From NCBI GenBank assembly GCA_019912395.1, contig JAIOIH010000014.1:204800-268799 (forward strand): a stretch of 64,000 bases of DNA, read 5' to 3'. A model generated the notes under the pieces. The model ran no database searches. It saw nothing but the letters and a program-made list of their open reading frames with translations, and had not been told where the DNA came from. Shown here in pieces: positions 1 through 64,000 of the stretch. Each line of letters begins with the position of its first letter. Positions within the stretch are counted from its first letter, which is position 1. Made by a program: the position numbers and the translations under genes. The stretch is from Flavobacteriales bacterium (GTDB taxonomy: Bacteria; Bacteroidota; Bacteroidia; Flavobacteriales_F; PHOS-HE28).

Positions 1-117
1 ACCGCCTATCAGCTCTTCGAAGCGGACCTCAACCCGTTCATCAAAATGATGGTGGAGAAGCCGCTGAAGAACTTGTTCGACCACATTGCCGATAAGATGG
101 TGGCGTTGCACACGTGA
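1..117 (+). CDS. 3' end of an unidentified protein (partial)
   Basis: An open frame runs in from the left edge and ends at TGA 115-117, leaving 38 C-terminal residues. The tail is helical and amphipathic, with LNPFIKMMVEKPLKN and FDHIADKM segments. This resembles the last helix of SRPBCC/START-like proteins, but the fragment is too short to assign. It is followed by a repeat-rich gap and then a hairpin at 323-346. Function is not known from what is visible here. Confidence 0.5.
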   Translation, partial: TAYQLFEADLNPFIKMMVEKPLKNLFDHIADKMVALHT

Positions 118-119
118 TC

Positions 120-233
120 GCAGGGTCGGCCTCGTGTCGCAGATACGTCTTGGCATGACCCACTCTTGGCCGCAAGGTCCGCTTCGTGTCGCGGATATCT
201 TTTGGCGTGACCTTGCGGTAACACCAAGAGCCA
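120..233. repeat. Imperfect direct repeat and long inverted repeat
   Basis: Two related copies of a roughly 38-bp unit lie at about 120-158 and 172-211; both contain CGTGTCGC followed by GGATA/AGATA and a GGCRTGACC end. Nested inverted repeats pair CTCTTGG (163-169) with CCAAGAG (224-230) and CGCAAGGTC (171-179) with GACCTTGCG (209-217). The stem could fold as a cruciform or as RNA. No ORF fits. It may belong to the intergenic word-repeat class seen elsewhere in this window. Confidence 0.55.
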
Positions 234-322
234 AGCAAATGCCAATTCAAGCAATTTCACGAGTGAAGTGAAGCATTGTGACCCGAACTTCGTCCTCGGA
301 AAGTAGAACGACTGATCTGTTG

Positions 323-346
323 GCACCTCCTCATCCGCGGAGGTGC
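323..346 (+). terminator. Perfect 8-bp stem-loop before the ABC exporter gene
   Basis: GCACCTCC (323-330) pairs perfectly with GGAGGTGC (339-346) around an 8-base loop and is followed by the short T-rich TTCTT. It lies between the partial gene at the left edge and the ABC exporter, so it could end transcription of the upstream unit. The T-tract is weak. Its 3' arm contains GGAGG, but this is 18 bases from ATG 364 and would be sequestered in the stem, so it is unlikely to be the ribosome binding site. Confidence 0.45.
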
Positions 347-363
347 TTCTTGGGAAATCGAAC

Positions 364-2190
364 ATGGCATCACGGCGAGGACGGCCCATCTTTGACGATG
401 AAGGCGCAAAACCGGCGAAGCTCAGCAAGGAGGCGCTGGCGAAGACCGCACGGTTGTTCCGTTACCTCAAACCGCACTTGGGGGCATTCGTGGCCGGGCT
501 GTTCTGCCTGTTGATCACCAGCCTGCTCAGTCTGGCCTTTCCACTGCTGCTGGGGAAGCTGGTGAATGCCACCACGTCTGACAGCTTTTGGTCAGCCTCG
601 CTCACTGACCTCACCAACATCGATTCCATCGCCAAGCTGCTGATGCTGGTCTTTGCGCTGCAAGCCGCTTTCGGTTTTTTGCGCATCTATCTTTTCGGTC
701 TCGTCTCGGAGAACGCCTTGGCCGATCTCCGTCAGGACACCTACGCACATCTGGTCCGCATGCCGATGCTCTTCTTCGCGCAGCGCCGTGTGGGCGAGCT
801 CAACAGCCGCATCAGCGCTGACGTGGCCCTTCTGCAGGTGGGCATGACCACCTCGCTTGCGGAGCTGCTCCGGCAATTGGTCACCATTGGCCTCGGTATC
901 ACCTTGCTCACATTCGTCAGTGTGCAGCTCACGCTCACCATGCTGGCCACGCTTCCGGTGGTGGCCCTGATCGCCGTGTTCTTCGGCAGCTACATCCGCA
1001 AGCTGAGCAAGCAGGTGCAGGACCGCATTGCGGACACCAATGTGATCGTGGACGAGACGCTGCAGGGCATCCAGAACGTGAAGGCGTTCAGCAATGAAGG
1101 CTTCGAGGTAGCACGGTACCGCTCCAGTGTGCTGAAGGCCCGCGACCTGGCGATGAAGGGCGTGAAATGGCGCGGGAGCTTCGTCTCCTTCATCATCTTC
1201 TGCATGTTCGGCGTGGTGGTCTTCATCATCTGGCGTGCCGTACACCTGCGTGCGGACGGGCTTTTGGACATGGGCGACATCACCGCCTTCCTCGGTCTAT
1301 CCATCATGATCGGCGCTTCCATCGCCAGTGTCCCGGACCTGATCACCACCATGCTCAAGGCCGTGGGCGCCACCGAACGGTTGATGGACATCCAGGATGG
1401 CAAGACCGAGGACATCGACCTGAAACCCCGGAAGGAGCAATTGAAGCTGGAAGGGGACATCGCCTTCGAGCATGTCTCCTTCCACTACGCCACTCGCCCG
1501 GACCATGCCGTGCTGCGTGACGTGCATTTCCACGCCAAGCCCGGTGAGCGGGTGGCGCTCGTAGGTCCCAGCGGTGCCGGCAAGAGCACCATCGCCTCCT
1601 TGATCCTGCGCTTTTACGATCCCGTAGGAGGGCGCATCACCATCGATGGAAAAGATGCCCGCGACTACGATCTCGGTGCATTGCGCGACCGCATGAGCAT
1701 CGTGCCGCAGGAAGTACTGCTCTTCGGCGGAACGATCCTGGAGAACATCGCGTACGGGAAGCCGGGAGCGTCCCGCGAGGCTATCGAGGCAGCCGCACGC
1801 AAGGCCAACGCGCACGAGTTCATCACATCGTTTCCCGAGGGCTATGCCACCATCGTGGGTGAACGCGGTATTCAGCTCAGCGGTGGCCAACGACAACGCA
1901 TCGCCATTGCACGTGCCGTGCTGAAGGACCCGGCTATCCTCATCCTCGACGAGGCCACCAGCGCACTCGATACCGCCAGCGAACGTATAGTGCAAGATGC
2001 CTTGGACAAGCTGATGGAAGGCCGCACCAGCATCGTGATCGCACACCGCCTCAGCACCGTGCGTAACGCGGACCGGATCCTGGTACTGGACCACGGCATG
2101 GTGACCGCCAGTGGCACGCATGATGAACTGATCGCGGATACGGGCGGCTTGTACTATTCATTGAGCAGGATGCAGTTGAGCGAAACGTAG
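364..2190 (+). CDS. ABC transporter, fused permease and ATPase (exporter type)
   Basis: A 608-residue half-transporter with an N-terminal six-helix membrane domain (about residues 30-310) and a C-terminal ATPase. The ATPase shows Walker A GPSGAGKST (about 401-409), the signature LSGGQ (505-509), Walker B ending in D529-E530 and an H-loop IAHRLST. Such proteins dimerise in the inner membrane and export lipids, peptides or drugs; the MsbA/BmrA-like layout fits, but the substrate cannot be told from sequence. A GTG at 343 would add seven residues, but it lies inside the hairpin at 323-346, so ATG 364 is preferred. It stands alone: the next genes are on the other strand. Confidence 0.9.
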   Translation: MASRRGRPIFDDEGAKPAKLSKEALAKTARLFRYLKPHLGAFVAGLFCLLITSLLSLAFPLLLGKLVNATTSDSFWSASLTDLTNIDSIAKLLMLVFALQAAFGFLRIYLFGLVSENALADLRQDTYAHLVRMPMLFFAQRRVGELNSRISADVALLQVGMTTSLAELLRQLVTIGLGITLLTFVSVQLTLTMLATLPVVALIAVFFGSYIRKLSKQVQDRIADTNVIVDETLQGIQNVKAFSNEGFEVARYRSSVLKARDLAMKGVKWRGSFVSFIIFCMFGVVVFIIWRAVHLRADGLLDMGDITAFLGLSIMIGASIASVPDLITTMLKAVGATERLMDIQDGKTEDIDLKPRKEQLKLEGDIAFEHVSFHYATRPDHAVLRDVHFHAKPGERVALVGPSGAGKSTIASLILRFYDPVGGRITIDGKDARDYDLGALRDRMSIVPQEVLLFGGTILENIAYGKPGASREAIEAAARKANAHEFITSFPEGYATIVGERGIQLSGGQRQRIAIARAVLKDPAILILDEATSALDTASERIVQDALDKLMEGRTSIVIAHRLSTVRNADRILVLDHGMVTASGTHDELIADTGGLYYSLSRMQLSET

Positions 2191-2198
2191 TCGCAGTG

Positions 2199-2258
2199 CA
2201 TCAGGGTCCCGAGGTATCCTTCGCCAAGCTACGGCTACTGAAAGCGGAGACCCTGATG
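2199..2258. repeat. 10-bp inverted repeat in the gap after the ABC exporter
   Basis: CATCAGGGTC (2199-2208) pairs perfectly with GACCCTGATG (2249-2258) around a 40-base loop. It sits just after the exporter stop codon and before the duplicated rsmG tail, so it may terminate transcription from either side. There is no T-tract. Confidence 0.45.
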
Positions 2259-2271
2259 GAGCAGATCAGCT

Positions 2272-2322
2272 ACAACCCCACCTCCACCACCTTCTTTGTC
2301 GCGAAGAACTCCTCGCTGAAGA
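2272..2322 (-). repeat. Displaced copy of the 3' end of rsmG (51 bp)
   Basis: This stretch matches 2958-3008, the 3' end of rsmG, at 49 of 51 positions. Read on the minus strand in the rsmG frame it still encodes SEEFFATKKVVEVGL and then a stop (TAG at 2270-2272; the intact gene uses TGA). The two mismatches fall in an Ala and a Thr codon and are both synonymous. This suggests that the copy came from a functional rsmG rather than from decay of a local duplication. The two copies flank the DUF433/DUF5615 pair. Confidence 0.85.
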
Positions 2323-2324
2323 GC

Positions 2325-2440
2325 CTACCCTTTGATATCAACTACTGACAGCCGATCGGCATCCACCTCGACCAGGAACTTCTCGCGCTCATTCAACCGT
2401 TCGATCTCCGCCAGGTGGTCGAGGACCATCTGTATGAGAA
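2325..2440 (-). pseudogene. Detached C-terminus of the DUF5615 protein (frameshifted)
   Basis: Beyond the stop of the DUF5615 frame, a second minus-strand frame continues to TAG 2325-2327. It reads roughly NIPTVILIQMVLDHLAEIE, then an acidic tail ending in VVDIKG. The join falls at a short C run near 2455. One extra base there would restore LGN followed by an amphipathic helix, the usual end of DUF5615 proteins, and give about 121 residues in all. So it is the missing tail of the neighbouring gene, separated either by a real one-base deletion or by a sequencing error. Confidence 0.7.
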
Positions 2441-2689
2441 TCACCGTCGGGATATTCCGAGGTTCACTTTGATGAGTTTTCGAGGAATACCCTTTACAAT
2501 ATGGCTGTCGCGGAAATCGGAATCCTTGCTGATCAATATGCGATCCTCAATATCTGCTATTCGTGCAACTTCTTGATCTGTCGTATGCCATCGATCGGGA
2601 AGGCTATTCACATGCACACTATCGCAACCCGCTTCACAGAGGCGTTTGGTAAGCTGGATCGAAATGTGAACGTCGCAGAGGAACCGCAT
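2441..2689 (-). CDS. DUF5615 PIN-like toxin candidate, C-terminally frameshifted
   Basis: The 82-residue frame begins MRFLCDVHIS and contains acidic residues in a PIN-like arrangement: FLCDVH near the start, TTDQEVARIA in the middle and ISKDSDFRD near residues 55-63. These are typical of DUF5615 proteins, PIN-fold putative ribonucleases paired with DUF433 antitoxins. The family normally runs to about 115-120 residues with LGN and a helix after it; here the frame breaks just after LG. The start codon overlaps the stop of the DUF433 gene by one base (TGATG), so the two are translationally coupled. Whether the shortened protein is active is unknown. Confidence 0.8.
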   Translation of the reverse strand: MRFLCDVHISIQLTKRLCEAGCDSVHVNSLPDRWHTTDQEVARIADIEDRILISKDSDFRDSHIVKGIPRKLIKVNLGISRR

Positions 2690-2922
2690 CAGGCCACATT
2701 CCGCATCGGATACCCTGAAACGGTAAGCTTGGCGTAATTGAGGCAGGCCAGAATATCCTCCTTTTCCAGCTCCGGATGTTCCGCAATTATTTCCGAAGGT
2801 CCCATTCCGGACCCAAGCATGTCCAAGACCACTTCAACAGGCCAACGCATCCCGCGTACACAGGGCTTGCCATGGCAGATTCCTGGATCGATCGTGATCC
2901 GTTCAAGAAGTGGGCGTTCCAT
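2689..2922 (-). CDS. DUF433 domain antitoxin-like protein
   Basis: A 77-residue protein with the DUF433 pattern: an ITIDPGICHGKPCVRGMR segment near residues 9-26, then a helix-turn-helix-like stretch (VVLDMLGSGMGPSEIIAEHP) and a helix with EDILACLNYA. DUF433 proteins are small, probably DNA-binding, and occur directly upstream of DUF5615 genes, as here, where the stop overlaps the next start. By family knowledge this is the antitoxin half of a VapBC-like pair. The pair is bracketed by two copies of the rsmG 3' end, which suggests that it arrived as a unit. Confidence 0.85.
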   Translation of the reverse strand: MERPLLERITIDPGICHGKPCVRGMRWPVEVVLDMLGSGMGPSEIIAEHPELEKEDILACLNYAKLTVSGYPMRNVA

Positions 2923-2955
2923 TTGAACGCAAGTTAAGCCTTTCCCACCCGATCC

Positions 2956-3603
2956 TCACAACCCCACCTCCACCACCTTCTTCGTAGCGAAGAACTCCTC
3001 GCTGAAGACATCGCGCAGTTCGGTGACACGGATGGAATAGCGCAGCGGGCGCAGTTCATCGGCCAGCTCTCCGCCCTTCAGATAGAGCAGTCCGGAACGC
3101 ATCGGTTCCCGGTGCTTACCCAGGACCTGCCTCGTATTCGGCACCAGATGCTTGGTGGCCTTGATGAACTCGGGCAGCGCGGCAACGGCGCGGCTAACGA
3201 TGAAGTCGTACTTCGCCCTGTGGTCCTCGCTGCGCACTTTTTCGGCAGTGGCGTTCTTCAGGCCCAGTGCTTCGATCACGCCTTGCACGGCGGCGATCTT
3301 CTTGCCGATGCCGTCGATGCAATGAAAGTGGCTTTCGGGATACAGGATCGCGAGCGGGATCCCAGGAAATCCGCCGCCCGTTCCCACATCAACGATGCGC
3401 GCCCCCGGAGCGAACGCATGTACCTTGCCGATGCCGAGCGAATGCAGGATGTGCCGCTCATAGAGGTGCTCGAAGTCCTTGCGGGAGATGAGGTTGACGC
3501 GCTCGTTCCACTGGGCGTAGATGTCGCCGAGCGCGGAAAAGGGACGGAGTTGCTGGTCTGAAAGGGCCGGGAAGTACCGGGATATCAGTTGGACACCTTC
3601 CAT
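2956..3603 (-). CDS. rsmG: 16S rRNA (guanine-N7)-methyltransferase RsmG
   Basis: A 215-residue RsmG (GidB) that methylates N7 of G527 in 16S rRNA with S-adenosylmethionine. It has the N-terminal helix with WNERVNLISRKD, the HILHSLG motif, the SAM-binding loop VDVGTGGGFPGIPLAI (about residues 70-85) and FIVSRAVAALPE near residues 134-145. Length is normal. The last 16 codons and stop are duplicated at 2272-2322 with silent changes, so the present 3' end may have been supplied by the DNA that brought in the neighbouring DUF433/DUF5615 pair. The upstream gap holds GATC-rich repeats. Confidence 0.95.
   Translation of the reverse strand: MEGVQLISRYFPALSDQQLRPFSALGDIYAQWNERVNLISRKDFEHLYERHILHSLGIGKVHAFAPGARIVDVGTGGGFPGIPLAILYPESHFHCIDGIGKKIAAVQGVIEALGLKNATAEKVRSEDHRAKYDFIVSRAVAALPEFIKATKHLVPNTRQVLGKHREPMRSGLLYLKGGELADELRPLRYSIRVTELRDVFSEEFFATKKVVEVGL
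2958..3008 (-). repeat. In-gene copy of the 51-bp rsmG-tail repeat
   Basis: This is the partner of the copy at 2272-2322, in the same orientation, 686 bp away. It covers the last codons of the intact rsmG. The repeat pair encloses the DUF433/DUF5615 module, an arrangement typical of elements that insert at a gene's 3' end and restore it. Confidence 0.85.
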
Positions 3604-3605
3604 TT

Positions 3606-3733
3606 GATCAGGCGATCAGATGATCCTTGACCGCGACGCCTTGCCCGTGCCTTCGGCAGGTAGGCGCGATGGACCGGTCCGACGTCTTCGACGAACTCAT
3701 TGTCTGATCATCTGATTTTCTGATCGTCCGATC
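3606..3733. repeat. GATC-word inverted repeat element between rsmG and the sigma factor gene
   Basis: The left arm (3606-3625) contains GATCAGATGATC; the right arm (3706-3733) contains GATCATCTGAT and two more GATC words. ATCAGATGATC (3615-3625) pairs perfectly with GATCATCTGAT (3706-3716). The core between the arms has a small TGCC-TTC-GGCA hairpin and no credible ORF. A 13-base word, CGATCAGATGATC (3613-3625), recurs at 61563-61575 in another intergenic gap. This is a member of the dispersed word-repeat class described in the findings. Confidence 0.65.
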
Positions 3734-3741
3734 TTCCGGTC

Positions 3742-4353
3742 CTAGATCGTGTCCTTCCGCGTATCCAAGAGGTTTTCCAGGAATTCGCGAGCGCGGAAGA
3801 GCTGGGCCTTCACCGTCCCGAGCGGGAGATCGAGCTCATTGGCGATCTCCTCGTAGCTGTACTCCTTGTAATAGCGCAACTCCACGAGGGTCTTGTAGCG
3901 CGGCTTCAGTTTGGCCACCACCTCGCGCATCACGTCGCTCTTCTGGTCCTTGATCACCACTTCGGAGGGATCGAGGCCATGCCCCTTCAGTTCGATGTGC
4001 ATCTCATCCCCATCCTGTGTACCGATGGGATTGTCGATGCTGAGCATCTTCTTTTTCTTCTGCTTGCGGATCCAGTCGATGCAATTGTTCGAGGCGATCT
4101 TGAACAACCATGTGCTGAACGCATAGTTCGGCGTGTACTGGTGCAGGCGATGAAAGGCCTTTCCGAAGGCCTCGATGGTCAGGTCATCGGCATCGTCCTT
4201 GTTGTTGATCATCTTCAACAGCATGAAGTAGATCGAATCGCGATACCGCGACATCAGTTCGGCGTATGCCTTCTGGTCCTTTTTGTCCACGGCGCGCCGC
4301 ACGAGGTCAAGGTCGTACAGGGCCTTCTCGGACAGGTTCGGGCTTACTTCCAT
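3742..4353 (-). CDS. Sigma-70 family (ECF-like) RNA polymerase sigma factor
   Basis: A 203-residue sigma factor with region 2 (about residues 20-95, with DDADDLTIEAFGKAF and STWLFKIASNNCIDWIRK) and region 4 (about 140-195, with a LRYYKEYSYEEIA helix-turn-helix and LPLGTVKAQLFRAR). A basic KKKKMLSID linker follows region 2. The frame stays open upstream, but ATG 4353 gives the usual N-terminus; the extension is shadow coding from the glycosyltransferase gene. It overlaps the end of that gene by 10 bp, so it is probably co-transcribed and coupled to it. No anti-sigma factor is visible next to it, so its signal is unknown. Confidence 0.9.
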   Translation of the reverse strand: MEVSPNLSEKALYDLDLVRRAVDKKDQKAYAELMSRYRDSIYFMLLKMINNKDDADDLTIEAFGKAFHRLHQYTPNYAFSTWLFKIASNNCIDWIRKQKKKKMLSIDNPIGTQDGDEMHIELKGHGLDPSEVVIKDQKSDVMREVVAKLKPRYKTLVELRYYKEYSYEEIANELDLPLGTVKAQLFRAREFLENLLDTRKDTI

Positions 4354-5447
4354 CGTTGGGGCTTGATGATGAGCGTGCTGAGATAAATGCAGGGGTCCAA
4401 AAGTAGGAACAGCCATTCCAGCGGCAGGGTTAGCCAAATAATGGCGCCTGCACCGAGCCTGCGCATGGCCAGCATGCAAATGGGCATGAAAATGAAGAGT
4501 TCGATGCACAGGCCGATCATCGCCGTGCGCGGATGGCCGGTGAACAGCAGGAAGAAGATGGTGGCCCACAGCACCAAGCGGGCCGTTGGCAGCAATGTGA
4601 GCAAAAGCTGGTGGCCGAAGCGGTAGAACTGCGCCGTGGTATAGTGCCTCCGCTTCCGGCGGAACCAAGTGGCGAGGTCGGGCGTGGCGCGCGTGGTCAT
4701 GTATGAGCCCTTGTCGGCGATGGCCGTGGTATTCTTGGCGCGGGCCACTTCATTGATGAAGAGGTCATCGTCCCCGCTCATCAATTGGCGGTGCCTCCGG
4801 TGGCCCTTCGCCTCGAAGAAGATGTCGCGCGTAAAGGCCATGTTGCGGCCCACGCCCATGTAGGGGAACCCGGCCTGCGCGAAGCTGATGTACTGCACGG
4901 CCTTGGTGAAACCATCGTAACGTTCGAGCAGGCTGGTGAGTCCCTCCTGCCGTTCGTAAGGACTGTGCGCGATCACGATCTGTTCACCGTCCTTGAAACC
5001 GGCGGCCATCAGGCTGATCCAATCGCGGCCGGTGGGCAGGCAATCGGCATCGGTAACGAGCACATGCGGATGCTTCGCGCTGCGCACCCCCACGCCGAGC
5101 GCGATCTTTTTGCCGTAGCTGAATTTCTCGTCCGCTTGGATGTTCACGGGCTTCAGGTTCGGGTATTGGGGCCTCATCCACTGCAGGATGTCCCAGGTAT
5201 CATCGTCGCTGCGATCGTTCACCACCACCAGCTCGAACTCCCGGTGGTCCTGGTCCATCAGCAGGGGAATGAGGTGTTGAAGGGCCGCGCTCTCGTTCCG
5301 GCCGCATACCACCACCGAAACAGGCCGGTCACGGTCCGGCTCCACTTCCTGCCGACGGAAGGCGAGCCGGCTGAAGATGGCCAGATGGAAGAACGCCAGC
5401 ACGAGGAGTGCGGCGGCCATGAGGTACAGGACGAAGGTGGCGATCAA
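4344..5447 (-). CDS. Membrane-anchored family 2 glycosyltransferase
   Basis: The 367 residues comprise an N-terminal membrane helix (1-25), a GT-A fold domain and three or four C-terminal helices (about 270-360). Visible motifs are VVVNDRSDDDT, the metal-binding VTDADC, a GDDDLFINE acceptor motif and RRKRRHYT, which corresponds to the Q/RxxRW position of processive GT2 enzymes. It should use a nucleotide sugar at the inner face of the membrane; donor and acceptor are unknown. The start is uncertain: position 5447 is TTG, and ATG 5420 (residue 10) would still keep the helix. The gene overlaps the downstream sigma factor gene. Confidence 0.85.
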   Translation of the reverse strand: MIATFVLYLMAAALLVLAFFHLAIFSRLAFRRQEVEPDRDRPVSVVVCGRNESAALQHLIPLLMDQDHREFELVVVNDRSDDDTWDILQWMRPQYPNLKPVNIQADEKFSYGKKIALGVGVRSAKHPHVLVTDADCLPTGRDWISLMAAGFKDGEQIVIAHSPYERQEGLTSLLERYDGFTKAVQYISFAQAGFPYMGVGRNMAFTRDIFFEAKGHRRHRQLMSGDDDLFINEVARAKNTTAIADKGSYMTTRATPDLATWFRRKRRHYTTAQFYRFGHQLLLTLLPTARLVLWATIFFLLFTGHPRTAMIGLCIELFIFMPICMLAMRRLGAGAIIWLTLPLEWLFLLLDPCIYLSTLIIKPQRWK

Positions 5448-5786
5448 ATCAGGGCACGCGAATAACGTGTCGATGGTACGGGTGCGAAGCTATCCGGACG
5501 GCTTCGGCCATTGGTTGGTGTGCCGGAGCAGTTATGAACATCGGCGGGGTGGATGGGGTCAGGCTGTGATCAGCTTACCCACAGAGCCGACCGAACAGGC
5601 CCAAGCAAGGCACTCGTCATGATGCCCATGAACAGGACCACTATTGAGCCCACTCTGAAAAGCCCCTTTCCGCCAATCTCATCGTTATTCCGAAAAATTC
5701 AGTCCTCATTATCAGCGAGATAACTGTGGGTGAATTTTCCGAAATGCCTCGATCTTGACGAAGATCGACTATTCGGAGCGGACTCA
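5448..5786. other. Non-coding gap with a cluster of palindromes
   Basis: No credible gene was found in these 339 bases. The right part is AT-richer and carries nested inverted repeats: CGAAAAATTCA (5691-5701) against TGAATTTTCCG (5731-5741, one mismatch), enclosing TTATC (5709-5713) and GATAA (5719-5723). A 7-bp stem-loop with CGATCTT and AAGATCG lies at 5750-5767. ACTATTCAATAGT (5786-5798) is palindromic and overlaps the stop of the next gene. These may form a terminator or an operator region for the glycosyltransferase-sigma operon. Confidence 0.5.
5485..5492 (-). promoter_or_regulatory. Possible -7 element for the glycosyltransferase-sigma operon
   Basis: TAGCTTCG on the minus strand matches the Bacteroidota TAnnTTTG element at seven of eight positions and lies 37 bases upstream of the proposed start at 5447. 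No clear TTTG element at the -33 position was found. Confidence 0.25.
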
Positions 5787-6431
5787 CTATTCAATAGTTC
5801 GATCCGCCGCCAAGGTCGGACCGGCCACATAACGGCGGGTCCAGATGAGGATCAACGGAACGACCACCACCATGGGCGCGAACCAAATCATCATTCCCAG
5901 GGGGGAAGATGAGAGATTCACTACGAGGAAGGCCGTTACCGTGGCGATGTAGCTGCCGAGCATGTGACCGATGTGGCGCTGCAACCACAGTAGTTTCGGG
6001 ACGGGCATATGCCGCAATGTGTACACATACGTGCGCACGTCCCCGAACACGAGCCAAGCGGAAATGCCTCCGAAGACCATCAGCACGAGATGCCCGCTGA
6101 GCACCATGGCCACTGCATTGGCCGCGCCCAGCAGGGTGATCAGCAGGTCCCAGGCGCCCGTGTGCCGCAAACGGTGCTTTACCGCGCGATAGCCGCTCAA
6201 GCCCAGATACAGCGTAAAGACCCCGACCATGAACAGGAAGGGGCTGGGATGGATCACCGACATCACGAAGGAGGTGGCCGCTACCGCCATCAGCGCAATG
6301 AAGTAGACGAGGCCTGTTCGCCTGTGGACCTTCCCGCCTTTGCGGAGGACCAAAATCGCCGTTCCCGTGAGCAAAGCGGTGAAGCCGGAGATGATGTGGA
6401 CAACGAGCGAAAGGGTGTGCAGGGTTTCCAT
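5787..6431 (-). CDS. Multi-pass membrane protein of unknown function (DUF2306-like)
   Basis: The 214 residues form about seven hydrophobic helices. The layout begins LHTLSLVVHIISGFTALLTG and continues with a short basic loop (RKGGKVHRRTG), both resembling DUF2306-type membrane proteins of Bacteroidota. Conserved histidines (H12 and the RHIGHMLGSY stretch near residues 150-160) could bind a cofactor or metal, but that is inference. It stands alone, with no overlapping neighbours, between the LytTR regulator and the glycosyltransferase-sigma pair. Its function is unknown. Confidence 0.75.
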   Translation of the reverse strand: METLHTLSLVVHIISGFTALLTGTAILVLRKGGKVHRRTGLVYFIALMAVAATSFVMSVIHPSPFLFMVGVFTLYLGLSGYRAVKHRLRHTGAWDLLITLLGAANAVAMVLSGHLVLMVFGGISAWLVFGDVRTYVYTLRHMPVPKLLWLQRHIGHMLGSYIATVTAFLVVNLSSSPLGMMIWFAPMVVVVPLILIWTRRYVAGPTLAADRTIE

Positions 6432-6544
6432 GGCGTTGGGTGCTTGGGCCCAAGATGGATGCGTCCCGAACGCCCCACAAGTGAAATGGGAGTCACGGGA
6501 ACCCTAGTGAGGAACGGAAAGCCCAAGGGCTGAACGGGAAGTGC

Positions 6545-7441
6545 TCAGGGACGTACGGCAAGCAGCCCGGCGAGGCTTTCGTTGAGCTTTCGGGACACGG
6601 GCACGGTGTCCGCACCACGGTCCAAGTGCAAATGATAGCCTTGGGCATTACCGCTCACGGTCGCCACCCGGTCCAAGTTCACCAAGTGGCTTTTGTGGCA
6701 ACGCAACAAGCGGGGATGACCGGTCAACGCCTCCTCCGCTCGCTTCAAACTGCCCCGCAGCACTTGGCGCGTAACATCGTCGCCTTTGGAATGATGCACT
6801 TCCAGGTAGTTGCCAGCCGAGCGGATGAAGAGCAGGTCCCTCCTCGAAAGGGCCATGTCCTCGCGCCCATTTTCCGAGGGAATGATGATCGTGACCACGT
6901 CCTCGGAAGGGACGGCCGCCTCCCCTACTTGCCCCTCTACGGATGCGGCTGCCTTGGGCATCGCTGCGTTCACCTCGGCCGAGCCTTGCCGGTAGCGGCG
7001 GGAAAGCCGGGCCTCGGTCCAGAGTATCACTACCGTCACCGGAAAGAGTCCGATCAGCAGCGTATAGGCCTCGAACCACAGGAGCATTTCCAAGGAGAAC
7101 CGGGCAAAGCCGATCGCAACACTATAGAGCAGGTTGGCCAGGCCTATCAACGCCACGTTCACCAGGGTCCAGGCCATCTCACGCCCCACGGTCCAATCCG
7201 GTTCGGAGAAGAACTTGGGCAGGAAGCGGGCCAGGATGCTGTTCAGAAGAAGCATCACCGCCGTGCAGGTGGCACCGTAACCCAACGCCACTTTCCAAAT
7301 CGGACCTTGGAACATGGAAAGGCCGAACGGTTTGAACACCAGCAGGAACAGGAAAATGAAAAGGCCGAAAACCAGTGCGTTCCGCCGCGATGCCGGGCCG
7401 ATATTGGCCATTCGATAGGGGCGTGAAAGCAAGTTGCGCAT
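6545..7441 (-). CDS. Membrane-bound LytTR-family transcription regulator
   Basis: The protein has about 298 residues. The N-terminal part carries four hydrophobic helices (residues about 20-140, starting LVFGLFIFLFLLVFK). The C-terminal LytTR DNA-binding domain spans about 195-295, with RRDLLFIRSAGNYLEVH and LLRCHKSHLVNL motifs. It has no receiver domain, so it resembles the Bacteroidota class in which a membrane segment is joined directly to LytTR rather than a classical response regulator. ATG 7441 is chosen because upstream codons are not conserved in character; ATG 7411 is also possible. The target genes are unknown. It is divergent from tgt. Confidence 0.85.
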   Translation of the reverse strand: MRNLLSRPYRMANIGPASRRNALVFGLFIFLFLLVFKPFGLSMFQGPIWKVALGYGATCTAVMLLLNSILARFLPKFFSEPDWTVGREMAWTLVNVALIGLANLLYSVAIGFARFSLEMLLWFEAYTLLIGLFPVTVVILWTEARLSRRYRQGSAEVNAAMPKAAASVEGQVGEAAVPSEDVVTIIIPSENGREDMALSRRDLLFIRSAGNYLEVHHSKGDDVTRQVLRGSLKRAEEALTGHPRLLRCHKSHLVNLDRVATVSGNAQGYHLHLDRGADTVPVSRKLNESLAGLLAVRP

Positions 7442-7546
7442 GAATGGTCGTCGGTTCTGCGAACTTACGCTCCTTATCCCACCGAGTTCCCGTGAAAAGC
7501 ACAGAAAGGCATCCACATCCCCGCGTTCCCCATCTTCGCGCCCCGA

Positions 7547-8683
7547 ATGGAATTCAAGCTACTGAACACCGACCCGAGGAGCAAGGCCCGCGCAGGCGAG
7601 CTCCACACCGCCCATGGCGTTGTGCCCACCCCGATCTTCATGCCCGTTGGCACGCTTGGCGGCGTGAAGGCCGTACACATGCGCGAGCTGCGCGATGATG
7701 TGAAGGCCTCCATCATGCTCAGCAACACCTACCATCTGTATTTGCGGCCCGGCATGGAGGTGATCGAGCACGCGGGCGGGCTGCACAAGTTCAATGGCTG
7801 GGACGGGCCGATCCTTACCGACAGCGGTGGCTTCCAAGTGCATTCGTTAAGCGACATCCGGAAGATCACCGAGGAAGGCGTGAAATTCAGCAGCCATATC
7901 GACGGCAGCAAGCACCTGTTCACGCCGGAGAACGTGATGGACATCCAGCGCACCATCGGCGCCGACATCATGATGGCCTTTGATGAGTGTACCCCTTGGC
8001 CTTGCGAGATCAAGTACGCCACGGACAGCATGCACCGCACCCACCGCTGGCTGGACCGCTGCTTCGACCGCTTCAACTCCACGGAGCCGAAGTACGGCCA
8101 CGAGCAGGCGCTCTTCCCCATTGTGCAAGGCAGCACCTTCCCGGAACTGCGGAAGGCCAGTTCGGATTACATCGCGAGGAAGGGCGGCCATGGCAATGCC
8201 ATCGGCGGGCTCAGCGTGGGCGAGCCGGAGGAGGAAATGTACGCCATGGCCGAGCTCTGCTGCGACATCCTGCCGAAGGACCGGCCGCGCTACCTCATGG
8301 GCGTGGGCACCCCGTGGAACCTGCTGGAGAACATGGCCATCGGCATCGACATGTTCGATTGTGTGATGCCCACCCGCAATGGCCGCAACGGCATGCTCTT
8401 TACGCGGGAGGGCGTGGTGCAGATCAAGAACAAGATCTGGGCGGACGACCATTCACCGCTGGACACGAACGGGACCAGCTTCGTGGACAGCGCATACAGC
8501 AAGGCCTTCGTGCGGCACCTGTTCGTCACCAACGAGCTGCTGGGCCTGCAGATCGCCAGCTTGCACAACCTGGCCTTCTACGTGGCGTTGATGACGGAAG
8601 CACGCGGTAGGATCCTGGACGGGACATTTTCCGAATGGAAGGCACGGATGTTGCCGAAACTCAAGACACGGATCTCGGGGTGA
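7547..8683 (+). CDS. tgt: tRNA-guanine transglycosylase
   Basis: A 378-residue Tgt that swaps guanine-34 for the queuosine precursor in tRNAs with GUN anticodons. It shows LTDSGGFQ (D92), GGLSVGEP and FDCVMPTRNGRNG (D271, corresponding to the nucleophile). The segment that normally carries the zinc ligands CxCxxC reads PLDTNGTSFVDS (about 304-315) and has no cysteine; only the later RHLF and LHNL histidines remain. Length is normal and the rest is well conserved, so it is probably a zinc-independent variant rather than a pseudogene. An LptF/G-like gene follows after a repeat. Confidence 0.95.
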   Translation: MEFKLLNTDPRSKARAGELHTAHGVVPTPIFMPVGTLGGVKAVHMRELRDDVKASIMLSNTYHLYLRPGMEVIEHAGGLHKFNGWDGPILTDSGGFQVHSLSDIRKITEEGVKFSSHIDGSKHLFTPENVMDIQRTIGADIMMAFDECTPWPCEIKYATDSMHRTHRWLDRCFDRFNSTEPKYGHEQALFPIVQGSTFPELRKASSDYIARKGGHGNAIGGLSVGEPEEEMYAMAELCCDILPKDRPRYLMGVGTPWNLLENMAIGIDMFDCVMPTRNGRNGMLFTREGVVQIKNKIWADDHSPLDTNGTSFVDSAYSKAFVRHLFVTNELLGLQIASLHNLAFYVALMTEARGRILDGTFSEWKARMLPKLKTRISG

Positions 8684-8763
8684 GTCCGGAGTCTTGAGTC
8701 CATGAGTCGTGAGTCGTGAACCTTGAGCCGGACTCAGGACTCATGGACTTCGGACTCACGACT
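8681..8763. repeat. GAGTC/GACTC-word palindromic element
   Basis: The gap between tgt and the permease gene is filled with GAGTC and GACTC words. AGTCCATGAGTC (8697-8708) pairs with GACTCATGGACT (8738-8749), and AGTCGTGAGTC (8705-8715) with GACTCACGACT (8753-8763), so the whole block can fold as one hairpin. GACTCACGACT is found again at 61625-61635. It begins at the last codons of tgt. No ORF of its own. Confidence 0.7.
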
Positions 8764-8785
8764 GGAAGACCGACATTTGCAACGC

Positions 8786-9925
8786 ATGCTCAAAACCCTC
8801 GACCGCTATATCATCCGGCAGTTCCTGGGGACGTTCTTCTTCATCCTGATGCTGATCATGAGCATTGCGGTGGTGTTCGACATCAGCGAGAAGACGGAGG
8901 ATTTCGCGAAGACCTCGGCCAGCGTGTACGAGATCGCGGTGGACTACTACGTGAACTTCATCATTTATTACAGCAACCTCTTCAGTGGCCTGTTGATCTT
9001 CATTGCGGTACTGCTTTTCACGAGCCGCTTGGCAGGGCGCAGTGAGATCATCGCGGCGCTCAGCAGCGGGGTGAGCTTTCCGCGCTTAATGCGCCCCTTC
9101 TTCATCGCAGCCACCATCCTCACGGCACTTTCGCTGTACGTGAACGTCTTTCTGCTCCCCCATGCCAACCGCACGCGGCTGGCCTTTGAAAAAGCCCACA
9201 TTTGGAGCACCTATAAGTTGGAGGAAAGAAACGTACTTCGTGAGATCGCACCCGGTGAGATCATCTATTTCGAAACCGTGGACATGGCCAAGCTCACCGG
9301 CTACCGATTCAGCCTGGAAAAATGGGAGGGCGGCCAATTGCGCTCCAAACTGATGAGCGACCGCGCCGTGTACGATACCGTCGCCGGGAGTTGGCAAGTA
9401 CATGATTATTTGATCCGGGAGATCCCTCCGGACCAAGGGCCGCTGGGAATAGAGCAGGCAGGCAGCGTGATCGGGGAGGATGAAGTGATGCCACCCGAGC
9501 GCATCCGCCGGGGTGCACTGTTGGATACGATCATCCCGTTGAAACCGGCCGACCTCGGGCAGCGCTTGGCCATCGCGCAAGCCATGGACCGCACGGAGAT
9601 CGCGGCATTCATCAAGGCCGAAAAAGCGCGCGGGGGCAGTACCGTGGCCTATTACGAAGTGGAGCAGAAACAACGAACCTCCTACCCTTTCGCCACCTAT
9701 GTGTTCACGCTGCTGGGCGTGGGCATCGCCAGCCGGAAAGTGCGCGGAGGTACCGGGGTACACATGGTACTCGGCGTATTGCTCACGCTGCTGTACATCT
9801 TTACCATGAAGATGACCACCGTGGCTGCGACGAACTCCGCGTTCAACCCCACCCTCGCCGTGTGGATCCCGAACATCATCTTCGGTATCATCGGCGTATG
9901 GATCTATTGGAAGGCGCCCAAGTGA
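8786..9925 (+). CDS. LptF/LptG-family permease (YjgP/YjgQ)
   Basis: The 379-residue protein has the LptF/G layout: DRYIIRQFLGTFFF at the N-terminus, three helices before a large periplasmic beta-jellyroll-like section (about 115-275), then three C-terminal helices ending in FGIIGVWIYWKAPK. In Gram-negative bacteria such proteins form the membrane part of the LptBFG transporter, which extracts lipopolysaccharide from the inner membrane. F or G cannot be told apart here. ATG 8786 is chosen, since the longer frame would start inside the upstream GAGTC repeat. It converges with the epimerase gene with a four-base gap. Confidence 0.9.
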   Translation: MLKTLDRYIIRQFLGTFFFILMLIMSIAVVFDISEKTEDFAKTSASVYEIAVDYYVNFIIYYSNLFSGLLIFIAVLLFTSRLAGRSEIIAALSSGVSFPRLMRPFFIAATILTALSLYVNVFLLPHANRTRLAFEKAHIWSTYKLEERNVLREIAPGEIIYFETVDMAKLTGYRFSLEKWEGGQLRSKLMSDRAVYDTVAGSWQVHDYLIREIPPDQGPLGIEQAGSVIGEDEVMPPERIRRGALLDTIIPLKPADLGQRLAIAQAMDRTEIAAFIKAEKARGGSTVAYYEVEQKQRTSYPFATYVFTLLGVGIASRKVRGGTGVHMVLGVLLTLLYIFTMKMTTVAATNSAFNPTLAVWIPNIIFGIIGVWIYWKAPK

Positions 9926-9929
9926 GCGT

Positions 9930-10847
9930 TCACCACGCGAACTTCGCTCCCAGCTCCCGCAGGTCCTGCTCCAACGTGGCCGCGCGTAGCGGCTGGATGC
10001 TCGCCAGTCGTTCGTCCCGCTGCACCTGCATGCTCAGCAGGTCCAAGTGCTGATCGATGAACAGCAGTTCCGTCTCGGGATAGGGTCCACGGAGGGCCTC
10101 CACGATCTCCACCACCGACCAATCCCGCTCCACCAGGTCATAGGTGCCTGCCAGCTCATTCGGCCCCAAAAGCGAGGCCAGCGTATGCACCACGGCATGC
10201 ACATGGATGAAGGGCCGCCGCTGTTCGCCGGATCCCCGCACGGTGATCCTTCCCTGGAAGTGTGCTTGGAAGACGAAGCGGTTGATCACCGCATCGAAGC
10301 GCATGCAGCGCCCGTGGCCATGCACGTTCGCGGAGCGCAGGATGCACACCTGTTGGTGATCGCCCAAGCGCTCCATGTGGGCTTCGCCGCGCAGCTTGGA
10401 ATGCCCGTATGCGGAACGTGGTGAAGGCTTCACGTTGGACTGGGCGGAACCCGTGTCCTGCCCGTAGACCGAGGCGCTGCTCAAGTACACTACGCGGGCT
10501 TTCGGGGCCACCTCTTCAATGGCATAGACCACCTCCGCCGTACCCCAATGATTCACTTGCTCGAACTGGCTGTGCCCGGCATCCGCGAAGGGCGTGGTCA
10601 CTTTTGCGGCCAGGTGATAGACCATGTCGCTACCAGCGAGTTCCTGCAACAGGCGCCGCGAATCCAGCACATCGCCCTGCACGAAGCGCACCTTGGTCTT
10701 ACCGAGTTTCGGGCCCATGAACACCCCGAAATGCCCCCGGTCCAACAGATCGTAGATCACGAGCTCGGACACGCGTTCATCCTTGGCCAATGCGGCGCAT
10801 AGCTCTGCACCGATGTATCCGGCACCTCCTGTCACCACCACTTTCAT
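9930..10847 (-). CDS. NAD-dependent epimerase/dehydratase (extended SDR)
   Basis: A 305-residue Rossmann protein starting MKVVVTGGAGYIGAEL, with the GxxGxxG nucleotide-binding motif at residues 7-12. A Ser in LSSASVYG and the YGHSK catalytic Tyr-Lys pair lie near residues 120-150. Such enzymes act on nucleotide sugars. The substrate is unknown; the family also includes dehydratases and reductases. ATG 10847 overlaps the stop of the PAPS-reductase-like gene by four bases, so the two are co-transcribed from it. Confidence 0.85.
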   Translation of the reverse strand: MKVVVTGGAGYIGAELCAALAKDERVSELVIYDLLDRGHFGVFMGPKLGKTKVRFVQGDVLDSRRLLQELAGSDMVYHLAAKVTTPFADAGHSQFEQVNHWGTAEVVYAIEEVAPKARVVYLSSASVYGQDTGSAQSNVKPSPRSAYGHSKLRGEAHMERLGDHQQVCILRSANVHGHGRCMRFDAVINRFVFQAHFQGRITVRGSGEQRRPFIHVHAVVHTLASLLGPNELAGTYDLVERDWSVVEIVEALRGPYPETELLFIDQHLDLLSMQVQRDERLASIQPLRAATLEQDLRELGAKFAW

Positions 10848-11518
10848 TGTTGCTTGGTCTTGTCCGCCCCCAGGTCGGTGTTCAGGCCACATTCCGTTTT
10901 CTTCAGGCCGTACCAGCGGCTGGTGCGCTCATCGTAGCCTTCCATGGCCTTGCGGGTGTACGGCATGTCGCCGATGCTCAGGTAGCCCTCGGCGTCCAAC
11001 GGGTGCGGTGGCAGATCGTGCTCCTTGATGTACGCATGTACCATCCTGGCCGTCCAATCCAGCATGGGGTGGTAGCGCAGGCATCCGTACGCGGCGGGCT
11101 CTTCGATGCTCATGGCCTTGCGCGTCGCGCTCTGGTCGGCGCGCACACCGTTGATCCACACATCGTGTTCCGCGAGCACGCGTTCCATGGGCTGCACCTT
11201 GTTCAGGTACGAGCAGCGATCGGGGTCCCAGCTGTACATCAGCGCGCCTTCCGCATTCAGTTGCTGGCTCTTGGGCACAAGCGGGCGCAGCCCGATGAAA
11301 TTCAAGCCCAACAGCTCCTTCAGCGCATCACGAAAGCGCAGGGTCTCCGGAAACAGATACCCCGTGTTCACATAGTACACCGGCACGGTGGGGTCGATGC
11401 GCATGAGCATGTGCAGCATGGGTACGCTGTGGCTCTGGAAGCTGGTGCTGGCGAAGAGCTTCTTCCCCTCCTTGCGGAAGGCATGCACGCGATCGCGGAA
11501 CTGCTCGAAACTGGGCAT
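10844..11518 (-). CDS. Phosphoadenosine phosphosulfate reductase family protein
   Basis: The 224-residue protein has an adenine-nucleotide alpha hydrolase fold: FASTSFQSHSVPM (about 22-34) as the phosphate loop, YYVNTGYLFPET, and a C-terminal KTECGLNTD containing the catalytic-type Cys of the ECGLH motif. The paired CC...CxxC cysteines of iron-sulfur APS reductases are absent; single cysteines lie at DRCSYL and YGCLRYHP. It thus resembles the PAPS-reducing type, though an unrelated role is possible because no other sulfate-assimilation gene is near. The start at ATG 11518 avoids a long unlikely extension. It is translationally coupled to the epimerase. Confidence 0.75.
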   Translation of the reverse strand: MPSFEQFRDRVHAFRKEGKKLFASTSFQSHSVPMLHMLMRIDPTVPVYYVNTGYLFPETLRFRDALKELLGLNFIGLRPLVPKSQQLNAEGALMYSWDPDRCSYLNKVQPMERVLAEHDVWINGVRADQSATRKAMSIEEPAAYGCLRYHPMLDWTARMVHAYIKEHDLPPHPLDAEGYLSIGDMPYTRKAMEGYDERTSRWYGLKKTECGLNTDLGADKTKQQ

Positions 11519-11612
11519 GGTGCAAAGTAGCGCGACACCGGCCCAGCAGAAACTGATCTTGCGCATAGTTACTCCACGCAGGAGGTTCATTCGCGGTTGC
11601 GACCTTTGTTCC

Positions 11613-12305
11613 ATGCTAGCCGATCGCCTATTGAAGGAGGTATTCAGCTTCGACCTCAGGAAGGCCAAACTGCCCACGGGCATCGAGGTACTGGACCCGT
11701 TCAACGGCGAGAACGCGGAACATGTGCGGTACATCGTGGAGCTCTTCCACCGGCAGTACTATTCCGACGATCGGCCGCGCATGCTGATGTTGGGGATCAA
11801 TCCCGGCAGATTGGGCGCGGGCAGCACGGGCATCTGCTTCACCGATACCAAGCGCTGCGAAGCGGACCTCGGAATCCCCGTGGAAGGCATGCGCACCCAT
11901 GAACCGAGCAGTGATTTCTTCTATCGTGCCGTACGCGCCGCGGGAGGGCCGGAGGCTTTCTACAGCCGCGTATACGTGCAGGCCATCTGCCCGCTCGGCT
12001 TCACGCGCACCGGACCCAAGGGCACCCCGCTCAACCTGAACTACTACGACGATGCAGCCCTGCAAAAAGCGATCACACCCGTGGTGGTGCAGTGGTTGAA
12101 GGACCTGATCGGCACCGGATTGCGCACCGATGTGATGGCATGCATCGGCACGGGCAAGAACCTCGCCTTCCTGCAAAAGCTCAATGCCGAGCACCATTTC
12201 TTCGAGCGGATACTTCCGCTGGAACACCCGCGCTTCGTGATGCAGTACCGCTACAAGCGCTTGGACGAGTTCGTCGCCAAGTACGTGGAGGCGGTTTCGC
12301 GATGA
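11613..12305 (+). CDS. Uracil-DNA glycosylase family protein (SMUG-like, DUF4918)
   Basis: A 230-residue protein with a SMUG-type active-site loop, MLMLGINPGRLGAGSTG (about 50-66), and a late HPRF motif (LEHPRFVMQY, about 208-217). The family removes uracil or oxidised pyrimidines from DNA; the DUF4918 group is common in Bacteroidota. The frame is open for a further 225 bases upstream, but this runs through the divergent PAPS-reductase-like gene. ATG 11613 gives a normal N-terminus. It is divergent from the PAPS-reductase-like gene, and its 3' end converges closely on the next minus-strand gene. Confidence 0.85.
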   Translation: MLADRLLKEVFSFDLRKAKLPTGIEVLDPFNGENAEHVRYIVELFHRQYYSDDRPRMLMLGINPGRLGAGSTGICFTDTKRCEADLGIPVEGMRTHEPSSDFFYRAVRAAGGPEAFYSRVYVQAICPLGFTRTGPKGTPLNLNYYDDAALQKAITPVVVQWLKDLIGTGLRTDVMACIGTGKNLAFLQKLNAEHHFFERILPLEHPRFVMQYRYKRLDEFVAKYVEAVSR

Positions 12306-12312
12306 TGCCTGC

Positions 12313-12702
12313 CTACACCGGCTTCCGGAAGAGGTAGCGCGTGATGAAGATGCCCGTATTGTCGTTGCTCTGGACACCCGTGGTCACCTTGTACAGTTCC
12401 CAGCCATCGGTGGTGTACTGGTTGATGCTGTCCACGATGAGCTTGTCGTTGTTGGCGACGTTCTTGAAGTTGATGCCGGTGATGCTGTAGAAGTTCATCA
12501 GGTCCTTTTCCACGTCCTGGCTGGAGTTGTCGCTGATGATGATGCGTGAACGGCCGAGCCCGCCGGGCACCACGCTCTCGATGGTGGAGAACTGGCGATA
12601 GGTAAAGGACGTGGTCTGGGGTGCAGGGCTGAAGCTGTAACCGAGGAACAAGGCGCAAGCCAAGCCGGCACCGATCAAGGCGGAACGAAGGTTGGTATTC
12701 AT
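12313..12702 (-). CDS. Small membrane-anchored protein, DUF4177-like tail
   Basis: The 129-residue protein has an N-terminal hydrophobic helix (about residues 6-24), then a soluble domain. The C-terminal segment, TTDGWELYKVTTGVQ followed by a beta strand with RYLFRKP, resembles DUF4177, a small fold with no firm function. The upstream part of the longer frame (to 12819) overlaps the divergent gene and is not used. It lies divergent from the 144-residue secreted protein. Confidence 0.65.
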   Translation of the reverse strand: MNTNLRSALIGAGLACALFLGYSFSPAPQTTSFTYRQFSTIESVVPGGLGRSRIIISDNSSQDVEKDLMNFYSITGINFKNVANNDKLIVDSINQYTTDGWELYKVTTGVQSNDNTGIFITRYLFRKPV

Positions 12703-12758
12703 GGGGGTCGTTACTTTGGGAGTTTGAAAAGCGAATTTGCACAACGAAACGCAAACGC

Positions 12759-13193
12759 ATGAAACGATACCTGATCCTCCTCCTCGGCAGCCTGCTGTTG
12801 GCCATATCCACTTGGGCACAGACCCGGATCATCTTCACGGAAGTACGCGCCCTGGACCGGCAGGACAGCCTCCATGGAAACGATGTGACCATCCAGCTGA
12901 ACCGCGCGGAAGGCAAGGACAACACTTTGCTCCTCGCAGCTGGGGATGTGAACGTGAAGGTGCGTGCCAAGGTGAAGACACGTAGCTCGCCCCGCAGCAG
13001 CCTGAAGGATTCCGCGGTGAACCTCACGCTCGACCTCTTCACCCAAGCGGGGAACCGTAAGGACAAGAAACGGGTGGAGAAGATCTTCTACCTGGACCAG
13101 TCCCGCTCCGGCACCGTCACCCAGCGGTTCAACTTCAAGAACGGGCTGGACATGCGGCCCCTCACCCTATCCTTCAAGGTTACCATTGAATGA
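12759..13193 (+). CDS. Secreted protein of unknown function
   Basis: 144 residues with a clear signal peptide (KRYLILLLGSLLLAISTWAQ, cleavage after about residue 21). The mature part is rich in alternating beta-type residues and Lys/Arg, with no motif I recognise. Its stop overlaps the start of the acyl-CoA ligase gene (ATGA), so it leads that operon. It could be a periplasmic or outer-membrane-associated protein; nothing specific can be said. Confidence 0.75.
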   Translation: MKRYLILLLGSLLLAISTWAQTRIIFTEVRALDRQDSLHGNDVTIQLNRAEGKDNTLLLAAGDVNVKVRAKVKTRSSPRSSLKDSAVNLTLDLFTQAGNRKDKKRVEKIFYLDQSRSGTVTQRFNFKNGLDMRPLTLSFKVTIE

Positions 13194-14953
13194 CCTCCCA
13201 CAAGCGACTATTCGACCTATTGGACCATCAGCTTGCGGAATTCCCGCAGGAGGTCTGCATCGCCACCAAGGAGAACGGCACGTGGCGCTCCTACAGCACG
13301 GCCGACCTGGTAGAAACCTCCGAGCGCCTGGCCCTTGGCCTGATGGGCTTGGGCATCAAACCCGGTGACAAAGTGGCCATCGCCAGCGGCAACCGGAGCG
13401 AATGGTGCATCGTGGACCAGGCGCTGTTGCGCATGGGTGCCATCAACGTGCCCATCTACCCCACGAGCAGTGCGGATGATTATGCCTACGTGCTTCAACA
13501 TGCGGGCGTGAAGGTGTTCTTCGCCAGCAACCTGGAGATCCATGCAAAAGCCGAGGCTGCAGCGGCCAGCGTGCCCGGTCTCCAGCACATCTACACCTTC
13601 GACCAGCTGGACGGCCTGCCGCACTGGACCATGCTCCTCGGTTCGGACAGCGGCCAGCGCTCCGTCCTGGAGGAGTACAAGGCCGCAGTGCGAAGCGAGG
13701 ACCTCGCCACCATCATCTACACCAGCGGCACCACCGGAAAACCCAAGGGGGTGATGCTCACCCATGCCAACATCCTCAGCAATGTGGTGGCCAGCAAGGA
13801 ACGGCTCCCGGTGGACGTCGGCACGCGCTGCATCAGCTTCCTGCCGCTCTGCCACATCTACGAACGGATGCTGATGTACCTCTACCAGCGCACCGGCATG
13901 AACGTCCACTTCCAGGAAAGCCTGGACGAGCTGGGCGCACGGATCAAGGAGGTGCGACCGCATGTGTTCACCGCCGTGCCCCGCCTGCTGGAGAAGATCT
14001 ACGACTCCATCCTGAGCAAGGGCGAGGCGCTTACCGGTATCAAGCGACAGCTCTTCCTGCTCTCCATCAAGCTGGGCGAGGACTACGATGTACACGGCAA
14101 GAGCGCATGGTACAAACTGAAGCTTGCCCTGGTGAACAAGCTCGTCTTCAGCAAATGGCGCGAGGCCCTGGGCGGTGAAGTGCTGTGCGTGGCCAGTGGA
14201 AGCGCGGCCCTGCACCCCAGGCTGGCCCGCATCTTCAATGCTGCGGGCGTTCCCGTGATGGAAGGATACGGCCTCACGGAATCATCACCGGTGGTGAGCG
14301 TGAACGATGCCCGGAACGATGGATTGCGCTTCGGAAGCGTGGGCAAGCCCCTGAGCAATGTGCAGGTATACATCGCCGACGATGGCGAGATCCTGGTGAA
14401 AGGGCCCAACGTGATGGTGGGCTACTACAAGGAACCGGACCTGACCGCCGAAGTGCTGGATGCCGAAGGCTGGCTCCATACGGGCGACATCGGCCAGGTG
14501 GACGTGGAGGGGTTCCTCTACATCACCGACCGCAAGAAGGAAATGTTCAAGACCAGCGGTGGCAAGTACGTGGCCCCGCAAGTGATCGAGAACAAGCTGC
14601 GCGCATCGCGCTTCATCGAACAGGCCATGGTGATCGGTGAGAACCGCAAGTTCCCGGCGGCGCTCATCGTGCCCAGCTTCGCCTTCCTCAAGGACTACTG
14701 CGCCCTCAAGGGGATCCCGTACACCAGCAACGAACAGGTGGTGAAGGAGCAGCGCATCATCGATCGGATCAAGCAGGAAGTGGACCGGATGAACCAAGGC
14801 ATGGGCCATTGGGAGCAGGTGAAGAAGTTCGCGCTGTTGCCCAAGGACTGGAGCATCGAGGGCGGGGAGTTCACCCCGTCCATGAAGCTGCGCCGCAAAC
14901 CGATACTCGCGCTTTACTCCGATGCGGTGGAACGCATTTACGGAAATGGTTGA
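13190..14953 (+). CDS. Long-chain acyl-CoA synthetase (AMP-binding)
   Basis: A 587-residue ANL-family ligase that adenylates a fatty acid and transfers it to CoA. Visible are the P-loop YTSGTTGKPKG (177-187), the A5 motif GYGLTESSP (about 360-368), LHTGDIG and the DRKKEMFKTSGGKYV hinge (about 447-461). The length and the large helical insert with YQRTGMNVHFQ match long-chain acyl-CoA synthetases (FadD/FAA type) of Bacteroidota. It overlaps the preceding secreted-protein gene by four bases. A lipoprotein gene follows after 45 bases. Confidence 0.92.
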   Translation: MTSHKRLFDLLDHQLAEFPQEVCIATKENGTWRSYSTADLVETSERLALGLMGLGIKPGDKVAIASGNRSEWCIVDQALLRMGAINVPIYPTSSADDYAYVLQHAGVKVFFASNLEIHAKAEAAAASVPGLQHIYTFDQLDGLPHWTMLLGSDSGQRSVLEEYKAAVRSEDLATIIYTSGTTGKPKGVMLTHANILSNVVASKERLPVDVGTRCISFLPLCHIYERMLMYLYQRTGMNVHFQESLDELGARIKEVRPHVFTAVPRLLEKIYDSILSKGEALTGIKRQLFLLSIKLGEDYDVHGKSAWYKLKLALVNKLVFSKWREALGGEVLCVASGSAALHPRLARIFNAAGVPVMEGYGLTESSPVVSVNDARNDGLRFGSVGKPLSNVQVYIADDGEILVKGPNVMVGYYKEPDLTAEVLDAEGWLHTGDIGQVDVEGFLYITDRKKEMFKTSGGKYVAPQVIENKLRASRFIEQAMVIGENRKFPAALIVPSFAFLKDYCALKGIPYTSNEQVVKEQRIIDRIKQEVDRMNQGMGHWEQVKKFALLPKDWSIEGGEFTPSMKLRRKPILALYSDAVERIYGNG

Positions 14954-14998
14954 CGGCCACATTCAGCATATTTTCACGCCCCGATAAGAAGCCCCCTC

Positions 14999-15388
14999 AT
15001 GCGCCACCTCGTGATCCTGCTCTCCACCCTCCTGCTGCTGACCACCGCCTGCAAGAAAGAACCCGGCGAGGGAGGAAAGGCCGTGATAAAAGGCACGGTG
15101 ATGCGCCAGAACGTGAACGCGCTCGGCATTCCACAAGGCGACCCCTACCCCTATCAGGATACACGGGTATACATCATATACGGCGACAATGACTTCCACG
15201 ATGATGATGTGCGCACCGGTCCCGATGGCAACTACGAGTTCCGCTGGCTCCGCAAGGGAGATTACACCGTGTACACGTTCGGTGAATGTGACTGCCCCGG
15301 GAACTCCGTCGAGGTGAGCCGCAAGGTGACCATTGACGGCAAGAAGGACGTGGTGACGGTACCCACTATCATCGTGGACAACTTTTGA
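14999..15388 (+). CDS. Small lipoprotein with a carboxypeptidase-regulatory-like domain
   Basis: 129 residues with a lipoprotein signal ending in LLLLTTAC (lipobox Cys about residue 18). The mature part looks like a single beta-sandwich: VIKGTVMRQ, TRVYIIYG, then TGPDGNYEFRWLRKGDYTVY, the pattern of CarboxypepD_reg domains, which often sit on outer-membrane proteins in Bacteroidota. Its stop overlaps the TTG start of the next gene. It probably forms a unit with that outer-membrane protein. Confidence 0.8.
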   Translation: MRHLVILLSTLLLLTTACKKEPGEGGKAVIKGTVMRQNVNALGIPQGDPYPYQDTRVYIIYGDNDFHDDDVRTGPDGNYEFRWLRKGDYTVYTFGECDCPGNSVEVSRKVTIDGKKDVVTVPTIIVDNF

Positions 15389-16104
15389 TCCCCGTCCGGC
15401 ATATCCTTCTCGCGGTCGCGACCGTTGCCATTTTCGGCCCCGCCGTGGCCCAGAAGTCCGAGGTGCCCAAACCGGTGATGGATGGGCAACTGTGGCTCAG
15501 TGCCGGCGCGGACTTCAAGCCATTCCGAAAGAAGAGCGGCGCTGTGAGCCAGCCACGCTTCTTCCGCAACCTCCGCATGAAAGGTGAACTCGATGTGAGG
15601 TTGGACGAAAACGCCACCCACGCCAAACAGGTGAACCTCAACGCCGGGGCCAAGTACCCGGTAACCTCCTTCATGAACGTGGGGGCTGAATACCGATATT
15701 CCATACGCCCCGAACAGATGAACCGGAACCGCATCGACCTGCAGCTATGGCTCAAATGGAAGAAGGACCGCACCAGCCTCGACTACCGCTTCGAGTACGA
15801 GCATGCCTTCATCCCGGTGGAGAACCTGCGCACCGCGTTGCGGAACCGCCTGACGGTGGAATACAACATCCCGAAGTGGAAGCCGGACCCCCACATCAGC
15901 GCGGAATCGTTCACCGGCCTGCACTACACCGGCAACCGCCTGGTGGGCATGCGCTACGAACTGGGCACCGAAGTGAACCTGGACAAAAAGAAGGACAGAA
16001 CATTGGGGCTCGCCGTCCGTTACGATCAGGAGCTGAACATCGCCCGGCCCGAACACGCCTGGATCCTCGTCATCGCCTTTGAGCATTCATTCAGGAAAAA
16101 GTGA
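15385..16104 (+). CDS. DUF2490 outer-membrane beta-barrel-like protein
   Basis: 239 residues with a signal peptide (HILLAVATVAIFGPAVAQ) and a mature chain of alternating strands ending in LVIAFEHSFRKK. The pattern DGQLWLSAGADFKPFRKK and repeated YRY / YEHAF strands match DUF2490, a presumed outer-membrane barrel family common in Bacteroidota. The start is TTG 15385, overlapping the previous stop (TTGA). No ATG is available upstream of the signal peptide, so this rare start codon is well supported. The stop overlaps the GTG start of the next gene. Confidence 0.82.
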   Translation: MIPVRHILLAVATVAIFGPAVAQKSEVPKPVMDGQLWLSAGADFKPFRKKSGAVSQPRFFRNLRMKGELDVRLDENATHAKQVNLNAGAKYPVTSFMNVGAEYRYSIRPEQMNRNRIDLQLWLKWKKDRTSLDYRFEYEHAFIPVENLRTALRNRLTVEYNIPKWKPDPHISAESFTGLHYTGNRLVGMRYELGTEVNLDKKKDRTLGLAVRYDQELNIARPEHAWILVIAFEHSFRKK

Positions 16105-16763
16105 AGTCCTCCCCCTACATCCGCGTAGCCGCCCTGGGCGCGATATTCATCATCGCCGTCTTCATCGGCTACTTCATCATCCGCCCCTCGGGTGAGCTGC
16201 CCATCTATCACCCTTCGCAGTTGGATCCCCGGCTGGTGGCCGAATCCGTCAGGAACGAGAAGGGCGAGCACCGCATTAAACCCTTTCACCTGATCGATCA
16301 GGAGGGCGACAGTGTTTTCCTTTCCACCGTTGAGGGCAAGGTGGTGCTGGCGGACTTCTTCTTCACCACCTGCGGCAGCATCTGCCCCAAGATGAGCACC
16401 CAACTGGTACGCGTACAGGAAGCCTTCAAGGACGATGACCGCGTGATGCTCCTCTCCCACTCCGTTACGCCCGGTACCGATTCCGTGCCCGTGCTGAAGG
16501 CATACGCGGAGGAATACGGCGTGGAGCACGATCGCTGGCGGCTGCTTACCGGCGACCGCAAGCAGATCTACGACCTCGCGCGCACCAGCTACTTCGCCGC
16601 ATTGGACCAAGGCGACGGCGGCCCGGATGACTTCGTCCACACCGAGAACTTCGTGTTGGTGGACCCCCAAGGCCGCCTCCGCGGATTCTACGACGGTACC
16701 AAGGCCAAGGAAGTGGACCAGGCCATGAAGGACATGCGCCAGCTGCTGAAAGAGATGAAGTAG
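16101..16763 (+). CDS. SCO1/SenC-family copper chaperone-like thioredoxin-fold protein
   Basis: 220 residues with an N-terminal membrane anchor (about 8-26) and a thioredoxin-like domain. The CxxxC copper/redox motif lies in TTCGSICPKM (about 90-99) and the conserved His in FVHTENFVLV (about 180). SCO proteins deliver copper to cytochrome oxidase or act as thiol-disulfide reductases. The start is GTG 16101, overlapping the previous stop (GTGA). It is the last gene of a run of overlapping genes from 12759; no cytochrome oxidase gene is nearby. Confidence 0.9.
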   Translation: MKSSPYIRVAALGAIFIIAVFIGYFIIRPSGELPIYHPSQLDPRLVAESVRNEKGEHRIKPFHLIDQEGDSVFLSTVEGKVVLADFFFTTCGSICPKMSTQLVRVQEAFKDDDRVMLLSHSVTPGTDSVPVLKAYAEEYGVEHDRWRLLTGDRKQIYDLARTSYFAALDQGDGGPDDFVHTENFVLVDPQGRLRGFYDGTKAKEVDQAMKDMRQLLKEMK

Positions 16764-16785
16764 GGAGTCCTTGAGTCTAATGGAT
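16764..16785. repeat. Short GAGTC-word remnant
   Basis: The 22-base gap between two convergent genes contains GGAGTCCTTGAGTC, the same words as the block at 8681-8763. It is probably a fragment or small member of that class. Confidence 0.35.
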
Positions 16786-17346
16786 TCACGGCTCAGAAGA
16801 ACGCGCAAAAGGCAGCTCCCCATCCTTCGGCCCATACACCAGCTTCCCCTTCTTCAGCCGTGCCGGTGCCGTATAGGGATGCTCCTGTTCCTTCCCCAAG
16901 CCCATGATGTGGTGTACCGTCCAGCCATCCGCTTTCATCCGGTCCGAGATCATCGATCGATGGCAGCGCCACCACAGCGCCTCACTGCACATCATGCAGG
17001 TGCGCCGCTCCCCTGCCAAGGTCTTCAGCTCCTTCAAGCCCTCCTCGAAAGCGGGATCGTTCATCATGTAGTCCGCATAACCGCGGAAGGCGGGATGCTC
17101 CCAAATGGTGTTCGTTGAATCCTTCGACACCTTTCGCCGTCCGCCCAGCAAGCGAATGTGGAGGTGATCAATGCCCGCCGTTGCCAGTTCTTCGGGAAGC
17201 ACCTCCTTATTGAACCAAGGCATCTTCCGCGAACCCGGATAGCTCCGCACATCCACCAGCAGCTCGATCTTGAACGCCTTCAGCCACGCCAGGAATTCCT
17301 CCAAGGGATGCGTGGAGTGACCGATGGTCCAGAGCTCGAGAGGCAT
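16786..17346 (-). CDS. DUF488 domain protein
   Basis: 186 residues with the DUF488 pattern: LWTIGHSTHPLEEF at the N-terminus, VDVRSYPGSRKMPWFN (about 30-45) and a cysteine-rich MMCSEALWWRCHRSMISD (about 127-144). The conserved Arg, Cys and His suggest an enzyme or nucleic-acid-related role, but no activity is established for this family to my knowledge. ATG 17346 is chosen because the upstream extension would run into GTAC repeats. It converges on the SCO1-like gene. Confidence 0.85.
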   Translation of the reverse strand: MPLELWTIGHSTHPLEEFLAWLKAFKIELLVDVRSYPGSRKMPWFNKEVLPEELATAGIDHLHIRLLGGRRKVSKDSTNTIWEHPAFRGYADYMMNDPAFEEGLKELKTLAGERRTCMMCSEALWWRCHRSMISDRMKADGWTVHHIMGLGKEQEHPYTAPARLKKGKLVYGPKDGELPFARSSEP

Positions 17347-17360
17347 GAGGTAAAGGTGGG

Positions 17361-17482
17361 AAGTATTGAGTTCATCGTTTGGGTACAGGGTACAGGGTAT
17401 TGGGTACCGGTTACAATGCGGCACCATGTACGCATGTCCCCGTACTCGGTACTCGGTACCCTGTACCATTCAATACAAAAGT
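17361..17482. repeat. GTAC-word palindromic element
   Basis: The block is bounded by GTATTGA (from 17362) and TCAATAC (ending near 17476). Inside, GGGTACAGGGTACAGGGTA on the left faces GTACTCGGTACTCGGTACC on the right, so the two sides are near complements and can fold together. It fills the divergent gap between the DUF488 and ABC-F genes. The words differ from the GATC and GAGTC classes, but the design is the same: short words in two facing arms. Confidence 0.6.
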
Positions 17483-17487
17483 GCATT

Positions 17488-17538
17488 CCTCCGCGTCTCC
17501 GCGCCCCCGGCTGCCGAAGGCATGCTCTGCGTCCCTGC
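17488..17538. repeat. CTCCGCG/CTCTGCG-word stretch
   Basis: CTCCGCGTCTCCGCG (17489-17503) is a direct repeat of a seven- to eight-base word, with a related CTCTGCGTCCCTGC at 17525-17538. It follows directly after the GTAC element. No gene overlaps it. Confidence 0.4.
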
Positions 17539-17552
17539 AAACACACTCAACC

Positions 17553-17560
17553 TACCTTTG
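17553..17560 (+). promoter_or_regulatory. Candidate -7 element for the ABC-F gene
   Basis: TACCTTTG is an exact match to the Bacteroidota TAnnTTTG element, 24 bases upstream of ATG 17585. No convincing TTTG element 17-23 bases further upstream was seen. Confidence 0.4.
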
Positions 17561-17584
17561 CGCCCCGCAAACCGGGCCTTCCCC

Positions 17585-19456
17585 ATGAACTGCCTTTCCG
17601 TTGAGCGCATCAGTAAGCGCTATGGCCCTCGCCAACTTTTCAAGGATATCTCCTTCGGCCTGGAGAAGGGCCAGAAGACCGCCATCGTGGCCCGGAACGG
17701 CTCCGGCAAGAGCACGCTGCTGAAGTGCATCGCCGGCCTGGAGACCCCGGACGAGGGCATCATCAGCTTCAACAAGGGACTGCGCATCGGATACCTCGAC
17801 CAGAACGTGGAGATGACCGCCTCCCACAGCCTGGTGGACGAGATGCTGGACCGCGACGACCCCGTGACCAACGCGATACGGAACTATGAGCATTTGGTGG
17901 CGCAGCACATCGAAGGCGATGCCCTGCATGATGCCATCGAGAAGATGACGGAATTGGAGGCCTGGGACCACGAGGCCCGCGTAAAGCGCCTCCTCTTCCA
18001 GTTCGGCCTGCGCGACCTGGAGCAGCCCGTGAACACCCTCAGCGGCGGCCAGCAGAAACGCCTCGCCATGGCCAAGGTCCTCATCGACATGCCCGATGTG
18101 CTGATCATGGACGAGCCCACCAACCACCTCGACCTCCACATGATCGAGCAGTTGGAGGCCGAGCTCTCCGCGCCCAACGTCACCCTGCTGCTGGTGACGC
18201 ACGACCGCTACTTCCTGGACAACGTTTGCGACGAGATCATCGAGATGGAGTTCGGCGAGTTCACCCGCTTCAAGGGCAACTACAGCTACTACGTGGAGAA
18301 GAAGGCCGAACTGGAGGAGGTGCGCAACGCCACCCAGCACCACCTGAAGGGCTTTATGCGCAGCGAGCTGGAATGGGTGCGCAAGATGCCCCGCGCACGC
18401 GGCACCAAGAGCAAGAGCCGCCTGCAGGCCTTCGACACGCTGAAGGACCTCGCCAACCGCAACTTCGAGCACGGCCAGGTGAGCATCGACATCCAAAGTT
18501 CCCGCCTCGGCGGCAAGGTGATCGAGGCGCGCAACCTCACCAAGAGCTTCGGCGACAAGAAGATCGTGGAGCACTTCAACTACAGCCTCAAGGCCGGCGA
18601 CCGCATCGGCATCGTGGGGCCGAACGGCATCGGCAAGAGCACCTTCATCGACCTGCTCACCAAAAGGATCGAGCCCGATGCCGGCAAGGTCACCATCGGC
18701 GATACCGTGGTGCTCAGCGTCTTCGGCCAGCAAGGGCTGCAGATCACCGAGGACAAGCGCATCATCGATGTGGTGCGCGACATCGCCGAGCTCATCCCCC
18801 TCAGCAAGGGCAAGACCCTCACCGCATCCCAGCTGCTGGAGCGCTTCCTCTTCGACAAGGAGCAGCAGTACCAGTACGTCAGCACCCTCAGCGGCGGCGA
18901 AAAGCGGCGCCTCCACCTTTGCACCGTGCTGATGAAGAACCCCAACGTGCTGGTGCTCGACGAGCCCACGAACGACCTGGACATCCCCACGCTGACCACC
19001 TTGGAGGATTTCCTCACCGACCTCAACATCTGCCTGCTGATCGTAAGCCACGACCGCTTCTTCATGGACAAGCTCTGCACCAAGCTGCTGGTGTTCGAGG
19101 GCAACGGTGTGATCAAGGAGTGGGTACACAGCTACACCGAGCTGCGCGACTACCAACTGGCGCTGGCCGCACGGCCCGCCAAGAAGCCGGAAGCCGCCGT
19201 GGAAGCCGCGCCGAAAAGGAAGCCCTCCGGCAAGATGACCTTCGCCGAGCGCAACGAGCTGAAGAAGATAGACAAGGACCTCCCCGCGCTGGAGAAGAAG
19301 AAGGAGGAGCTCGCCGTGGAAATGATGGAGAAGGCCGCCGACCACCACGCCATCATGCAACTCTCCATCGAACTGGAGAAGGTGACCACGCAGTTGGATG
19401 CGCTGGGGGAGCGGTGGTTGGTGCTGATGGAGAAGGTGGAGGCCGAGCAGGCTTGA
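17585..19456 (+). CDS. ABC-F family ATPase (Uup-like)
   Basis: 623 residues with two ATPase domains and no membrane segment. The first Walker A is RNGSGKST (about 37-45) with LSGGQ at 152-156; the second is GPNGIGKST (about 344-352) with LSGGE at 435-439. Between them lies the P-site tRNA-interaction linker with ARGTKSKSRLQAF. The C-terminal 90 residues are charged and coiled-coil (KKIDKDLPALEKKKEELA), as in Uup. ABC-F proteins act on the ribosome; Uup is also linked to DNA transposon excision. The long upstream extension of the frame covers the repeats and is not coding. Confidence 0.93.
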   Translation: MNCLSVERISKRYGPRQLFKDISFGLEKGQKTAIVARNGSGKSTLLKCIAGLETPDEGIISFNKGLRIGYLDQNVEMTASHSLVDEMLDRDDPVTNAIRNYEHLVAQHIEGDALHDAIEKMTELEAWDHEARVKRLLFQFGLRDLEQPVNTLSGGQQKRLAMAKVLIDMPDVLIMDEPTNHLDLHMIEQLEAELSAPNVTLLLVTHDRYFLDNVCDEIIEMEFGEFTRFKGNYSYYVEKKAELEEVRNATQHHLKGFMRSELEWVRKMPRARGTKSKSRLQAFDTLKDLANRNFEHGQVSIDIQSSRLGGKVIEARNLTKSFGDKKIVEHFNYSLKAGDRIGIVGPNGIGKSTFIDLLTKRIEPDAGKVTIGDTVVLSVFGQQGLQITEDKRIIDVVRDIAELIPLSKGKTLTASQLLERFLFDKEQQYQYVSTLSGGEKRRLHLCTVLMKNPNVLVLDEPTNDLDIPTLTTLEDFLTDLNICLLIVSHDRFFMDKLCTKLLVFEGNGVIKEWVHSYTELRDYQLALAARPAKKPEAAVEAAPKRKPSGKMTFAERNELKKIDKDLPALEKKKEELAVEMMEKAADHHAIMQLSIELEKVTTQLDALGERWLVLMEKVEAEQA

Positions 19457-19475
19457 GCGATTTGGGACCCGCGAC

Positions 19476-20582
19476 CTACTTCAAATTGTTCGCTTCCTCC
19501 GCATCGAACGCTTCCCCCGGATCATCCAAGGGCCGCGAAGCCGTATAGGTGCGCCACTTGGCCAGCACCGCCTCCATGTCCGCCGGCAGCGGACTTTCGA
19601 ACTTCATGCGCTTGCCCGTGGCCGGGTGCTCGATCTCCAGCAGCGCCGCGTGCAACGCTTGGCGCGGCAACAGGGCGAAGCAATTCTCCACGAAGCGCTT
19701 GTACTTGGTGAAGACGGTGCCCTTCAGCACGCGATCCCCGCCGTAGGGCGCATCGTTGAAGAGCGGGTGGCCGATGTGCTTCATGTGCGCGCGGATCTGG
19801 TGCGTGCGCCCGGTCTCCAGCTTGCATTCCACCAGTGTCACATAGGTAAAGCGCTCCAGCACGCGCCAGTGCGTAACGGCGGTCCTGCCCTGCTCGGGGT
19901 CCGCGGGCACGGACATCACGGTGCGGTCCTTGGGGGAGCGGTCGAGGTTGCCCTCGATGGTGCCCTCATCGGCATCGAAGTCGCCCCATACCAAGGCCTG
20001 GTAGCGGCGATCGTTGCTGCGCTCGAAGAACTGGCGGGCCAGATGGGCCAAGGCGTCATCGGTCTTGCCGATCACCATTACGCCGCTGGTGTCCTTGTCC
20101 AAGCGGTGTACCAGGCCGGGCCGTGGCACGGGCTGGTTGGGTGCTGAAGGCAGTTTGCCGAAATGGAAGAGCAGGCCGTTGACGAGGGTGCCGGTCCAGT
20201 TGCCATGGCCCGGGTGTACCACCAGGCCGGGCTGTTTGTTGATCAACAGGATCTGCTCATCCTCGTAGATCACTTCCAGCGGAATGTCCTCCGGCAGCAG
20301 TTCCACCTCGCGCACCGGATGCGGGAGCACCAGGGTGACCACATCGTTCGGCTTCACCTTGTGGCTGGGCTTTTCGGCCTTGCCGTTCACCAGCACATTG
20401 CCGTTCCGGGCAGCCGCAGCGATCCGTGAGCGCGATGCGCCGGCGATGTGATCGAAGAGGAACTTGTCCAAGCGCATCAAGCCTTGGCCGGGATCGGCCA
20501 CGATGCGATGATGCTCATAGAGCTCCTGGTCCTCGGAGGCCTCCGAAGTTTCGTTTTCGGGCGACCCCTTGCCTGGCTCCAT
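19476..20582 (-). CDS. rluD: 23S rRNA pseudouridine synthase, RluA/RluD family
   Basis: 368 residues with an N-terminal S4 RNA-binding domain (about 35-95, RLDKFLFDHIAGASRSRIAA) and the catalytic domain with HRLDKDTSGVMVIGKTD, whose Asp is the nucleophile (about 165-180), and GRTHQIRAHMKHIGHP. RluD converts U1911, U1915 and U1917 of 23S rRNA in helix 69; relatives have other targets, so the symbol is by best fit. Its ATG overlaps the stop of the T9SS cargo gene (TGATG), making it the last gene of the PASTA-cargo-rluD operon. It ends convergent with the ABC-F gene. Confidence 0.9.
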   Translation of the reverse strand: MEPGKGSPENETSEASEDQELYEHHRIVADPGQGLMRLDKFLFDHIAGASRSRIAAAARNGNVLVNGKAEKPSHKVKPNDVVTLVLPHPVREVELLPEDIPLEVIYEDEQILLINKQPGLVVHPGHGNWTGTLVNGLLFHFGKLPSAPNQPVPRPGLVHRLDKDTSGVMVIGKTDDALAHLARQFFERSNDRRYQALVWGDFDADEGTIEGNLDRSPKDRTVMSVPADPEQGRTAVTHWRVLERFTYVTLVECKLETGRTHQIRAHMKHIGHPLFNDAPYGGDRVLKGTVFTKYKRFVENCFALLPRQALHAALLEIEHPATGKRMKFESPLPADMEAVLAKWRTYTASRPLDDPGEAFDAEEANNLK

Positions 20583-22855
20583 CAGTGCTGTACGATCAGT
20601 CGGCCTTGCCCCAGGGTTCCGCCCTCACGGCCCACCAGACGGACGATGTAAGGGCCCGGGGCCACATCCTGCACGGAGAGGCTCCGCTCCCCCGGCATCC
20701 AACGCCGCACCAAACGCCCCATGGGGTCGATCAATTCCACGCCTGCGGCGAGTGTGCCCGGCCCACCCGTCCTCACTTGGAACGCATCACCGGCCGGGTT
20801 CGGGAATATGGAAAGCAACGCATCCTCCGGGGTCACTTCCTCCAGACCGACGAAGGGATCCACGGCGGCCACCATCACCGGGCGGATCATCCAGGAGGCT
20901 TCCTGCCCGGAGGTCAACCAGTTCTGGCCCACCTTGTAGAACATCTTGTCCTGGTTGTTCCGGTTCTTGTCCATGCCCAGGTTCATCCGGGTATCATTGG
21001 TCTGCACCCAGCCCACGTAGAAGGTACCGTTCACGGCGATGGTGCTGTCCAACGGATATTCCACAAAATGATCGGGGCCCCATGTGCGGTACTCCGGGCT
21101 GCTGAACGAAATGTTCTGGAAGAGGATCACCTCGGGGTTCAAGCTGCTCCACACGGTGATGATGAAGGAGCCGTTGGGCGGGTTGTTCACCGGTGGAGGA
21201 TCGTAGGTGAAGATGGGCGAGAAGTACATGCGGAGGGCGCGCAGGGAATCCTCCCCCTGGGTATCGAACCGATAGGCTTGCTTGGCCCCGGTCTGGTTCA
21301 GGCTGTAGCCCGCCTCGGCCGTGCCATCGTCGTAGCTGTAGTAGTTGCTGATCTCCTGCGTCCATGCCATGGTGTCGTTGTAGGCGCAGACGTCCGGGGT
21401 GGCGTTGGTCCAGAACTTGGCGGTGAGAAAAGCCGCATCGTTGCATGCGGCGACATCGTACACCAATGGATCGGCACCGCTGTTCACGGGATGGACGGAG
21501 TTGAAATTGCTGCTTGCATTGTTGCTGATGTTGTTGCCGTAGCTGCCGCGCGTGGCGCTCCATCCGCAATCGGAGGTCACACCGTAGCCCCAGGTGATGA
21601 ACTTGTCCTGCGTGTCGTTGTTCCGCTGCTCCAGGTCCACCTGCTGGGCCATGTAGCTCCCCGGTGCTTGGATGAACTTGGCGTAGGGCACCGAGGTGAA
21701 GGTCTGCAACAGGCCCGCCTCCTGGTACACGAAGGCCACATCCTGCAGGATGGTATCCGCCGCAGTGCGGTTGCGGTCCAGGCGGACATAATCGATGTGC
21801 CACTGGTCCACCGGTCCGCCCAAGGTGGCATCGTTGCTGAAGCGCATCTTGAATCCCACCTTCAGGAATTTCGGGTCGGTAATGGGGACCATCACCTGTT
21901 GGAAGCGGTCCGGCGCGGCCGTGCCGGGGCTGCTCCAGACACGGGTCCAGGTTTGTTCATTGGGTGCATATAGTTCGAGGCGGAGGCTGTCCTCGGCATG
22001 GGCCAGGTCATCGCCACTGCGGCCAATGGGCTCGCAGAAGAAGCTGAGGTAGATGCTGTCGCCCGGGGGGTAGGCGAGGTTGATCGGCACCGAGGTGAGC
22101 TTGTCCGCAAGGCCGTTCACGTTGGGATCGTCCGGCATGTAGGGGTACCCGGTCCGGTCCATGCCGTCCAGCGTGGCCACGCCGATGGTGGGCGGGTTCA
22201 GCGCGAAGGTGCTGTTCACGTAGGCATCATCGTCGGCCCAGAGTATCCATGGCCGCAAGGTGTTGTCCGGGTTGATGTAGCTGCGCGGATCGGGATCCAC
22301 CATGTACACCAGCAGTGAATCCTGGATGAGCGTCGGGTCCAGTGCGAGGGTGTCCGGCGTGGTCGTTCCCACGGTATCGATCACGGTATAGGGTGGCCAA
22401 GCGTACATGCTCTGCTCGGTGACCGGGTAGCTGCTGAAATCCCGGACAATGACCACGAACGCCGGATTCGGCACTTGGGTGATGATCAGGGTATCGGGCT
22501 GCTCGTCGATCGTGTAGTGATAGCTCGTGTCCGTTAGGAAAGCCATGTCCGGCGTGCTGAGCCCCCCCACTTCGAGCAGGTAGATCGTCTCCGTCAGGTT
22601 CACGTTGGGATCGCCTTGTTGCGCGTTGAGGTAACGGGTGCGGTCCACGGAAAAGTCATCGACCACCGGGAGGGTCTGCTGTGCGTTGTCGTACAGGAAG
22701 AGTTCGTTCAGCCCGCCCGCCTTCAGCAGGGGGGCGTTCGTTCCCGGCCGGGGGATCACGCTCAGCGGGGTCACGATCTCCTGGGCTTGGGCAGGCCGGA
22801 CCAGCAGCAGCAGCGCCATGGCGATAAGGCACCGAACACAGGTGGTTGTTCTCAT
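20582..22855 (-). CDS. Secreted protein with T9SS type A sorting domain
   Basis: 757 residues with a signal peptide (about 1-25, CLIAMALLLLVRPAQAQ). The middle has beta-rich segments with many Asp, Asn, Tyr and Trp and no catalytic motif I recognise; GNGTFYVGWVQT-like and DQWHIDYVRLDRN stretches suggest jellyroll modules. The last 75 residues form a T9SS type A sorting domain: LSIFPNPAGDAFQV, LIDPMGRLVR and ARLIV-type strands. The protein is therefore exported by type IX secretion to the surface or medium. It is often found between a PASTA protein and RluD in this phylum. Confidence 0.88.
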   Translation of the reverse strand: MRTTTCVRCLIAMALLLLVRPAQAQEIVTPLSVIPRPGTNAPLLKAGGLNELFLYDNAQQTLPVVDDFSVDRTRYLNAQQGDPNVNLTETIYLLEVGGLSTPDMAFLTDTSYHYTIDEQPDTLIITQVPNPAFVVIVRDFSSYPVTEQSMYAWPPYTVIDTVGTTTPDTLALDPTLIQDSLLVYMVDPDPRSYINPDNTLRPWILWADDDAYVNSTFALNPPTIGVATLDGMDRTGYPYMPDDPNVNGLADKLTSVPINLAYPPGDSIYLSFFCEPIGRSGDDLAHAEDSLRLELYAPNEQTWTRVWSSPGTAAPDRFQQVMVPITDPKFLKVGFKMRFSNDATLGGPVDQWHIDYVRLDRNRTAADTILQDVAFVYQEAGLLQTFTSVPYAKFIQAPGSYMAQQVDLEQRNNDTQDKFITWGYGVTSDCGWSATRGSYGNNISNNASSNFNSVHPVNSGADPLVYDVAACNDAAFLTAKFWTNATPDVCAYNDTMAWTQEISNYYSYDDGTAEAGYSLNQTGAKQAYRFDTQGEDSLRALRMYFSPIFTYDPPPVNNPPNGSFIITVWSSLNPEVILFQNISFSSPEYRTWGPDHFVEYPLDSTIAVNGTFYVGWVQTNDTRMNLGMDKNRNNQDKMFYKVGQNWLTSGQEASWMIRPVMVAAVDPFVGLEEVTPEDALLSIFPNPAGDAFQVRTGGPGTLAAGVELIDPMGRLVRRWMPGERSLSVQDVAPGPYIVRLVGREGGTLGQGRLIVQH

Positions 22856-22869
22856 TCGTTGCGTCTTCG

Positions 22870-23643
22870 TCACGGCGTTACCCCCGTGCTGTCCATCGTG
22901 AGCCATACGTCCACCATTCCACCGGGGCTGATCAGGTCGTCCGGACCCGGAACGGGGAACTGGCGGGCCACTCTCGCCAACGCGGTATCGCATCCGCTAT
23001 TGCCACAGCCCTTTACTTCCACCACCAGGCCCAGGTTCAGCGAAGCGAGGTTCAACACCGCCTTCATTTCCTCAAAGCCCATTCCCCGCACGTCCGGAAC
23101 CGGCACCCGCTCCCCCTTCTGGCCTTGGCCCAGCACCAAGGTCACGGATTCCCCTTTCCGGATTCGCGTCTCCGCCGCGATCGGCTTGCCCTCGTACAGC
23201 TGTGCCAGCACGCAATCCAGGCAGGGGTCCGGGCGGTATTGCATCTCGGACACCTTCAGCCCAAGTATCTCCAGTACGCTGATCGCTTGGCGCTTGCTCA
23301 AGTTCACCAGGTCCGGCATGTTCAGCATCTTGGGCTGGCTGGCGTTCATCACCAGGTAAACCGTCCGGTCCGGTTTCACGAACCTTCCGCTGTCCGGGTC
23401 CTGGTCCACCACCGTGCCCTTGGGCGCCTCATCGCTGTACACGGAATCGATCACCTCGGCGTGGAGCCCCATCGCCTCCAAGGTGCTCACGGCCTCCTCC
23501 AGGGTCTTCGCCCTCAGGTCCGGCACTTGGTCCTTTTGATCATGCCGTGTATACACGCCCAGCCACAGCCATGCCGCCAAGAAGATCAATGCGGCGATCA
23601 CCACCGGCGCGATGATCAGGAAGAAGCGTTTTCCAGCGGTCAT
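22870..23643 (-). CDS. Membrane-anchored PASTA domain protein
   Basis: 257 residues: a short cytoplasmic start, one membrane helix (about 8-28, IIAPVVIAALIFLAAWLWLG), then three PASTA repeats in the periplasm (about 40-105, 110-180 and 185-255). Each has a VPDLR / MPDLVN / VPDVRGM opening. PASTA domains bind peptidoglycan or cell-wall fragments; here there is no kinase or transpeptidase attached. It lies 14 bases before the T9SS cargo gene and divergent from ddl, in keeping with a cell-wall role. The two cysteine pairs (PCLDC and CGNSGC) could form disulfides. Confidence 0.9.
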   Translation of the reverse strand: MTAGKRFFLIIAPVVIAALIFLAAWLWLGVYTRHDQKDQVPDLRAKTLEEAVSTLEAMGLHAEVIDSVYSDEAPKGTVVDQDPDSGRFVKPDRTVYLVMNASQPKMLNMPDLVNLSKRQAISVLEILGLKVSEMQYRPDPCLDCVLAQLYEGKPIAAETRIRKGESVTLVLGQGQKGERVPVPDVRGMGFEEMKAVLNLASLNLGLVVEVKGCGNSGCDTALARVARQFPVPGPDDLISPGGMVDVWLTMDSTGVTP

Positions 23644-23685
23644 GCCTGTTGGTCCAGGCCGTTCGAGGCCCTTTTCAGCGAGGCG

Positions 23686-23693
23686 CGAATATA
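23686..23693 (-). promoter_or_regulatory. Candidate -7 element for the PASTA-cargo-rluD operon
   Basis: On the minus strand TATATTCG matches TAnnTTTG at seven of eight positions and lies 42 bases upstream of ATG 23643. The facing ddl gene has a weaker CAACTTTG. Confidence 0.3.
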
Positions 23694-23796
23694 GTTCGGC
23701 AGGCAAGGCTTCAACATATCATCGTTCGCACTTCGGTGCGGCACCTTTCCCGCCATGCCTTGCCGATCGCAACTTTGGTGCGATCGATCCCCAGCC

Positions 23797-24795
23797 ATGC
23801 ACCTGCCCCTCATCGCCATCCTTCGCGGCGGATACACCGGCGAATCCGTCATCAGCCTTGAAAGCGCCGGCACCATCATGGCCGCGCTGGACGCAAAGCG
23901 CTTCGATGCCGCCTACATCTCCGTGGAGCGCTCCGGATGGACCTGCACCCGTGCCGATGGCACTTCCCTCCCCTTCGACCGCGCCGGCTTCACCGCCGAC
24001 CGCGGCCAGGGGCACGAGCGCTTCGCCGCTGCCTTCATCATGATCCACGGTACGCCCGGCGAGGATGGCAAACTGCAAGGCTACCTGGACATGCTCGGCG
24101 TGCCCTACCAAACGGGCGGTGTGCTCAACATGGCACTCACCATGAGCAAGTTCAGCACCACCGGCCTGTTGCGCCAGATGGGCTTCCCCGTGTCCCCCTC
24201 CATCATCGTACACCGCGACGATCCCGAGGCCGTCTCCCGTGTGATCCGGGAAGTCGGCATCCCCTGCTTCGTGAAGCCCGACAACAGTGGAAGCAGCCTG
24301 GGCATCAGCAAGGTGAAGACCGGTGATGAGCTGGGACCGGCCCTGGAAAAAGCATTCAGGGAGGATCCCACCGTGATGTGCGAGGCCCTCATCAAGGGAC
24401 GCGAGCTCACCTGTGGCGTGATCCAGCACCGCAATAGGGTGCAGGCGCTGCCCGTATGCGAGATCCGCACTACGCGCGAGTTCTTCGACTTCGAGGCCAA
24501 GTACCACGCCGCGGACACCGAGGAGATCGTCCCCGCACCCGTCCCGGACGCCATCGCCACCATCGTCCAGGAGCGTTCCGAGGCCATCTACCGCGCACTC
24601 AACTGCAACGGCATGGTCCGCATCGACCACTTCTGGCTCGAAGCCCAAGGCGACGGCCAACAGGTGCTCACCATCGAAGTGAACACCGTACCGGGATTCA
24701 CGCCGGTGAGCATCTTCCCCAAGATGCTGGCAGCGGCCGGGATCTCCATCGGGGAGGTGGTGAACGGGATGGTGGAGCGGATGGTCAGGGCGTAG
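23797..24795 (+). CDS. ddl: D-alanine--D-alanine ligase
   Basis: 332 residues of the ATP-grasp family that joins two D-alanines for peptidoglycan. Visible are the N-terminal LRGGYTGE loop, HGTPGEDGKLQGYLDMLGV (about 80-98), the ATP-binding KPDNSGSSLGISK (about 163-175) and the C-terminal EVNTVPGFTPVSIFPKM (about 290-306) with the metal ligands. ATG 23797 gives the normal start; the frame is open for 42 more bases. It is divergent from the PASTA gene, consistent with a cell-wall neighbourhood. Confidence 0.95.
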   Translation: MHLPLIAILRGGYTGESVISLESAGTIMAALDAKRFDAAYISVERSGWTCTRADGTSLPFDRAGFTADRGQGHERFAAAFIMIHGTPGEDGKLQGYLDMLGVPYQTGGVLNMALTMSKFSTTGLLRQMGFPVSPSIIVHRDDPEAVSRVIREVGIPCFVKPDNSGSSLGISKVKTGDELGPALEKAFREDPTVMCEALIKGRELTCGVIQHRNRVQALPVCEIRTTREFFDFEAKYHAADTEEIVPAPVPDAIATIVQERSEAIYRALNCNGMVRIDHFWLEAQGDGQQVLTIEVNTVPGFTPVSIFPKMLAAAGISIGEVVNGMVERMVRA

Positions 24796-24830
24796 CGGTC
24801 CTTTACCTTGCCGCTTCACGAATTACCGGC

Positions 24831-25808
24831 ATGCCCATTGAACCCCTGCTCACACGTGGCCAACGCTTCATGGAAAGGCGATGGCTGGCATTCCGCTTGG
24901 CCCGCTTGCAACGGTACATGAAGACGGATCCTTCCAGGGCGATACTGTTGTTCGCCTCACCGCGTGGCGGTTCCACTTGGATGGAGGAAATGCTGGCCAC
25001 CATACCCCGCACCGCCACCATCTGGGAACCACTGGACCTTGACCGGGGCACCGGGTTCCGCGAACTGGGCTTTGGCTGGCGCCAGCACATTCCCGAAGAA
25101 ACCCGCTGGCCCGAGGCCGAGGAACTGTTCACCTGCTTATTCTCCGGCAAGCTGCTCTCTCCCTACTTGGCACAGGCCACCACCCCCGCCGAATTGCGAG
25201 CCGCCGACCGCCTCATCGTCAAATTCGTCCGCGGACACTTGCTCCTGCCATGGCTGGTGAAACGCTTTTCCATGCCCAAGCCGGTCCTTCTGGTGCGGCA
25301 TCCCTGTGCCGTGGTCGCATCCATGATGAAGCATGGTGCTTGGGATGAGCATCCCATTCCACCTCCGCTCCCGGCGGCGCATCGGTACGATGAACTCGTC
25401 ATGCACTATCACAACATCGCCGGGACGATCCGAACCAAGGAGGAATACCTCGCCCACATCTGGTGCAGTACCCATGCCTATTTGTTGAAGCATCCGCTGA
25501 ACGACAAGGCGTGGACCACCATCACCTACGAGGAACTGCTGCTCGATACCGAGGGCACCTTGAAGAAGGTGTTCGCACCTTGGGGAATGCCGGTACCGCA
25601 AGCGGCGTTGGAACTCTCCAAGCACCCCAGCCGCACCACCCGCCCGGGCTCCCCAACCGCACAACCGCTCGACCAACTTACCCATTGGCGATCACTACTG
25701 GATCAAGGCCAGCAGGACCGGATCCTCGGCATGGTGGAGCGTTTTGATGTGGACCTGTACGGTACCGACCCGTTGCCCGTCCGACGCTTCACGCACGGTG
25801 AGCGCTAG
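24831..25808 (+). CDS. Sulfotransferase-like protein
   Basis: 325 residues with the two PAPS-binding motifs of sulfotransferases: a 5'-phosphosulfate loop LLFASPRGGSTWMEEML (about 41-57) and a 3'-phosphate motif LLVRHPCAVVASMM (about 152-165). A tail with an LDQGQQDRILGMVERF helix is also family-like. It would transfer sulfate from PAPS to a glycan or other hydroxyl. The reading frame continues upstream through ddl out of frame and is not coding there; ATG 24831 is the start. It sits 35 bases after ddl and marks the left edge of the glycan region. Confidence 0.8.
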   Translation: MPIEPLLTRGQRFMERRWLAFRLARLQRYMKTDPSRAILLFASPRGGSTWMEEMLATIPRTATIWEPLDLDRGTGFRELGFGWRQHIPEETRWPEAEELFTCLFSGKLLSPYLAQATTPAELRAADRLIVKFVRGHLLLPWLVKRFSMPKPVLLVRHPCAVVASMMKHGAWDEHPIPPPLPAAHRYDELVMHYHNIAGTIRTKEEYLAHIWCSTHAYLLKHPLNDKAWTTITYEELLLDTEGTLKKVFAPWGMPVPQAALELSKHPSRTTRPGSPTAQPLDQLTHWRSLLDQGQQDRILGMVERFDVDLYGTDPLPVRRFTHGER

Positions 25809-25815
25809 GCCACCC

Positions 25816-26406
25816 TCAGCGATCGCCGCCTCGTTCCGCCAGGAAGCGCGCCAGCTTCCACACCGCCTGCCCGCGATGGCTGATCGCGTTCTTCATCTTC
25901 GCGTCCAGTTCAGCGAAGGTGAGGTCGCTCATCTCGGGAAGGAAAACAGGGTCGTAGCCGAAACCGTTGGTGCCACGAGGTTCCATGGTGATCGTACCGC
26001 GCACCTCGCCTTCGAACACGTGCTCCCCGCTCCCATCGATCAGGGCTATCACCGTCCGGAAGCGCGCCCTTCGGTCCTCCACACCCTTCAGCTCCCGAAG
26101 TAGCTTGACCATGTTGGCCACATCATCCTTGGGCTCTCCGGCATAGCGTGCCGAATGGACGCCGGGTGCGCCGTTCAACGCGGTCACCTCCAGGCCGGAG
26201 TCGTCGGCGATGCAGGAGAGACCGGTGCGCTCGAATGCGAAACGTGCTTTTTGGAGGGCGTTAGCGGTGAACGTATCACCGGTTTCCGGAAGGTCGTTGG
26301 GTAGGGCGGCCTCCTGTAGTGTGAGCAACTGAATACGTGCGGGCAGGAGCTCGCGCAACTCCTTCGCCTTGCCCGAATTCCCAGTACAGAGCAGATAGCG
26401 GTCCAT
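25816..26406 (-). CDS. rdgB: XTP/dITP diphosphatase (RdgB/HAM1 family)
   Basis: 196 residues of the nucleotide-sanitising pyrophosphatase that hydrolyses dITP, XTP and similar non-canonical nucleotides. Visible are LLCTGNSGKAKEL (about 5-17), the catalytic ADDSGLEV (about 69-76), GVHSARYAG and EPRGTNGFGYDPVF (about 143-156), and SHRGQA. The length is standard. ATG 26406 is used. It is convergent with the sulfotransferase-like gene (7-base gap) and divergent from the FkbM gene, an isolated housekeeping gene inside the glycan region. Confidence 0.95.
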   Translation of the reverse strand: MDRYLLCTGNSGKAKELRELLPARIQLLTLQEAALPNDLPETGDTFTANALQKARFAFERTGLSCIADDSGLEVTALNGAPGVHSARYAGEPKDDVANMVKLLRELKGVEDRRARFRTVIALIDGSGEHVFEGEVRGTITMEPRGTNGFGYDPVFLPEMSDLTFAELDAKMKNAISHRGQAVWKLARFLAERGGDR

Positions 26407-26510
26407 GTGAGCAGGTTGGGGCGTTCGTGCCGCAGGCAATGATACCGCATGCATGCGGTGAAAGTGAGATGAAGTTGGCGTATTGGGTGAAGGCTTGCGT
26501 TCTTTGGGAC

Positions 26511-27395
26511 ATGAGCCGGATCAAGGAGTCGTTGAGGAAAGTCTATGAGGCCCTGCCCTTCAAACAACCTCTTTTCACCGTGCTCCGAAAAGCGGTTCAA
26601 GTGCCCTCGTCCATTCATCAGCACTTGCACTTCAAGGGGGTGATCCACGTGCCCATCAGTCCAACGGAGGGTTTCCGGATCATGCACCATGGCCATGTGA
26701 TCGAGAACGAATTGTTCTGGAAGGGGATCAAGGGATGGGAGCAGGTCTCGCTGGAACTGTGGATGCGGCTCTGCCGGCTTTCATCAGTGATCTGCGACAT
26801 CGGTGCCAATACGGGCGTGTATGCCCTGACAGCCAAAGCAGTGAACCTTTCGGCGAAAGTGGTGGCCGTGGAGCCGGTAGAGCGGGTCTTCCGGAAACTG
26901 GAGGCCAATGTCCTCTTGAACAACTGGAACATCCGTACAGTGAATGCAGCCGTAAGCGACCATACCGGAACGGCCGTTCTCTACGATCTGCCCCAACTCG
27001 ACCACGTACTTTCAGTTTCGCTGGAAGCGGATTGGAACAACAAGAGTTCCGCATTGAGACCCGTGGAGGTCCCGTGCATCACAGTGACGGATCTTTTGAA
27101 TGAAATAGGGGCATCCAAGGTGGACCTGTTGAAGATCGACGTGGAGACCCACGAACCTGCCGTGCTGAGGGGATTCCACGAACTGATCCAACGCGACCGG
27201 CCTTCCATGCTGATCGAGATCCTGAACGAGGATGTTGCCCGGCAGATCGCCGCCTTGTTGGAAGGCCTCGATTACCAGTATTACAATATCGATGATGTCA
27301 CTTGGCCGCCGCCACGGGTTCAAGCGCTTTCCACGAGCGGACATTTTAACTTTCTGCTGTGCCAGCCCGCAGTAGCGATGGCCATCGGCATCTGA
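26511..27395 (+). CDS. FkbM-family methyltransferase
   Basis: 294 residues with an N-terminal helical part and a class I SAM-binding domain: VICDIGANTGVYAL (motif I, about 85-98), VAVEPVERVF, and LLKIDVETHEPAVLRGF (about 205-220), the FkbM hallmark. FkbM enzymes O-methylate polyketides or sugars, and in surface-glycan clusters they usually methylate sugar hydroxyls. ATG 26511 is favoured; ATG 26469 is in frame and gives 14 more residues. It begins a co-directional run of glycan genes that extends to 37041. Confidence 0.88.
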   Translation: MSRIKESLRKVYEALPFKQPLFTVLRKAVQVPSSIHQHLHFKGVIHVPISPTEGFRIMHHGHVIENELFWKGIKGWEQVSLELWMRLCRLSSVICDIGANTGVYALTAKAVNLSAKVVAVEPVERVFRKLEANVLLNNWNIRTVNAAVSDHTGTAVLYDLPQLDHVLSVSLEADWNNKSSALRPVEVPCITVTDLLNEIGASKVDLLKIDVETHEPAVLRGFHELIQRDRPSMLIEILNEDVARQIAALLEGLDYQYYNIDDVTWPPPRVQALSTSGHFNFLLCQPAVAMAIGI

Positions 27396-27403
27396 ACCGC
27401 ACG

Positions 27404-28564
27404 ATGACGGACAACTCCCAAGGACCCACTGACCCAACCGGTTCCAGCCCGGACTTCTGGAAGGGAAAGCGCATATTGATCGTGTCCCCCGAGGCGTGGG
27501 GACCTGTGCGCTTGTCCAAGCATCACTATGCCTCCACCTTGATGGAACAGGGAGCACAGATCTTCTTCCTGGGTCCAGACACACCGAACGGGAATGGGAT
27601 CCGGATCATAGCCGGGGAAGGGGATCAACCAACACTGCTGTTCCGCCCCCCACCAATACGCGGAATACGCTTCCTGCCCCGTACTGTTCGTGCTTGGCTC
27701 GAAGCCTTCCAAATGAGGCAGCTCGCCAACACTGCAGGAGGCGCCTTTGACATCCTTTGGAATTTTGACCTTTATCGGTTTCGATCGCTCACGAGCAGGC
27801 AAGATGCAAAACTGCGCATCGTGCATGTGATGGATTTGCGCCACCAGGCTCACCTGTCGGAGCCCGCTAAGCTAGCGGACCTGATCATCGTGGTATCCCC
27901 CAGCATGGCAAACGTGCTCGATCAGAACAGGGATCGCGTGCTCCGTGTACCGCATGGCTGGTTACCGCGGAAACGGAACGATGAAAAGGTGCCGGAACTG
28001 CCCCCGGGAATAAAAATGGGCTACCTGGGCAATCTTGCCATGCGTGCCATCCACTGGGAATCATTGATCGAGATAGCCACCCGATGGCCGGAGGTACAGC
28101 TATTCTTAATGGGGCCGCTACATGGCGCTTTCGGTGACCACCGGCACATGGAAACCGCCCTCGAACGGACGCTCCGAAGCATCCCGAACATTCACCTAAC
28201 CGGCCCGCTGCCTTACGATGATGTGCCCGCTTGGCTGGAATCAATGGATGCCCTGCTGATCTCCTATGACCTGGAGCGGGAAGGCCTGAAGAGCACGAGC
28301 TCCCATAAGCTCCTGGAATACTTGGCCAGCGGCAAGGTGGTCCTGAGCAGTTATTTGGAGGACCATACGGATCTCAACGAACTCATGATCATGGCCAAGC
28401 CAAATGAACATATCGTCCCCTACTTCGAGGACCTTGTCCGCAATTTGGATGCGTACAACAGTCCCGACTTGCAGGCCAGGAGGAAGGCGAAGGCGGAGGA
28501 GAACAGCTACGCTGGCAAGCTCCTGATCATTATGCGCGCACTTCGCCCCATGGCACGGCGGTAG
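27404..28564 (+). CDS. Glycosyltransferase, GT4-like, with SKHHYA motif
   Basis: 386 residues with a GT-B fold: N-terminal RILIVSPEAWGPVRLSKHHYA (about 23-43), a central LADLIIVVSPSMANVL acceptor/donor stretch and a C-terminal KLLEYLASGKVVLSSY donor-binding segment (about 305-320). It is a paralogue of the gene at 29583-30740, which shares the WG...SKHHYA N-terminus and the same layout. Substrate unknown. It follows the FkbM gene by 8 bases, so co-transcription is likely. Confidence 0.85.
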   Translation: MTDNSQGPTDPTGSSPDFWKGKRILIVSPEAWGPVRLSKHHYASTLMEQGAQIFFLGPDTPNGNGIRIIAGEGDQPTLLFRPPPIRGIRFLPRTVRAWLEAFQMRQLANTAGGAFDILWNFDLYRFRSLTSRQDAKLRIVHVMDLRHQAHLSEPAKLADLIIVVSPSMANVLDQNRDRVLRVPHGWLPRKRNDEKVPELPPGIKMGYLGNLAMRAIHWESLIEIATRWPEVQLFLMGPLHGAFGDHRHMETALERTLRSIPNIHLTGPLPYDDVPAWLESMDALLISYDLEREGLKSTSSHKLLEYLASGKVVLSSYLEDHTDLNELMIMAKPNEHIVPYFEDLVRNLDAYNSPDLQARRKAKAEENSYAGKLLIIMRALRPMARR

Positions 28565-28674
28565 CTGCATTTTCAAATCCCACGCTCTTCTCACCGCCTT
28601 GCCAAGATTCAGCCTCCGGTCGTGAAGGATATCACCGATGAAAGCTCTCGCCATCTCGCCCTCTTCCCAACGGT

Positions 28675-28682
28675 TACATTTG
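28675..28682 (+). promoter_or_regulatory. Candidate -7 element before the second sulfotransferase gene
   Basis: TACATTTG is an exact match to TAnnTTTG, 40 bases upstream of ATG 28723, in the 158-base gap after the first SKHHYA glycosyltransferase. It could start a new transcript for the genes that follow. No -33 element was found. Confidence 0.4.
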
Positions 28683-28722
28683 CGGATGATTCCTTTCTTC
28701 GGGGGATCGCTTCGCTCCAATC

Positions 28723-29586
28723 ATGCCTGCTCCCATGCTCAGAGTTTTTTTTGGCCAGCATAAATGCGCGTCACAGTGGGTAACATTGGTGATTGAACGG
28801 ATCTGTAATGAGCTTGGATGGAAGTCCGTATATGCTTATGAAAAGGTCAGAACGGAACATGGCGGCCTTCGGGCCTTGATCAACGATGAAAATCCCGACT
28901 TCTTGATCATTCCGGAGTCGAACGTGGAACTTGTCGGGGAAATCGATCGACCTTTCCAGGGATTCCACGTGATCCGCGACCCCAGGGATATCGTGGTCTC
29001 AGGTTATTTCTCACACAAGGGCTCCCACCTGTTGAGTCCCGCAGGAGTTACCATGGAACATCGGGAGAAACTTCAAACCCTGCCGAAAAAGGCGGGCATG
29101 GACCTCGAAATTGCAACCCTGGCACAGATCCCGCTCAGTAACATTTATAAGTGGGACTATCACCACCCATCGATCCTCGAAACCAAGTTCATGGAGATCA
29201 CCCAGGCACCGTTGGAAGAGTTCACTCGTATTATGGTGTTCATGGATATGATCGAGGAGAAGAACGATCGACTCTTTGGCATGAAATGCTTTTACAACAG
29301 GCTGGTCAAGAAGGCCGGAATGAGAGCGATGCGGATGCGCACTGAAAAGTATTCGGTTCACCAGTTGGAATCGACCTTGGAGCAGTTGTCATTCGGTAAT
29401 CTGAAAAAGGGTAAATTGAAGAGCTTGGGCCAAAAGACAGACCATTATCGCAAAGGGATGTCCGGTGATTGGAGGGATCATTTAACCCCGCAGCAGGAGG
29501 AAGAGATCGACAGGTTGTTCCCTGACATATTCACAAAGTTGGGTTTTGCGGATCAATCCGAACATGTTCCGACCAGTACTTCGTGA
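28723..29586 (+). CDS. Sulfotransferase domain protein
   Basis: 287 residues with LRVFFGQHKCASQWVTLVI (about 6-24) in place of the usual PAPS 5'-loop, the 3'-phosphate motif HVIRDPRDIVVSGYFSH (about 85-101), and the late RKGMSGDWRDHLT (about 246-258), which is a typical RKGxxGDW end of sulfotransferases. The C-S-Q-W loop lacks the standard T/S-G-T, so activity on PAPS needs checking. It probably sulfates a glycan. Its stop overlaps the GTG start of the next glycosyltransferase gene, and it has a paralogous glycosyltransferase on each side. Confidence 0.8.
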   Translation: MPAPMLRVFFGQHKCASQWVTLVIERICNELGWKSVYAYEKVRTEHGGLRALINDENPDFLIIPESNVELVGEIDRPFQGFHVIRDPRDIVVSGYFSHKGSHLLSPAGVTMEHREKLQTLPKKAGMDLEIATLAQIPLSNIYKWDYHHPSILETKFMEITQAPLEEFTRIMVFMDMIEEKNDRLFGMKCFYNRLVKKAGMRAMRMRTEKYSVHQLESTLEQLSFGNLKKGKLKSLGQKTDHYRKGMSGDWRDHLTPQQEEEIDRLFPDIFTKLGFADQSEHVPTSTS

Positions 29587-30740
29587 TCAAAGGCAAAGGC
29601 AGGATCAACCTTGTTGACATGCGGTCCGACCACCGAACGATCCTCTTGTTCTCCTTTGAGCCATGGGGTGGAATGTGGTTTTCCAAGCACCATTATGCCG
29701 CAGAACTCGCCAGGGATCACACGGTCTATTTCATCAGTCCTCCGGACAAGTGGCGATTCAGGGATCTGTTCTCATTCAAGCTGAAGCTCACGCGGACATC
29801 CGAAGGCGTGATCGTTGTGGAGTACCGGAACCATCTTCCCCTGCGTCTGCTTCCGCCTTTTCTGGCCAAGTGGATACAACATCTCACCGCTCGAAAACTG
29901 GGCAGCCTGCTGCAACCGGATGGGAACCTGTTGTGGTGTTTCCATCCCACGCCGTTGATGCTCCAACGCGTATTGCGGACCAAAGGCACCCGATCGATCT
30001 ATCACGTGGTGGACCCCTACCAGACATTCACAATGGATCTCCCGTGTGCGAGGGCCGCCGATCTCGTGGTAGCCGTGAATCCTTGGTTCCTGGACCATTA
30101 CCGAAAGCTGAATCCCAATATCGTTTTGATCCCGCACGGGGTTAGGAGCACTGACCGGGTGCTCGTTTCACAGCGAGCCCGGACTTACCGCAACAAGTGG
30201 AACCCGTACGTGGTGATGGCTGGTGGTATCAACCAGCGCTTGGATTATGAACTCCTGATCGCTACAGCGCAGCGACTACCGGAACTGCATCTGGTACTAG
30301 CCGGAGTGCTCTCCCCCTTGGCCCCCCCTCTGGACACGTTGAGGAATCAGCTACTCGCAATGCCCAATGTGACCCATGCCGGAGTGTTCACTCCGGATGA
30401 GCTGTGCATCCTGATCGAGGGATCGGTGGCAGGCTTGGTAGCCTATCCTTTCGAAGCAAAACAAGATCAACCGGCTCATCCCTACGGTTCGCTGAAGCCC
30501 CTGACCTACCTGAGCCAGTTGAAGCCGGTCATTACAACGATCAACTGTTATATACCCGAACTGGCCGGGAAGGGAGTGTGCAAAGTGGAGGACCGGGATG
30601 AGTTCATCGAAGCGGTTCAACAGGCAATGGATGGCAGATCAACGGTGGATACCGTGTCGGTCGAATCCTATTTGGACCAGATGACTTATGGGAAGCTGAT
30701 CCGAAAGATCCTGCATGCCCTCCCCATTAGCTCCACCTAA
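29583..30740 (+). CDS. Glycosyltransferase, GT4-like, paralogue with SKHHYA motif
   Basis: 385 residues of the same layout as the gene at 27404-28564: TILLFSFEPWGGMWFSKHHYA (about 19-39), a central AADLVVAVNPWFLDHY stretch and KPLTYLSQLKPVITT near residue 310. The start is GTG 29583, overlapping the previous stop (GTGA); ATG 29619 is an alternative. It may add a neighbouring sugar on the same glycan. It ends 121 bases before the methyltransferase gene. Confidence 0.85.
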   Translation: MIKGKGRINLVDMRSDHRTILLFSFEPWGGMWFSKHHYAAELARDHTVYFISPPDKWRFRDLFSFKLKLTRTSEGVIVVEYRNHLPLRLLPPFLAKWIQHLTARKLGSLLQPDGNLLWCFHPTPLMLQRVLRTKGTRSIYHVVDPYQTFTMDLPCARAADLVVAVNPWFLDHYRKLNPNIVLIPHGVRSTDRVLVSQRARTYRNKWNPYVVMAGGINQRLDYELLIATAQRLPELHLVLAGVLSPLAPPLDTLRNQLLAMPNVTHAGVFTPDELCILIEGSVAGLVAYPFEAKQDQPAHPYGSLKPLTYLSQLKPVITTINCYIPELAGKGVCKVEDRDEFIEAVQQAMDGRSTVDTVSVESYLDQMTYGKLIRKILHALPISST

Positions 30741-30770
30741 CCTCACGGGGGCCGCATCCCGAACCTGGAG

Positions 30771-30778
30771 TATCTTTG
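30771..30778 (+). promoter_or_regulatory. Candidate -7 element before the methyltransferase gene
   Basis: TATCTTTG, an exact TAnnTTTG match, lies in the gap between 30740 and 30862. A start here would drive the run of genes from 30862 onwards. It is 83 bases from the ATG, so a longer leader would be needed. Confidence 0.35.
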
Positions 30779-30861
30779 AAACGCGGTTGAAAGTTGCCGT
30801 TGGCGACATACCGGGACATCCTGGAACGCAACAATACGGCAACCAAAGGAGTGCCGGGAAC

Positions 30862-31581
30862 ATGGGAAAAAAAGAGACAGCGGACATCCGGGAATACTAT
30901 GATGGCTATGTAGGTCGGCAAGTGAATGCCGGTGTGAATGAACGCCACCACCGGATACGTGACCTGACCGTATTGCACGGACTTAGGGATGGCATGAACG
31001 TGCTCGAGATCGGTTGTGGGGTCGGCACCCTTACGGGACTTCTGCTCAAGGAAATTCCCGGAGGTCGTTTGACAGCAACGGACCTTAGCCCGGCCAGTGT
31101 GGACCAGGCACGCATGAGATTAGGGGAACGTTCCAATTTGGTATTGGTCGCAGGAGATAGCACCGTCAAGGTGCCTGAGGGACCATTTGATATGATCATT
31201 CTTCCGGATGTCCTTGAGCACATCCCCTTCGAGAGGCAGCCATTCCTGTTCGACCAGATCAAGAAGCAATTGGCCGTGACCGGACGTGTGGTCATCCACT
31301 CTCCGGATCCATTCTATTGTGAGTGGCTCGAACATAACCGGCCGGAATTACTGCAAGTGGTCGATCTTCCTCTTCACCTACCAGGGCTTGCCACGGAGAT
31401 CGACCGGGCAGGATTGGCGATCTTGCATTTCCAACGTCACTCCATTTGGATGGATCAGCCGGACTATATGGCTCTTGCACTGGCGCATAAACCCTCCGGG
31501 GCCTATAGGACCCAACCACAACGGAAGGCGACCATCGTTGATCGGGCCCGCCACAAGATCAAGGCGATCCTTACAAGATGA
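30862..31581 (+). CDS. Class I SAM-dependent methyltransferase
   Basis: 239 residues with the SAM-binding loop MNVLEIGCGVGTLTGLLL (about 45-62), the ATDLSPASVDQAR post-I motif and MIILPDVLEHIPFERQ (about 111-126). It resembles UbiG/COQ5-like methyltransferases of glycan clusters. The preferred ATG 30862 has an AAAGGAG ribosome binding site upstream; a longer frame from 30715 is less likely. Its stop overlaps the next start (ATGA), so it is coupled to the glycosyltransferase that follows. Confidence 0.85.
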   Translation: MGKKETADIREYYDGYVGRQVNAGVNERHHRIRDLTVLHGLRDGMNVLEIGCGVGTLTGLLLKEIPGGRLTATDLSPASVDQARMRLGERSNLVLVAGDSTVKVPEGPFDMIILPDVLEHIPFERQPFLFDQIKKQLAVTGRVVIHSPDPFYCEWLEHNRPELLQVVDLPLHLPGLATEIDRAGLAILHFQRHSIWMDQPDYMALALAHKPSGAYRTQPQRKATIVDRARHKIKAILTR

Positions 31582-32783
31582 CATCGTATTCCGCCCCCAA
31601 GGAAAAGGCGAAAGCCATATTATCCATTGCTGCCTGGTGGCCTGAAGGAACGCACGTGGGAGGAGTGTTCATTCGCGAACATGTAGAAGCCGTGGCTGAT
31701 CATTACCAGATGATCGTGGTGCACGGCATCGTAAACAAGGGAAACTCATTATGGCCCTCCATTCGGATCTCCAGTTCCATCGAGAATGGGATCCCTGTCC
31801 ACCGGATAAAGATCCACACGTGGCTGAGAAGGTTCGGCATGGCCGCCTACCTGATCCGAAGATCGTATCGGAAGGTCATCGATAAAGTGGCGCGGCAGTA
31901 TGACCTCCGACTGATGCACATCCATGTGCGCACGGATGAGACCGAACAGGCCAAAGCCATCGCCCGCGACCTTGATCTACCCATAGTGATAACCGAGCAT
32001 AACACGTTCTACAATCTGGGTTTGGCAACCCTTGAGGCCAAGAGCAGGGAGCAGAAGCGAAAGGCAGTGCATGATTGGTTCGATGACCGTCGCATTCATA
32101 AAGTGATGCCCGTATCCGAGGACCTTGCCAATACATTAAAGGAAGTTTTCGGTGTGTCAGAAAATAAAATTAGAGTAATCCCCAACATTGCCGCTCCAAT
32201 GTTCAAGCCGGTGCCTCACCCCGCAACCGGAAGGTTCCAGCTCATGTTGGCGGCCTATTGGAGGCCTGTCAAGGACCATAATGTGTTCATTGATGCCCTG
32301 AAGCTCATGCCTAATAATTTGGTGGATCATTGCACCATCATCTGGGGAGGTACCGGCCCCTCAATGGACCACATCCGTGAACGGTGTGAGAAGGAATTAC
32401 CCAATGTGGACATCAGATTCACTGGCCATCTGGAAAAAGAGGCCATGGCCGAATTCATGCAGAGTTCAGATGTTTTTCTCCTCCCCACGACTTGCGAAAA
32501 TCTTCCCTGTGTGATCGCTGAGAGCCTCTCTTGTGGGACTCCTGTCATTTCCATGAAATTGAATGGGATCCCCGAAATGGTGAATGAATATAACGGGATA
32601 TTGGTCCCTCCCAGAGCTGCCAACGAATTGGCTGAAGCGATAACAACCGTCATGAGATCCCCTGAACGGTTCAACCGTTCATCAATTGCCAGCAACGCCC
32701 AAAAGCGGTATTCCGTGGAAGCGGTGGCGGACCAGATCTTGGAGGTCTATAATGAGGTCCTGCTGGAGCACAGGAGCGGATAG
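31578..32783 (+). CDS. Glycosyltransferase family 4
   Basis: 401 residues of GT-B type. The N-terminal AILSIAAWWPEGTHVGGVFIREH (about 13-35, split here) is typical of GT4 enzymes that act on polysaccharide repeats. The C-terminal half has VMPVSEDLANTL, FQLMLAAYWRPVKDHNVFI and the E-x7-E donor motif ENLPCVIAESLSCGTPVIS (about 311-329). Sugar donor unknown. It overlaps the upstream methyltransferase gene and lies 11 bases before the next GT4 gene. Confidence 0.9.
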   Translation: MTSYSAPKEKAKAILSIAAWWPEGTHVGGVFIREHVEAVADHYQMIVVHGIVNKGNSLWPSIRISSSIENGIPVHRIKIHTWLRRFGMAAYLIRRSYRKVIDKVARQYDLRLMHIHVRTDETEQAKAIARDLDLPIVITEHNTFYNLGLATLEAKSREQKRKAVHDWFDDRRIHKVMPVSEDLANTLKEVFGVSENKIRVIPNIAAPMFKPVPHPATGRFQLMLAAYWRPVKDHNVFIDALKLMPNNLVDHCTIIWGGTGPSMDHIRERCEKELPNVDIRFTGHLEKEAMAEFMQSSDVFLLPTTCENLPCVIAESLSCGTPVISMKLNGIPEMVNEYNGILVPPRAANELAEAITTVMRSPERFNRSSIASNAQKRYSVEAVADQILEVYNEVLLEHRSG

Positions 32784-32794
32784 GACACATTTTC

Positions 32795-33925
32795 ATGCAC
32801 GTCCTCCACACCTTCGCCAATAACGACAGCGTGCCTTATCTATCGTGGTTTGCGGAGCGGGCAAAATCCGAAGGCGGTATCCAATATTCGTTCCTGCTCC
32901 TCTATCCCAAGCCTCCGGCCATGATGGAGGAGATGCAGGCACTGGGCTTCGATTGCACGTGGATCCCATACAACGACAAGCACCGCAAAAGTGGCATGCT
33001 CAGGGCACTACCGCTGCTATGGTGGCACATGCGCCGCATTCGCCCGGACATCGTTCATTGCAACCTGTTCGATGATTCCCTGCCAGGCGTGATCGCGGCT
33101 TGGTTGGCCGGCATCAAGGTGAGGGTAACGACCAAGCAGGATGCCGGCTACCATTGGATGCACGCGCAAAAATGGGTGCGGATGGACCGCTTGATCAGCA
33201 TGCTTTCCACGCATGTGATCGCCATCTCCGGGGAGAACAGGCGCTTCCTGATCGACAAGGAAGGAACACCCCCGGACAAGATCACATTGGTCCACAACGG
33301 CATCCCTCCTGAGCGCTTCACGGCCCAGGATCCTGCTACCATGGAAGGGTTGGCACAGCGGTTTGGCACCAAGGCCAGATTTCCGGTGATCGGAACGGTT
33401 GCCCGGCTCATTGAGTGGAAAGGGCACCGGCACCTCGTGGACGCCGCTCGATTGATCGTTAGGAAACATCCAAAAGCGTTGTTCCTGTTCTGCGGCACGG
33501 GCGCCTTGGAAGCACCCCTGAAAGCACTCGTGCATGATGAAGGGCTGGAAGACCATATCTTGTTCACCGGGTGGGTGGACCGTTCGGAAATGGCATCGTT
33601 CTATGGGATCTTGGACATTTACATGCATGCCGCAATACTCGAGCCGTTCGGCTTGGTCTATGCGGAAGCCATGATGAACCGCATCCCCGTGGTAAGCACA
33701 CCCACGGGTGCCGCCTTGGATGCGATCCAGGACGGATACAACGGGATATTGGTGGCGGAGCGCTCAGGGGAAGCATTGGCCGATGGTGTTCACCGTCTGC
33801 TTCAAGGTGATCCCGGAGCCATGGGGAAAGCCGGGGAAACGACGGCATTGGAAATGTTCAACTTCAATGTGATGTGGAGAGGGACGGTTGGGCTTTATCA
33901 AAACGCATTGCAACAGCGGTCATGA
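32795..33925 (+). CDS. Glycosyltransferase family 4
   Basis: 376 residues: N-terminal domain with MHVLHTFANNDSVPYLS, central ISGENRRFLIDK, and the donor domain with IGTVARLIEWKGHRHLVDA (about 200-218) and the E-x7-E motif EPFGLVYAEAMMNRIPVVST (about 285-304). Donor and acceptor unknown. Its stop overlaps the ATG of the GT2 gene (ATGA), so these genes form one unit. Confidence 0.9.
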   Translation: MHVLHTFANNDSVPYLSWFAERAKSEGGIQYSFLLLYPKPPAMMEEMQALGFDCTWIPYNDKHRKSGMLRALPLLWWHMRRIRPDIVHCNLFDDSLPGVIAAWLAGIKVRVTTKQDAGYHWMHAQKWVRMDRLISMLSTHVIAISGENRRFLIDKEGTPPDKITLVHNGIPPERFTAQDPATMEGLAQRFGTKARFPVIGTVARLIEWKGHRHLVDAARLIVRKHPKALFLFCGTGALEAPLKALVHDEGLEDHILFTGWVDRSEMASFYGILDIYMHAAILEPFGLVYAEAMMNRIPVVSTPTGAALDAIQDGYNGILVAERSGEALADGVHRLLQGDPGAMGKAGETTALEMFNFNVMWRGTVGLYQNALQQRS

Positions 33926-34818
33926 ACCAGCCGGAAGTAACGGTCATCATGCCGGCATACAATGCTGAGCGCTGGCTTGCGGAGGCCGTGAATTCCATAA
34001 TTGCCCAGACCCATCGGGATTGGGAGCTGCTCATTGTAAACGACGGTTCCACGGACGGCACACTTGAGGTTGCGTACGGCTTCGGCGATCCGCGAATAAC
34101 CGTGATCGAGCAGACGAACGCAGGGGTTTCCGCTGCGCGGAACGCGGGTCTGGCTGCTGCCCGGGGTACCCACATTTGCTTCATGGATGCGGATGACCGA
34201 ATGCTGCCAAGTAACCTGGACGTGAAACTTTCCGGCATCCGGGAGCACCAAGTGGATTGGGTCTTCGGGGACCTCGAAATATGTGACGAACATTTGAATT
34301 CCACCGGCGAGGTCATGATCGGCACGGATAAGGATGTGTTGCGCACCCTGTTGCTGGCCATTGAACCTGCCGTCCCCGGTGCCGGCAGCAACATATTTGC
34401 CCACAGGCGATGCTTTGATGCAGGTATCCGATTCGATGAACACCTCTCCAATTCAGCCGATCAGGACATGACCGTTTCGTTGGCATCAACGGCAACGTAC
34501 AAGCACATTCCCGGGGCCTTGTGCCAATATCGGTACGTTCCGGGGAGCATGAGCAAGAACATTGCATTGTTCGAGCGCGACCACTCCAGGCTCTTTGCCA
34601 AGGCCCGGGAGCGAGGATTGCTGGACAATTGGTTCTTCCGACAGCGCTGCCTTTCGAATTTGGACTGGGCTATCGGAGGGAGCTGGTGGAAATTGGCCCA
34701 TCGCTATACCCGTGCCTTGCCTTTTCTCACGCGTGCGGTATTTCGGTGCCCCTTGGTCTTGGTTCGACCGATCAAGAAAAGGATCTGGCCATGGCCTCAC
34801 CTCTCCCCCGCTCGATGA
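33922..34818 (+). CDS. Glycosyltransferase family 2
   Basis: 298 residues of GT-A type with VTVIMPAYNAERWLAEAV (about 6-23), LIVNDGSTDGTL (about 36-47) and the metal-binding MDADD (about 91-95). No C-terminal membrane helices, so it acts on a soluble or lipid-linked acceptor at the cytoplasmic face. ATG 33922 overlaps the preceding stop; the longer frame from 33874 lies within that gene. The flippase gene follows after 22 bases. Confidence 0.9.
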   Translation: MNQPEVTVIMPAYNAERWLAEAVNSIIAQTHRDWELLIVNDGSTDGTLEVAYGFGDPRITVIEQTNAGVSAARNAGLAAARGTHICFMDADDRMLPSNLDVKLSGIREHQVDWVFGDLEICDEHLNSTGEVMIGTDKDVLRTLLLAIEPAVPGAGSNIFAHRRCFDAGIRFDEHLSNSADQDMTVSLASTATYKHIPGALCQYRYVPGSMSKNIALFERDHSRLFAKARERGLLDNWFFRQRCLSNLDWAIGGSWWKLAHRYTRALPFLTRAVFRCPLVLVRPIKKRIWPWPHLSPAR

Positions 34819-34840
34819 TCACCTACATCCCGCCCATCCA

Positions 34841-36184
34841 TTGAGCCTCAAGCGCAGCATCTTTTATACGTTCCTGACACAGGCGCCTAACCTGTTCCTG
34901 TTCTTCATTGCCAGTACGCTTATGACGCGCGTATTGGGTGATGAAGGTCGGGGAGCCTATGCACTGCTCCAAAACCAGACTGCCTTGCTCTCCATGCTCT
35001 TGGGGTTTAATCTCGGTTTTGGGATCACCTACTTCACGTCCAAGGACCATGGCGACCCGCGCCGTATGGTCCGCATTGCTGCCAGTGCCATTTGCCTAAA
35101 CCTGGTAGTAGTCCCCATTCTCTTGGCAATGATCTATTGGAATACGGGTCTGCGCCAACTTTTCCTGCCCAAGGAAGCCGCTCACTGGGCGTTTCTACTT
35201 TACGTGCTCTTCACCGTGATACTGGGCCAGATCACCTCCTTTATCGGGAACATCATGCTGGGCATGAAGAAATTCCGCATGCTCAATCGCATGAGCATCT
35301 TCAATGCGGCTCTCAGTGCAACCGGTTTCACGATCCTCTACCTGCTCCGAAACCGCATAGAGCCCACACATGTGCTCCCCTTGGTTCTGGCCGTTGCGCT
35401 AAGCTGTGTCCTGCTCCAAAGCATACTCTGGTGTATCATCTACATCCGTGTGGTCGGAATCCTGCCCATTCCCGAATGGGACTGGTCCGTACTGCGCCCC
35501 TTCCTGGCCTTTGTGCTGGTCGGATACGTCAGCAACATCATCAACCTGATCAATTATCGCTTCGATATTTGGGTAGTGGGAAGCTACGCAGGTACCGCCC
35601 AATTGGGCCTCTACGCTGTGGCAGTGGGTATGGGGCAGCTCTTCTTCTATGTCCCGGAACCATTCTCACGCGTGGTCCAACCCTATCTCTACGGCGACAT
35701 GGACAAGGTCCTCCTGGATAAATTCAAGTTCATAGTACGGATCAATTTGACATCCGTAGCGGTCCTCTCCATTATGCTGGGAGGGGTGGCTCCTTGGCTC
35801 ATCCCGCTGCTTTTCGGGAAAACGTTCACTGGTTCGGTGATCGCGCTCCAATGGCTGTTGCCGGGTATCGTCTTCGTAAGTGGCTCCAAGCTCATCAGTC
35901 TACTGGTCGTGCAAGGAGGGTACATACGCTTCAACCTTGTCGCCACTGCAATTGCCGCCGCACTTACGATCGCCTTGGACCTTGTGCTGATCCCTCGATG
36001 GGGGATCATTGGTGCGTCCATTGCGAGCTCCATATCGTACCTTGCATTGTTGGTCGTTCCCTTTATGGTAATTCGATACAAAATGCATATCCCAATTTGG
36101 GACATGCTCTTCCTCCGCCCTTCCGACCTTGCACGGATCCGAGCTTTGGTATTCGCCCGACTTCCCTTTCTTACGTCCAAATGA
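34841..36184 (+). CDS. Oligosaccharide flippase (Wzx/MATE-like)
   Basis: 447 residues with about twelve membrane helices, starting LKRSIFYTFLTQAPNLFLFF and with TLMTRVLGDEGRGAYALLQNQ near residue 25-45, the usual Wzx opening. Such proteins flip undecaprenyl-linked oligosaccharide across the inner membrane. The start is taken as TTG 34841, because the frame upstream of it covers the GT2 gene in another frame and is not coding; no ATG gives a full first helix. Its stop overlaps the next ATG (ATGA). Confidence 0.88.
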   Translation: MSLKRSIFYTFLTQAPNLFLFFIASTLMTRVLGDEGRGAYALLQNQTALLSMLLGFNLGFGITYFTSKDHGDPRRMVRIAASAICLNLVVVPILLAMIYWNTGLRQLFLPKEAAHWAFLLYVLFTVILGQITSFIGNIMLGMKKFRMLNRMSIFNAALSATGFTILYLLRNRIEPTHVLPLVLAVALSCVLLQSILWCIIYIRVVGILPIPEWDWSVLRPFLAFVLVGYVSNIINLINYRFDIWVVGSYAGTAQLGLYAVAVGMGQLFFYVPEPFSRVVQPYLYGDMDKVLLDKFKFIVRINLTSVAVLSIMLGGVAPWLIPLLFGKTFTGSVIALQWLLPGIVFVSGSKLISLLVVQGGYIRFNLVATAIAAALTIALDLVLIPRWGIIGASIASSISYLALLVVPFMVIRYKMHIPIWDMLFLRPSDLARIRALVFARLPFLTSK

Positions 36185-37041
36185 GCGCTATTCATAATGC
36201 ATATCCACCTGCGCTATCCATTGGCCGTCCCTTGGTCTCCATCATTGTCCCTTACCTGAACGCCGCACCCTACATCACCGATTGCATCCGGTCCGTTCTG
36301 GGCCAATCCTGGGACCACTGGGAGCTGCTGCTGGTGGACAATGGCTCCACGGATGGGAGCCGCAACATCGCCGCTGCTTTTTCAGATCCGCGCATCCACC
36401 TCATGTCGCAACCCAAAAGCGGCGTCTCAAACGCTCGCAACATGGGGCTGGCACAGATGAAAGGACAGTACTTCTGCTTCCTGGACGCCGATGACCTGCT
36501 GCCCAAGGATGCAATTCGGCTTCGATTGGACCTCTTCCGTAGATACCCCGAAGCCTGCTTCGCGGACGGTGCCATGGAAGCCTTCAACACGGAGACGGGC
36601 AAGGTCAAGTGGACCCGATCTCCGTGGTACTACGGCATTCCGTTTGATGCCCTGATGCGCGTGGATGGTTCCTGCTTTGCCGGGAACACCTGGATGGTGA
36701 GGCGATTGCCGGGACACGAATACCGAATGCCCGAGCACATGGACCACTCGGAGGACAATGCATTCTATCTGGGCCTAAGTCGGCAAGGCCTATACGTGAG
36801 CACTCCACGCGTGGTGCTTCACTACCGCACCGGACACATCTCTGCCAATAGCGATCCCTTGAGTGGGCATCCTGGTTATTTGGACCTCTACAAATGGATG
36901 AAGCAATTGCAGCCCCCCCCCTCCGAGAAGCAAATGGAACACGCGTGGAAGAAACTGCGCCGCTTCATGTTCCGGGACCTGTTGAAGCGGGGATACTTCA
37001 TGAAGGCGTTCCACGCACGGTACCGGCCAAGACCAATATAG
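36181..37041 (+). CDS. Glycosyltransferase family 2
   Basis: 286 residues with VSIIVPYLNAAPYITDCI (about 19-36), LLVDNGSTDGSRN (about 49-61) and the metal-binding FLDADD (about 99-104). A late acceptor-type EDNAFYLGLSRQG stretch (about 185-197) is typical. It overlaps the flippase stop by four bases. This is the last gene of the co-directional run from 26511; the next gene converges on it after 13 bases. Confidence 0.9.
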   Translation: MSAIHNAYPPALSIGRPLVSIIVPYLNAAPYITDCIRSVLGQSWDHWELLLVDNGSTDGSRNIAAAFSDPRIHLMSQPKSGVSNARNMGLAQMKGQYFCFLDADDLLPKDAIRLRLDLFRRYPEACFADGAMEAFNTETGKVKWTRSPWYYGIPFDALMRVDGSCFAGNTWMVRRLPGHEYRMPEHMDHSEDNAFYLGLSRQGLYVSTPRVVLHYRTGHISANSDPLSGHPGYLDLYKWMKQLQPPPSEKQMEHAWKKLRRFMFRDLLKRGYFMKAFHARYRPRPI

Positions 37042-37054
37042 GGGAACCGGCCTG

Positions 37055-38260
37055 CTATCCATACAGGTCGCGATACACGCGCTCTGCTATCTGGAAATTG
37101 CGATAACGCTCCGCGACCGGCCGGATCCGAGCATACAATTGATCTCTGTCGCCGCTCCGGAGCAGGAGGTCCATCTGCTTGACCGCCTGTTCATAGCCAA
37201 TGCGGTTCAATGAACTGATCACGACTCCGACCCCATGGCGTTCAATGATATCAGAGTCGTCTGAGATTCCACTGGTGATCATCACAGGCAGGCCCAGCGC
37301 CCAGTATTCACCATCCTTGATCGGGGTGCAATAGCGTTTGGTGGGCACTGGTTTTACCGGTGTCAGCGCCCAGTCGGCCAGGCCCATCAAATCCGGCACA
37401 TCCTGTGGTGGAACTGAACGGATAGTGAACATGCGGGGTGCCAAACCTGCCTTCTCCATGTACGGGCGAAGTTCCTCCGGCTGTTGAGAGGTTAACAACA
37501 GGACATGCAATCGATCACCCCAATGGTCCCACGCCACCCGGAGCAGGTCGAACACTTCCTGTTCCAGGTAGATGCCGCCGAACTTCCCTGCGTATATGGC
37601 CACCAACTTGCCTTCAAGGCCCATGGAACGCAGGAGATCCACCCGTTTCAGGTTCCTACTGGAGAAGCGCTCCAGATCCACACACGCTGGCTTTACAAGA
37701 AAGATATCCGGCACATACCCGTATTTTTTCATGGCATATTCGCGCATCCCCTCCGTGGCTGCAACCACTGCCTTGGCCCTGCGGGTCTGTAGGCGTTCGA
37801 AGCGGAACAGTGTTCGGAAAGCCAGACCGCTCCGTTGCCAGGTCCCATTCTCCACCATTGCCTCCGCATGGGGTTCATAGCTATCAATGATCAGCGGCTT
37901 CCGCATCAATATGGAGAGCAAATACCCGATCATGCCCGCTGGCGTGCACCAAGCATGGATGGTATCCACCCCCTCCCTCCGCACAACACCGGACAAGGAC
38001 CAGAGTAGGCCCAGCATCATTCGCATACCCTTTGCCCCAAATGCCGCATACGGATAGGAGTGATGTACGACACCCTCATCTCCGAAGGAATTTGCTGCCG
38101 ACCGCCCGGTCTTGTCCAATGTGACCAAATGAACACGACTGCCAGCAGGCAGAACGCGTAGCATGATTCGCAAATAAGGCAGTGTATAATTGAGCACCAA
38201 GGGGTCGTCCCAGCTCCAATAGGTGATCACCAGGATATTGCGAACTTCACTTCGGCTCAT
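37055..38260 (-). CDS. Glycosyltransferase family 4
   Basis: 401 residues: the N-terminal NILVITYWSWDDPLVLNYTLPY stretch (residues about 8-29, split here), HAWCTPAGMIGYLL (about 101-114) and the donor domain with AIYAGKFGGIYLEQE, LMGLADWALTPVKP and KDGEYWALGLPVMITSG (about 315-331). The usual E-x7-E motif is represented by the last segment. ATG 38260 overlaps the stop of the Wzy-like gene by four bases, so the two are coupled. Confidence 0.87.
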   Translation of the reverse strand: MSRSEVRNILVITYWSWDDPLVLNYTLPYLRIMLRVLPAGSRVHLVTLDKTGRSAANSFGDEGVVHHSYPYAAFGAKGMRMMLGLLWSLSGVVRREGVDTIHAWCTPAGMIGYLLSILMRKPLIIDSYEPHAEAMVENGTWQRSGLAFRTLFRFERLQTRRAKAVVAATEGMREYAMKKYGYVPDIFLVKPACVDLERFSSRNLKRVDLLRSMGLEGKLVAIYAGKFGGIYLEQEVFDLLRVAWDHWGDRLHVLLLTSQQPEELRPYMEKAGLAPRMFTIRSVPPQDVPDLMGLADWALTPVKPVPTKRYCTPIKDGEYWALGLPVMITSGISDDSDIIERHGVGVVISSLNRIGYEQAVKQMDLLLRSGDRDQLYARIRPVAERYRNFQIAERVYRDLYG

Positions 38261-39765
38261 GTCCGATAAACATGTCCGTTGGGATGGTTGCTCGTTTCAG
38301 CAGAACGCCCAACTGGATCTGCGAACTGTCCTGCACCTTTCCGAACCTGCCCAGGACCCATACGATACTTGGTCAGATCAAACCTTATGCCCTTCATTCG
38401 TGCATATTTCCTTTCCTTATGGAGGAATAATATGATGAACAAGCTGCTCATGTAAAAAGGTAGCATGGGTATTTTAAAACGGACCAAGGCACCGAAATTA
38501 GGTGTACTTACACCTACGACAAATGCAAACAAGAGCGCAAATGACATGGACATCAATAATAATGGGTTGCTCGCAATGCAACGCAAAGAAAAGCGCACCC
38601 CCGCTTTAAGTAGCACATAGATGGTCAATATCAAAATAAACAGGTTCTCCAAGCCGCTCAATGCGACCACCAGACTCTTGGACTCCCATAGATAAGGGCG
38701 GAATAGAGCAGCGTTTGTCGCCACCGGAAATTTTCTTAATACCCCCCACCAGGTACCATCAAATTCCCCCACATCGAACTTATTGTCCCCATACGCTGTA
38801 TTGCTCACCATGTCACCCTGAATGTTCTCGATATTATACAGCGCCTCATCCAACGCAAACTTATCCAACAAGTCACCCATCTGCTTCAAAACAAAGACAG
38901 ATAGCACAACCATGGCCACCGAAATGACCGGGATCAGAACAAAGCGGATCATGATATTCCTGATCCGGACGATCCTGAAGTAGAACAGCCAAAGCAATGT
39001 CGCGGGTAGTATCACCATGAAGATGTACGGCTTTACCTGGATCATTACCAGTCCGCAGAACAGTATGAGGACGGCTCTACTGACCACATTGCGCCGTTTG
39101 AAGAACACCTCATCCACGGCATACACCCATCCGCAAACCGCACTGAAGGTCAGGGTGTCCTTCATTATTCCGGAACCCCAAAAAATAGCGGAAGGCATAA
39201 ATAGGAACGCAATCGAAAACCTTTTCACAAGTTTGGGGAAATAGCTTACGAAAGTGCGGAAACACGCCCAAACCCCTGCGAAGGAGATGCTGGCCATCAA
39301 AACCGTACTGATCAGATAGCTATTAAACGTCATGACGGCAAGGATACTGGAAACTCTGACTGCCTGAAAGGTTCGATTATCCAAGAAAACATATTTATAC
39401 GGAAGAACCTTCAACGAAGCATAAGTCGCTAAAGCACGAGCTGAGTTATCTCCCATAATTACCTGTCTGAAGTACTCTGCTGGATCAATGAAGAGCATCC
39501 TTTTCACCGCTACTCCAGAGTAAAAATAGGCCAATGAATCTCCTCCGGGATAATAATACAGATAAATAAGACAGAATATAAAACCTCCAAAAAATCTCGC
39601 TAACAAACCCGACATGTAGTATTTATATTCGGGATGAAGCTTCATATTCATTCTCTTCTTTCTGGCAAAATGAATATATAGCACCATAATGTATACAAAG
39701 CTCACCAAATATTCCCAAGGCTCAAGTCCGACCTCTCCGTGGTATGGAACAAATAGCATGAGCAT
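38257..39765 (-). CDS. Wzy-like multi-pass membrane protein
   Basis: 502 residues with about ten to twelve membrane helices and a periplasmic stretch around residues 285-330 (DKFALDEALYNIENIQGD). The helix pattern resembles O-antigen polymerases, but there is no diagnostic motif, so polymerase is inference from layout and neighbourhood. Base composition is visibly more AT-rich than the neighbours, with AAA/ATA/AAT codons common (39200-39700), which suggests recent acquisition. The start, ATG 39765, follows a 252-base gap; no -33 element was recognised upstream. Confidence 0.75.
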   Translation of the reverse strand: MLMLFVPYHGEVGLEPWEYLVSFVYIMVLYIHFARKKRMNMKLHPEYKYYMSGLLARFFGGFIFCLIYLYYYPGGDSLAYFYSGVAVKRMLFIDPAEYFRQVIMGDNSARALATYASLKVLPYKYVFLDNRTFQAVRVSSILAVMTFNSYLISTVLMASISFAGVWACFRTFVSYFPKLVKRFSIAFLFMPSAIFWGSGIMKDTLTFSAVCGWVYAVDEVFFKRRNVVSRAVLILFCGLVMIQVKPYIFMVILPATLLWLFYFRIVRIRNIMIRFVLIPVISVAMVVLSVFVLKQMGDLLDKFALDEALYNIENIQGDMVSNTAYGDNKFDVGEFDGTWWGVLRKFPVATNAALFRPYLWESKSLVVALSGLENLFILILTIYVLLKAGVRFSLRCIASNPLLLMSMSFALLFAFVVGVSTPNFGALVRFKIPMLPFYMSSLFIILFLHKERKYARMKGIRFDLTKYRMGPGQVRKGAGQFADPVGRSAETSNHPNGHVYRT

Positions 39766-39875
39766 TCTGGCAACGTTGTGTTCTGACTTGATTAATGCTC
39801 AACTCGGTCCGGGTGAGTCTTGGTCAGGTGGGCAGGCCGTTCAACAAGGCTATCCAGCATTTACAGACCGCCCAC

Positions 39876-39883
39876 AAAGTTAA
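39876..39883 (-). promoter_or_regulatory. Candidate -7 element for the Wzy-like gene
   Basis: TAACTTTG on the minus strand is an exact TAnnTTTG match, 111 bases upstream of ATG 39765. The 252-base gap (39766-40017) otherwise holds no gene I can support; a 49-codon plus-strand frame starting near 39794 has no recognisable features. Confidence 0.35.
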
Positions 39884-40017
39884 CGGTCACGGCCTAGCTA
39901 TATTCGCTCACTCCTTGCAGCTTGCCCCCTGAACAACCACCTGCTTCGGGATGAGACGATGCTCTTCTCCATGACCAAACGCTGCCTGGTTCACTCCATG
40001 ACAAGCATCCCTCCCAA

Positions 40018-41007
40018 ATGAAACCCGGGGCATTCATCATTTCCCTCGACCTTGAATTGTACTGGGGCATGCGCGATAAGCGTCGGATCGAGGATTACGG
40101 GGCCAACCTCCTCGGCGCAAGAAATGCACTGCCTCAGATGCTCCACGCCTTCGACGAGCATGGTGTGAAGAGCACCATTGCAGCTGTAGGCCTGTTGTTT
40201 TTCGATAGGAAGGATACCATGATCGCGGCCCTGCCCGCGGCCAAACCATCCTACACCAACAAGCACCTATCCCCATACACTGACCACATCGAACGTGTCG
40301 GGGAAAATGAACTTACGGATCCCTACCATTTCGGTGCTTCATTGATCCGATCCATCCAAGAACATCCGGCACACGAGGTAGGGTGCCATACGTTTTCCCA
40401 TTACTACTGCTTGGAGAAGGGGCAGACGGAGGCGCAATTCGAGGCCGACCTCCAGGCCGCCCGCGAAGCAGCAGCTACCTTCGGCATAGACCTTCGGAGC
40501 TTCGTATTTCCTCGAAACCAGTACAATGCGAACTACTTGTCCATCTGCAGAACCCATGGCATCACGGCGTACCGGGGCAACGAGGAGGGCTGGCTTTATG
40601 CCGCACGAAACGGCGAAGATGAAGGTCTTGTACGGCGTGCCTTCCGGTTATTGGATACATGGATCGACCTGAGTGGACCCAATTGCCACTCCTTTCCTGA
40701 TGCCATGGATGGACTTCCCTTTAACATACCCTCCAGTCGGTTTCTTCGGCCTTGGAACTCGCGATGGAGCGCTTTGGAAGGCCTTCGCTTGCGGCGGATC
40801 ACAAGAGCCATGGACCATGCGGCAAGATCAGGCAAGATCTTCCACCTGTGGTGGCACCCGCACAATTTCGGGATGAACTTGGACCGCAACTTGGACTTTC
40901 TCAAACAGGTTCTCGCACATTTCAGTTCATTACGGGAGATGCATGGCTTTCGCAGCATGACCATGGGCGAGGTAGCTCGTGAAGCCCTTACGGAACATGG
41001 CACATGA
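40018..41007 (+). CDS. Polysaccharide deacetylase family protein
   Basis: 329 residues of the NodB-homology type. ISLDLELYWG carries the first metal-site Asp (D11), GCHTFSHYY carries the His pair H124 and H128, and FVFPRNQYNANY (about 161-172) follows. LWWHPHNFG (about 280-288) supplies the late catalytic His. The enzyme removes N- or O-acetyl groups from sugars. There is no signal peptide, so it acts in the cytoplasm. It overlaps the formyltransferase gene by 11 bases, suggesting that the freed amine is the next enzyme's substrate. Confidence 0.88.
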   Translation: MKPGAFIISLDLELYWGMRDKRRIEDYGANLLGARNALPQMLHAFDEHGVKSTIAAVGLLFFDRKDTMIAALPAAKPSYTNKHLSPYTDHIERVGENELTDPYHFGASLIRSIQEHPAHEVGCHTFSHYYCLEKGQTEAQFEADLQAAREAAATFGIDLRSFVFPRNQYNANYLSICRTHGITAYRGNEEGWLYAARNGEDEGLVRRAFRLLDTWIDLSGPNCHSFPDAMDGLPFNIPSSRFLRPWNSRWSALEGLRLRRITRAMDHAARSGKIFHLWWHPHNFGMNLDRNLDFLKQVLAHFSSLREMHGFRSMTMGEVAREALTEHGT

Positions 41008-41764
41008 AACTGTACTCCTCATTGGCCGTGAAGGAGAAAGCACATCCATCCTCCATAATGCGCTGGCTTCACGATTCACCGTACGCGTGGCCTACGAGGA
41101 ACCACCTTCGCGTTGGCGATTGATCCGATCGCGGATCCGGCGCATGGGGTTGGCACCTGTCCTTGGACAGATCGCCTTTCAAGTGTGCATCGCTGTGCCA
41201 TTGGGGGTCCTGTCGGCTGCAAGGCGCAAAGAGATACTAGCGGGAAGTGGCGTATCCTCGGTCAAACCGCCAGCATCATCCGTTTCTTGGATCCATTCCG
41301 TGAACGGGAAGGATTGTTTGGAACTCGTAAGGATGATTTCCCCCGACTTGATCGTGATCAATGGTACGCGAATACTATCCCGGGATACCCTTTCCGCCCT
41401 GAGCATGCCGGTATTGAACACCCATGTTGGCATCACACCTGGATATCGGGGTGTACATGGTGCGTACTGGGCCCTGGCCAACAATGACCCCGAACATTGC
41501 GGCGTAACCGTGCATTTAGTGGATGCCGGGATCGACACTGGCACCATATTGCACCAAGCCTTGATCCACCCTACCGCCAAGGACAATATCACCACCTACC
41601 CAACGATGCAGATGACAGTGGGTAGCCAGCTGCTGTGCCAGGCGGTGGCTGAGGTGCTCGAAGGCCGACATAAGGAATTGCCCGCCCCGCCTGGCAATGC
41701 GCGATGGAACCATCCCACACTCCTGGAATACGTTCGCAATCTAATCCGGACAGGAGTACGTTAG
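40997..41764 (+). CDS. Formyltransferase family protein
   Basis: 255 residues with a formyltransferase catalytic core: LIVINGTRIL (about 115-124), VLNTHVGITPGYRGVHG (Asn and His about 136-138) and VDAGIDTGTIL (Asp about 175). These match the Asn-His-Asp set of GART/Fmt enzymes, which use 10-formyltetrahydrofolate. The surrounding sequence is unlike PurN or Fmt, so a sugar amine N-formyltransferase fits better. It overlaps the deacetylase gene by 11 bases. Substrate is inferred from this pairing. Confidence 0.82.
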   Translation: MAHETVLLIGREGESTSILHNALASRFTVRVAYEEPPSRWRLIRSRIRRMGLAPVLGQIAFQVCIAVPLGVLSAARRKEILAGSGVSSVKPPASSVSWIHSVNGKDCLELVRMISPDLIVINGTRILSRDTLSALSMPVLNTHVGITPGYRGVHGAYWALANNDPEHCGVTVHLVDAGIDTGTILHQALIHPTAKDNITTYPTMQMTVGSQLLCQAVAEVLEGRHKELPAPPGNARWNHPTLLEYVRNLIRTGVR

Positions 41765-41819
41765 AATGCCTGCTGGGCTTCAGTCATGCGATTGATCTTC
41801 AATGACAACGGTATCCCGT

Positions 41820-42947
41820 TCATCGCCCTTTCGCGGGAAAGGCCCGCTCGCGTAATCGAAGGAATGGGCGTTCGGTGACCTTTGAGGTAAGAAACCCGAC
41901 CAGGATCGAGCCTACGGCGAACAAAACAAATTCCACGAAGGTACCATGCATATGGGCACAACTCGTCAGCATTTCAACAATGAGCAATACCAACAAATGC
42001 CATAGGTATGTCGTGTAGGAGATCCCCCCGATCCATGCAGTAGGCACAACGAGCCACCGATGGACCGGATGCTCCTCATCCATAGGTATTGCGGTCACAG
42101 CCAAACCAACGGCAATGGCACCAGCGATGTATGCCCCGGTGAGACCGAAGGTCACCATCACGAAGGAGCCGAACGGGCTGAGAAGAATAGGGAGGAGCAT
42201 GAGCATCATGCAAGCGTAGAGCAAACTCCTCCTACGTCGAAAAAAAGCAATGAAGTCATCAGGCCTATAACGATGCCATGCTGCCAGCAACACGCCGGCC
42301 AGCAATGAGTCCATGCGAAGGTGGGTAGGAAAAAATTGCCCGTACATGGTAAATTCAGATCCGAGACTGGTCACGATCCTTAGCCCGAGGAAAGCCACAA
42401 ATAGCACCAGACAGATCCTTGTGAATGCCCGAAAGGTGAATCGCCGTTCACTCCCGATCATTATTAAGGCCGCAAAAACGAGCAATAAGTAAAAATGTTC
42501 CTCGACGGCGAGTGACCATGTATGCACCCATAATCCTTCGTGATAGTTCTGGAAGTAGAACACCTCTGCTATATAATTCATGATGGGATCACCCCGACCA
42601 GATACCGCCATGAGCACCGTGGTGGTGGTGATCAGCGCATAGAAGGACGGATAGATCTTGAAACCACGCCGGATCAGAAAATGGAATCCGCTGAATGCCC
42701 CTGTCCGCATATACTCATCGAAGACCAGTCCTGACACCAGGAACCCGCTCAGAACAAAGAACAAGTCCACCCCCAACCAACCAAAATCCTGAAGATAGCC
42801 GGTCGACCCATGATGCCTGCACAAGACGAGAAGTATGGCGATTCCCCGCAATACATCCACTAACTGCCAACGTCGTGCCCTAGGTTGAATTGTAGCGCCA
42901 TGAAGAGCACGGGTAGGACTTCTCACCTGTTGTTGCCTGCTGGCCAT
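41820..42947 (-). CDS. Acyltransferase family 3 membrane protein
   Basis: 375 residues with about ten membrane helices. The N-terminal QLVDVLRGIAILLVLCRHHG (about 28-47) contains the conserved R and H of AT3 proteins, and FGWLGVDLFFVLSGFLVSG (about 55-73) is the second hallmark. Such proteins O-acetylate or otherwise acylate surface glycans or lipids at the inner membrane. The long upstream extension of the frame is not supported; ATG 42947 is preferred. It ends 55 bases from the formyltransferase stop (convergent). Confidence 0.87.
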   Translation of the reverse strand: MASRQQQVRSPTRALHGATIQPRARRWQLVDVLRGIAILLVLCRHHGSTGYLQDFGWLGVDLFFVLSGFLVSGLVFDEYMRTGAFSGFHFLIRRGFKIYPSFYALITTTTVLMAVSGRGDPIMNYIAEVFYFQNYHEGLWVHTWSLAVEEHFYLLLVFAALIMIGSERRFTFRAFTRICLVLFVAFLGLRIVTSLGSEFTMYGQFFPTHLRMDSLLAGVLLAAWHRYRPDDFIAFFRRRRSLLYACMMLMLLPILLSPFGSFVMVTFGLTGAYIAGAIAVGLAVTAIPMDEEHPVHRWLVVPTAWIGGISYTTYLWHLLVLLIVEMLTSCAHMHGTFVEFVLFAVGSILVGFLTSKVTERPFLRLRERAFPAKGR

Positions 42948-43136
42948 CCTATCTCCGCACTGTTCGGGCAACTGCTCTAAATTGCCACGTGGTGAATGAA
43001 TAAACGCCTCCCATGGATCCGAGTAACGAGACTCATGGAGGTGGCCCCCTTCAGGGTGAAGTTCATGGCATCTTGATCGGTCGGCGCCTTGCCTTGAACA
43101 CCCATGCAATTGGGTAGTAAGGCGAGTTGACACATT

Positions 43137-44579
43137 CTATATTTGGTTTACCTCGTGCCGCTTTCCCTGCCCGGAGAGCAGCCCCGTGATCGCCAATGCG
43201 ATCAGGATCAACATCAACAGACGTACCGGTACAGTATATCGTGATTGGATCGTGAAAGGCAGATGGATGAAGGTGCTATAGGCCAAGTACAACAGGATCA
43301 ACCAGGTACTGCGGAAAGAGAGGACACGACGCAGATAGGCCAGAGGCACCAGGACGATGAACAGTAGAAATAATACCCCCGTGCTGATGGTAGCATACAG
43401 CATCTTCATTTTACCCATGAAGCCCGCGGACTGATACTCTCCCAACTGGATACCGATCACCCACAGGCGAACTGCGGAATAGCTCTTGAACGCAAGTGTG
43501 TACCACGGGTCGCTCCAATAATGTTCCACGGCCTTTTCCAACAGCAGTTTGTCCCGCATGATCGTATAGGCCGTATTATAGGTCGGTTCGGCATGGTGAA
43601 CACGGGGTCTGCCGTCCCACATGGCGGTGTCCTTGGAGGTCAGCAGCGGATCTATGCGGGCTTTGATATTCGACCACTCTTGCTCATACTCCCGGATGTT
43701 CGCCGGGATGGAATCCGGCGGTGTAAAATGGATCACCTCCTCAGCATTGAAATTCCTCAAATAGAACCGGTCGGTATATCCTGGCATTTTACCACTCCAA
43801 TAGCCGAGGTGCATGTAACTGCCTGCACCTTGCAAAGGCGTTACCTTGAACACCCCGTGATTCACCTTGTTCCAGATTCCAAAAGGCACAACCGTCAAGG
43901 CAAATACCACCAACATGAGCAATTGGTGCCGGACATTTGAGGCTCCTCGATCAATGACCCAGGAAAGGGTAACGTATGCCAACGGGAACAAAAGGAATAC
44001 CGGACGGCATTGGAACACGAAACCCAAGAGGAGACCGATGGCAATAGCAACCTTCCAGTTCCAATTCCGATGGCGCACCGCTAAGTATACGGCCAAGCCG
44101 ATGGCGGCCAACACGGGAATTTCAGCGTACAACTGCACGATGTAGAATGGTACGTTCACCAGGGGTAGGAGGAGAAGCAGGAAGAGGCTTCGGGTCGCTC
44201 TGTCACCACCCAACAGGTCGATCGTCCTCAAGGCCAACCAGAGGCCCAGGCCATACAGGATGAATTGCACCACCAACACCGCATGCCAATTACCAAAAAG
44301 CCAGAGGATAGCAGCGATGAACAGCGGATAGCCCGGCGTGCGGAACGTGTCCGGATAGCCCTCTCCAAGTTGCCACCACATGCTATACCTGCCATTCAGG
44401 ATCCCTTCGGCCAAGCCCAAGTAGCTCCACGTGTCCGACAGGATGATGGTGCGTGATGCCCACATCACAAAAAGCGTGACCACCACGTTCAGGATAAGCA
44501 GGGAAATGAATACCCTCCTCGATCCGAGGAGCTCCACCGCCCGTTCTTTCCATGTACTGTCGCCTCCCACCTTCCCCAT
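43137..44579 (-). CDS. GT-C type membrane glycosyltransferase (GT39/ArnT-like)
   Basis: 480 residues with about eleven membrane helices. The first periplasmic loop carries LSDTWSYLGLAEGIL (Asp about residue 48) and the RTPGYPLFIAA motif near residues 80-90, both typical of GT39/GT83 enzymes that use polyprenyl-phosphate sugars. It thus fits a late glycan-modifying step outside the membrane. A polyprenyl-phosphate GT2 gene sits divergently at 44694, a likely source of its donor. ATG 44579 is used. Confidence 0.83.
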   Translation of the reverse strand: MGKVGGDSTWKERAVELLGSRRVFISLLILNVVVTLFVMWASRTIILSDTWSYLGLAEGILNGRYSMWWQLGEGYPDTFRTPGYPLFIAAILWLFGNWHAVLVVQFILYGLGLWLALRTIDLLGGDRATRSLFLLLLLPLVNVPFYIVQLYAEIPVLAAIGLAVYLAVRHRNWNWKVAIAIGLLLGFVFQCRPVFLLFPLAYVTLSWVIDRGASNVRHQLLMLVVFALTVVPFGIWNKVNHGVFKVTPLQGAGSYMHLGYWSGKMPGYTDRFYLRNFNAEEVIHFTPPDSIPANIREYEQEWSNIKARIDPLLTSKDTAMWDGRPRVHHAEPTYNTAYTIMRDKLLLEKAVEHYWSDPWYTLAFKSYSAVRLWVIGIQLGEYQSAGFMGKMKMLYATISTGVLFLLFIVLVPLAYLRRVLSFRSTWLILLYLAYSTFIHLPFTIQSRYTVPVRLLMLILIALAITGLLSGQGKRHEVNQI

Positions 44580-44693
44580 GCTTCCCTGACATTAAAAAGA
44601 GAGGGCCAAGATAGAGGCAGGCTCTGCAAAGCCGGAAACCACCCCTGGTACAGCAGGAAGCGGACCGTGGTTACATTGCCGACCTTTCTGCTC

Positions 44694-45668
44694 ATGATAG
44701 AAAGTTCAGCTTCATCAAAGGCCCGGAAGGTCTGTATCGTGGTTCCCTGCTACAATGAAGAAGGGGTGATCGGTCACACTGTGGACGTCCTGATCAGGGA
44801 GCTCGAAAGAATGAACTCCCTGGGGCTGGTTTCTGCCGGTAGTTACATCTGTTGTGTGGATGATGGCAGCCGAGATGGCACTTGGCGCGAGATCCTTGGC
44901 TTGGCGGAAAGGACCGGAAGAGTCCAGGGGATAAAGCTTAGCGCGAACTTCGGCCATCCCAATGCACTCGTCGCCGGATTGTTCAGCAATCATCACAATG
45001 CGGACGTCCTTATTACCATAGATGCCGACCTGCAGGACGATGTTTCCGTATTAGCACGGATGATGGAGTATCATGGACAAGGCAAATTGGTGGTGTACGG
45101 CGTCCGCGTCGAGCGAAAGGTCGACCCCCTTCCCAAGCGTATTGCCGCCGCCATGTTCTATACGATGATGTCCGCGATGAACGGAAGAACGGTGCGTGGC
45201 CATGCCGATTTCCGCAGTGCGGATGCACGGGTGGTATCTGACCTGGAGCGGTTCGGGGAGGTCAATCTTTATCTGAGAGGAATCTTCCCTTTGATCGGCT
45301 ACCCATCGGCCCAAGTGAACTACGAACGACTCGAGCGCCATGCCGGCGAGTCAAAATACTCCTATGTAAAGCTAATGAGCTTGGCTTGGCAGGGCATCAC
45401 CTCGTTCACCACCACCCCGTTGAGGATCGTATTCTATACCGGGCTGGTCATGTTCCTGATCGCAGGAATGATCTCTCTTTGGGTGATATGGGCTGCCTTC
45501 AATGGTGATCCAATTCAAGGGTGGTCCAGCCTGGCCCTGCTGCTCACGACCTTCTCCGCCATCAACATGATCAGCCTCGGAATCATGGGTGAGTACATCG
45601 GGAAGATCTACAAGGAGGTAAAGCACCGCCCCCGCTATATCATCGAGACCACCACCCCGGATGGCTGA
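44694..45668 (+). CDS. Polyprenyl-phosphate glycosyltransferase (GT2, GtrB/DPM1-like)
   Basis: 324 residues: a GT-A domain with CIVVPCYNEEGVIGHTVD (about 14-31), CVDDGSRDGTWREI, ITIDADLQDD (about 106-115) and then two C-terminal membrane helices (about 235-300). This is the layout of GtrB and dolichol-phosphate mannosyltransferase relatives, which make polyprenyl-phosphate sugar. That donor is what GT-C enzymes such as the divergent neighbour use. A GTG at 44667 would extend it, but ATG 44694 is more likely. It overlaps the methyltransferase gene by eight bases. Confidence 0.9.
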   Translation: MIESSASSKARKVCIVVPCYNEEGVIGHTVDVLIRELERMNSLGLVSAGSYICCVDDGSRDGTWREILGLAERTGRVQGIKLSANFGHPNALVAGLFSNHHNADVLITIDADLQDDVSVLARMMEYHGQGKLVVYGVRVERKVDPLPKRIAAAMFYTMMSAMNGRTVRGHADFRSADARVVSDLERFGEVNLYLRGIFPLIGYPSAQVNYERLERHAGESKYSYVKLMSLAWQGITSFTTTPLRIVFYTGLVMFLIAGMISLWVIWAAFNGDPIQGWSSLALLLTTFSAINMISLGIMGEYIGKIYKEVKHRPRYIIETTTPDG

Positions 45669-46404
45669 ATCGGAAATCACCTCTTTCGACCAGGAACAGT
45701 TCGAAGCGATCTATCCCCAAGGTGTTGAACGGCATTACTGGAACAGATGCAGGATCGCGGTGATCACGGATAATTTGAGATCCATCAAGGATGCCGGCCC
45801 GATGCTCGAGGTGGGCTGTGGAAAGGGATTGGTGGTCTCCGCTCTGCGCCGGAACGGATTCGACATAACAGGAGTGGAACTGGCCGAGGTGGAGCCGTTG
45901 AAGGAGGTGGCCCCGTTCGTCCATGTGAACACTGATGCCTTGGACCTGGACCCAGGGATCCGCTCCGGGATACAAACCATCCTCTTGCTCGATGTGATCG
46001 AACATTTGGAGGACCCCGTCGCCTTCATGACCCGTCTTCGATCCGCCTTCCCAAAATTGCGCCGATTCGTTGTCACTGTTCCAGCCCGCCAGGAATTGTT
46101 CAGCAATTACGACCGATTCAATAGGCACTTCCGACGCTATGACATGCCCTTGTTGAGGCATCATGCTGAATCCAGCATGGGCAAGGTCCGAAGTGCCGGA
46201 TACTTCTATCACGCGCTGTACCCCGCTGCCTGGATCCAATTGCGCACGCACGGCGCGAGAAAGCTCAACTTCACCGTGCCCGCGCCAGGTGTACCAAGCT
46301 TCTTCCATCGGTTATTGGGCTACTTCTTCTTTTTGGAATACAAAGTCCTACCCTCCTCCTGGAGAGGCACCTCGATCATTGCCGTACTCGACCTTGACGT
46401 ATAG
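45661..46404 (+). CDS. Class I SAM-dependent methyltransferase
   Basis: 247 residues with MLEVGCGKGLVVSALRR (motif I, about 41-57), the GVELAEVEPLKEV post-I stretch and ILLLDVIEHLEDPVAFM (about 109-125). This is a UbiG/Methyltransf_11-like pattern. The C-terminal 60 residues are hydrophobic and aromatic and may associate with the membrane. It overlaps the GT2 gene by eight bases, so it may methylate a lipid-linked sugar. An acyltransferase gene follows after 19 bases. Confidence 0.85.
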   Translation: MAESEITSFDQEQFEAIYPQGVERHYWNRCRIAVITDNLRSIKDAGPMLEVGCGKGLVVSALRRNGFDITGVELAEVEPLKEVAPFVHVNTDALDLDPGIRSGIQTILLLDVIEHLEDPVAFMTRLRSAFPKLRRFVVTVPARQELFSNYDRFNRHFRRYDMPLLRHHAESSMGKVRSAGYFYHALYPAAWIQLRTHGARKLNFTVPAPGVPSFFHRLLGYFFFLEYKVLPSSWRGTSIIAVLDLDV

Positions 46405-46423
46405 TGAGGGTTGAACCAGTTCG

Positions 46424-47581
46424 ATGGAAATCGGAAGGCGGAAATACTTCGACGACCTGGACGCGTTGCGGTCCATTGCCTTCCTTGCAATTTTCATGCA
46501 TCATGGTTTTTTCACCACTGAACCTTCCGTGGTGGCCTCCTTTGCTTTCAAAGCGGTTGACGTGGTGACCAAACCGGCGTGGCTTGGTGTTCCGTTCTTC
46601 TTCTCCCTTAGTGGCTTCTTGATCACGTATTTGCTGCTCACGGAACAACAGCATCTCGGAAGGATAAGTGTCGGGAAGTTCTATGCCCGCCGAATTCTTC
46701 GGATCTGGCCTCTCTATTATGCGGTGGTGTGTTTCGGATTCTTCATTTTCCCGCTCCTGCGCGGATTGATCCTCCACGATCCATACGTCGAGAACGCAAC
46801 GCTGTGGAAGTACTTGGTATTCCTCGGGAACTTCGATATGATAGAAAAAGGACTCCCATATGGTGCCGGGCTGGGCGTGACCTGGTCCCTTTCCGTGGAA
46901 GAACAATTCTATCTCGTTTGGCCGATCCTGTTCATCCTTGTTCCAGTTATCCTTCGTGTTGCATTTGTCGTTCTGCTCTTTGCGCTGTCGCAGATCTTAA
47001 TGCAGGTTTGGGATCTTCCCTATACGCATACCTTGGGCAGCATGTCCGATCTGGCCATGGGCGCCTTGCTTGCGATCCTAAGCTTCGGAGAGAAACCCCT
47101 GTTCAAAAAGTTCACTGAGCTTCCCGGATCCGTGATCGCCGGGGTCTACGTTCTCGGGATCGCCCACCTGTATTCCTGGACGCTATATGATATTGGCAAC
47201 CGGGTATTCGTATCCTTCTTTATGGCCTTCGTGCTCTTTGACCAATGCTTTTGCAGGAACTCTCCATTGAAACTCCGTCGGTTCAAACTTCTGGGATACT
47301 GGGGGCGACTGACCTATGGATTGTATTTGCTGCACACGATCGGCAACTTCATCGTATCGAATGCCATCAAGCCGTTCAGGGCCCAGATCGACCATCCGCT
47401 GCTCATCGACATGGGAATTCAACCGGTTGCCTCACTGCTCCTCACCATGGGCATGGCCTATGTATCCTACTCCTATTATGAAAAGCCGTTCCTGAAGCTC
47501 AAAAGCAGATTCGCTACTACGGGCATCGCAAGGTCCGGGAATGCGACAACTTCGGCAGGACGACCTCCCATCTACCCATGA
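46424..47581 (+). CDS. Acyltransferase family 3 membrane protein
   Basis: 385 residues with about ten helices. DLDALRSIAFLAIFMHHGF (about 9-27) has the AT3 R and HH, and WLGVPFFFSLSGFLITYLL (about 47-65) is the second hallmark; WSLSVEEQFYLVWP (about 152-165) is the third. It probably adds an acyl group to a surface glycan. It is one of two AT3 genes in the region. Its 3' end overlaps the convergent rlmH stop by ten bases. Confidence 0.88.
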   Translation: MEIGRRKYFDDLDALRSIAFLAIFMHHGFFTTEPSVVASFAFKAVDVVTKPAWLGVPFFFSLSGFLITYLLLTEQQHLGRISVGKFYARRILRIWPLYYAVVCFGFFIFPLLRGLILHDPYVENATLWKYLVFLGNFDMIEKGLPYGAGLGVTWSLSVEEQFYLVWPILFILVPVILRVAFVVLLFALSQILMQVWDLPYTHTLGSMSDLAMGALLAILSFGEKPLFKKFTELPGSVIAGVYVLGIAHLYSWTLYDIGNRVFVSFFMAFVLFDQCFCRNSPLKLRRFKLLGYWGRLTYGLYLLHTIGNFIVSNAIKPFRAQIDHPLLIDMGIQPVASLLLTMGMAYVSYSYYEKPFLKLKSRFATTGIARSGNATTSAGRPPIYP

Positions 47582-48036
47582 TGATACCCCGTCCCCTTCA
47601 GAATGCTCAGCCCGCGATAGAGCTGCTCCGCAAAGAGCACGCGGATCAACTGGTGGGGGAAGACCATGGCTGAGATGGACAATACCAGGTCGGCGCGCTG
47701 GCGTACCTCCTCGGTCATTCCATGCGCGCCACCTATGACGAAGGCGATGTCGCGCACGCCTTGGTCGCGCCAATTGCCGAGGCGATGGGCGAAGGCGGGG
47801 CTGGTGAGCTGAATGCCGCGCTCATCCAGCACCACTACTTTTTCACCGGGCTTGAGGACGGCGAGGATACGCTCACTCTCCGTGCGCTGCTGCCAGGCGA
47901 CCTCCCCCCTGCCGGCATCGGGGAGCACCACCTCATCCACAGGTTCCATGCGGCGGACGCGCTCCAGATAATGCTGAAGGCCGTCAGCGACATGGCCACG
48001 CTCACTGCGCCCCACCACGATCAGGCGAAGGCGCAT
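47572..48036 (-). CDS. rlmH: 23S rRNA (pseudouridine1915-N3)-methyltransferase
   Basis: 154 residues of the SPOUT family. LDERGIQLTSPAFAHRL (about 70-86), FVIGGAHGM (about 98-106) and the C-terminal LSISAMVFPHQLIRVLFAEQLYRG and LKGTGYHH are diagnostic of RlmH (about 118-152). It methylates a pseudouridine that RluD makes, and rluD is in the same window. ATG 48036 is used; the longer upstream frame overlaps the DUF4783 gene. It converges on the acyltransferase gene with a ten-base overlap. Confidence 0.95.
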   Translation of the reverse strand: MRLRLIVVGRSERGHVADGLQHYLERVRRMEPVDEVVLPDAGRGEVAWQQRTESERILAVLKPGEKVVVLDERGIQLTSPAFAHRLGNWRDQGVRDIAFVIGGAHGMTEEVRQRADLVLSISAMVFPHQLIRVLFAEQLYRGLSILKGTGYHHG

Positions 48037-48109
48037 TCGACCACCGTTGTTCGTAACTCCTTTCCGTGCATGGGGCAAATGTGGCCCGTTCTTTGCAAAA
48101 TTGCTCCGC

Positions 48110-48523
48110 ATGCGACACTTCATCCTTAAAAGGACTTCCTTTTTTCTGGTCCTTCTGTTGGTCATGGGCGGGCTTCGGGCCCAAGGAGATGTGAAGGACC
48201 AAGTGGTCTCGGCCATCGGTTCGGGCAACGCGACCGCCTTGGCGAAGAACATGGTGGCCAATGTGGACATGACGCTGCCCTCGGCAAGCGATTACTACAG
48301 CAAGGCCCAAGCCGAACAGATCCTGCGGAAGTTCTTCGATGAACATCCACCCAAGGGCCTTTCCATCGTGCATGAAGGAACCAATCGCACTGGCGACAGT
48401 TACTACATTGGCAATCTGGCCACAGCGAAAGGTGATTTCCGGGTCACCTTCTTCCTGAAAAAGACGGGTGAGGCCTATCAAGTGAAACAGTTGAGAATAG
48501 AGGCTGGCAGAACGGACCGCTGA
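48110..48523 (+). CDS. Secreted DUF4783 protein
   Basis: 137 residues with a signal peptide (ILKRTSFFLVLLLVMGGLRAQ, cleavage about residue 24) and a single small alpha/beta domain: DVKDQVVSAIGSGNATALAK, then EQILRKFFDEHPPKGLSIVHEG. This matches DUF4783, an NTF2-like family usually next to nadC in Bacteroidota. Function unknown. It is coupled to nadC (TGATG) and divergent from rlmH. Confidence 0.87.
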   Translation: MRHFILKRTSFFLVLLLVMGGLRAQGDVKDQVVSAIGSGNATALAKNMVANVDMTLPSASDYYSKAQAEQILRKFFDEHPPKGLSIVHEGTNRTGDSYYIGNLATAKGDFRVTFFLKKTGEAYQVKQLRIEAGRTDR

Positions 48524-49368
48524 TGCTACCATTGGGAACGGAGGAGATCATTGACCGGGCCTTTGATGAGGATGTGGGCGATGGCGACCACACGTCCTTG
48601 GCCACCGTTCCGGGCACGGCAAAGGGTTCCGCGCATTTATTGGTAAAGGCGGACGGCATTCTGGCCGGTCTGGAGCTGGCCAAGGTCATCTGTGAGCGCA
48701 TCGACGAAGGGCTTCATTTGCGACCGCTGTTGCACGATGGTGCCCGGGTGAGCCCTGGCGACGTTGCGTTCACCATCAACGGCAGCTCCCGGAGCATCCT
48801 GCTGGTGGAGCGTGTGATGCTGAACTTCATGCAGCGCATGAGCGGCATTGCCACCCTTACGCGTGCCTTCGTGGACGCCTTGGAAGGAACGAAGTGCAGC
48901 GTGCTGGACACCCGCAAGACCACGCCCGGGTTGCGCGCGATCGAGAAGTGGGCCGTTCGCATCGGTGGCGGAACCAACCACCGCCTCGGTTTGTATGACA
49001 TGATGATGATCAAGGACAACCACGCGGATTTCGCGGGTGGGATCCCGCAGGCCATTACGCGGGCGATGGCCTATCAGCGTGAACACGGTCTCTCCATACC
49101 GATCGAGGTGGAGACCCGCAATCTCATCGAGGTGGGACAGGTCCTTTCCGTTGGAGGCGTTCATCGCATCATGCTGGACAATTTCGACCTCGACGATCTG
49201 CACGAGGCCGTTAGGCTGATCGGAGGCCGCTTCGAGACCGAGGCCAGCGGCGGTATTACCCTGGCCACCGCCCGTTCCCATGCCGCATGTGGCGTGGACT
49301 TCATCTCCGTGGGCGCGTTGACGCATTCGGCGGTCAGCCTGGACATGAGCCTGAAAGCCATGGGTTGA
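48523..49368 (+). CDS. nadC: Nicotinate-nucleotide diphosphorylase (carboxylating)
   Basis: 281 residues. It converts quinolinate and PRPP to nicotinate mononucleotide in de novo NAD synthesis. Visible are EDVGDGDHTS near residues 12-21, VLDTRKTTPGLRAIEKWAVR (about 127-146), GGGTNHRLGLYDMMMIKDNH and the late EASGGITLAT (about 243-252). It overlaps the upstream DUF4783 gene and the downstream YihY gene by one base each (TGATG). No other NAD genes are in the window. Confidence 0.95.
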   Translation: MLPLGTEEIIDRAFDEDVGDGDHTSLATVPGTAKGSAHLLVKADGILAGLELAKVICERIDEGLHLRPLLHDGARVSPGDVAFTINGSSRSILLVERVMLNFMQRMSGIATLTRAFVDALEGTKCSVLDTRKTTPGLRAIEKWAVRIGGGTNHRLGLYDMMMIKDNHADFAGGIPQAITRAMAYQREHGLSIPIEVETRNLIEVGQVLSVGGVHRIMLDNFDLDDLHEAVRLIGGRFETEASGGITLATARSHAACGVDFISVGALTHSAVSLDMSLKAMG

Positions 49369-50318
49369 TGGCCGGACCCCTGGTAAGAAAAATCCTGTAC
49401 TCGCGGACCAACCGAAGGGTGATCAAGTGGATGCAGCAGATCGTGCTTCCGGGTTTCGGGGGCTTCAGTATCTACCATATTTCGAGGTTCTTCTTCCATG
49501 CCCTCTTTCAAGGCAATCTGGTGAACCGCGCCGCCGCCATCGCCTTTCGCATATTCCTGGCGTTCTTCCCTGCCATCATCGTACTGCTCACGCTGATCCC
49601 GTTCATCCCCGTACCGGATTTCCAGGAGAAGCTCCTGGGGGCGTTCCGCAACATGCTCCCCGGCGAGGTCTATCACTTCATTGAGGGCCTGCTCCACGAC
49701 CTGGTGTTGCGCAAGCACAGTGCATTGCTCAGCCTCAGCTTCGTGTTCGGCCTCTTCCTGGCGAGCAATAGCGTGAATGCCGTGCTTCAGGGCTTCCAGC
49801 ACAGCACGTTCGTGACGGAATGGTACCAACCGTGGAAGCAACGTCTCATCAGCCTGCTCCTGATGTTCCTGCTGACCCTGCTCTCCGTAGTGGCCACGGC
49901 CGTGCTCACCATCAGTTCGTGGGGCCGGTCGCTGATCCATCAGGGTACCGATGGCTTCCACTGGCTGGAAAGCGTTGGGTTCGGCATTGTGCGCTGGGCA
50001 ACCTCGGTCATGTTGGTGCTGGTGGCCGTATCCCTGCTCTACCACGCGGGCACGCCCGGCAAGAAGAAATTCCAATTGGTGACACCCGGGGCCGTGCTCA
50101 CCATCATTCTCATTTTCGCCCTCTCCCGCGCCTTGGCCTTCGTCTTCACCAACGTTACCGACTACAATGCGCTTTACGGCTCCATCGGCGTGATCATCGC
50201 CGTGCAGTTGTGGCTCTACTTCAATATGATCGTGCTGCTGATCGGCTACGAGCTGAACACGAGCATTGACAAGGCCCGGCGCGAGCACAGCCGCGATCTG
50301 AGGCCCGTGAAGGCATGA
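49368..50318 (+). CDS. YihY/BrkB-family inner-membrane protein
   Basis: 316 residues with six membrane helices. The NRAAAIAFRIFLAFFPAII stretch (about 57-75), the TPGKKKFQLVTPGAVL segment (about 228-243) and the last helix IGVIIAVQLWLYFNMIVLLIG are typical of YihY/BrkB. The family has been called ribonuclease BN, but the sequence is a membrane protein of unclear role. It is coupled to nadC. Confidence 0.88.
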   Translation: MAGPLVRKILYSRTNRRVIKWMQQIVLPGFGGFSIYHISRFFFHALFQGNLVNRAAAIAFRIFLAFFPAIIVLLTLIPFIPVPDFQEKLLGAFRNMLPGEVYHFIEGLLHDLVLRKHSALLSLSFVFGLFLASNSVNAVLQGFQHSTFVTEWYQPWKQRLISLLLMFLLTLLSVVATAVLTISSWGRSLIHQGTDGFHWLESVGFGIVRWATSVMLVLVAVSLLYHAGTPGKKKFQLVTPGAVLTIILIFALSRALAFVFTNVTDYNALYGSIGVIIAVQLWLYFNMIVLLIGYELNTSIDKARREHSRDLRPVKA

Positions 50319-50419
50319 GGCTGCCCTTCGCAGGGAGGAATTGGGAGAATACCCGCCCCGATCGGATAATTTGCACCCGGACCCGGTCGGCGTTCATGTA
50401 CGACCGTCCCGGGAATGCC

Positions 50420-53400
50420 ATGAGGAGATCAACACTGCTGCTCTGTGTACTGATGGCCGGTGCCGCCTTCGCGCAGCGCTATGACCCCTTGCATCCACCG
50501 AACACTTTCCGCCAGGCGGACAACCCCTACTACTGGAAGAACGCCCCGCCCTATCCCGGCTATTGGCAGCAGGATGTCCACTATGCCATGGATGCGAAGC
50601 TGGACGAGGTGCATGACCGGGTCGGGGGCACCGTCAACCTTACCTACTGGAACAACTCCCCGGACACGCTTCGGGAGGTCTTCTTCCACCTCTACGCCAA
50701 CGCCGCCAAGCCCGGCAGCTACATGGAGCAGCTCGGCGGGGACAACCGGGCAAGGGGTTCCGCCGAAAACCAGGACAGGGAGCGCGGTACCGATGTGCAG
50801 AGCATGACCGTGAACGGGCAGGAGGTGCGGCGTGAAGTGGACAACACCATCATGAAGGTGACGCTGCCGGAGCCGCTTCTTCCCAACGGAAAGGTCAGTT
50901 TCCACTACACCTTCGTCACGCACTGGGGCGGCATGGGCCGCATGAAGCTCTTCAGCGCATGGGGCTTCAAGCACTTCGACGGCACGCAATGGTACCCGCG
51001 CATCAGTGTGTATGACCGCAAGTTCGGCTGGGACACCCAGCAGCACCTCGGGCACGAGTTCCATGGCAACTTCGGCACCTTCGACGTGGCGCTGGACATG
51101 CCGAACGACATGGTGGTGGAAGCCACCGGCTGGCTGCAGAACCCGGACGAGGTGATGCCCTCCGAGCTGCGCAAGAAGCTCGACATCGCCAACTTCAAGG
51201 ACAAGCCCTGGAACGAGGCACCCTCCGTGATCACGCCCTACCAGCCCGGCGTGCGCAAGGTGTGGAAGTACCACGCGGAGAACCTGCATGACTTCGCCTT
51301 CACAGCGGATCCCACCTACCGCATCGATGAAACCGAATGGAACGGCATCGCCTGCATTGCGGTGGTGCAGGAACCGCATGCAAGCAAATGGTTGAACGCT
51401 GCCACATACTGCGCCAAGGTGATCCAAGTGTTCAGTGAGGGGATCGGCATGTACGGCTATCCCAAAATGGTGGTGGCCGATGCGCGCGATGGCATGGAAT
51501 ACCCGATGTTGACCCTGGACAGCGGTAGCGACCCCGGCTACCGGAACCTGTTCGCACATGAGATCGGCCACAACTGGTTCTTCGGGATGGTGGGCAACAA
51601 CGAGACCTACCGCGCGATGCTCGATGAAGGCTTCACCCAGTTCCTGACCGCTTGGGGGCTGGAGCAGATCGATGGGGACACCATGGTGACCACGCCGGCG
51701 AAAACCGCCTATGAGCAACGATACACGGACCCGGTGCTGGCGCGCGACCGCTCCGTGTACAACAGCTACATGCGCAGCGCCGTGCGCGATGAGCTCGCCC
51801 CGATCAACACGCACAGCGACGAATTCTCACGCCTTCCCACCGGATACCGCTTGGTGTACTTCAAGACCGCCACCATGCTTTACAACCTCGAGTATGTGCT
51901 GGGCGATGAACTCTTCATGGCCGCGTTCCGGAACTATTTCGAGCAGTGGAAATACAAGCATCCCTATGTGGAGGACTTCCGGCAGAGCATGATCGACTAC
52001 ACGAAAGTGGACCTCAACTGGTTCTTCGACCAGTGGATCGACACGGACAAGCGCATCGACTACGCCGTGAAGGGCGTGAAGCACCGCAACGCCGACCAAG
52101 GCCAGCAGATCCGCTTCAGGCGTATCGGCGACCTGCAAATGCCGATCGACTTTTCCGTTTTGGCGCGCAACGGACAGACCTACGATTTCCACATCCCGAA
52201 CAACTGGTTCGAGAAGAAGACCAGTGCCACCGTGCTTCCGCGATGGATCGGTTTTGATGAACTGCAACGCGACTATACCGCCACAGTGAACATCCCCTCG
52301 GGAATCGCGGACGTGCGCATCGACACCACCTATCGCCTCGGTGATGCCAACATGCTGAACAACAGCCTGAAGTTCCCCTTCACCAGCACCTTCGACAGCC
52401 ACATCCACAACTGGCCGGACTGGCGGACCTATGAAGGCTTTGTCCGGCCCGACCTTTGGTACAACGGCTATGACGGGGTGAAGGTCGGCGTGCACTTCCA
52501 CGGCAGCTACCTCGAGTACAAGCACAAGCTGTGGTTCACCGCATGGCTGAACACGGGCTTCGGGCAGAACCTTCCCGGAGCCGGGATCAACACCGCCTAC
52601 GACCCCATCAGCTTCAATTTCCGCTATGAAAATGCCACGGAGAAACTGCTCCACGGCTCTTCCGTTCATGTGGCTGCGCGCGTGCTGGACGGCCTGGAAC
52701 AATATGAGGGCGGATTCAACTGGGACGTGCCATTTTCCAACACCTCATTCCACACGAACATGAAGTTCATGTTGCGGCGGGACAGCTCGGCCCTCACCTA
52801 CTTGATCTACCCGGACAGCTGGGAGGTGAACGCGCTCAACAGCACGTGGAACACCGGCGCGAAGCACCGCTATGGCTGGCGGAAAGGCAATGGCACACTG
52901 GGACTTGAGATGCGCACGGCAGGGATCGGCGCCGTCAACTCCTTCGCACAAGTTGCCGGAACGGCGAAGAACAACTCACGCTTTGGAAAGTTGAACCTGC
53001 GCACGCGCCTCTTCGCGCAATACGGCAGCGGCACCACGCCGCGCGAAAGTCAACTCCACCTCGCTGGCGCCTCACCGGAGGAAATGATGGACGACAAGTA
53101 TGTGCGTAGCATCGGCTTTGTTCCTTTTGACTGGATGGGCTACGGCGCGGACGTGAACCACTTCCAGCAGGGAGGTGGCTTGGGACTGCGCGGCTATGCG
53201 GGCTACTACGCGCCCTCGCTGGATGGGGAAGGCAACACCATCCTCACTTACGCGGGCAACACCGGGGCGGCCATCAATGCTGAACTGGACCTCGACGGGC
53301 TTGTGCGCTTCCGCCCCGGCAAACTGGCGCAATACCTGCACCTGGACGTCTATCTCTTCGGTGATGTCGGCACCATGGGCTACCGCACCACCACCGAGCT

Positions 53401-53605
53401 CGGCACACCCCAGATCAAGCTCGCCCTGCCCCGCTCGGACGCCGGTGCCGGCGTGGCGCTCACCATCAAAAAGTTCGGCCCCTTGCAGGACATCAAACCA
53501 CTGACGATCCGCTTTGACATGCCGCTGGTGCTGTCCAATATCCCCACCGGGGAGACCGAGCATTTTGCGTTCCGGTATGTGGTGGGGGTGGGAAGGAGTT
53601 TTTGA
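50420..53605 (+). CDS. M1 metallopeptidase with Omp85-like C-terminal barrel
   Basis: 1061 residues with a signal peptide (STLLLCVLMAGAAFAQ), a gluzincin M1 domain with HEIGH (380-384) and the third zinc ligand in DEGF (E403, giving HExxH-18-E), and a long C-terminal half. That half (about 660-1061) is a series of alternating strands ending in aromatic residues. It includes GLGLRGYAGYY (923-926 = LRGY), like the VRGF/LRGY barrel motif of BamA/Omp85, and a final Phe after FRYVVGVGRSF. It may be an outer-membrane-anchored aminopeptidase. The upstream extension to 50315 is not supported; ATG 50396 is an alternative. Confidence 0.88.
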   Translation: MRRSTLLLCVLMAGAAFAQRYDPLHPPNTFRQADNPYYWKNAPPYPGYWQQDVHYAMDAKLDEVHDRVGGTVNLTYWNNSPDTLREVFFHLYANAAKPGSYMEQLGGDNRARGSAENQDRERGTDVQSMTVNGQEVRREVDNTIMKVTLPEPLLPNGKVSFHYTFVTHWGGMGRMKLFSAWGFKHFDGTQWYPRISVYDRKFGWDTQQHLGHEFHGNFGTFDVALDMPNDMVVEATGWLQNPDEVMPSELRKKLDIANFKDKPWNEAPSVITPYQPGVRKVWKYHAENLHDFAFTADPTYRIDETEWNGIACIAVVQEPHASKWLNAATYCAKVIQVFSEGIGMYGYPKMVVADARDGMEYPMLTLDSGSDPGYRNLFAHEIGHNWFFGMVGNNETYRAMLDEGFTQFLTAWGLEQIDGDTMVTTPAKTAYEQRYTDPVLARDRSVYNSYMRSAVRDELAPINTHSDEFSRLPTGYRLVYFKTATMLYNLEYVLGDELFMAAFRNYFEQWKYKHPYVEDFRQSMIDYTKVDLNWFFDQWIDTDKRIDYAVKGVKHRNADQGQQIRFRRIGDLQMPIDFSVLARNGQTYDFHIPNNWFEKKTSATVLPRWIGFDELQRDYTATVNIPSGIADVRIDTTYRLGDANMLNNSLKFPFTSTFDSHIHNWPDWRTYEGFVRPDLWYNGYDGVKVGVHFHGSYLEYKHKLWFTAWLNTGFGQNLPGAGINTAYDPISFNFRYENATEKLLHGSSVHVAARVLDGLEQYEGGFNWDVPFSNTSFHTNMKFMLRRDSSALTYLIYPDSWEVNALNSTWNTGAKHRYGWRKGNGTLGLEMRTAGIGAVNSFAQVAGTAKNNSRFGKLNLRTRLFAQYGSGTTPRESQLHLAGASPEEMMDDKYVRSIGFVPFDWMGYGADVNHFQQGGGLGLRGYAGYYAPSLDGEGNTILTYAGNTGAAINAELDLDGLVRFRPGKLAQYLHLDVYLFGDVGTMGYRTTTELGTPQIKLALPRSDAGAGVALTIKKFGPLQDIKPLTIRFDMPLVLSNIPTGETEHFAFRYVVGVGRSF

Positions 53606-53615
53606 TCCCGTGACC

Positions 53616-55136
53616 ATGCCCACCCCTGCCCCGTTCATCCCGAAAGTCCCGGGTACAGGCCGCTCCCGCAGCATGCTCGCCATATGGGCGGCTTTCATGT
53701 GCCTGATCGCCGTGGTCAACTACTTCCACGAACCTTGGCGTGATGAATACCAGGCGTTGTTGTTGGCCAATAGTTCCTCGGACTTTACGGATGTGGTTTG
53801 GCGTGCCCGGTATGAGGGACATCCCTCGCTTTGGTACCTCATCCTATATCTGATCCCCAACACATGGGACCAAGTGGCTGTGGCGAAAACCTTGGCAGTT
53901 GGCATCATGGCCGGCGCGGGCTGGTTGATCGCCTTTCGCGCACCCTTCCCCACCGCGATCAAGGCCGGCGTGCTATTCAGCTTTTTCTTCTGCTATGAGT
54001 ATTCAGCATTCTTCAGGCAATATGGTCTTGCAGTCCTGTTGTTCCTTCTTGCCATTGCGGCTTTACGGTCGGACCGTCCCGGAAGACATTGGACCGTTTT
54101 CATCCCGTTGTCGTTACTGCCGTTCACACAGATCTACGGGGCCTTGCTCAGCGCCGGGTTGTTCGCCTGCATTGTGTACATGCAATGGCGTGGTGATCGG
54201 ATCCTGTCAACGCGTTCGGGTATTGCCGCAGCGGGCCTTTACCTCATCGCTTTTGCGGTCGCGATCTGGGATGTCATTCCGGCCCCGGACGGCAATTTCC
54301 ATGGTTCTTGGTCCTTGGAGGGAAGCAAGCTGTTGTACGCAATGACCATCCCTGCCAAGGCCTTCCTGCCCTTCCCGGCACTTGCACCATGGAATTGGGA
54401 CAGCACACTGATCGCTGAAGTAGCGGGCAATGCCGGGCCGGTCCTTTCGGAATGGATACTCGCATCAGTCTCGCTCTTGATCCTTACTTGTGCCACCCTT
54501 ACACTACGCAAGAGCAGGAGCGCCCAAGTGGTTTTTCTATGCAGTAGTTTGTTCATCCTGCTCTTCTGTGGGCTCCGCTTCCACGGAAGTCTTCGACACC
54601 AAGGAATGATCTTCATCGCATACATCGGTGCGTTATGGTTAGCGCGAACGGACCAGTTCGGGAATGCCCAGGGCGAACCTGTGAAAATGCGTTCCTTCCT
54701 GCCATTCATCCTTGTCGTCCAGGTGGCTGCGGGAATTACAATGACTACCGTCGATATTCTGCTTCCCTTCAGCGGATCGGCAGGGACGGCCAAATTCCTG
54801 CGTGAAAGTGGACGAGATCAAAACGCCATCTTCTCCGCTTGTGAGGACCGTGGCATTTCCATTGCCGGCGCGCTGAACCGACCAGTGTACTATCCGATCA
54901 TTCATCGCAAGGCCACATACATGGAATGGAACAACGACCGTCACTGGGGCATCCCCGTGGAAGAACATTTGGTGGAGTTCGACTCCTTGGTAACCACCAC
55001 CCCGGGAATGCTCTACCTGACCGCTGACCCACTTACGGAAGATCAACTGGCGGAACATGGCCTGGTGTTGATCCATCAGTGTCCCCCAACGATCCGTTCA
55101 GATGAGTCCTTCCTGCTTTATAAACGTGAACATTGA
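53616..55136 (+). CDS. GT-C type membrane glycosyltransferase (GT39-like)
   Basis: 506 residues with about ten membrane helices. NYFHEPWRDEYQALLLA (about 35-51), with the DE pair, and YEGHPSLWYLILYL (about 66-79) match the first loop of GT39-like enzymes that use polyprenyl-phosphate sugars. The C-terminal 120 residues form a soluble domain with SACEDRGISIAGALNRPVYY. Acceptor unknown. ATG 53616 is preceded by an in-frame GTG at 53610, so the exact start is uncertain. It starts 10 bases after the M1 gene ends. Confidence 0.8.
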   Translation: MPTPAPFIPKVPGTGRSRSMLAIWAAFMCLIAVVNYFHEPWRDEYQALLLANSSSDFTDVVWRARYEGHPSLWYLILYLIPNTWDQVAVAKTLAVGIMAGAGWLIAFRAPFPTAIKAGVLFSFFFCYEYSAFFRQYGLAVLLFLLAIAALRSDRPGRHWTVFIPLSLLPFTQIYGALLSAGLFACIVYMQWRGDRILSTRSGIAAAGLYLIAFAVAIWDVIPAPDGNFHGSWSLEGSKLLYAMTIPAKAFLPFPALAPWNWDSTLIAEVAGNAGPVLSEWILASVSLLILTCATLTLRKSRSAQVVFLCSSLFILLFCGLRFHGSLRHQGMIFIAYIGALWLARTDQFGNAQGEPVKMRSFLPFILVVQVAAGITMTTVDILLPFSGSAGTAKFLRESGRDQNAIFSACEDRGISIAGALNRPVYYPIIHRKATYMEWNNDRHWGIPVEEHLVEFDSLVTTTPGMLYLTADPLTEDQLAEHGLVLIHQCPPTIRSDESFLLYKREH

Positions 55137-55176
55137 TCGGATTCTGTGCCCGAGTGCGAAGTTTTTGAGTAAGCGC

Positions 55177-56265
55177 TTAACGCTTCACGCCACGCCCAGT
55201 CCGGACCATCTCCTCCACCAAACTGAGGAACTTCCGCCTTTCCGAAGGAGGAAACTTATCCATGATGCGCCGCCTTGCCTTTCGGCCCAGAGCATCCAGA
55301 TCGGATACCAGGGCCACGTCGATCAGTTCCTGCAACCGGTCGGCGTCCTTCTTCTCCAGAAAGAAGCCGGCATCGCCCACGATCTCCGGTAAGGCGGCCA
55401 CCGGGCTGGCGATGGGCACGCATTCGCACAACATGGCTTCGCAAGGTGCGCTGGGAAAGCCTTCCCAGATCGAAAGCTGCAGATAGAAGCGGTGGCGTGC
55501 ATAAAAGGACGGGAGCTCTTCGTAAGGGATGAAGCCGTGCAGCTCAACGTTCGACGGAACCCGATCATACCTCATCGCAGGCGTGTTTCCCAGTATGGTG
55601 AAATGGCATTGCGGAAATCGGTCGGCCATTTCGAAGATCAGGTCGATCCCCTTGCGGTGGAAGTTCGGCACGTTCATCTGGGCAGCCGTGATGAACGAAC
55701 CCGGCTCCTTCGCCACATCGCACCGGAAGCGCTCAGGGTCGTATCCGTAGGCGATCACCGTGTACGGCGTTCGGATCCCGGGAAACAGACCGCGATATCC
55801 CTGCCTCAGTGGATCACGCGGATCGGAGGTGTAGGTGTGCTCGCTTTCCACCAAGTGTTCATCGACCGGTGCAAGATGATCGGCGAGTTTTAAGGACCAC
55901 TTGGTGATCGGACCGAGCGGCCAACGGGCGAAATTCCCATATCCGATCGACGGGAACTTCACGCAGTCGGTGCCACCGAGCACCAGCAGTACGGGCTTGC
56001 GGAACAACCGACCGAAAAGACAAGGCAACATGGAATGGTATCCTGCGAATTGGCACACGATGATCGAACCGGATGGCACCTTGCGAAATAGAAAAACGAA
56101 CTGGCGCAACAGGCTGAACGGTGTGATCCACTTACGCTTCGGCTTGAAGTGGAATACCGATACGTTGAATGCTTCGCTCAACAACGTGATATCGTTCCGC
56201 GCGAAGGACACGAGCACGGGTGTGCAGTAAACGAGCCCTCGCTCCGCCCCCGATCCTTTGCTCAT
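55177..56265 (-). CDS. Glycosyltransferase family 4
   Basis: 362 residues: N-terminal LVYCTPVLVSFARNDITLLSE, central LVLGGTDCVKFPSIGYG, and a donor domain with NFHRKGIDLIFEMAD (about 197-211), LELHGFIPYEELPSFY and the E-x7-E motif EGFPSAPCEAMLCECVPIAS (about 275-294). Donor and acceptor unknown. It is divergent from the SDR gene, 53 bases apart. TAGTTTCG at 56270-56277 on the minus strand is only five bases upstream of the ATG, so if it is the -7 element the message would be nearly leaderless. Confidence 0.88.
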   Translation of the reverse strand: MSKGSGAERGLVYCTPVLVSFARNDITLLSEAFNVSVFHFKPKRKWITPFSLLRQFVFLFRKVPSGSIIVCQFAGYHSMLPCLFGRLFRKPVLLVLGGTDCVKFPSIGYGNFARWPLGPITKWSLKLADHLAPVDEHLVESEHTYTSDPRDPLRQGYRGLFPGIRTPYTVIAYGYDPERFRCDVAKEPGSFITAAQMNVPNFHRKGIDLIFEMADRFPQCHFTILGNTPAMRYDRVPSNVELHGFIPYEELPSFYARHRFYLQLSIWEGFPSAPCEAMLCECVPIASPVAALPEIVGDAGFFLEKKDADRLQELIDVALVSDLDALGRKARRRIMDKFPPSERRKFLSLVEEMVRTGRGVKR

Positions 56266-56318
56266 TCGGCGAAACTACGGGCACTCGATCATCCTGCAAT
56301 CCCTTTCTTTGCCTCCCC

Positions 56319-57026
56319 ATGATCCTCGGTTCCGGCCTGCTCGCCCGTGCATTCGAATCCCTACGGGGCGATGACCGTGTCCTTGTGTTCGCATCGGGCG
56401 TCTCCAATTCATCCACTGCCACGGAGGCCGACCATGCCCGCGAACGGAACCTTTTGTTGCAACAAGTGGGCACCACGGCAAGGTTGGTCTATTTCAGCAC
56501 CTGCAGCCTGTTCGACCCCACCCTCGCGGATTCCGGATACATCCTTCACAAGCTGCGGATGGAGGAACTTATCCGCGACCGCTTTAAGGAACACACCATC
56601 CTCCGGCTGCCCAATGTGGTGGGGCACAGCACCAATCCCCATACCCTGTGCAACCATATCCGGGACAGTATCCTATCAGGCCGAAAGATCAATGTGCAGG
56701 TCAGCGCTTGCCGATACCTGATGGGGGTGGATATGGTCACCGCCGCCTGTACACCGCTGCTGTTGAGCGAACGCTCACGTGACCGGTCCATCAATGTCTG
56801 TTTCGACCATCCGGTACCAGTACCGGAACTGGTAAGTGCCATGGAGCGCGTGCTTCACAAAAAGGCGGTGATCAAGGAAGTGGACTCCGGCTCCTGCTAT
56901 GAAGTGGATCACGTTGAATTCAAGCGGTACTGGCTCGCGCACCTCAACCTGCCATGGCCCGCGTCCGACCATTGGCGCTCCATGCTCTTGAAATATTACG
57001 GCAAGGCCATGCCTTCGACCAGCTGA
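56319..57026 (+). CDS. Short SDR/NAD-dependent epimerase-like protein
   Basis: 235 residues. MILGSGLLARAF (residues 1-12) is a Rossmann GxGxxxR-like opening, VYFSTCSLFDP and the SGYILHKLRMEEL Tyr-Lys pair (about 60-90) are SDR catalytic elements, and LRLPNVVGHS follows. It is shorter than most nucleotide-sugar epimerases and lacks a full C-terminal domain, so it may be a reductase. ATG 56319 is preferred; upstream codons lie in a region that also encodes the divergent gene. It probably makes or modifies a sugar for this region. Confidence 0.75.
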   Translation: MILGSGLLARAFESLRGDDRVLVFASGVSNSSTATEADHARERNLLLQQVGTTARLVYFSTCSLFDPTLADSGYILHKLRMEELIRDRFKEHTILRLPNVVGHSTNPHTLCNHIRDSILSGRKINVQVSACRYLMGVDMVTAACTPLLLSERSRDRSINVCFDHPVPVPELVSAMERVLHKKAVIKEVDSGSCYEVDHVEFKRYWLAHLNLPWPASDHWRSMLLKYYGKAMPSTS

Positions 57027-57109
57027 CCGGCTTAAGCCATTGGCGGGAATACCAAACGTGCATGCCAATCCGGCCACACGTCGGTCCATCCCGCACCATG
57101 CTTCCCCGA

Positions 57110-57877
57110 TCACTCCACCTTGATGCCGATGCGACCCGTATAGTCGATCCGGTTCAGGAGCATGTTCACCTTGTGTGCATCAACATATTCCAGCACGGCT
57201 TTCCGCGCCCCTTCCCAGTGGCCAAAATCATCGATAATGAGCACTCCCCGTTGGACCAATAGAGGATATAGGTGTATAAGTTCATGCATGGTGGAGGAAT
57301 ACCAATCCGTGTCCAACCGGAGCAATGCGATCGGCCCCGTAGGTGCCCGGCCAGGTAAGGTCTCTTCAACCTTGCCCTTGATCAAGTGGATGCGTTCCTC
57401 GGGATATCCCACGCTCAGCATGTTCCGTTTTACCTCATCAAGGGAAGAATAGCACCAAGAGGATGAATCCTCATTCACCGAAGTTTCATCAAATGTGCCT
57501 TGGGCGCGCTCACCGGTAAGGCTCCGGTCCATGTCATCCGGCTTGGGCATCCCCTCGAAGGTGTCGAAGAGATAAATATCCCGGTCCAGAACGCCCTTGC
57601 TCTTGAGGCAAGCAGCGATCATCATGGCGCTTCCCCCTCTCCAGACGCCACATTCCACGAAAGCACCCTCAAGCTTTGTGTCCACCACGTGCATGCACGC
57701 GGCATACAACGCGTACATACGCTCCCTCGAGGTCATGGTATAGGGTGAGCACTTTGCGTACAGCTCCACGAAGAGGGGATCATCCATCAGTGCAGGATCA
57801 CGCACCTGGGTGCCACTGATGTCGAGCAGCCACTTGCCCATGGTCCTTGCCACCTTCCCCGCGAAACTTGTTCCCAT
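57110..57877 (-). CDS. TylF/MycF-family O-methyltransferase
   Basis: 255 residues with FVECGVWRGGSAMMIAA (about 73-89), YLFDTFEGMPKPDD (about 101-114) and LLRLDTDWYSSTMHELIHLYP (residues about 184-204, split here), the pattern of macrocin-type O-methyltransferases that act on deoxysugars. Metal-dependent: DTDWY and IIDDFGHW carry the acidic ligands. It is divergent from the next methyltransferase gene; its minus-strand CAAGG/TATCC candidate element is TATCCTTG at 57919-57926 (seven of eight). Confidence 0.87.
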   Translation of the reverse strand: MGTSFAGKVARTMGKWLLDISGTQVRDPALMDDPLFVELYAKCSPYTMTSRERMYALYAACMHVVDTKLEGAFVECGVWRGGSAMMIAACLKSKGVLDRDIYLFDTFEGMPKPDDMDRSLTGERAQGTFDETSVNEDSSSWCYSSLDEVKRNMLSVGYPEERIHLIKGKVEETLPGRAPTGPIALLRLDTDWYSSTMHELIHLYPLLVQRGVLIIDDFGHWEGARKAVLEYVDAHKVNMLLNRIDYTGRIGIKVE

Positions 57878-57943
57878 AATACCTTGCCTATGATGATCCG
57901 AGCTGATGCAGGATCTTGCAAGGATACACTGCTCGCTGAAAAC

Positions 57944-57951
57944 TACTTTCG
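57944..57951 (+). promoter_or_regulatory. Candidate -7 element for the methyltransferase gene at 57970
   Basis: TACTTTCG matches TAnnTTTG at seven of eight positions and lies 18 bases upstream of ATG 57970, leaving a very short leader. The facing gene has TATCCTTG at 57919-57926 on the other strand. Confidence 0.3.
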
Positions 57952-57969
57952 CCGCCTCCGAACCGACCC

Positions 57970-58641
57970 ATGTCCCTGCTCAATATCCTTCCGAACTGGC
58001 TGGCCAAGCCGGCATATCGCCAGTTGAATAATTTGCTGGGCAAGGCGCGTGCAAGGCAGAGTGGTGCCATCCCGAAGGTGGAACTGCGGGAGGAACATCT
58101 CTCGAACCTACGGGTGGTGACGGACCGGAATGCCTTCCTGATGCAGATCCCCAAGGGCGGCACGGTGGCGGAAATGGGGGTGGCCAACGGCGACTTTTCC
58201 GAAATGATCCTGGCTATCTGTGAACCCGATGTGCTTCATCTGGTGGATTTCTGGGGAAGCGACCGCTATGCCACGGGACGGGCTCGTGTCGAGGAGCGGT
58301 TCAAGCAGGAGATCGGATCCGGGAAGGTGGTGGTCGACCTGGGCCTTTCCATGGAGGTACTGCCCCGCTTTCCGCAGGCCTTTTTCGATTGGGTCTACAT
58401 CGATACCGACCATGGATACCCGGTAACGGCAGCGGAGCTTGAGCTTGTGCGCACCAAGGTGAAGCCGGGGGGCATTATCGCCGGTCACGATTACGTCACG
58501 GGCAACTGGGATGGCGGCGTGCGCTACGGCGTGGTGGAGGCCGTGCATGAGTTTTGCGTGAAATATCACTGGGAGCTGATCCTGCTCACGCACGAGACCG
58601 ATCGTCATTTGAGCTTCGCGATCCGGGAGATCGCCAAGTAG
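57970..58641 (+). CDS. Class I SAM-dependent methyltransferase
   Basis: 223 residues with VAEMGVANGDFSEMIL (motif I, about 65-80), LVDFWGSDRYATG, WVYIDTDHGYPVT (about 141-153) and GGIIAGHDYV (about 172-181). The pattern is that of Methyltransf_24 enzymes of glycan clusters. Substrate unknown. It stands between a divergent TylF gene and a convergent flippase gene. Confidence 0.82.
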   Translation: MSLLNILPNWLAKPAYRQLNNLLGKARARQSGAIPKVELREEHLSNLRVVTDRNAFLMQIPKGGTVAEMGVANGDFSEMILAICEPDVLHLVDFWGSDRYATGRARVEERFKQEIGSGKVVVDLGLSMEVLPRFPQAFFDWVYIDTDHGYPVTAAELELVRTKVKPGGIIAGHDYVTGNWDGGVRYGVVEAVHEFCVKYHWELILLTHETDRHLSFAIREIAK

Positions 58642-58673
58642 GGCCTACAGGAGCGTCATTCTTCCTCCGGCTG

Positions 58674-60173
58674 CTACCCGCGCTTTAGCGACGCCCCGAA
58701 ACCTCGCAGCAACTTTCGGGCTTGGGTGCCCAGCTCCGGGGCGATGCCCAGCACGTGCACCACGGACCAGTAGACCGCCGTCAGGAGCAAGGAGCGCCAC
58801 ACCATGTCCATCATCGGGGAGCCGTAGTGGGGCAGGAACCAGAACACGCCCGTTACGGCGCCGATCATGGTCAAGGCCCGGAGGGTCATCCCGTCGAAAG
58901 GCCAGAGGTTGAATTTCCGCTGCAGGAAGATCACACGCCAACCCACAATGATCAACACGGAAACAAACGTGCTCCATGCGGCGCCAATAATGCCCCACCA
59001 GAGCAGGAAGAGGTAGTCCAGCACAATGTTCAACACCAAGTACACGGCACCGCTCATCGCATCGAAGGAATAACTGCGCGAGGTGCTGATGATGCCGGCG
59101 CTCAGTCCGGTGGAGAGGCTGATCACATGTGCAATGCCCAGGATGAACATCACCGGTTTCCCGATGCCATACTCCGGTTGCAGGAAGCTGAAGATCGCAT
59201 CCGCGTTGGTGCACAGGCCAAGCAGGATGAAGGCGGAAACCACGAGCTGGATGCTCGCGGTGCGGTGGTACAGCATCCGGATCTGGGCGTTGTCACGCTT
59301 CTTCCAGGCCTCGGCCAGCAAGGGGATCGTGGGCTGCAACAAGGCACGCGCCGGGATGGTGATCACGCTGGCAAGGAACATCGCCACGGCGTAGAACGCC
59401 ACATAGGAAAGTCCGTCGTGCAGCATCGCACCCACCATCACCTGGTCGATGTTGCCCACGGCGATGCCGGCGATCCCGCTGGCGAAGGTGAACAGGCTGT
59501 AGCGCACCATGCTCTTGCGCATGCGCTTGCCCACGCGCATGTGGGCAAGGCCCAGCCGGAACTCCCCCGCACGCCAGAGGTCGAAAAGCAGCATGGCCGT
59601 GGTGAGGACGAACGTGCCGACATACAACAGGAGGAAGAGCGTGAAGCTCATATCCCACAAGGCATACGCGGCGATCAGCAGGGTCTGCAGCACGCGCAAG
59701 AGGAACTCCCGAGCGAAGACCGGCGCGATGCTGCGGTTCACTGAACGGCTGAAGCCCCGCAGGATCAGCAGGTAGACTTCCGCCAACACCAGCGGCAGCA
59801 CCAATAGCCCGAAGCGCTGGTAAAGTCCGCTGCTGTCGCTGAACCAGCGCACGAACTGCTCGTGGAACAGCCCGAGCACCAGCATGGCGATAAAGGCACC
59901 CAACGTGGACACGCCCAGGGCCAATCCAAAAAGTCCGCGATGTCCGTTGGCCTTGTCCCGGAAATAAGGGAAGTAGCGGATCACGGTGTTCTCCCCGCCG
60001 AAGTGCGCGATCTGCGCGGCCACCACGGCAATGCTGACGATCAAGCGGGTGAGGCCAAATTCATCCGGGGTGAGTAGCCGGGGAAAGAGCAGGGCCATAT
60101 TGACAAAGCCCAAGCCCATGCCCACGATGGTGAGCAGGGTGTTCCAGGTGGCTTGGCGTGCTACGATGCCCAT
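58674..60173 (-). CDS. Second polysaccharide/lipid flippase (Wzx/MATE-like)
   Basis: 499 residues with about fourteen membrane helices. It begins MGIVARQATWNTLLTIVGMGLG, a common opening for flippases of this kind in Bacteroidota, followed by LLTPDEFGLTRLIVS. It probably moves a lipid-linked oligosaccharide across the inner membrane. ATG 60173 is preferred over 60185. It is the second flippase in the window (the first is at 34841), so two glycans or a split cluster are possible. Confidence 0.88.
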   Translation of the reverse strand: MGIVARQATWNTLLTIVGMGLGFVNMALLFPRLLTPDEFGLTRLIVSIAVVAAQIAHFGGENTVIRYFPYFRDKANGHRGLFGLALGVSTLGAFIAMLVLGLFHEQFVRWFSDSSGLYQRFGLLVLPLVLAEVYLLILRGFSRSVNRSIAPVFAREFLLRVLQTLLIAAYALWDMSFTLFLLLYVGTFVLTTAMLLFDLWRAGEFRLGLAHMRVGKRMRKSMVRYSLFTFASGIAGIAVGNIDQVMVGAMLHDGLSYVAFYAVAMFLASVITIPARALLQPTIPLLAEAWKKRDNAQIRMLYHRTASIQLVVSAFILLGLCTNADAIFSFLQPEYGIGKPVMFILGIAHVISLSTGLSAGIISTSRSYSFDAMSGAVYLVLNIVLDYLFLLWWGIIGAAWSTFVSVLIIVGWRVIFLQRKFNLWPFDGMTLRALTMIGAVTGVFWFLPHYGSPMMDMVWRSLLLTAVYWSVVHVLGIAPELGTQARKLLRGFGASLKRG

Positions 60174-60200
60174 TGAGGTGCGCAAGATGGAGAGATTCTG

Positions 60201-60260
60201 AATGGAACGCGGATAACGCAGATGGTGCAGATCAACGCTGATCTGACCGCCGCGAATGGA
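60201..60260. repeat. ATCTGCG/GCGGAT-word element
   Basis: A 60-base block in the gap between the flippase and glycosyltransferase genes. It contains ACGCGGATAACGCAGAT and a perfect CAGATCA-ACGC-TGATCTG stem (60228-60245), flanked by AATGGAACGCGG and CGCGAATGG. It is another short-word, palindrome-based intergenic element of the kind seen at 3606-3733 and 17361-17482. Confidence 0.5.
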
Positions 60261-60275
60261 AAGCGCCCTTTCATA

Positions 60276-61544
60276 TTAAAGCGCATTCAACGCACCCACC
60301 ACCTGCTCACAGGTAGCCGCCCGCGACCAGCGCGGATCCGGTTCCGAAGCTGGAGCGCTGAACATCGCCTTGATGCGGGCGCGTTGTTCCTGCAGACTTG
60401 GGCGATCGATCACGGCGTGCGGTTCGCGATCCAACACTCGCGATACATCCCCTGCGGTGGGAGCCACGCCCAGGATCGGACGTCCGGCGCTGATGTACTC
60501 GAAGAGCTTGCCCGGAAGGATGCCCATGAGGTTCGGCGTATCGTTCACCAAAAGCAGCAGCACCCGTGCGCGTTGCATCTGGCGCATGGCCTCCTTGTGC
60601 GTTACCCGCCCGGTGCGTTCCAGGTGCGCAGCCAAGCCAACTTGTGTGACGCTTTCCGCGATCGTGTGATCCACCGGGCCGACGAAATGCAGCTTGAATT
60701 TCGCAGCGAAAGCGGGATCCTCATCACAGATGGCCTTCAGTGCTTTCCAGAGTTCGGGCGCATTGCGCGTGGGCGAAAGTGAGCCGATGTGGACCAGGCT
60801 GAACGCATCATCCACCGGCTCAGGCGGCGATGGCAGATCATCCGGGTCGTAGCCGTTCGTGACCACCTCTACGTTCGCCGCGCCCAGCTTCCTGAGATCA
60901 TCAGCCCAATGCCACGATACCGTGAGCACCTGGTCCGCTTCGCGCAGCACCTCCCCCTCCAAGCGTTTGTGCTTTGCATCCGCCCAGCGGGTCAGCTTCA
61001 ATTGTGCATAGAAGTCGATGTCCGTCCACGGGTCGCGGAAGTCGGCGATCCATTTTATGCCCAACGTGCGTTTCAGCTCCAGACCGATCAAGTGCATGCT
61101 GTGCGGCGGACCGGTGGTGATGATGGCGTCCACGGGGTTCTTGCACAGGTATTGCTTCAGGAACTTCACCGAAGGGCGCACCCACCACACGCGTGCATCG
61201 GGGATGAAGAAGTTGCTGCGCACCCAGAGCGCGAAATCCTCCTTCCATCCACCCTGTTTCTTCTCGTTGAGGAAGCCCACCTGCACCTTCTCCTTTGTGC
61301 TTCGGCCGGTAAAGCGCTTGTACAGGTTGAAGGGTTCCGTGATGGGCCGCTTCACCACTTCGATATCGCCGCGCACATCCTTCAGCAAACCGGGATCGTC
61401 CGCCACCACCTCCGGGTTATCCGGCGTGTAGATCACCGGTTGCCAGCCGTGCTCCGGCAGCAGTTTGCTCAGCTTCAGCCAGCGGTACACGCCCGCACCC
61501 CCGTTGGGCGGCCAGTAGTAGGTGATGATGAGGACGCGCTTCAC
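60276..61544 (-). CDS. Glycosyltransferase family 4
   Basis: 422 residues: RVLIITYYWPPNGGAGVYRWL (residues about 3-23, split here), IITTGPPHSMHLIGL (about 139-153), WIADFRDPWTDIDFY, and the donor domain with FSLVHIGSLSPTRNAPELW and PGKLFEYISAGRPILGV (about 345-361). The start is GTG 61544. This is a common GT4 next to YfhO-like genes in this phylum. Donor unknown. Confidence 0.88.
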   Translation of the reverse strand: MKRVLIITYYWPPNGGAGVYRWLKLSKLLPEHGWQPVIYTPDNPEVVADDPGLLKDVRGDIEVVKRPITEPFNLYKRFTGRSTKEKVQVGFLNEKKQGGWKEDFALWVRSNFFIPDARVWWVRPSVKFLKQYLCKNPVDAIITTGPPHSMHLIGLELKRTLGIKWIADFRDPWTDIDFYAQLKLTRWADAKHKRLEGEVLREADQVLTVSWHWADDLRKLGAANVEVVTNGYDPDDLPSPPEPVDDAFSLVHIGSLSPTRNAPELWKALKAICDEDPAFAAKFKLHFVGPVDHTIAESVTQVGLAAHLERTGRVTHKEAMRQMQRARVLLLLVNDTPNLMGILPGKLFEYISAGRPILGVAPTAGDVSRVLDREPHAVIDRPSLQEQRARIKAMFSAPASEPDPRWSRAATCEQVVGALNAL

Positions 61545-61547
61545 TGC

Positions 61548-61659
61548 GATCAGAAAATGAGACGATCAGATGATCAGATGATGGAATGCCTTTCTCCGAC
61601 GCATTCTCGCAGATCAGAACACAAGACTCACGACTCAAGACTATCCGGCTTACGACTCC
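61548..61659. repeat. Composite GATC-word and GACTC-word element
   Basis: GATCAGA words occupy 61548-61585, including CGATCAGATGATC (61563-61575), identical to 3613-3625. GACTC words occupy 61621-61659, including GACTCACGACT (61625-61635), identical to 8753-8763. The second part runs into the last codons of the YfhO-like gene, so it now encodes that protein's C-terminal residues. Both word classes occur here in one gap. Confidence 0.7.
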
Positions 61660-64000
61660 TCTTCCACTCAAACCCCAGCGCAAGTAGCACCAAAAGAACG
61701 AGCAGGAAGGAGCTGATGGACGCGATACGGCCACCGATGTTGTACGGTTTGCTCACGATGTGGAAGCGTACGGTGTGCTCACCGGGGGGCACCTTCATGG
61801 CACGCAGCACGTAGTTGGCCCGTACGTAGGGTGCCGGTTTCCCATCGATCTCGGCCACCCAATCGGGGCCGTACCAGATCTCGCTGAAGACGACCACCCC
61901 ACCGTTGGCACTGTTCACCGTGTAGTTGAGGTCGTTCGAGCGGTAGCCGTTCAGTTTTACACTGGCCGTGGGATCCGGACTTGCGGCACCGGCCACTTCA
62001 GCGTACCAGCGGCTATCCACCAGCGCGGTGCGCTTCGGATCGATGGAACCCAATGAGACGACCTCCGCGTTGGCATTCTTCACCTCACGCACTTCATCCA
62101 CGAACCAGGCGGAACCGAGCGCGTGCGAATTGAGGATCGGGGCCTGGTCCTCGGCGTAGATGATGTACTTCGTGTTGAGCATGTTCAGCACCGGCTGCAG
62201 GGCGAGCACGCTGTCGATGCGCTGAGGCGTGGCACCCTGCCCGAAGGCTCCGATGATGTTCTGCATCTCCGCCGAGATCTGGAAGTCGATGAGTTCCTGA
62301 TAGCGTTTCAGCTTCGCTCCATGGTAACCGCCGATGCTCTTGTGGAAGTAGGCCACGCGGGCGTCCTGGAAGGGCCCGCGCAAGGTGAGCACGCGGAAGT
62401 CCGTGGTGCGGCGCAGGCTGCCGAAGCGCACGATGGCCTCCTCCTCCTTGTTCACCAGGCGCTGCGAACCGGAGAGCTTTGCCTTGCGCGCCTTCAACCG
62501 CGCCAGTGCCTTTTCGTGGTCGGCATCCGTGGCGGCGGTGCTCTCGGCCTGCATGATGGCCATGTCCACCGGCTGCGGCTTGTACGGATAGGCATTGCTC
62601 TCGGCATTCTCCCAACCGATGTACTGCCCCTTCGCGTCCTTGTCGTTGTTCACGTAGCGACGGTCCACGTTCCAGAGGTCGACGAGCACCAGCACGGCGA
62701 TCCCGGCGAGCAGCACGCCCCGGCCGATCAACCTCCTGCCAAAAGCGAAGATCAAGGCAGCGCCTGCAAGAATGAAGGCGAAGCTGCGCCATGCGTCACT
62801 GCTCAACACATCCATGCGCATCCGCTTCAGCCCATCGATGTACGCCTGCACGGCACCCGCATCCTGGGCACTGGCCATCTCTGCGCTCAATTGAGCCTTT
62901 TCCGCCGAGCCGAAGAAGTCGAAGAGGCTGCCGGGGATCACCGCGATGACCGCAACGAGGATGGCGAGCGCACCTGCGGTGATCAGGAACCGCTTTTCCA
63001 CCGGCTTGTCCCATTTCCCCTGCTCGAGCAAACGGCCGAGATAGAGCACGGCCAGCACCGGCGCGGCCAGCTCCACGATCACCAGGATGATGGTAACGGC
63101 CCTGAACTTGTTGTAGCCGGGGATGTAGTCCAGGAAGAAGTCGGTGAGCGGCATGAAGTTGTGGCCCCAGCTGAGCAGCAGCGTGAGGACCAGCGCGGAG
63201 AAAAGTGCATACGCCAAGGTCTCCTTCCACAGGAACAGGCCCGCCAGCAAATAGGCGATCAGCAACAGTCCCACCAGCACGGGGCTGCCGATCTGCGTCA
63301 GCACGATCACCAGCGGCACCACCCCCAGCATCCACCACCGGGCGCGCGCTTCCACCTGCACCAGCAACAGCAGCATCAGCAGGATGATGATGGCACCGAG
63401 ATAGACCGGCCCGCTGGTAAAGTCCTGATCGCCCCAGTACGTGTTCACGTAGCCGCCCGCCTGGTACTTCTCCATCACGGCCTTCCTCAGGGCGGGGTCC
63501 GTGATCTTGTCCAGGTCCTCGCGGCTCTGGAGCAATGATCCGCTAGCGCCACCCTTGATGTCCGGCACCAACAGCGAGAGGCTTTCCTGCTTGCCGTAGC
63601 TCCAGTGCGTCACGTAATCACGGTCCAATCCGCCGGTCTTGTTCTCCGTGTCCGCCCCTCCCTGCGGATTGATGGTGAGCTCGCTCTTTCCGCGCGTGGT
63701 GTGGGCTCCGTATTCCATCGTGCTCCACAGCAAGCCGATGTTGCACAGCACCGCGAAGGCCACGCCCACCAGCCCCAATGCACCACGCCCCGCGAAGTCC
63801 GCGATCCGCTCCTCGCGCACGGCGCGCCAGGCTTCCGCCAGACCGAAGAGCACGAGCAACATCCCCAGGTAGTAGGCGATCTGCACGTGGTTGGCATGCA
63901 CTTCCAAGGCCAGGAAAAGCGCGAAGAGCGCAGCGCCCAACAGCTTTCGCCCGCGCAGCAGGACGTGGAACCCGCCGAGCACCATGGGCATGTAGCCGAT
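61628..64000 (-). CDS. YfhO-like membrane protein (partial)
   Basis: 790 residues are visible; the frame is open through the right edge, so the N-terminus is missing. About ten membrane helices are followed by a large soluble region. The end shows the YfhO signature: YTVNSANGGVVVFSEIWYGP, then EIDGKPAPYVRANYVLRAMKVPPGEH (split here) and a final membrane helix (FLLVLLVLLALGFE). YfhO proteins are GT-C-like and are linked to glycosylation of lipoteichoic acid or other polymers. The last codons lie inside a GACTC-word repeat. Confidence 0.85.
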   Translation of the reverse strand: MGYMPMVLGGFHVLLRGRKLLGAALFALFLALEVHANHVQIAYYLGMLLVLFGLAEAWRAVREERIADFAGRGALGLVGVAFAVLCNIGLLWSTMEYGAHTTRGKSELTINPQGGADTENKTGGLDRDYVTHWSYGKQESLSLLVPDIKGGASGSLLQSREDLDKITDPALRKAVMEKYQAGGYVNTYWGDQDFTSGPVYLGAIIILLMLLLLVQVEARARWWMLGVVPLVIVLTQIGSPVLVGLLLIAYLLAGLFLWKETLAYALFSALVLTLLLSWGHNFMPLTDFFLDYIPGYNKFRAVTIILVIVELAAPVLAVLYLGRLLEQGKWDKPVEKRFLITAGALAILVAVIAVIPGSLFDFFGSAEKAQLSAEMASAQDAGAVQAYIDGLKRMRMDVLSSDAWRSFAFILAGAALIFAFGRRLIGRGVLLAGIAVLVLVDLWNVDRRYVNNDKDAKGQYIGWENAESNAYPYKPQPVDMAIMQAESTAATDADHEKALARLKARKAKLSGSQRLVNKEEEAIVRFGSLRRTTDFRVLTLRGPFQDARVAYFHKSIGGYHGAKLKRYQELIDFQISAEMQNIIGAFGQGATPQRIDSVLALQPVLNMLNTKYIIYAEDQAPILNSHALGSAWFVDEVREVKNANAEVVSLGSIDPKRTALVDSRWYAEVAGAASPDPTASVKLNGYRSNDLNYTVNSANGGVVVFSEIWYGPDWVAEIDGKPAPYVRANYVLRAMKVPPGEHTVRFHIVSKPYNIGGRIASISSFLLVLLVLLALGFEWKRSRKPDSLES

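Follow-up and report, generated by a model that had tools for sequence, protein, structure and literature searches.

The window, the whole stretch of 64,000 nucleotides that we analyzed, contains an intact open reading frame on the + strand (stop codon at 53603-53605) whose product joins an M1 peptidase to a predicted outer membrane barrel (Table 1). The original prediction had placed the gene at 50420-53605, and we kept these boundaries. The earliest ATG of the frame lies at 50315 and would give 1096 amino acids. We took 50420 as the start instead (MRRSTLLLCVLMAGAAFA|Q, 1061 amino acids), because orthologues begin at this position with a typical signal peptide and a promoter-like element sits between the two sites. 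This putative promoter element (TAATTTGC) comes near the Bacteroidota -7 pattern in sequence, and -7-like elements (TAATTTG, TAACTTGG, TATCTTGG, TACTTTG) are present 11-55 nt 5' of the start in most orthologues from the same genus. Upstream of the fusion gene (window 47572-50318) lie rlmH on the - strand, a DUF4783-like gene, nadC, and yihY/brkB. Roughly one in three fetched loci has kept this Flavobacteriales-type rlmH-DUF4783-nadC-yihY neighborhood. When clustering the neighborhoods of 80 loci, we observed only this housekeeping arrangement in one lineage, no functional partner, and no genomic link to components of BAM or TAM. At the N-terminus of the protein, the residue after the predicted signal peptide, Gln19, is invariant across 71 aligned orthologues. 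Substrates of signal peptidase I in Bacteroidetes follow a Q-rule, with Gln after the signal peptide cleavage site (PMC5837995), and predicted cleavage before the invariant Gln19 fits this rule.

Table 1. Features of the M1-Omp85 fusion gene and its product, in window coordinates.
Feature	Residues	Position	Strand	Basis
Putative Bacteroidota-type -7 promoter element (TAATTTGC)		50367..50374	+	Upstream of 50420; inference only
M1 peptidase-Omp85 barrel fusion protein, 1061 aa	1-1061	50420..53605	+	ORF, 71-orthologue alignment, AlphaFold2 model
Predicted Sec/SPI signal peptide (MRRSTLLLCVLMAGAAFA), then Gln19	1-18	50420..50473	+	Sequence
Three-domain M1 module	52-634	50573..52321	+	PF01433 match, structural matches
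HEIGH zinc/catalytic motif	380-384	51557..51571	+	H380, E381, H384 invariant (71/71)
Third zinc ligand E403	403	51626..51628	+	Invariant (71/71)
Candidate catalytic tyrosine Y480 (VYxK context)	480	51857..51859	+	Invariant (71/71); assigned by motif, inferred
16-stranded Omp85-type barrel	671-1061	52430..53602	+	AlphaFold2 strands, Foldseek, VIA-align, profiles
Barrel strands 1-6	671-682, 686-697, 701-711, 730-739, 747-756, 759-769			
Barrel strands 7-11	775-785, 807-820, 823-834, 842-855, 858-871			
Barrel strands 12-16	949-957, 973-991, 1005-1016, 1028-1038, 1054-1057			
Long loop (77 residues) between strands 11 and 12	872-948	53033..53263	+	Omp85 loop L6 position; model secondary structure
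LRGY motif	923-926	53186..53197	+	Counterpart of the Omp85 V/I-RG-F/Y motif

The M1 module consists of beta domain I, thermolysin-like domain II, and beta-sandwich domain III (residues 548-634). A Pfam scan of the whole protein matched PF01433 (Peptidase_M1; E 4.7e-17, 62.8 bits against a cut-off of 27.7), found nothing else above its own cut-off, and gave no patatin-like domain. In structural alignments with VIA-align, the module matched the tricorn-interacting factor F3 with Z 29.3 and IRAP, ERAP1, and LTA4H with Z 28-29. A normal M1 domain with HEIGH and then E403 had been expected from the sequence, and this is what we found: the spacing is HEXXH-(18)-E, with E403 located 18 residues past HEIGH, and it is invariant in all 71 orthologues. 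E360 is likewise invariant (71/71). It belongs to the GxMEN exopeptidase motif, which reads D-G-M-E-Y; Met359-Glu360 are kept and invariant, and the flanking Gly and Asn are replaced. By sequence or model, the protein is an M1 peptidase whose zinc site is intact. LTA4 hydrolase, ColAP, aminopeptidase N, and IRAP/ERAP share with it the three-domain core and the HEXXH-18-E zinc site, but they carry a helical C-terminal domain, whereas the fusion protein has a membrane barrel and D-G-M-E-Y in place of GxMEN. In the model, the barrel occupies the place of the alpha-helical domain IV of four-domain M1 enzymes.

The original prediction described a C-terminal part of about 400 residues with outer membrane character, carrying an LRGY motif near residue 924 and a terminal Phe and recalling BamA/TamA-type barrels. 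AlphaFold2 gave confident models of the whole protein, built on a 71-row alignment (pLDDT 88.0, pTM 0.85), and of residues 641-1061 alone (pLDDT 91.5, pTM 0.87). The secondary structure of the whole-protein model has 16 barrel strands between residues 671 and 1057, so the outer membrane assignment stood and its extent was refined: residues 548-634 belong to M1 domain III, the part outside the M1 module comprises about 390-410 residues, and the barrel proper begins at about residue 671. A soluble beta-sandwich, considered for the C-terminus, is ruled out by the confident barrel model. The linker that connects the M1 module (about 580 residues) with the barrel is modeled at high confidence. There is no POTRA domain in the model; the segment 548-634 is all beta, and since it forms M1 domain III and strand 1 follows within 40 residues, no room is left for one. 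The M1 module of the model thus stands where other Omp85 proteins carry POTRA domains.

Foldseek searches against the PDB pointed to the same family, and every one of the best 50 matches listed was a BamA or a TamA, with E from 4.6e-9. VIA-align superposed the barrel on BamA of D. radiodurans (8xnb) with Z 20.0 (296 residues aligned, rmsd 4.2 Å), on fungal Sam50 with Z 19.9, and on BamA of F. johnsoniae with Z 19.2; identity to the BamA/TamA/TamL/Sam50 group in the structural alignments is about 9-15%. In BamA, an RG(F/Y) motif sits in loop L6, which connects strands 11 and 12. The LRGY motif of the fusion protein falls inside the corresponding long loop, with strands 11 and 12 on either side, and among the 71 orthologues R924 is invariant and G925 and Y926 are nearly so. 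The terminal Phe is Phe1061. We regard the architecture and fold, an M1 enzyme followed by a 16-stranded Omp85-type barrel, as practically certain.

Sequence comparison of the barrel with Omp85 profiles gave a weak direct signal and a strong indirect one. Pfam and NCBIfam matched no family in the C-terminus alone, and searches of PDB sequences with the barrel, by phmmer and by profile, returned no relative. The Pfam Omp85 model PF01103 matched none of 44 orthologues and none of five further M1-barrel proteins. In a single profile-profile comparison with the barrels of Bacteroidota TamL, the score was 42.0 (p 1.3e-4; reversed-profile decoys at most 22.6), and a direct comparison with BamA alone did not rise above decoys. 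We then used a bridging alignment of 12 C-termini from M1-barrel proteins of other families in the phylum. In single comparisons, its profile matched this barrel at 6.8e-36 and the pooled Bacteroidota Omp85 profile at 9.8e-10; it matched BamA at 6.2e-7, and reversed decoys in the bridge comparison scored at most 22. The barrel and these distant relatives have in common RGY (VRGY in several relatives), FxDxG, DAGxG, and the terminal strand, though not every motif occurs in all 12. By the profile bridge and the predicted fold, the barrel is an Omp85 relative, although the Pfam Omp85 model misses it. It is extremely improbable that the barrel is just an anchor in the membrane that descends from some outer membrane barrel other than Omp85: the missing Pfam matches in all 44 members and the BamA-only comparison would be expected of such an anchor, but 16 strands, Z scores of about 20 to BamA and Sam50, the shared motifs including LRGY/VRGY at the L6 position, and the bridge to Omp85 would not.

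We analyzed the distribution of the fusion in related genomes; similar fusions had been thought possible in Bacteroidota. The relatives search covered 39 genomes, including the window's own. Each had one or more M1 matches, and 33 encoded a full-length or near full-length orthologue. In the other six, the match was broken at a contig end (G009), the protein had an altered form (G023 and G026), or only other M1 proteins were present (G014, G035, and G037). Within an even sample of the class Bacteroidia (395 genomes, 196 genera), the barrel is present in 204 genomes from 87 genera, nearly always in a single copy, and orthologue frames in the class mostly measure about 1050-1120 aa. Named records with the orthologue are mostly metagenome-assembled genomes of Flavobacteriales and Chitinophagales, plus the isolate Taibaiella soli. 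Several other families outside Bacteroidia encode proteins of 990-1146 aa with an M1 domain and a similar C-terminus. A plasmid search identified no plasmid holding most of the query. The M1-Omp85 arrangement is therefore found well beyond the genome in which it was predicted and is kept across much of the phylum Bacteroidota. Chance cannot account for an architecture of about 1060 residues that is shared whole by hundreds of genomes, and it is no local accident.

The window genome encodes a second M1 protein of 1044 aa on contig C24 (L118:1102-4236, - strand). Its C-terminus scored 39.2 against the profile of this barrel and 35.8 against pooled Omp85 (controls at most 17.6), and it has no RGY motif; orthologues of it, about 1000 aa long, are widespread in Bacteroidia. 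The same genome also encodes a soluble M1 protein of 618 aa (L119). In a tree of 43 M1 domains, each barrel type in the class formed one clade and the soluble forms fell among the barrel-bearing ones. The simplest reading of this tree would be an old M1-Omp85 fusion whose barrel was lost later in the soluble forms; with a midpoint root and only 43 sequences, repeated gain of the barrel is possible. Some lineages have retained the barrel without the enzyme. The proteins of G023 (L121:616-3657, - strand) and G577 (L191), both from one large-genome family, have lost HEXXH and kept the barrel with RGY and form an apparent pseudo-enzyme clade. In G026, a 606-aa protein adjoining nadC (L120:600-2420, - strand) has kept the barrel and lost the M1 catalytic domain, and other sampled genomes of this family have the full protein. 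Because the barrel persists in all three proteins although HEXXH or the M1 catalytic domain is gone, something besides peptidase activity appears to be selected in some lineages, and this argues that the barrel is more than a passive anchor where the enzyme was dropped.

The N and C termini of an even-stranded Omp85 barrel both lie on the periplasmic side, which would place the M1 module in the periplasm. Indeed, the enzyme domain of PlpD, also an enzyme-Omp85 fusion, is exclusively periplasmic (PMC11116518), and on the strength of topology and this analogy we consider a periplasmic orientation highly likely. Our favored and, on balance, probable explanation is that the protein is a predicted M1 metallo-aminopeptidase that is anchored in the outer membrane and works on the periplasmic side, trimming peptides as they come in. 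After export by Sec and cleavage of the signal peptide before Gln19, BAM would insert the barrel into the outer membrane, and the M1 module, N-terminal to strand 1, would hang in the periplasm close beneath the membrane. There it would most likely clip residues off the N terminus of peptides arriving through the outer membrane, and the trimmed peptides would be taken up across the inner membrane. In Porphyromonas gingivalis, oligopeptides enter the periplasm, likely via RagAB, and exopeptidases trim them before uptake (PMC8048996). A trimming step of this type in the periplasm would suit an aminopeptidase tethered beneath the outer membrane. The partial conservation of the GxMEN motif speaks against this explanation, as do the related proteins that kept the barrel after losing HEXXH or the M1 catalytic domain, and the genome gives no hint of a role in peptide uptake because no conserved partner was seen beyond the rlmH-DUF4783-nadC-yihY neighborhood. 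The chances that peptide nutrition is the main function appear about even.

Alternatively, the protein could be an envelope quality-control or assembly factor in which the barrel keeps an Omp85-like role beside BAM or TAM and the M1 part, in place of POTRA domains, acts on the N termini of exported and outer membrane proteins by binding or trimming them. The barrel is a true relative of Omp85, and the pseudo-enzyme and enzyme-less forms retain it, as such a factor might. In addition, N-terminal pyroglutamate stabilizes exported proteins of Bacteroidetes, presumably by keeping aminopeptidases off (PMC10653852), so that one with access to them should exist. However, the zinc site is invariant in the great majority of orthologues, which means that catalysis matters in most lineages, neither a physical nor a genomic link to components of BAM or TAM was seen, and about half of the sampled Bacteroidia have no orthologue, as would not be expected of core machinery. 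We consider this alternative unlikely. A link of the M1-Omp85 proteins to the Bacteroidota Q-rule is plausible. A study from 2023 makes the case that exported proteins of Bacteroidetes owe their protection from aminopeptidases to pyroglutamate (PMC10653852), and the M1-Omp85 proteins are specific candidates for the periplasmic aminopeptidases, so far without names, that have been called on to explain the Q-rule. In the most far-reaching version, which we regard as rather improbable, they would form an ancient Bacteroidota module in which an aminopeptidase replaced POTRA, surveys or trims the N termini of exported and outer membrane proteins, and is among the enzymes that make the Q-rule pyroglutamate necessary. 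Still less likely is a surface-exposed aminopeptidase, moved through or past the barrel like the passenger of an autotransporter and digesting extracellular peptides; a 2014 survey gives such an early model for patatin-Omp85 proteins, first proposed for PlpD (PMC4104836), but the PlpD enzyme domain stays in the periplasm (PMC11116518), and here a folded M1 module is confidently linked to the barrel and no passenger features were seen. We thus prefer the periplasm-facing aminopeptidase.

Omp85 proteins are known mainly as machines for protein insertion and translocation. BamA, TamA/TamL, and Sam50 share with the fusion protein the barrel fold, the number of strands, the RG(F/Y) of L6, and the C-terminal signature, but they carry POTRA domains and no enzyme, and members of the BamA, TamA, FhaC, and PlpD subfamilies have one or more POTRA domains ahead of the barrel. 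The closest parallels are the patatin-Omp85 proteins PlpD and FplA (type Vd), in which, as here, a single chain carries an enzyme followed by a 16-stranded Omp85 barrel, with the enzyme expected on the periplasmic side (PMC11116518). PlpD is, however, a homodimer of a patatin-like lipase with a POTRA domain (PMC11116518), whereas the present protein has an M1 zinc peptidase and no POTRA. PlpD showed that the Omp85 scaffold can carry an enzyme, and the M1-Omp85 proteins add a peptidase-carrying family without POTRA.

We take PF00149 to be the family of calcineurin-like metallophosphoesterases. Omp85 proteins, a superfamily defined by its barrel, were divided into ten subfamilies by Heinz and Lithgow (2014, PMC4104836), whose accessible text names forms with WD40, patatin, 'Metallo' (PF00149), lipoprotein, or no N-terminus and does not name M1. 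Their 'Metallo' and 'noNterm' subfamilies have, as here, a barrel without POTRA, but the N-terminal metal-dependent domain of the former is defined by PF00149 and not by Peptidase_M1, according to the same text (PMC4104836). PF00149 is called a metalloprotease domain there; if it is the phosphoesterase family, this part of the survey in fact contains no peptidase-Omp85 fusion. A full-text literature search, with subscription papers outside its coverage, found no description of an M1- or aminopeptidase-Omp85 fusion. Hence, this enzyme-bearing Omp85 protein is apparently undescribed so far. The family is widespread in one phylum yet missed by the standard Pfam Omp85 model, and because Pfam and NCBIfam see the M1 domain only, its members are likely annotated simply as M1 metallopeptidases, with a large set of outer membrane proteins probably mis-located in annotation.

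Some gene copies were irregular. The orthologue at L180 (1-870 and 874-2757) is broken in two by a stop or a shift of frame, through either an assembly error or decay of the gene, and contig ends are at least partly responsible for the short frames in G548 and G446. In genome G004, an extra copy of the gene's last 38 codons, 84% identical to the query, sits downstream of the intact gene at a distance of a few hundred bases (L008, about 5112-5225).
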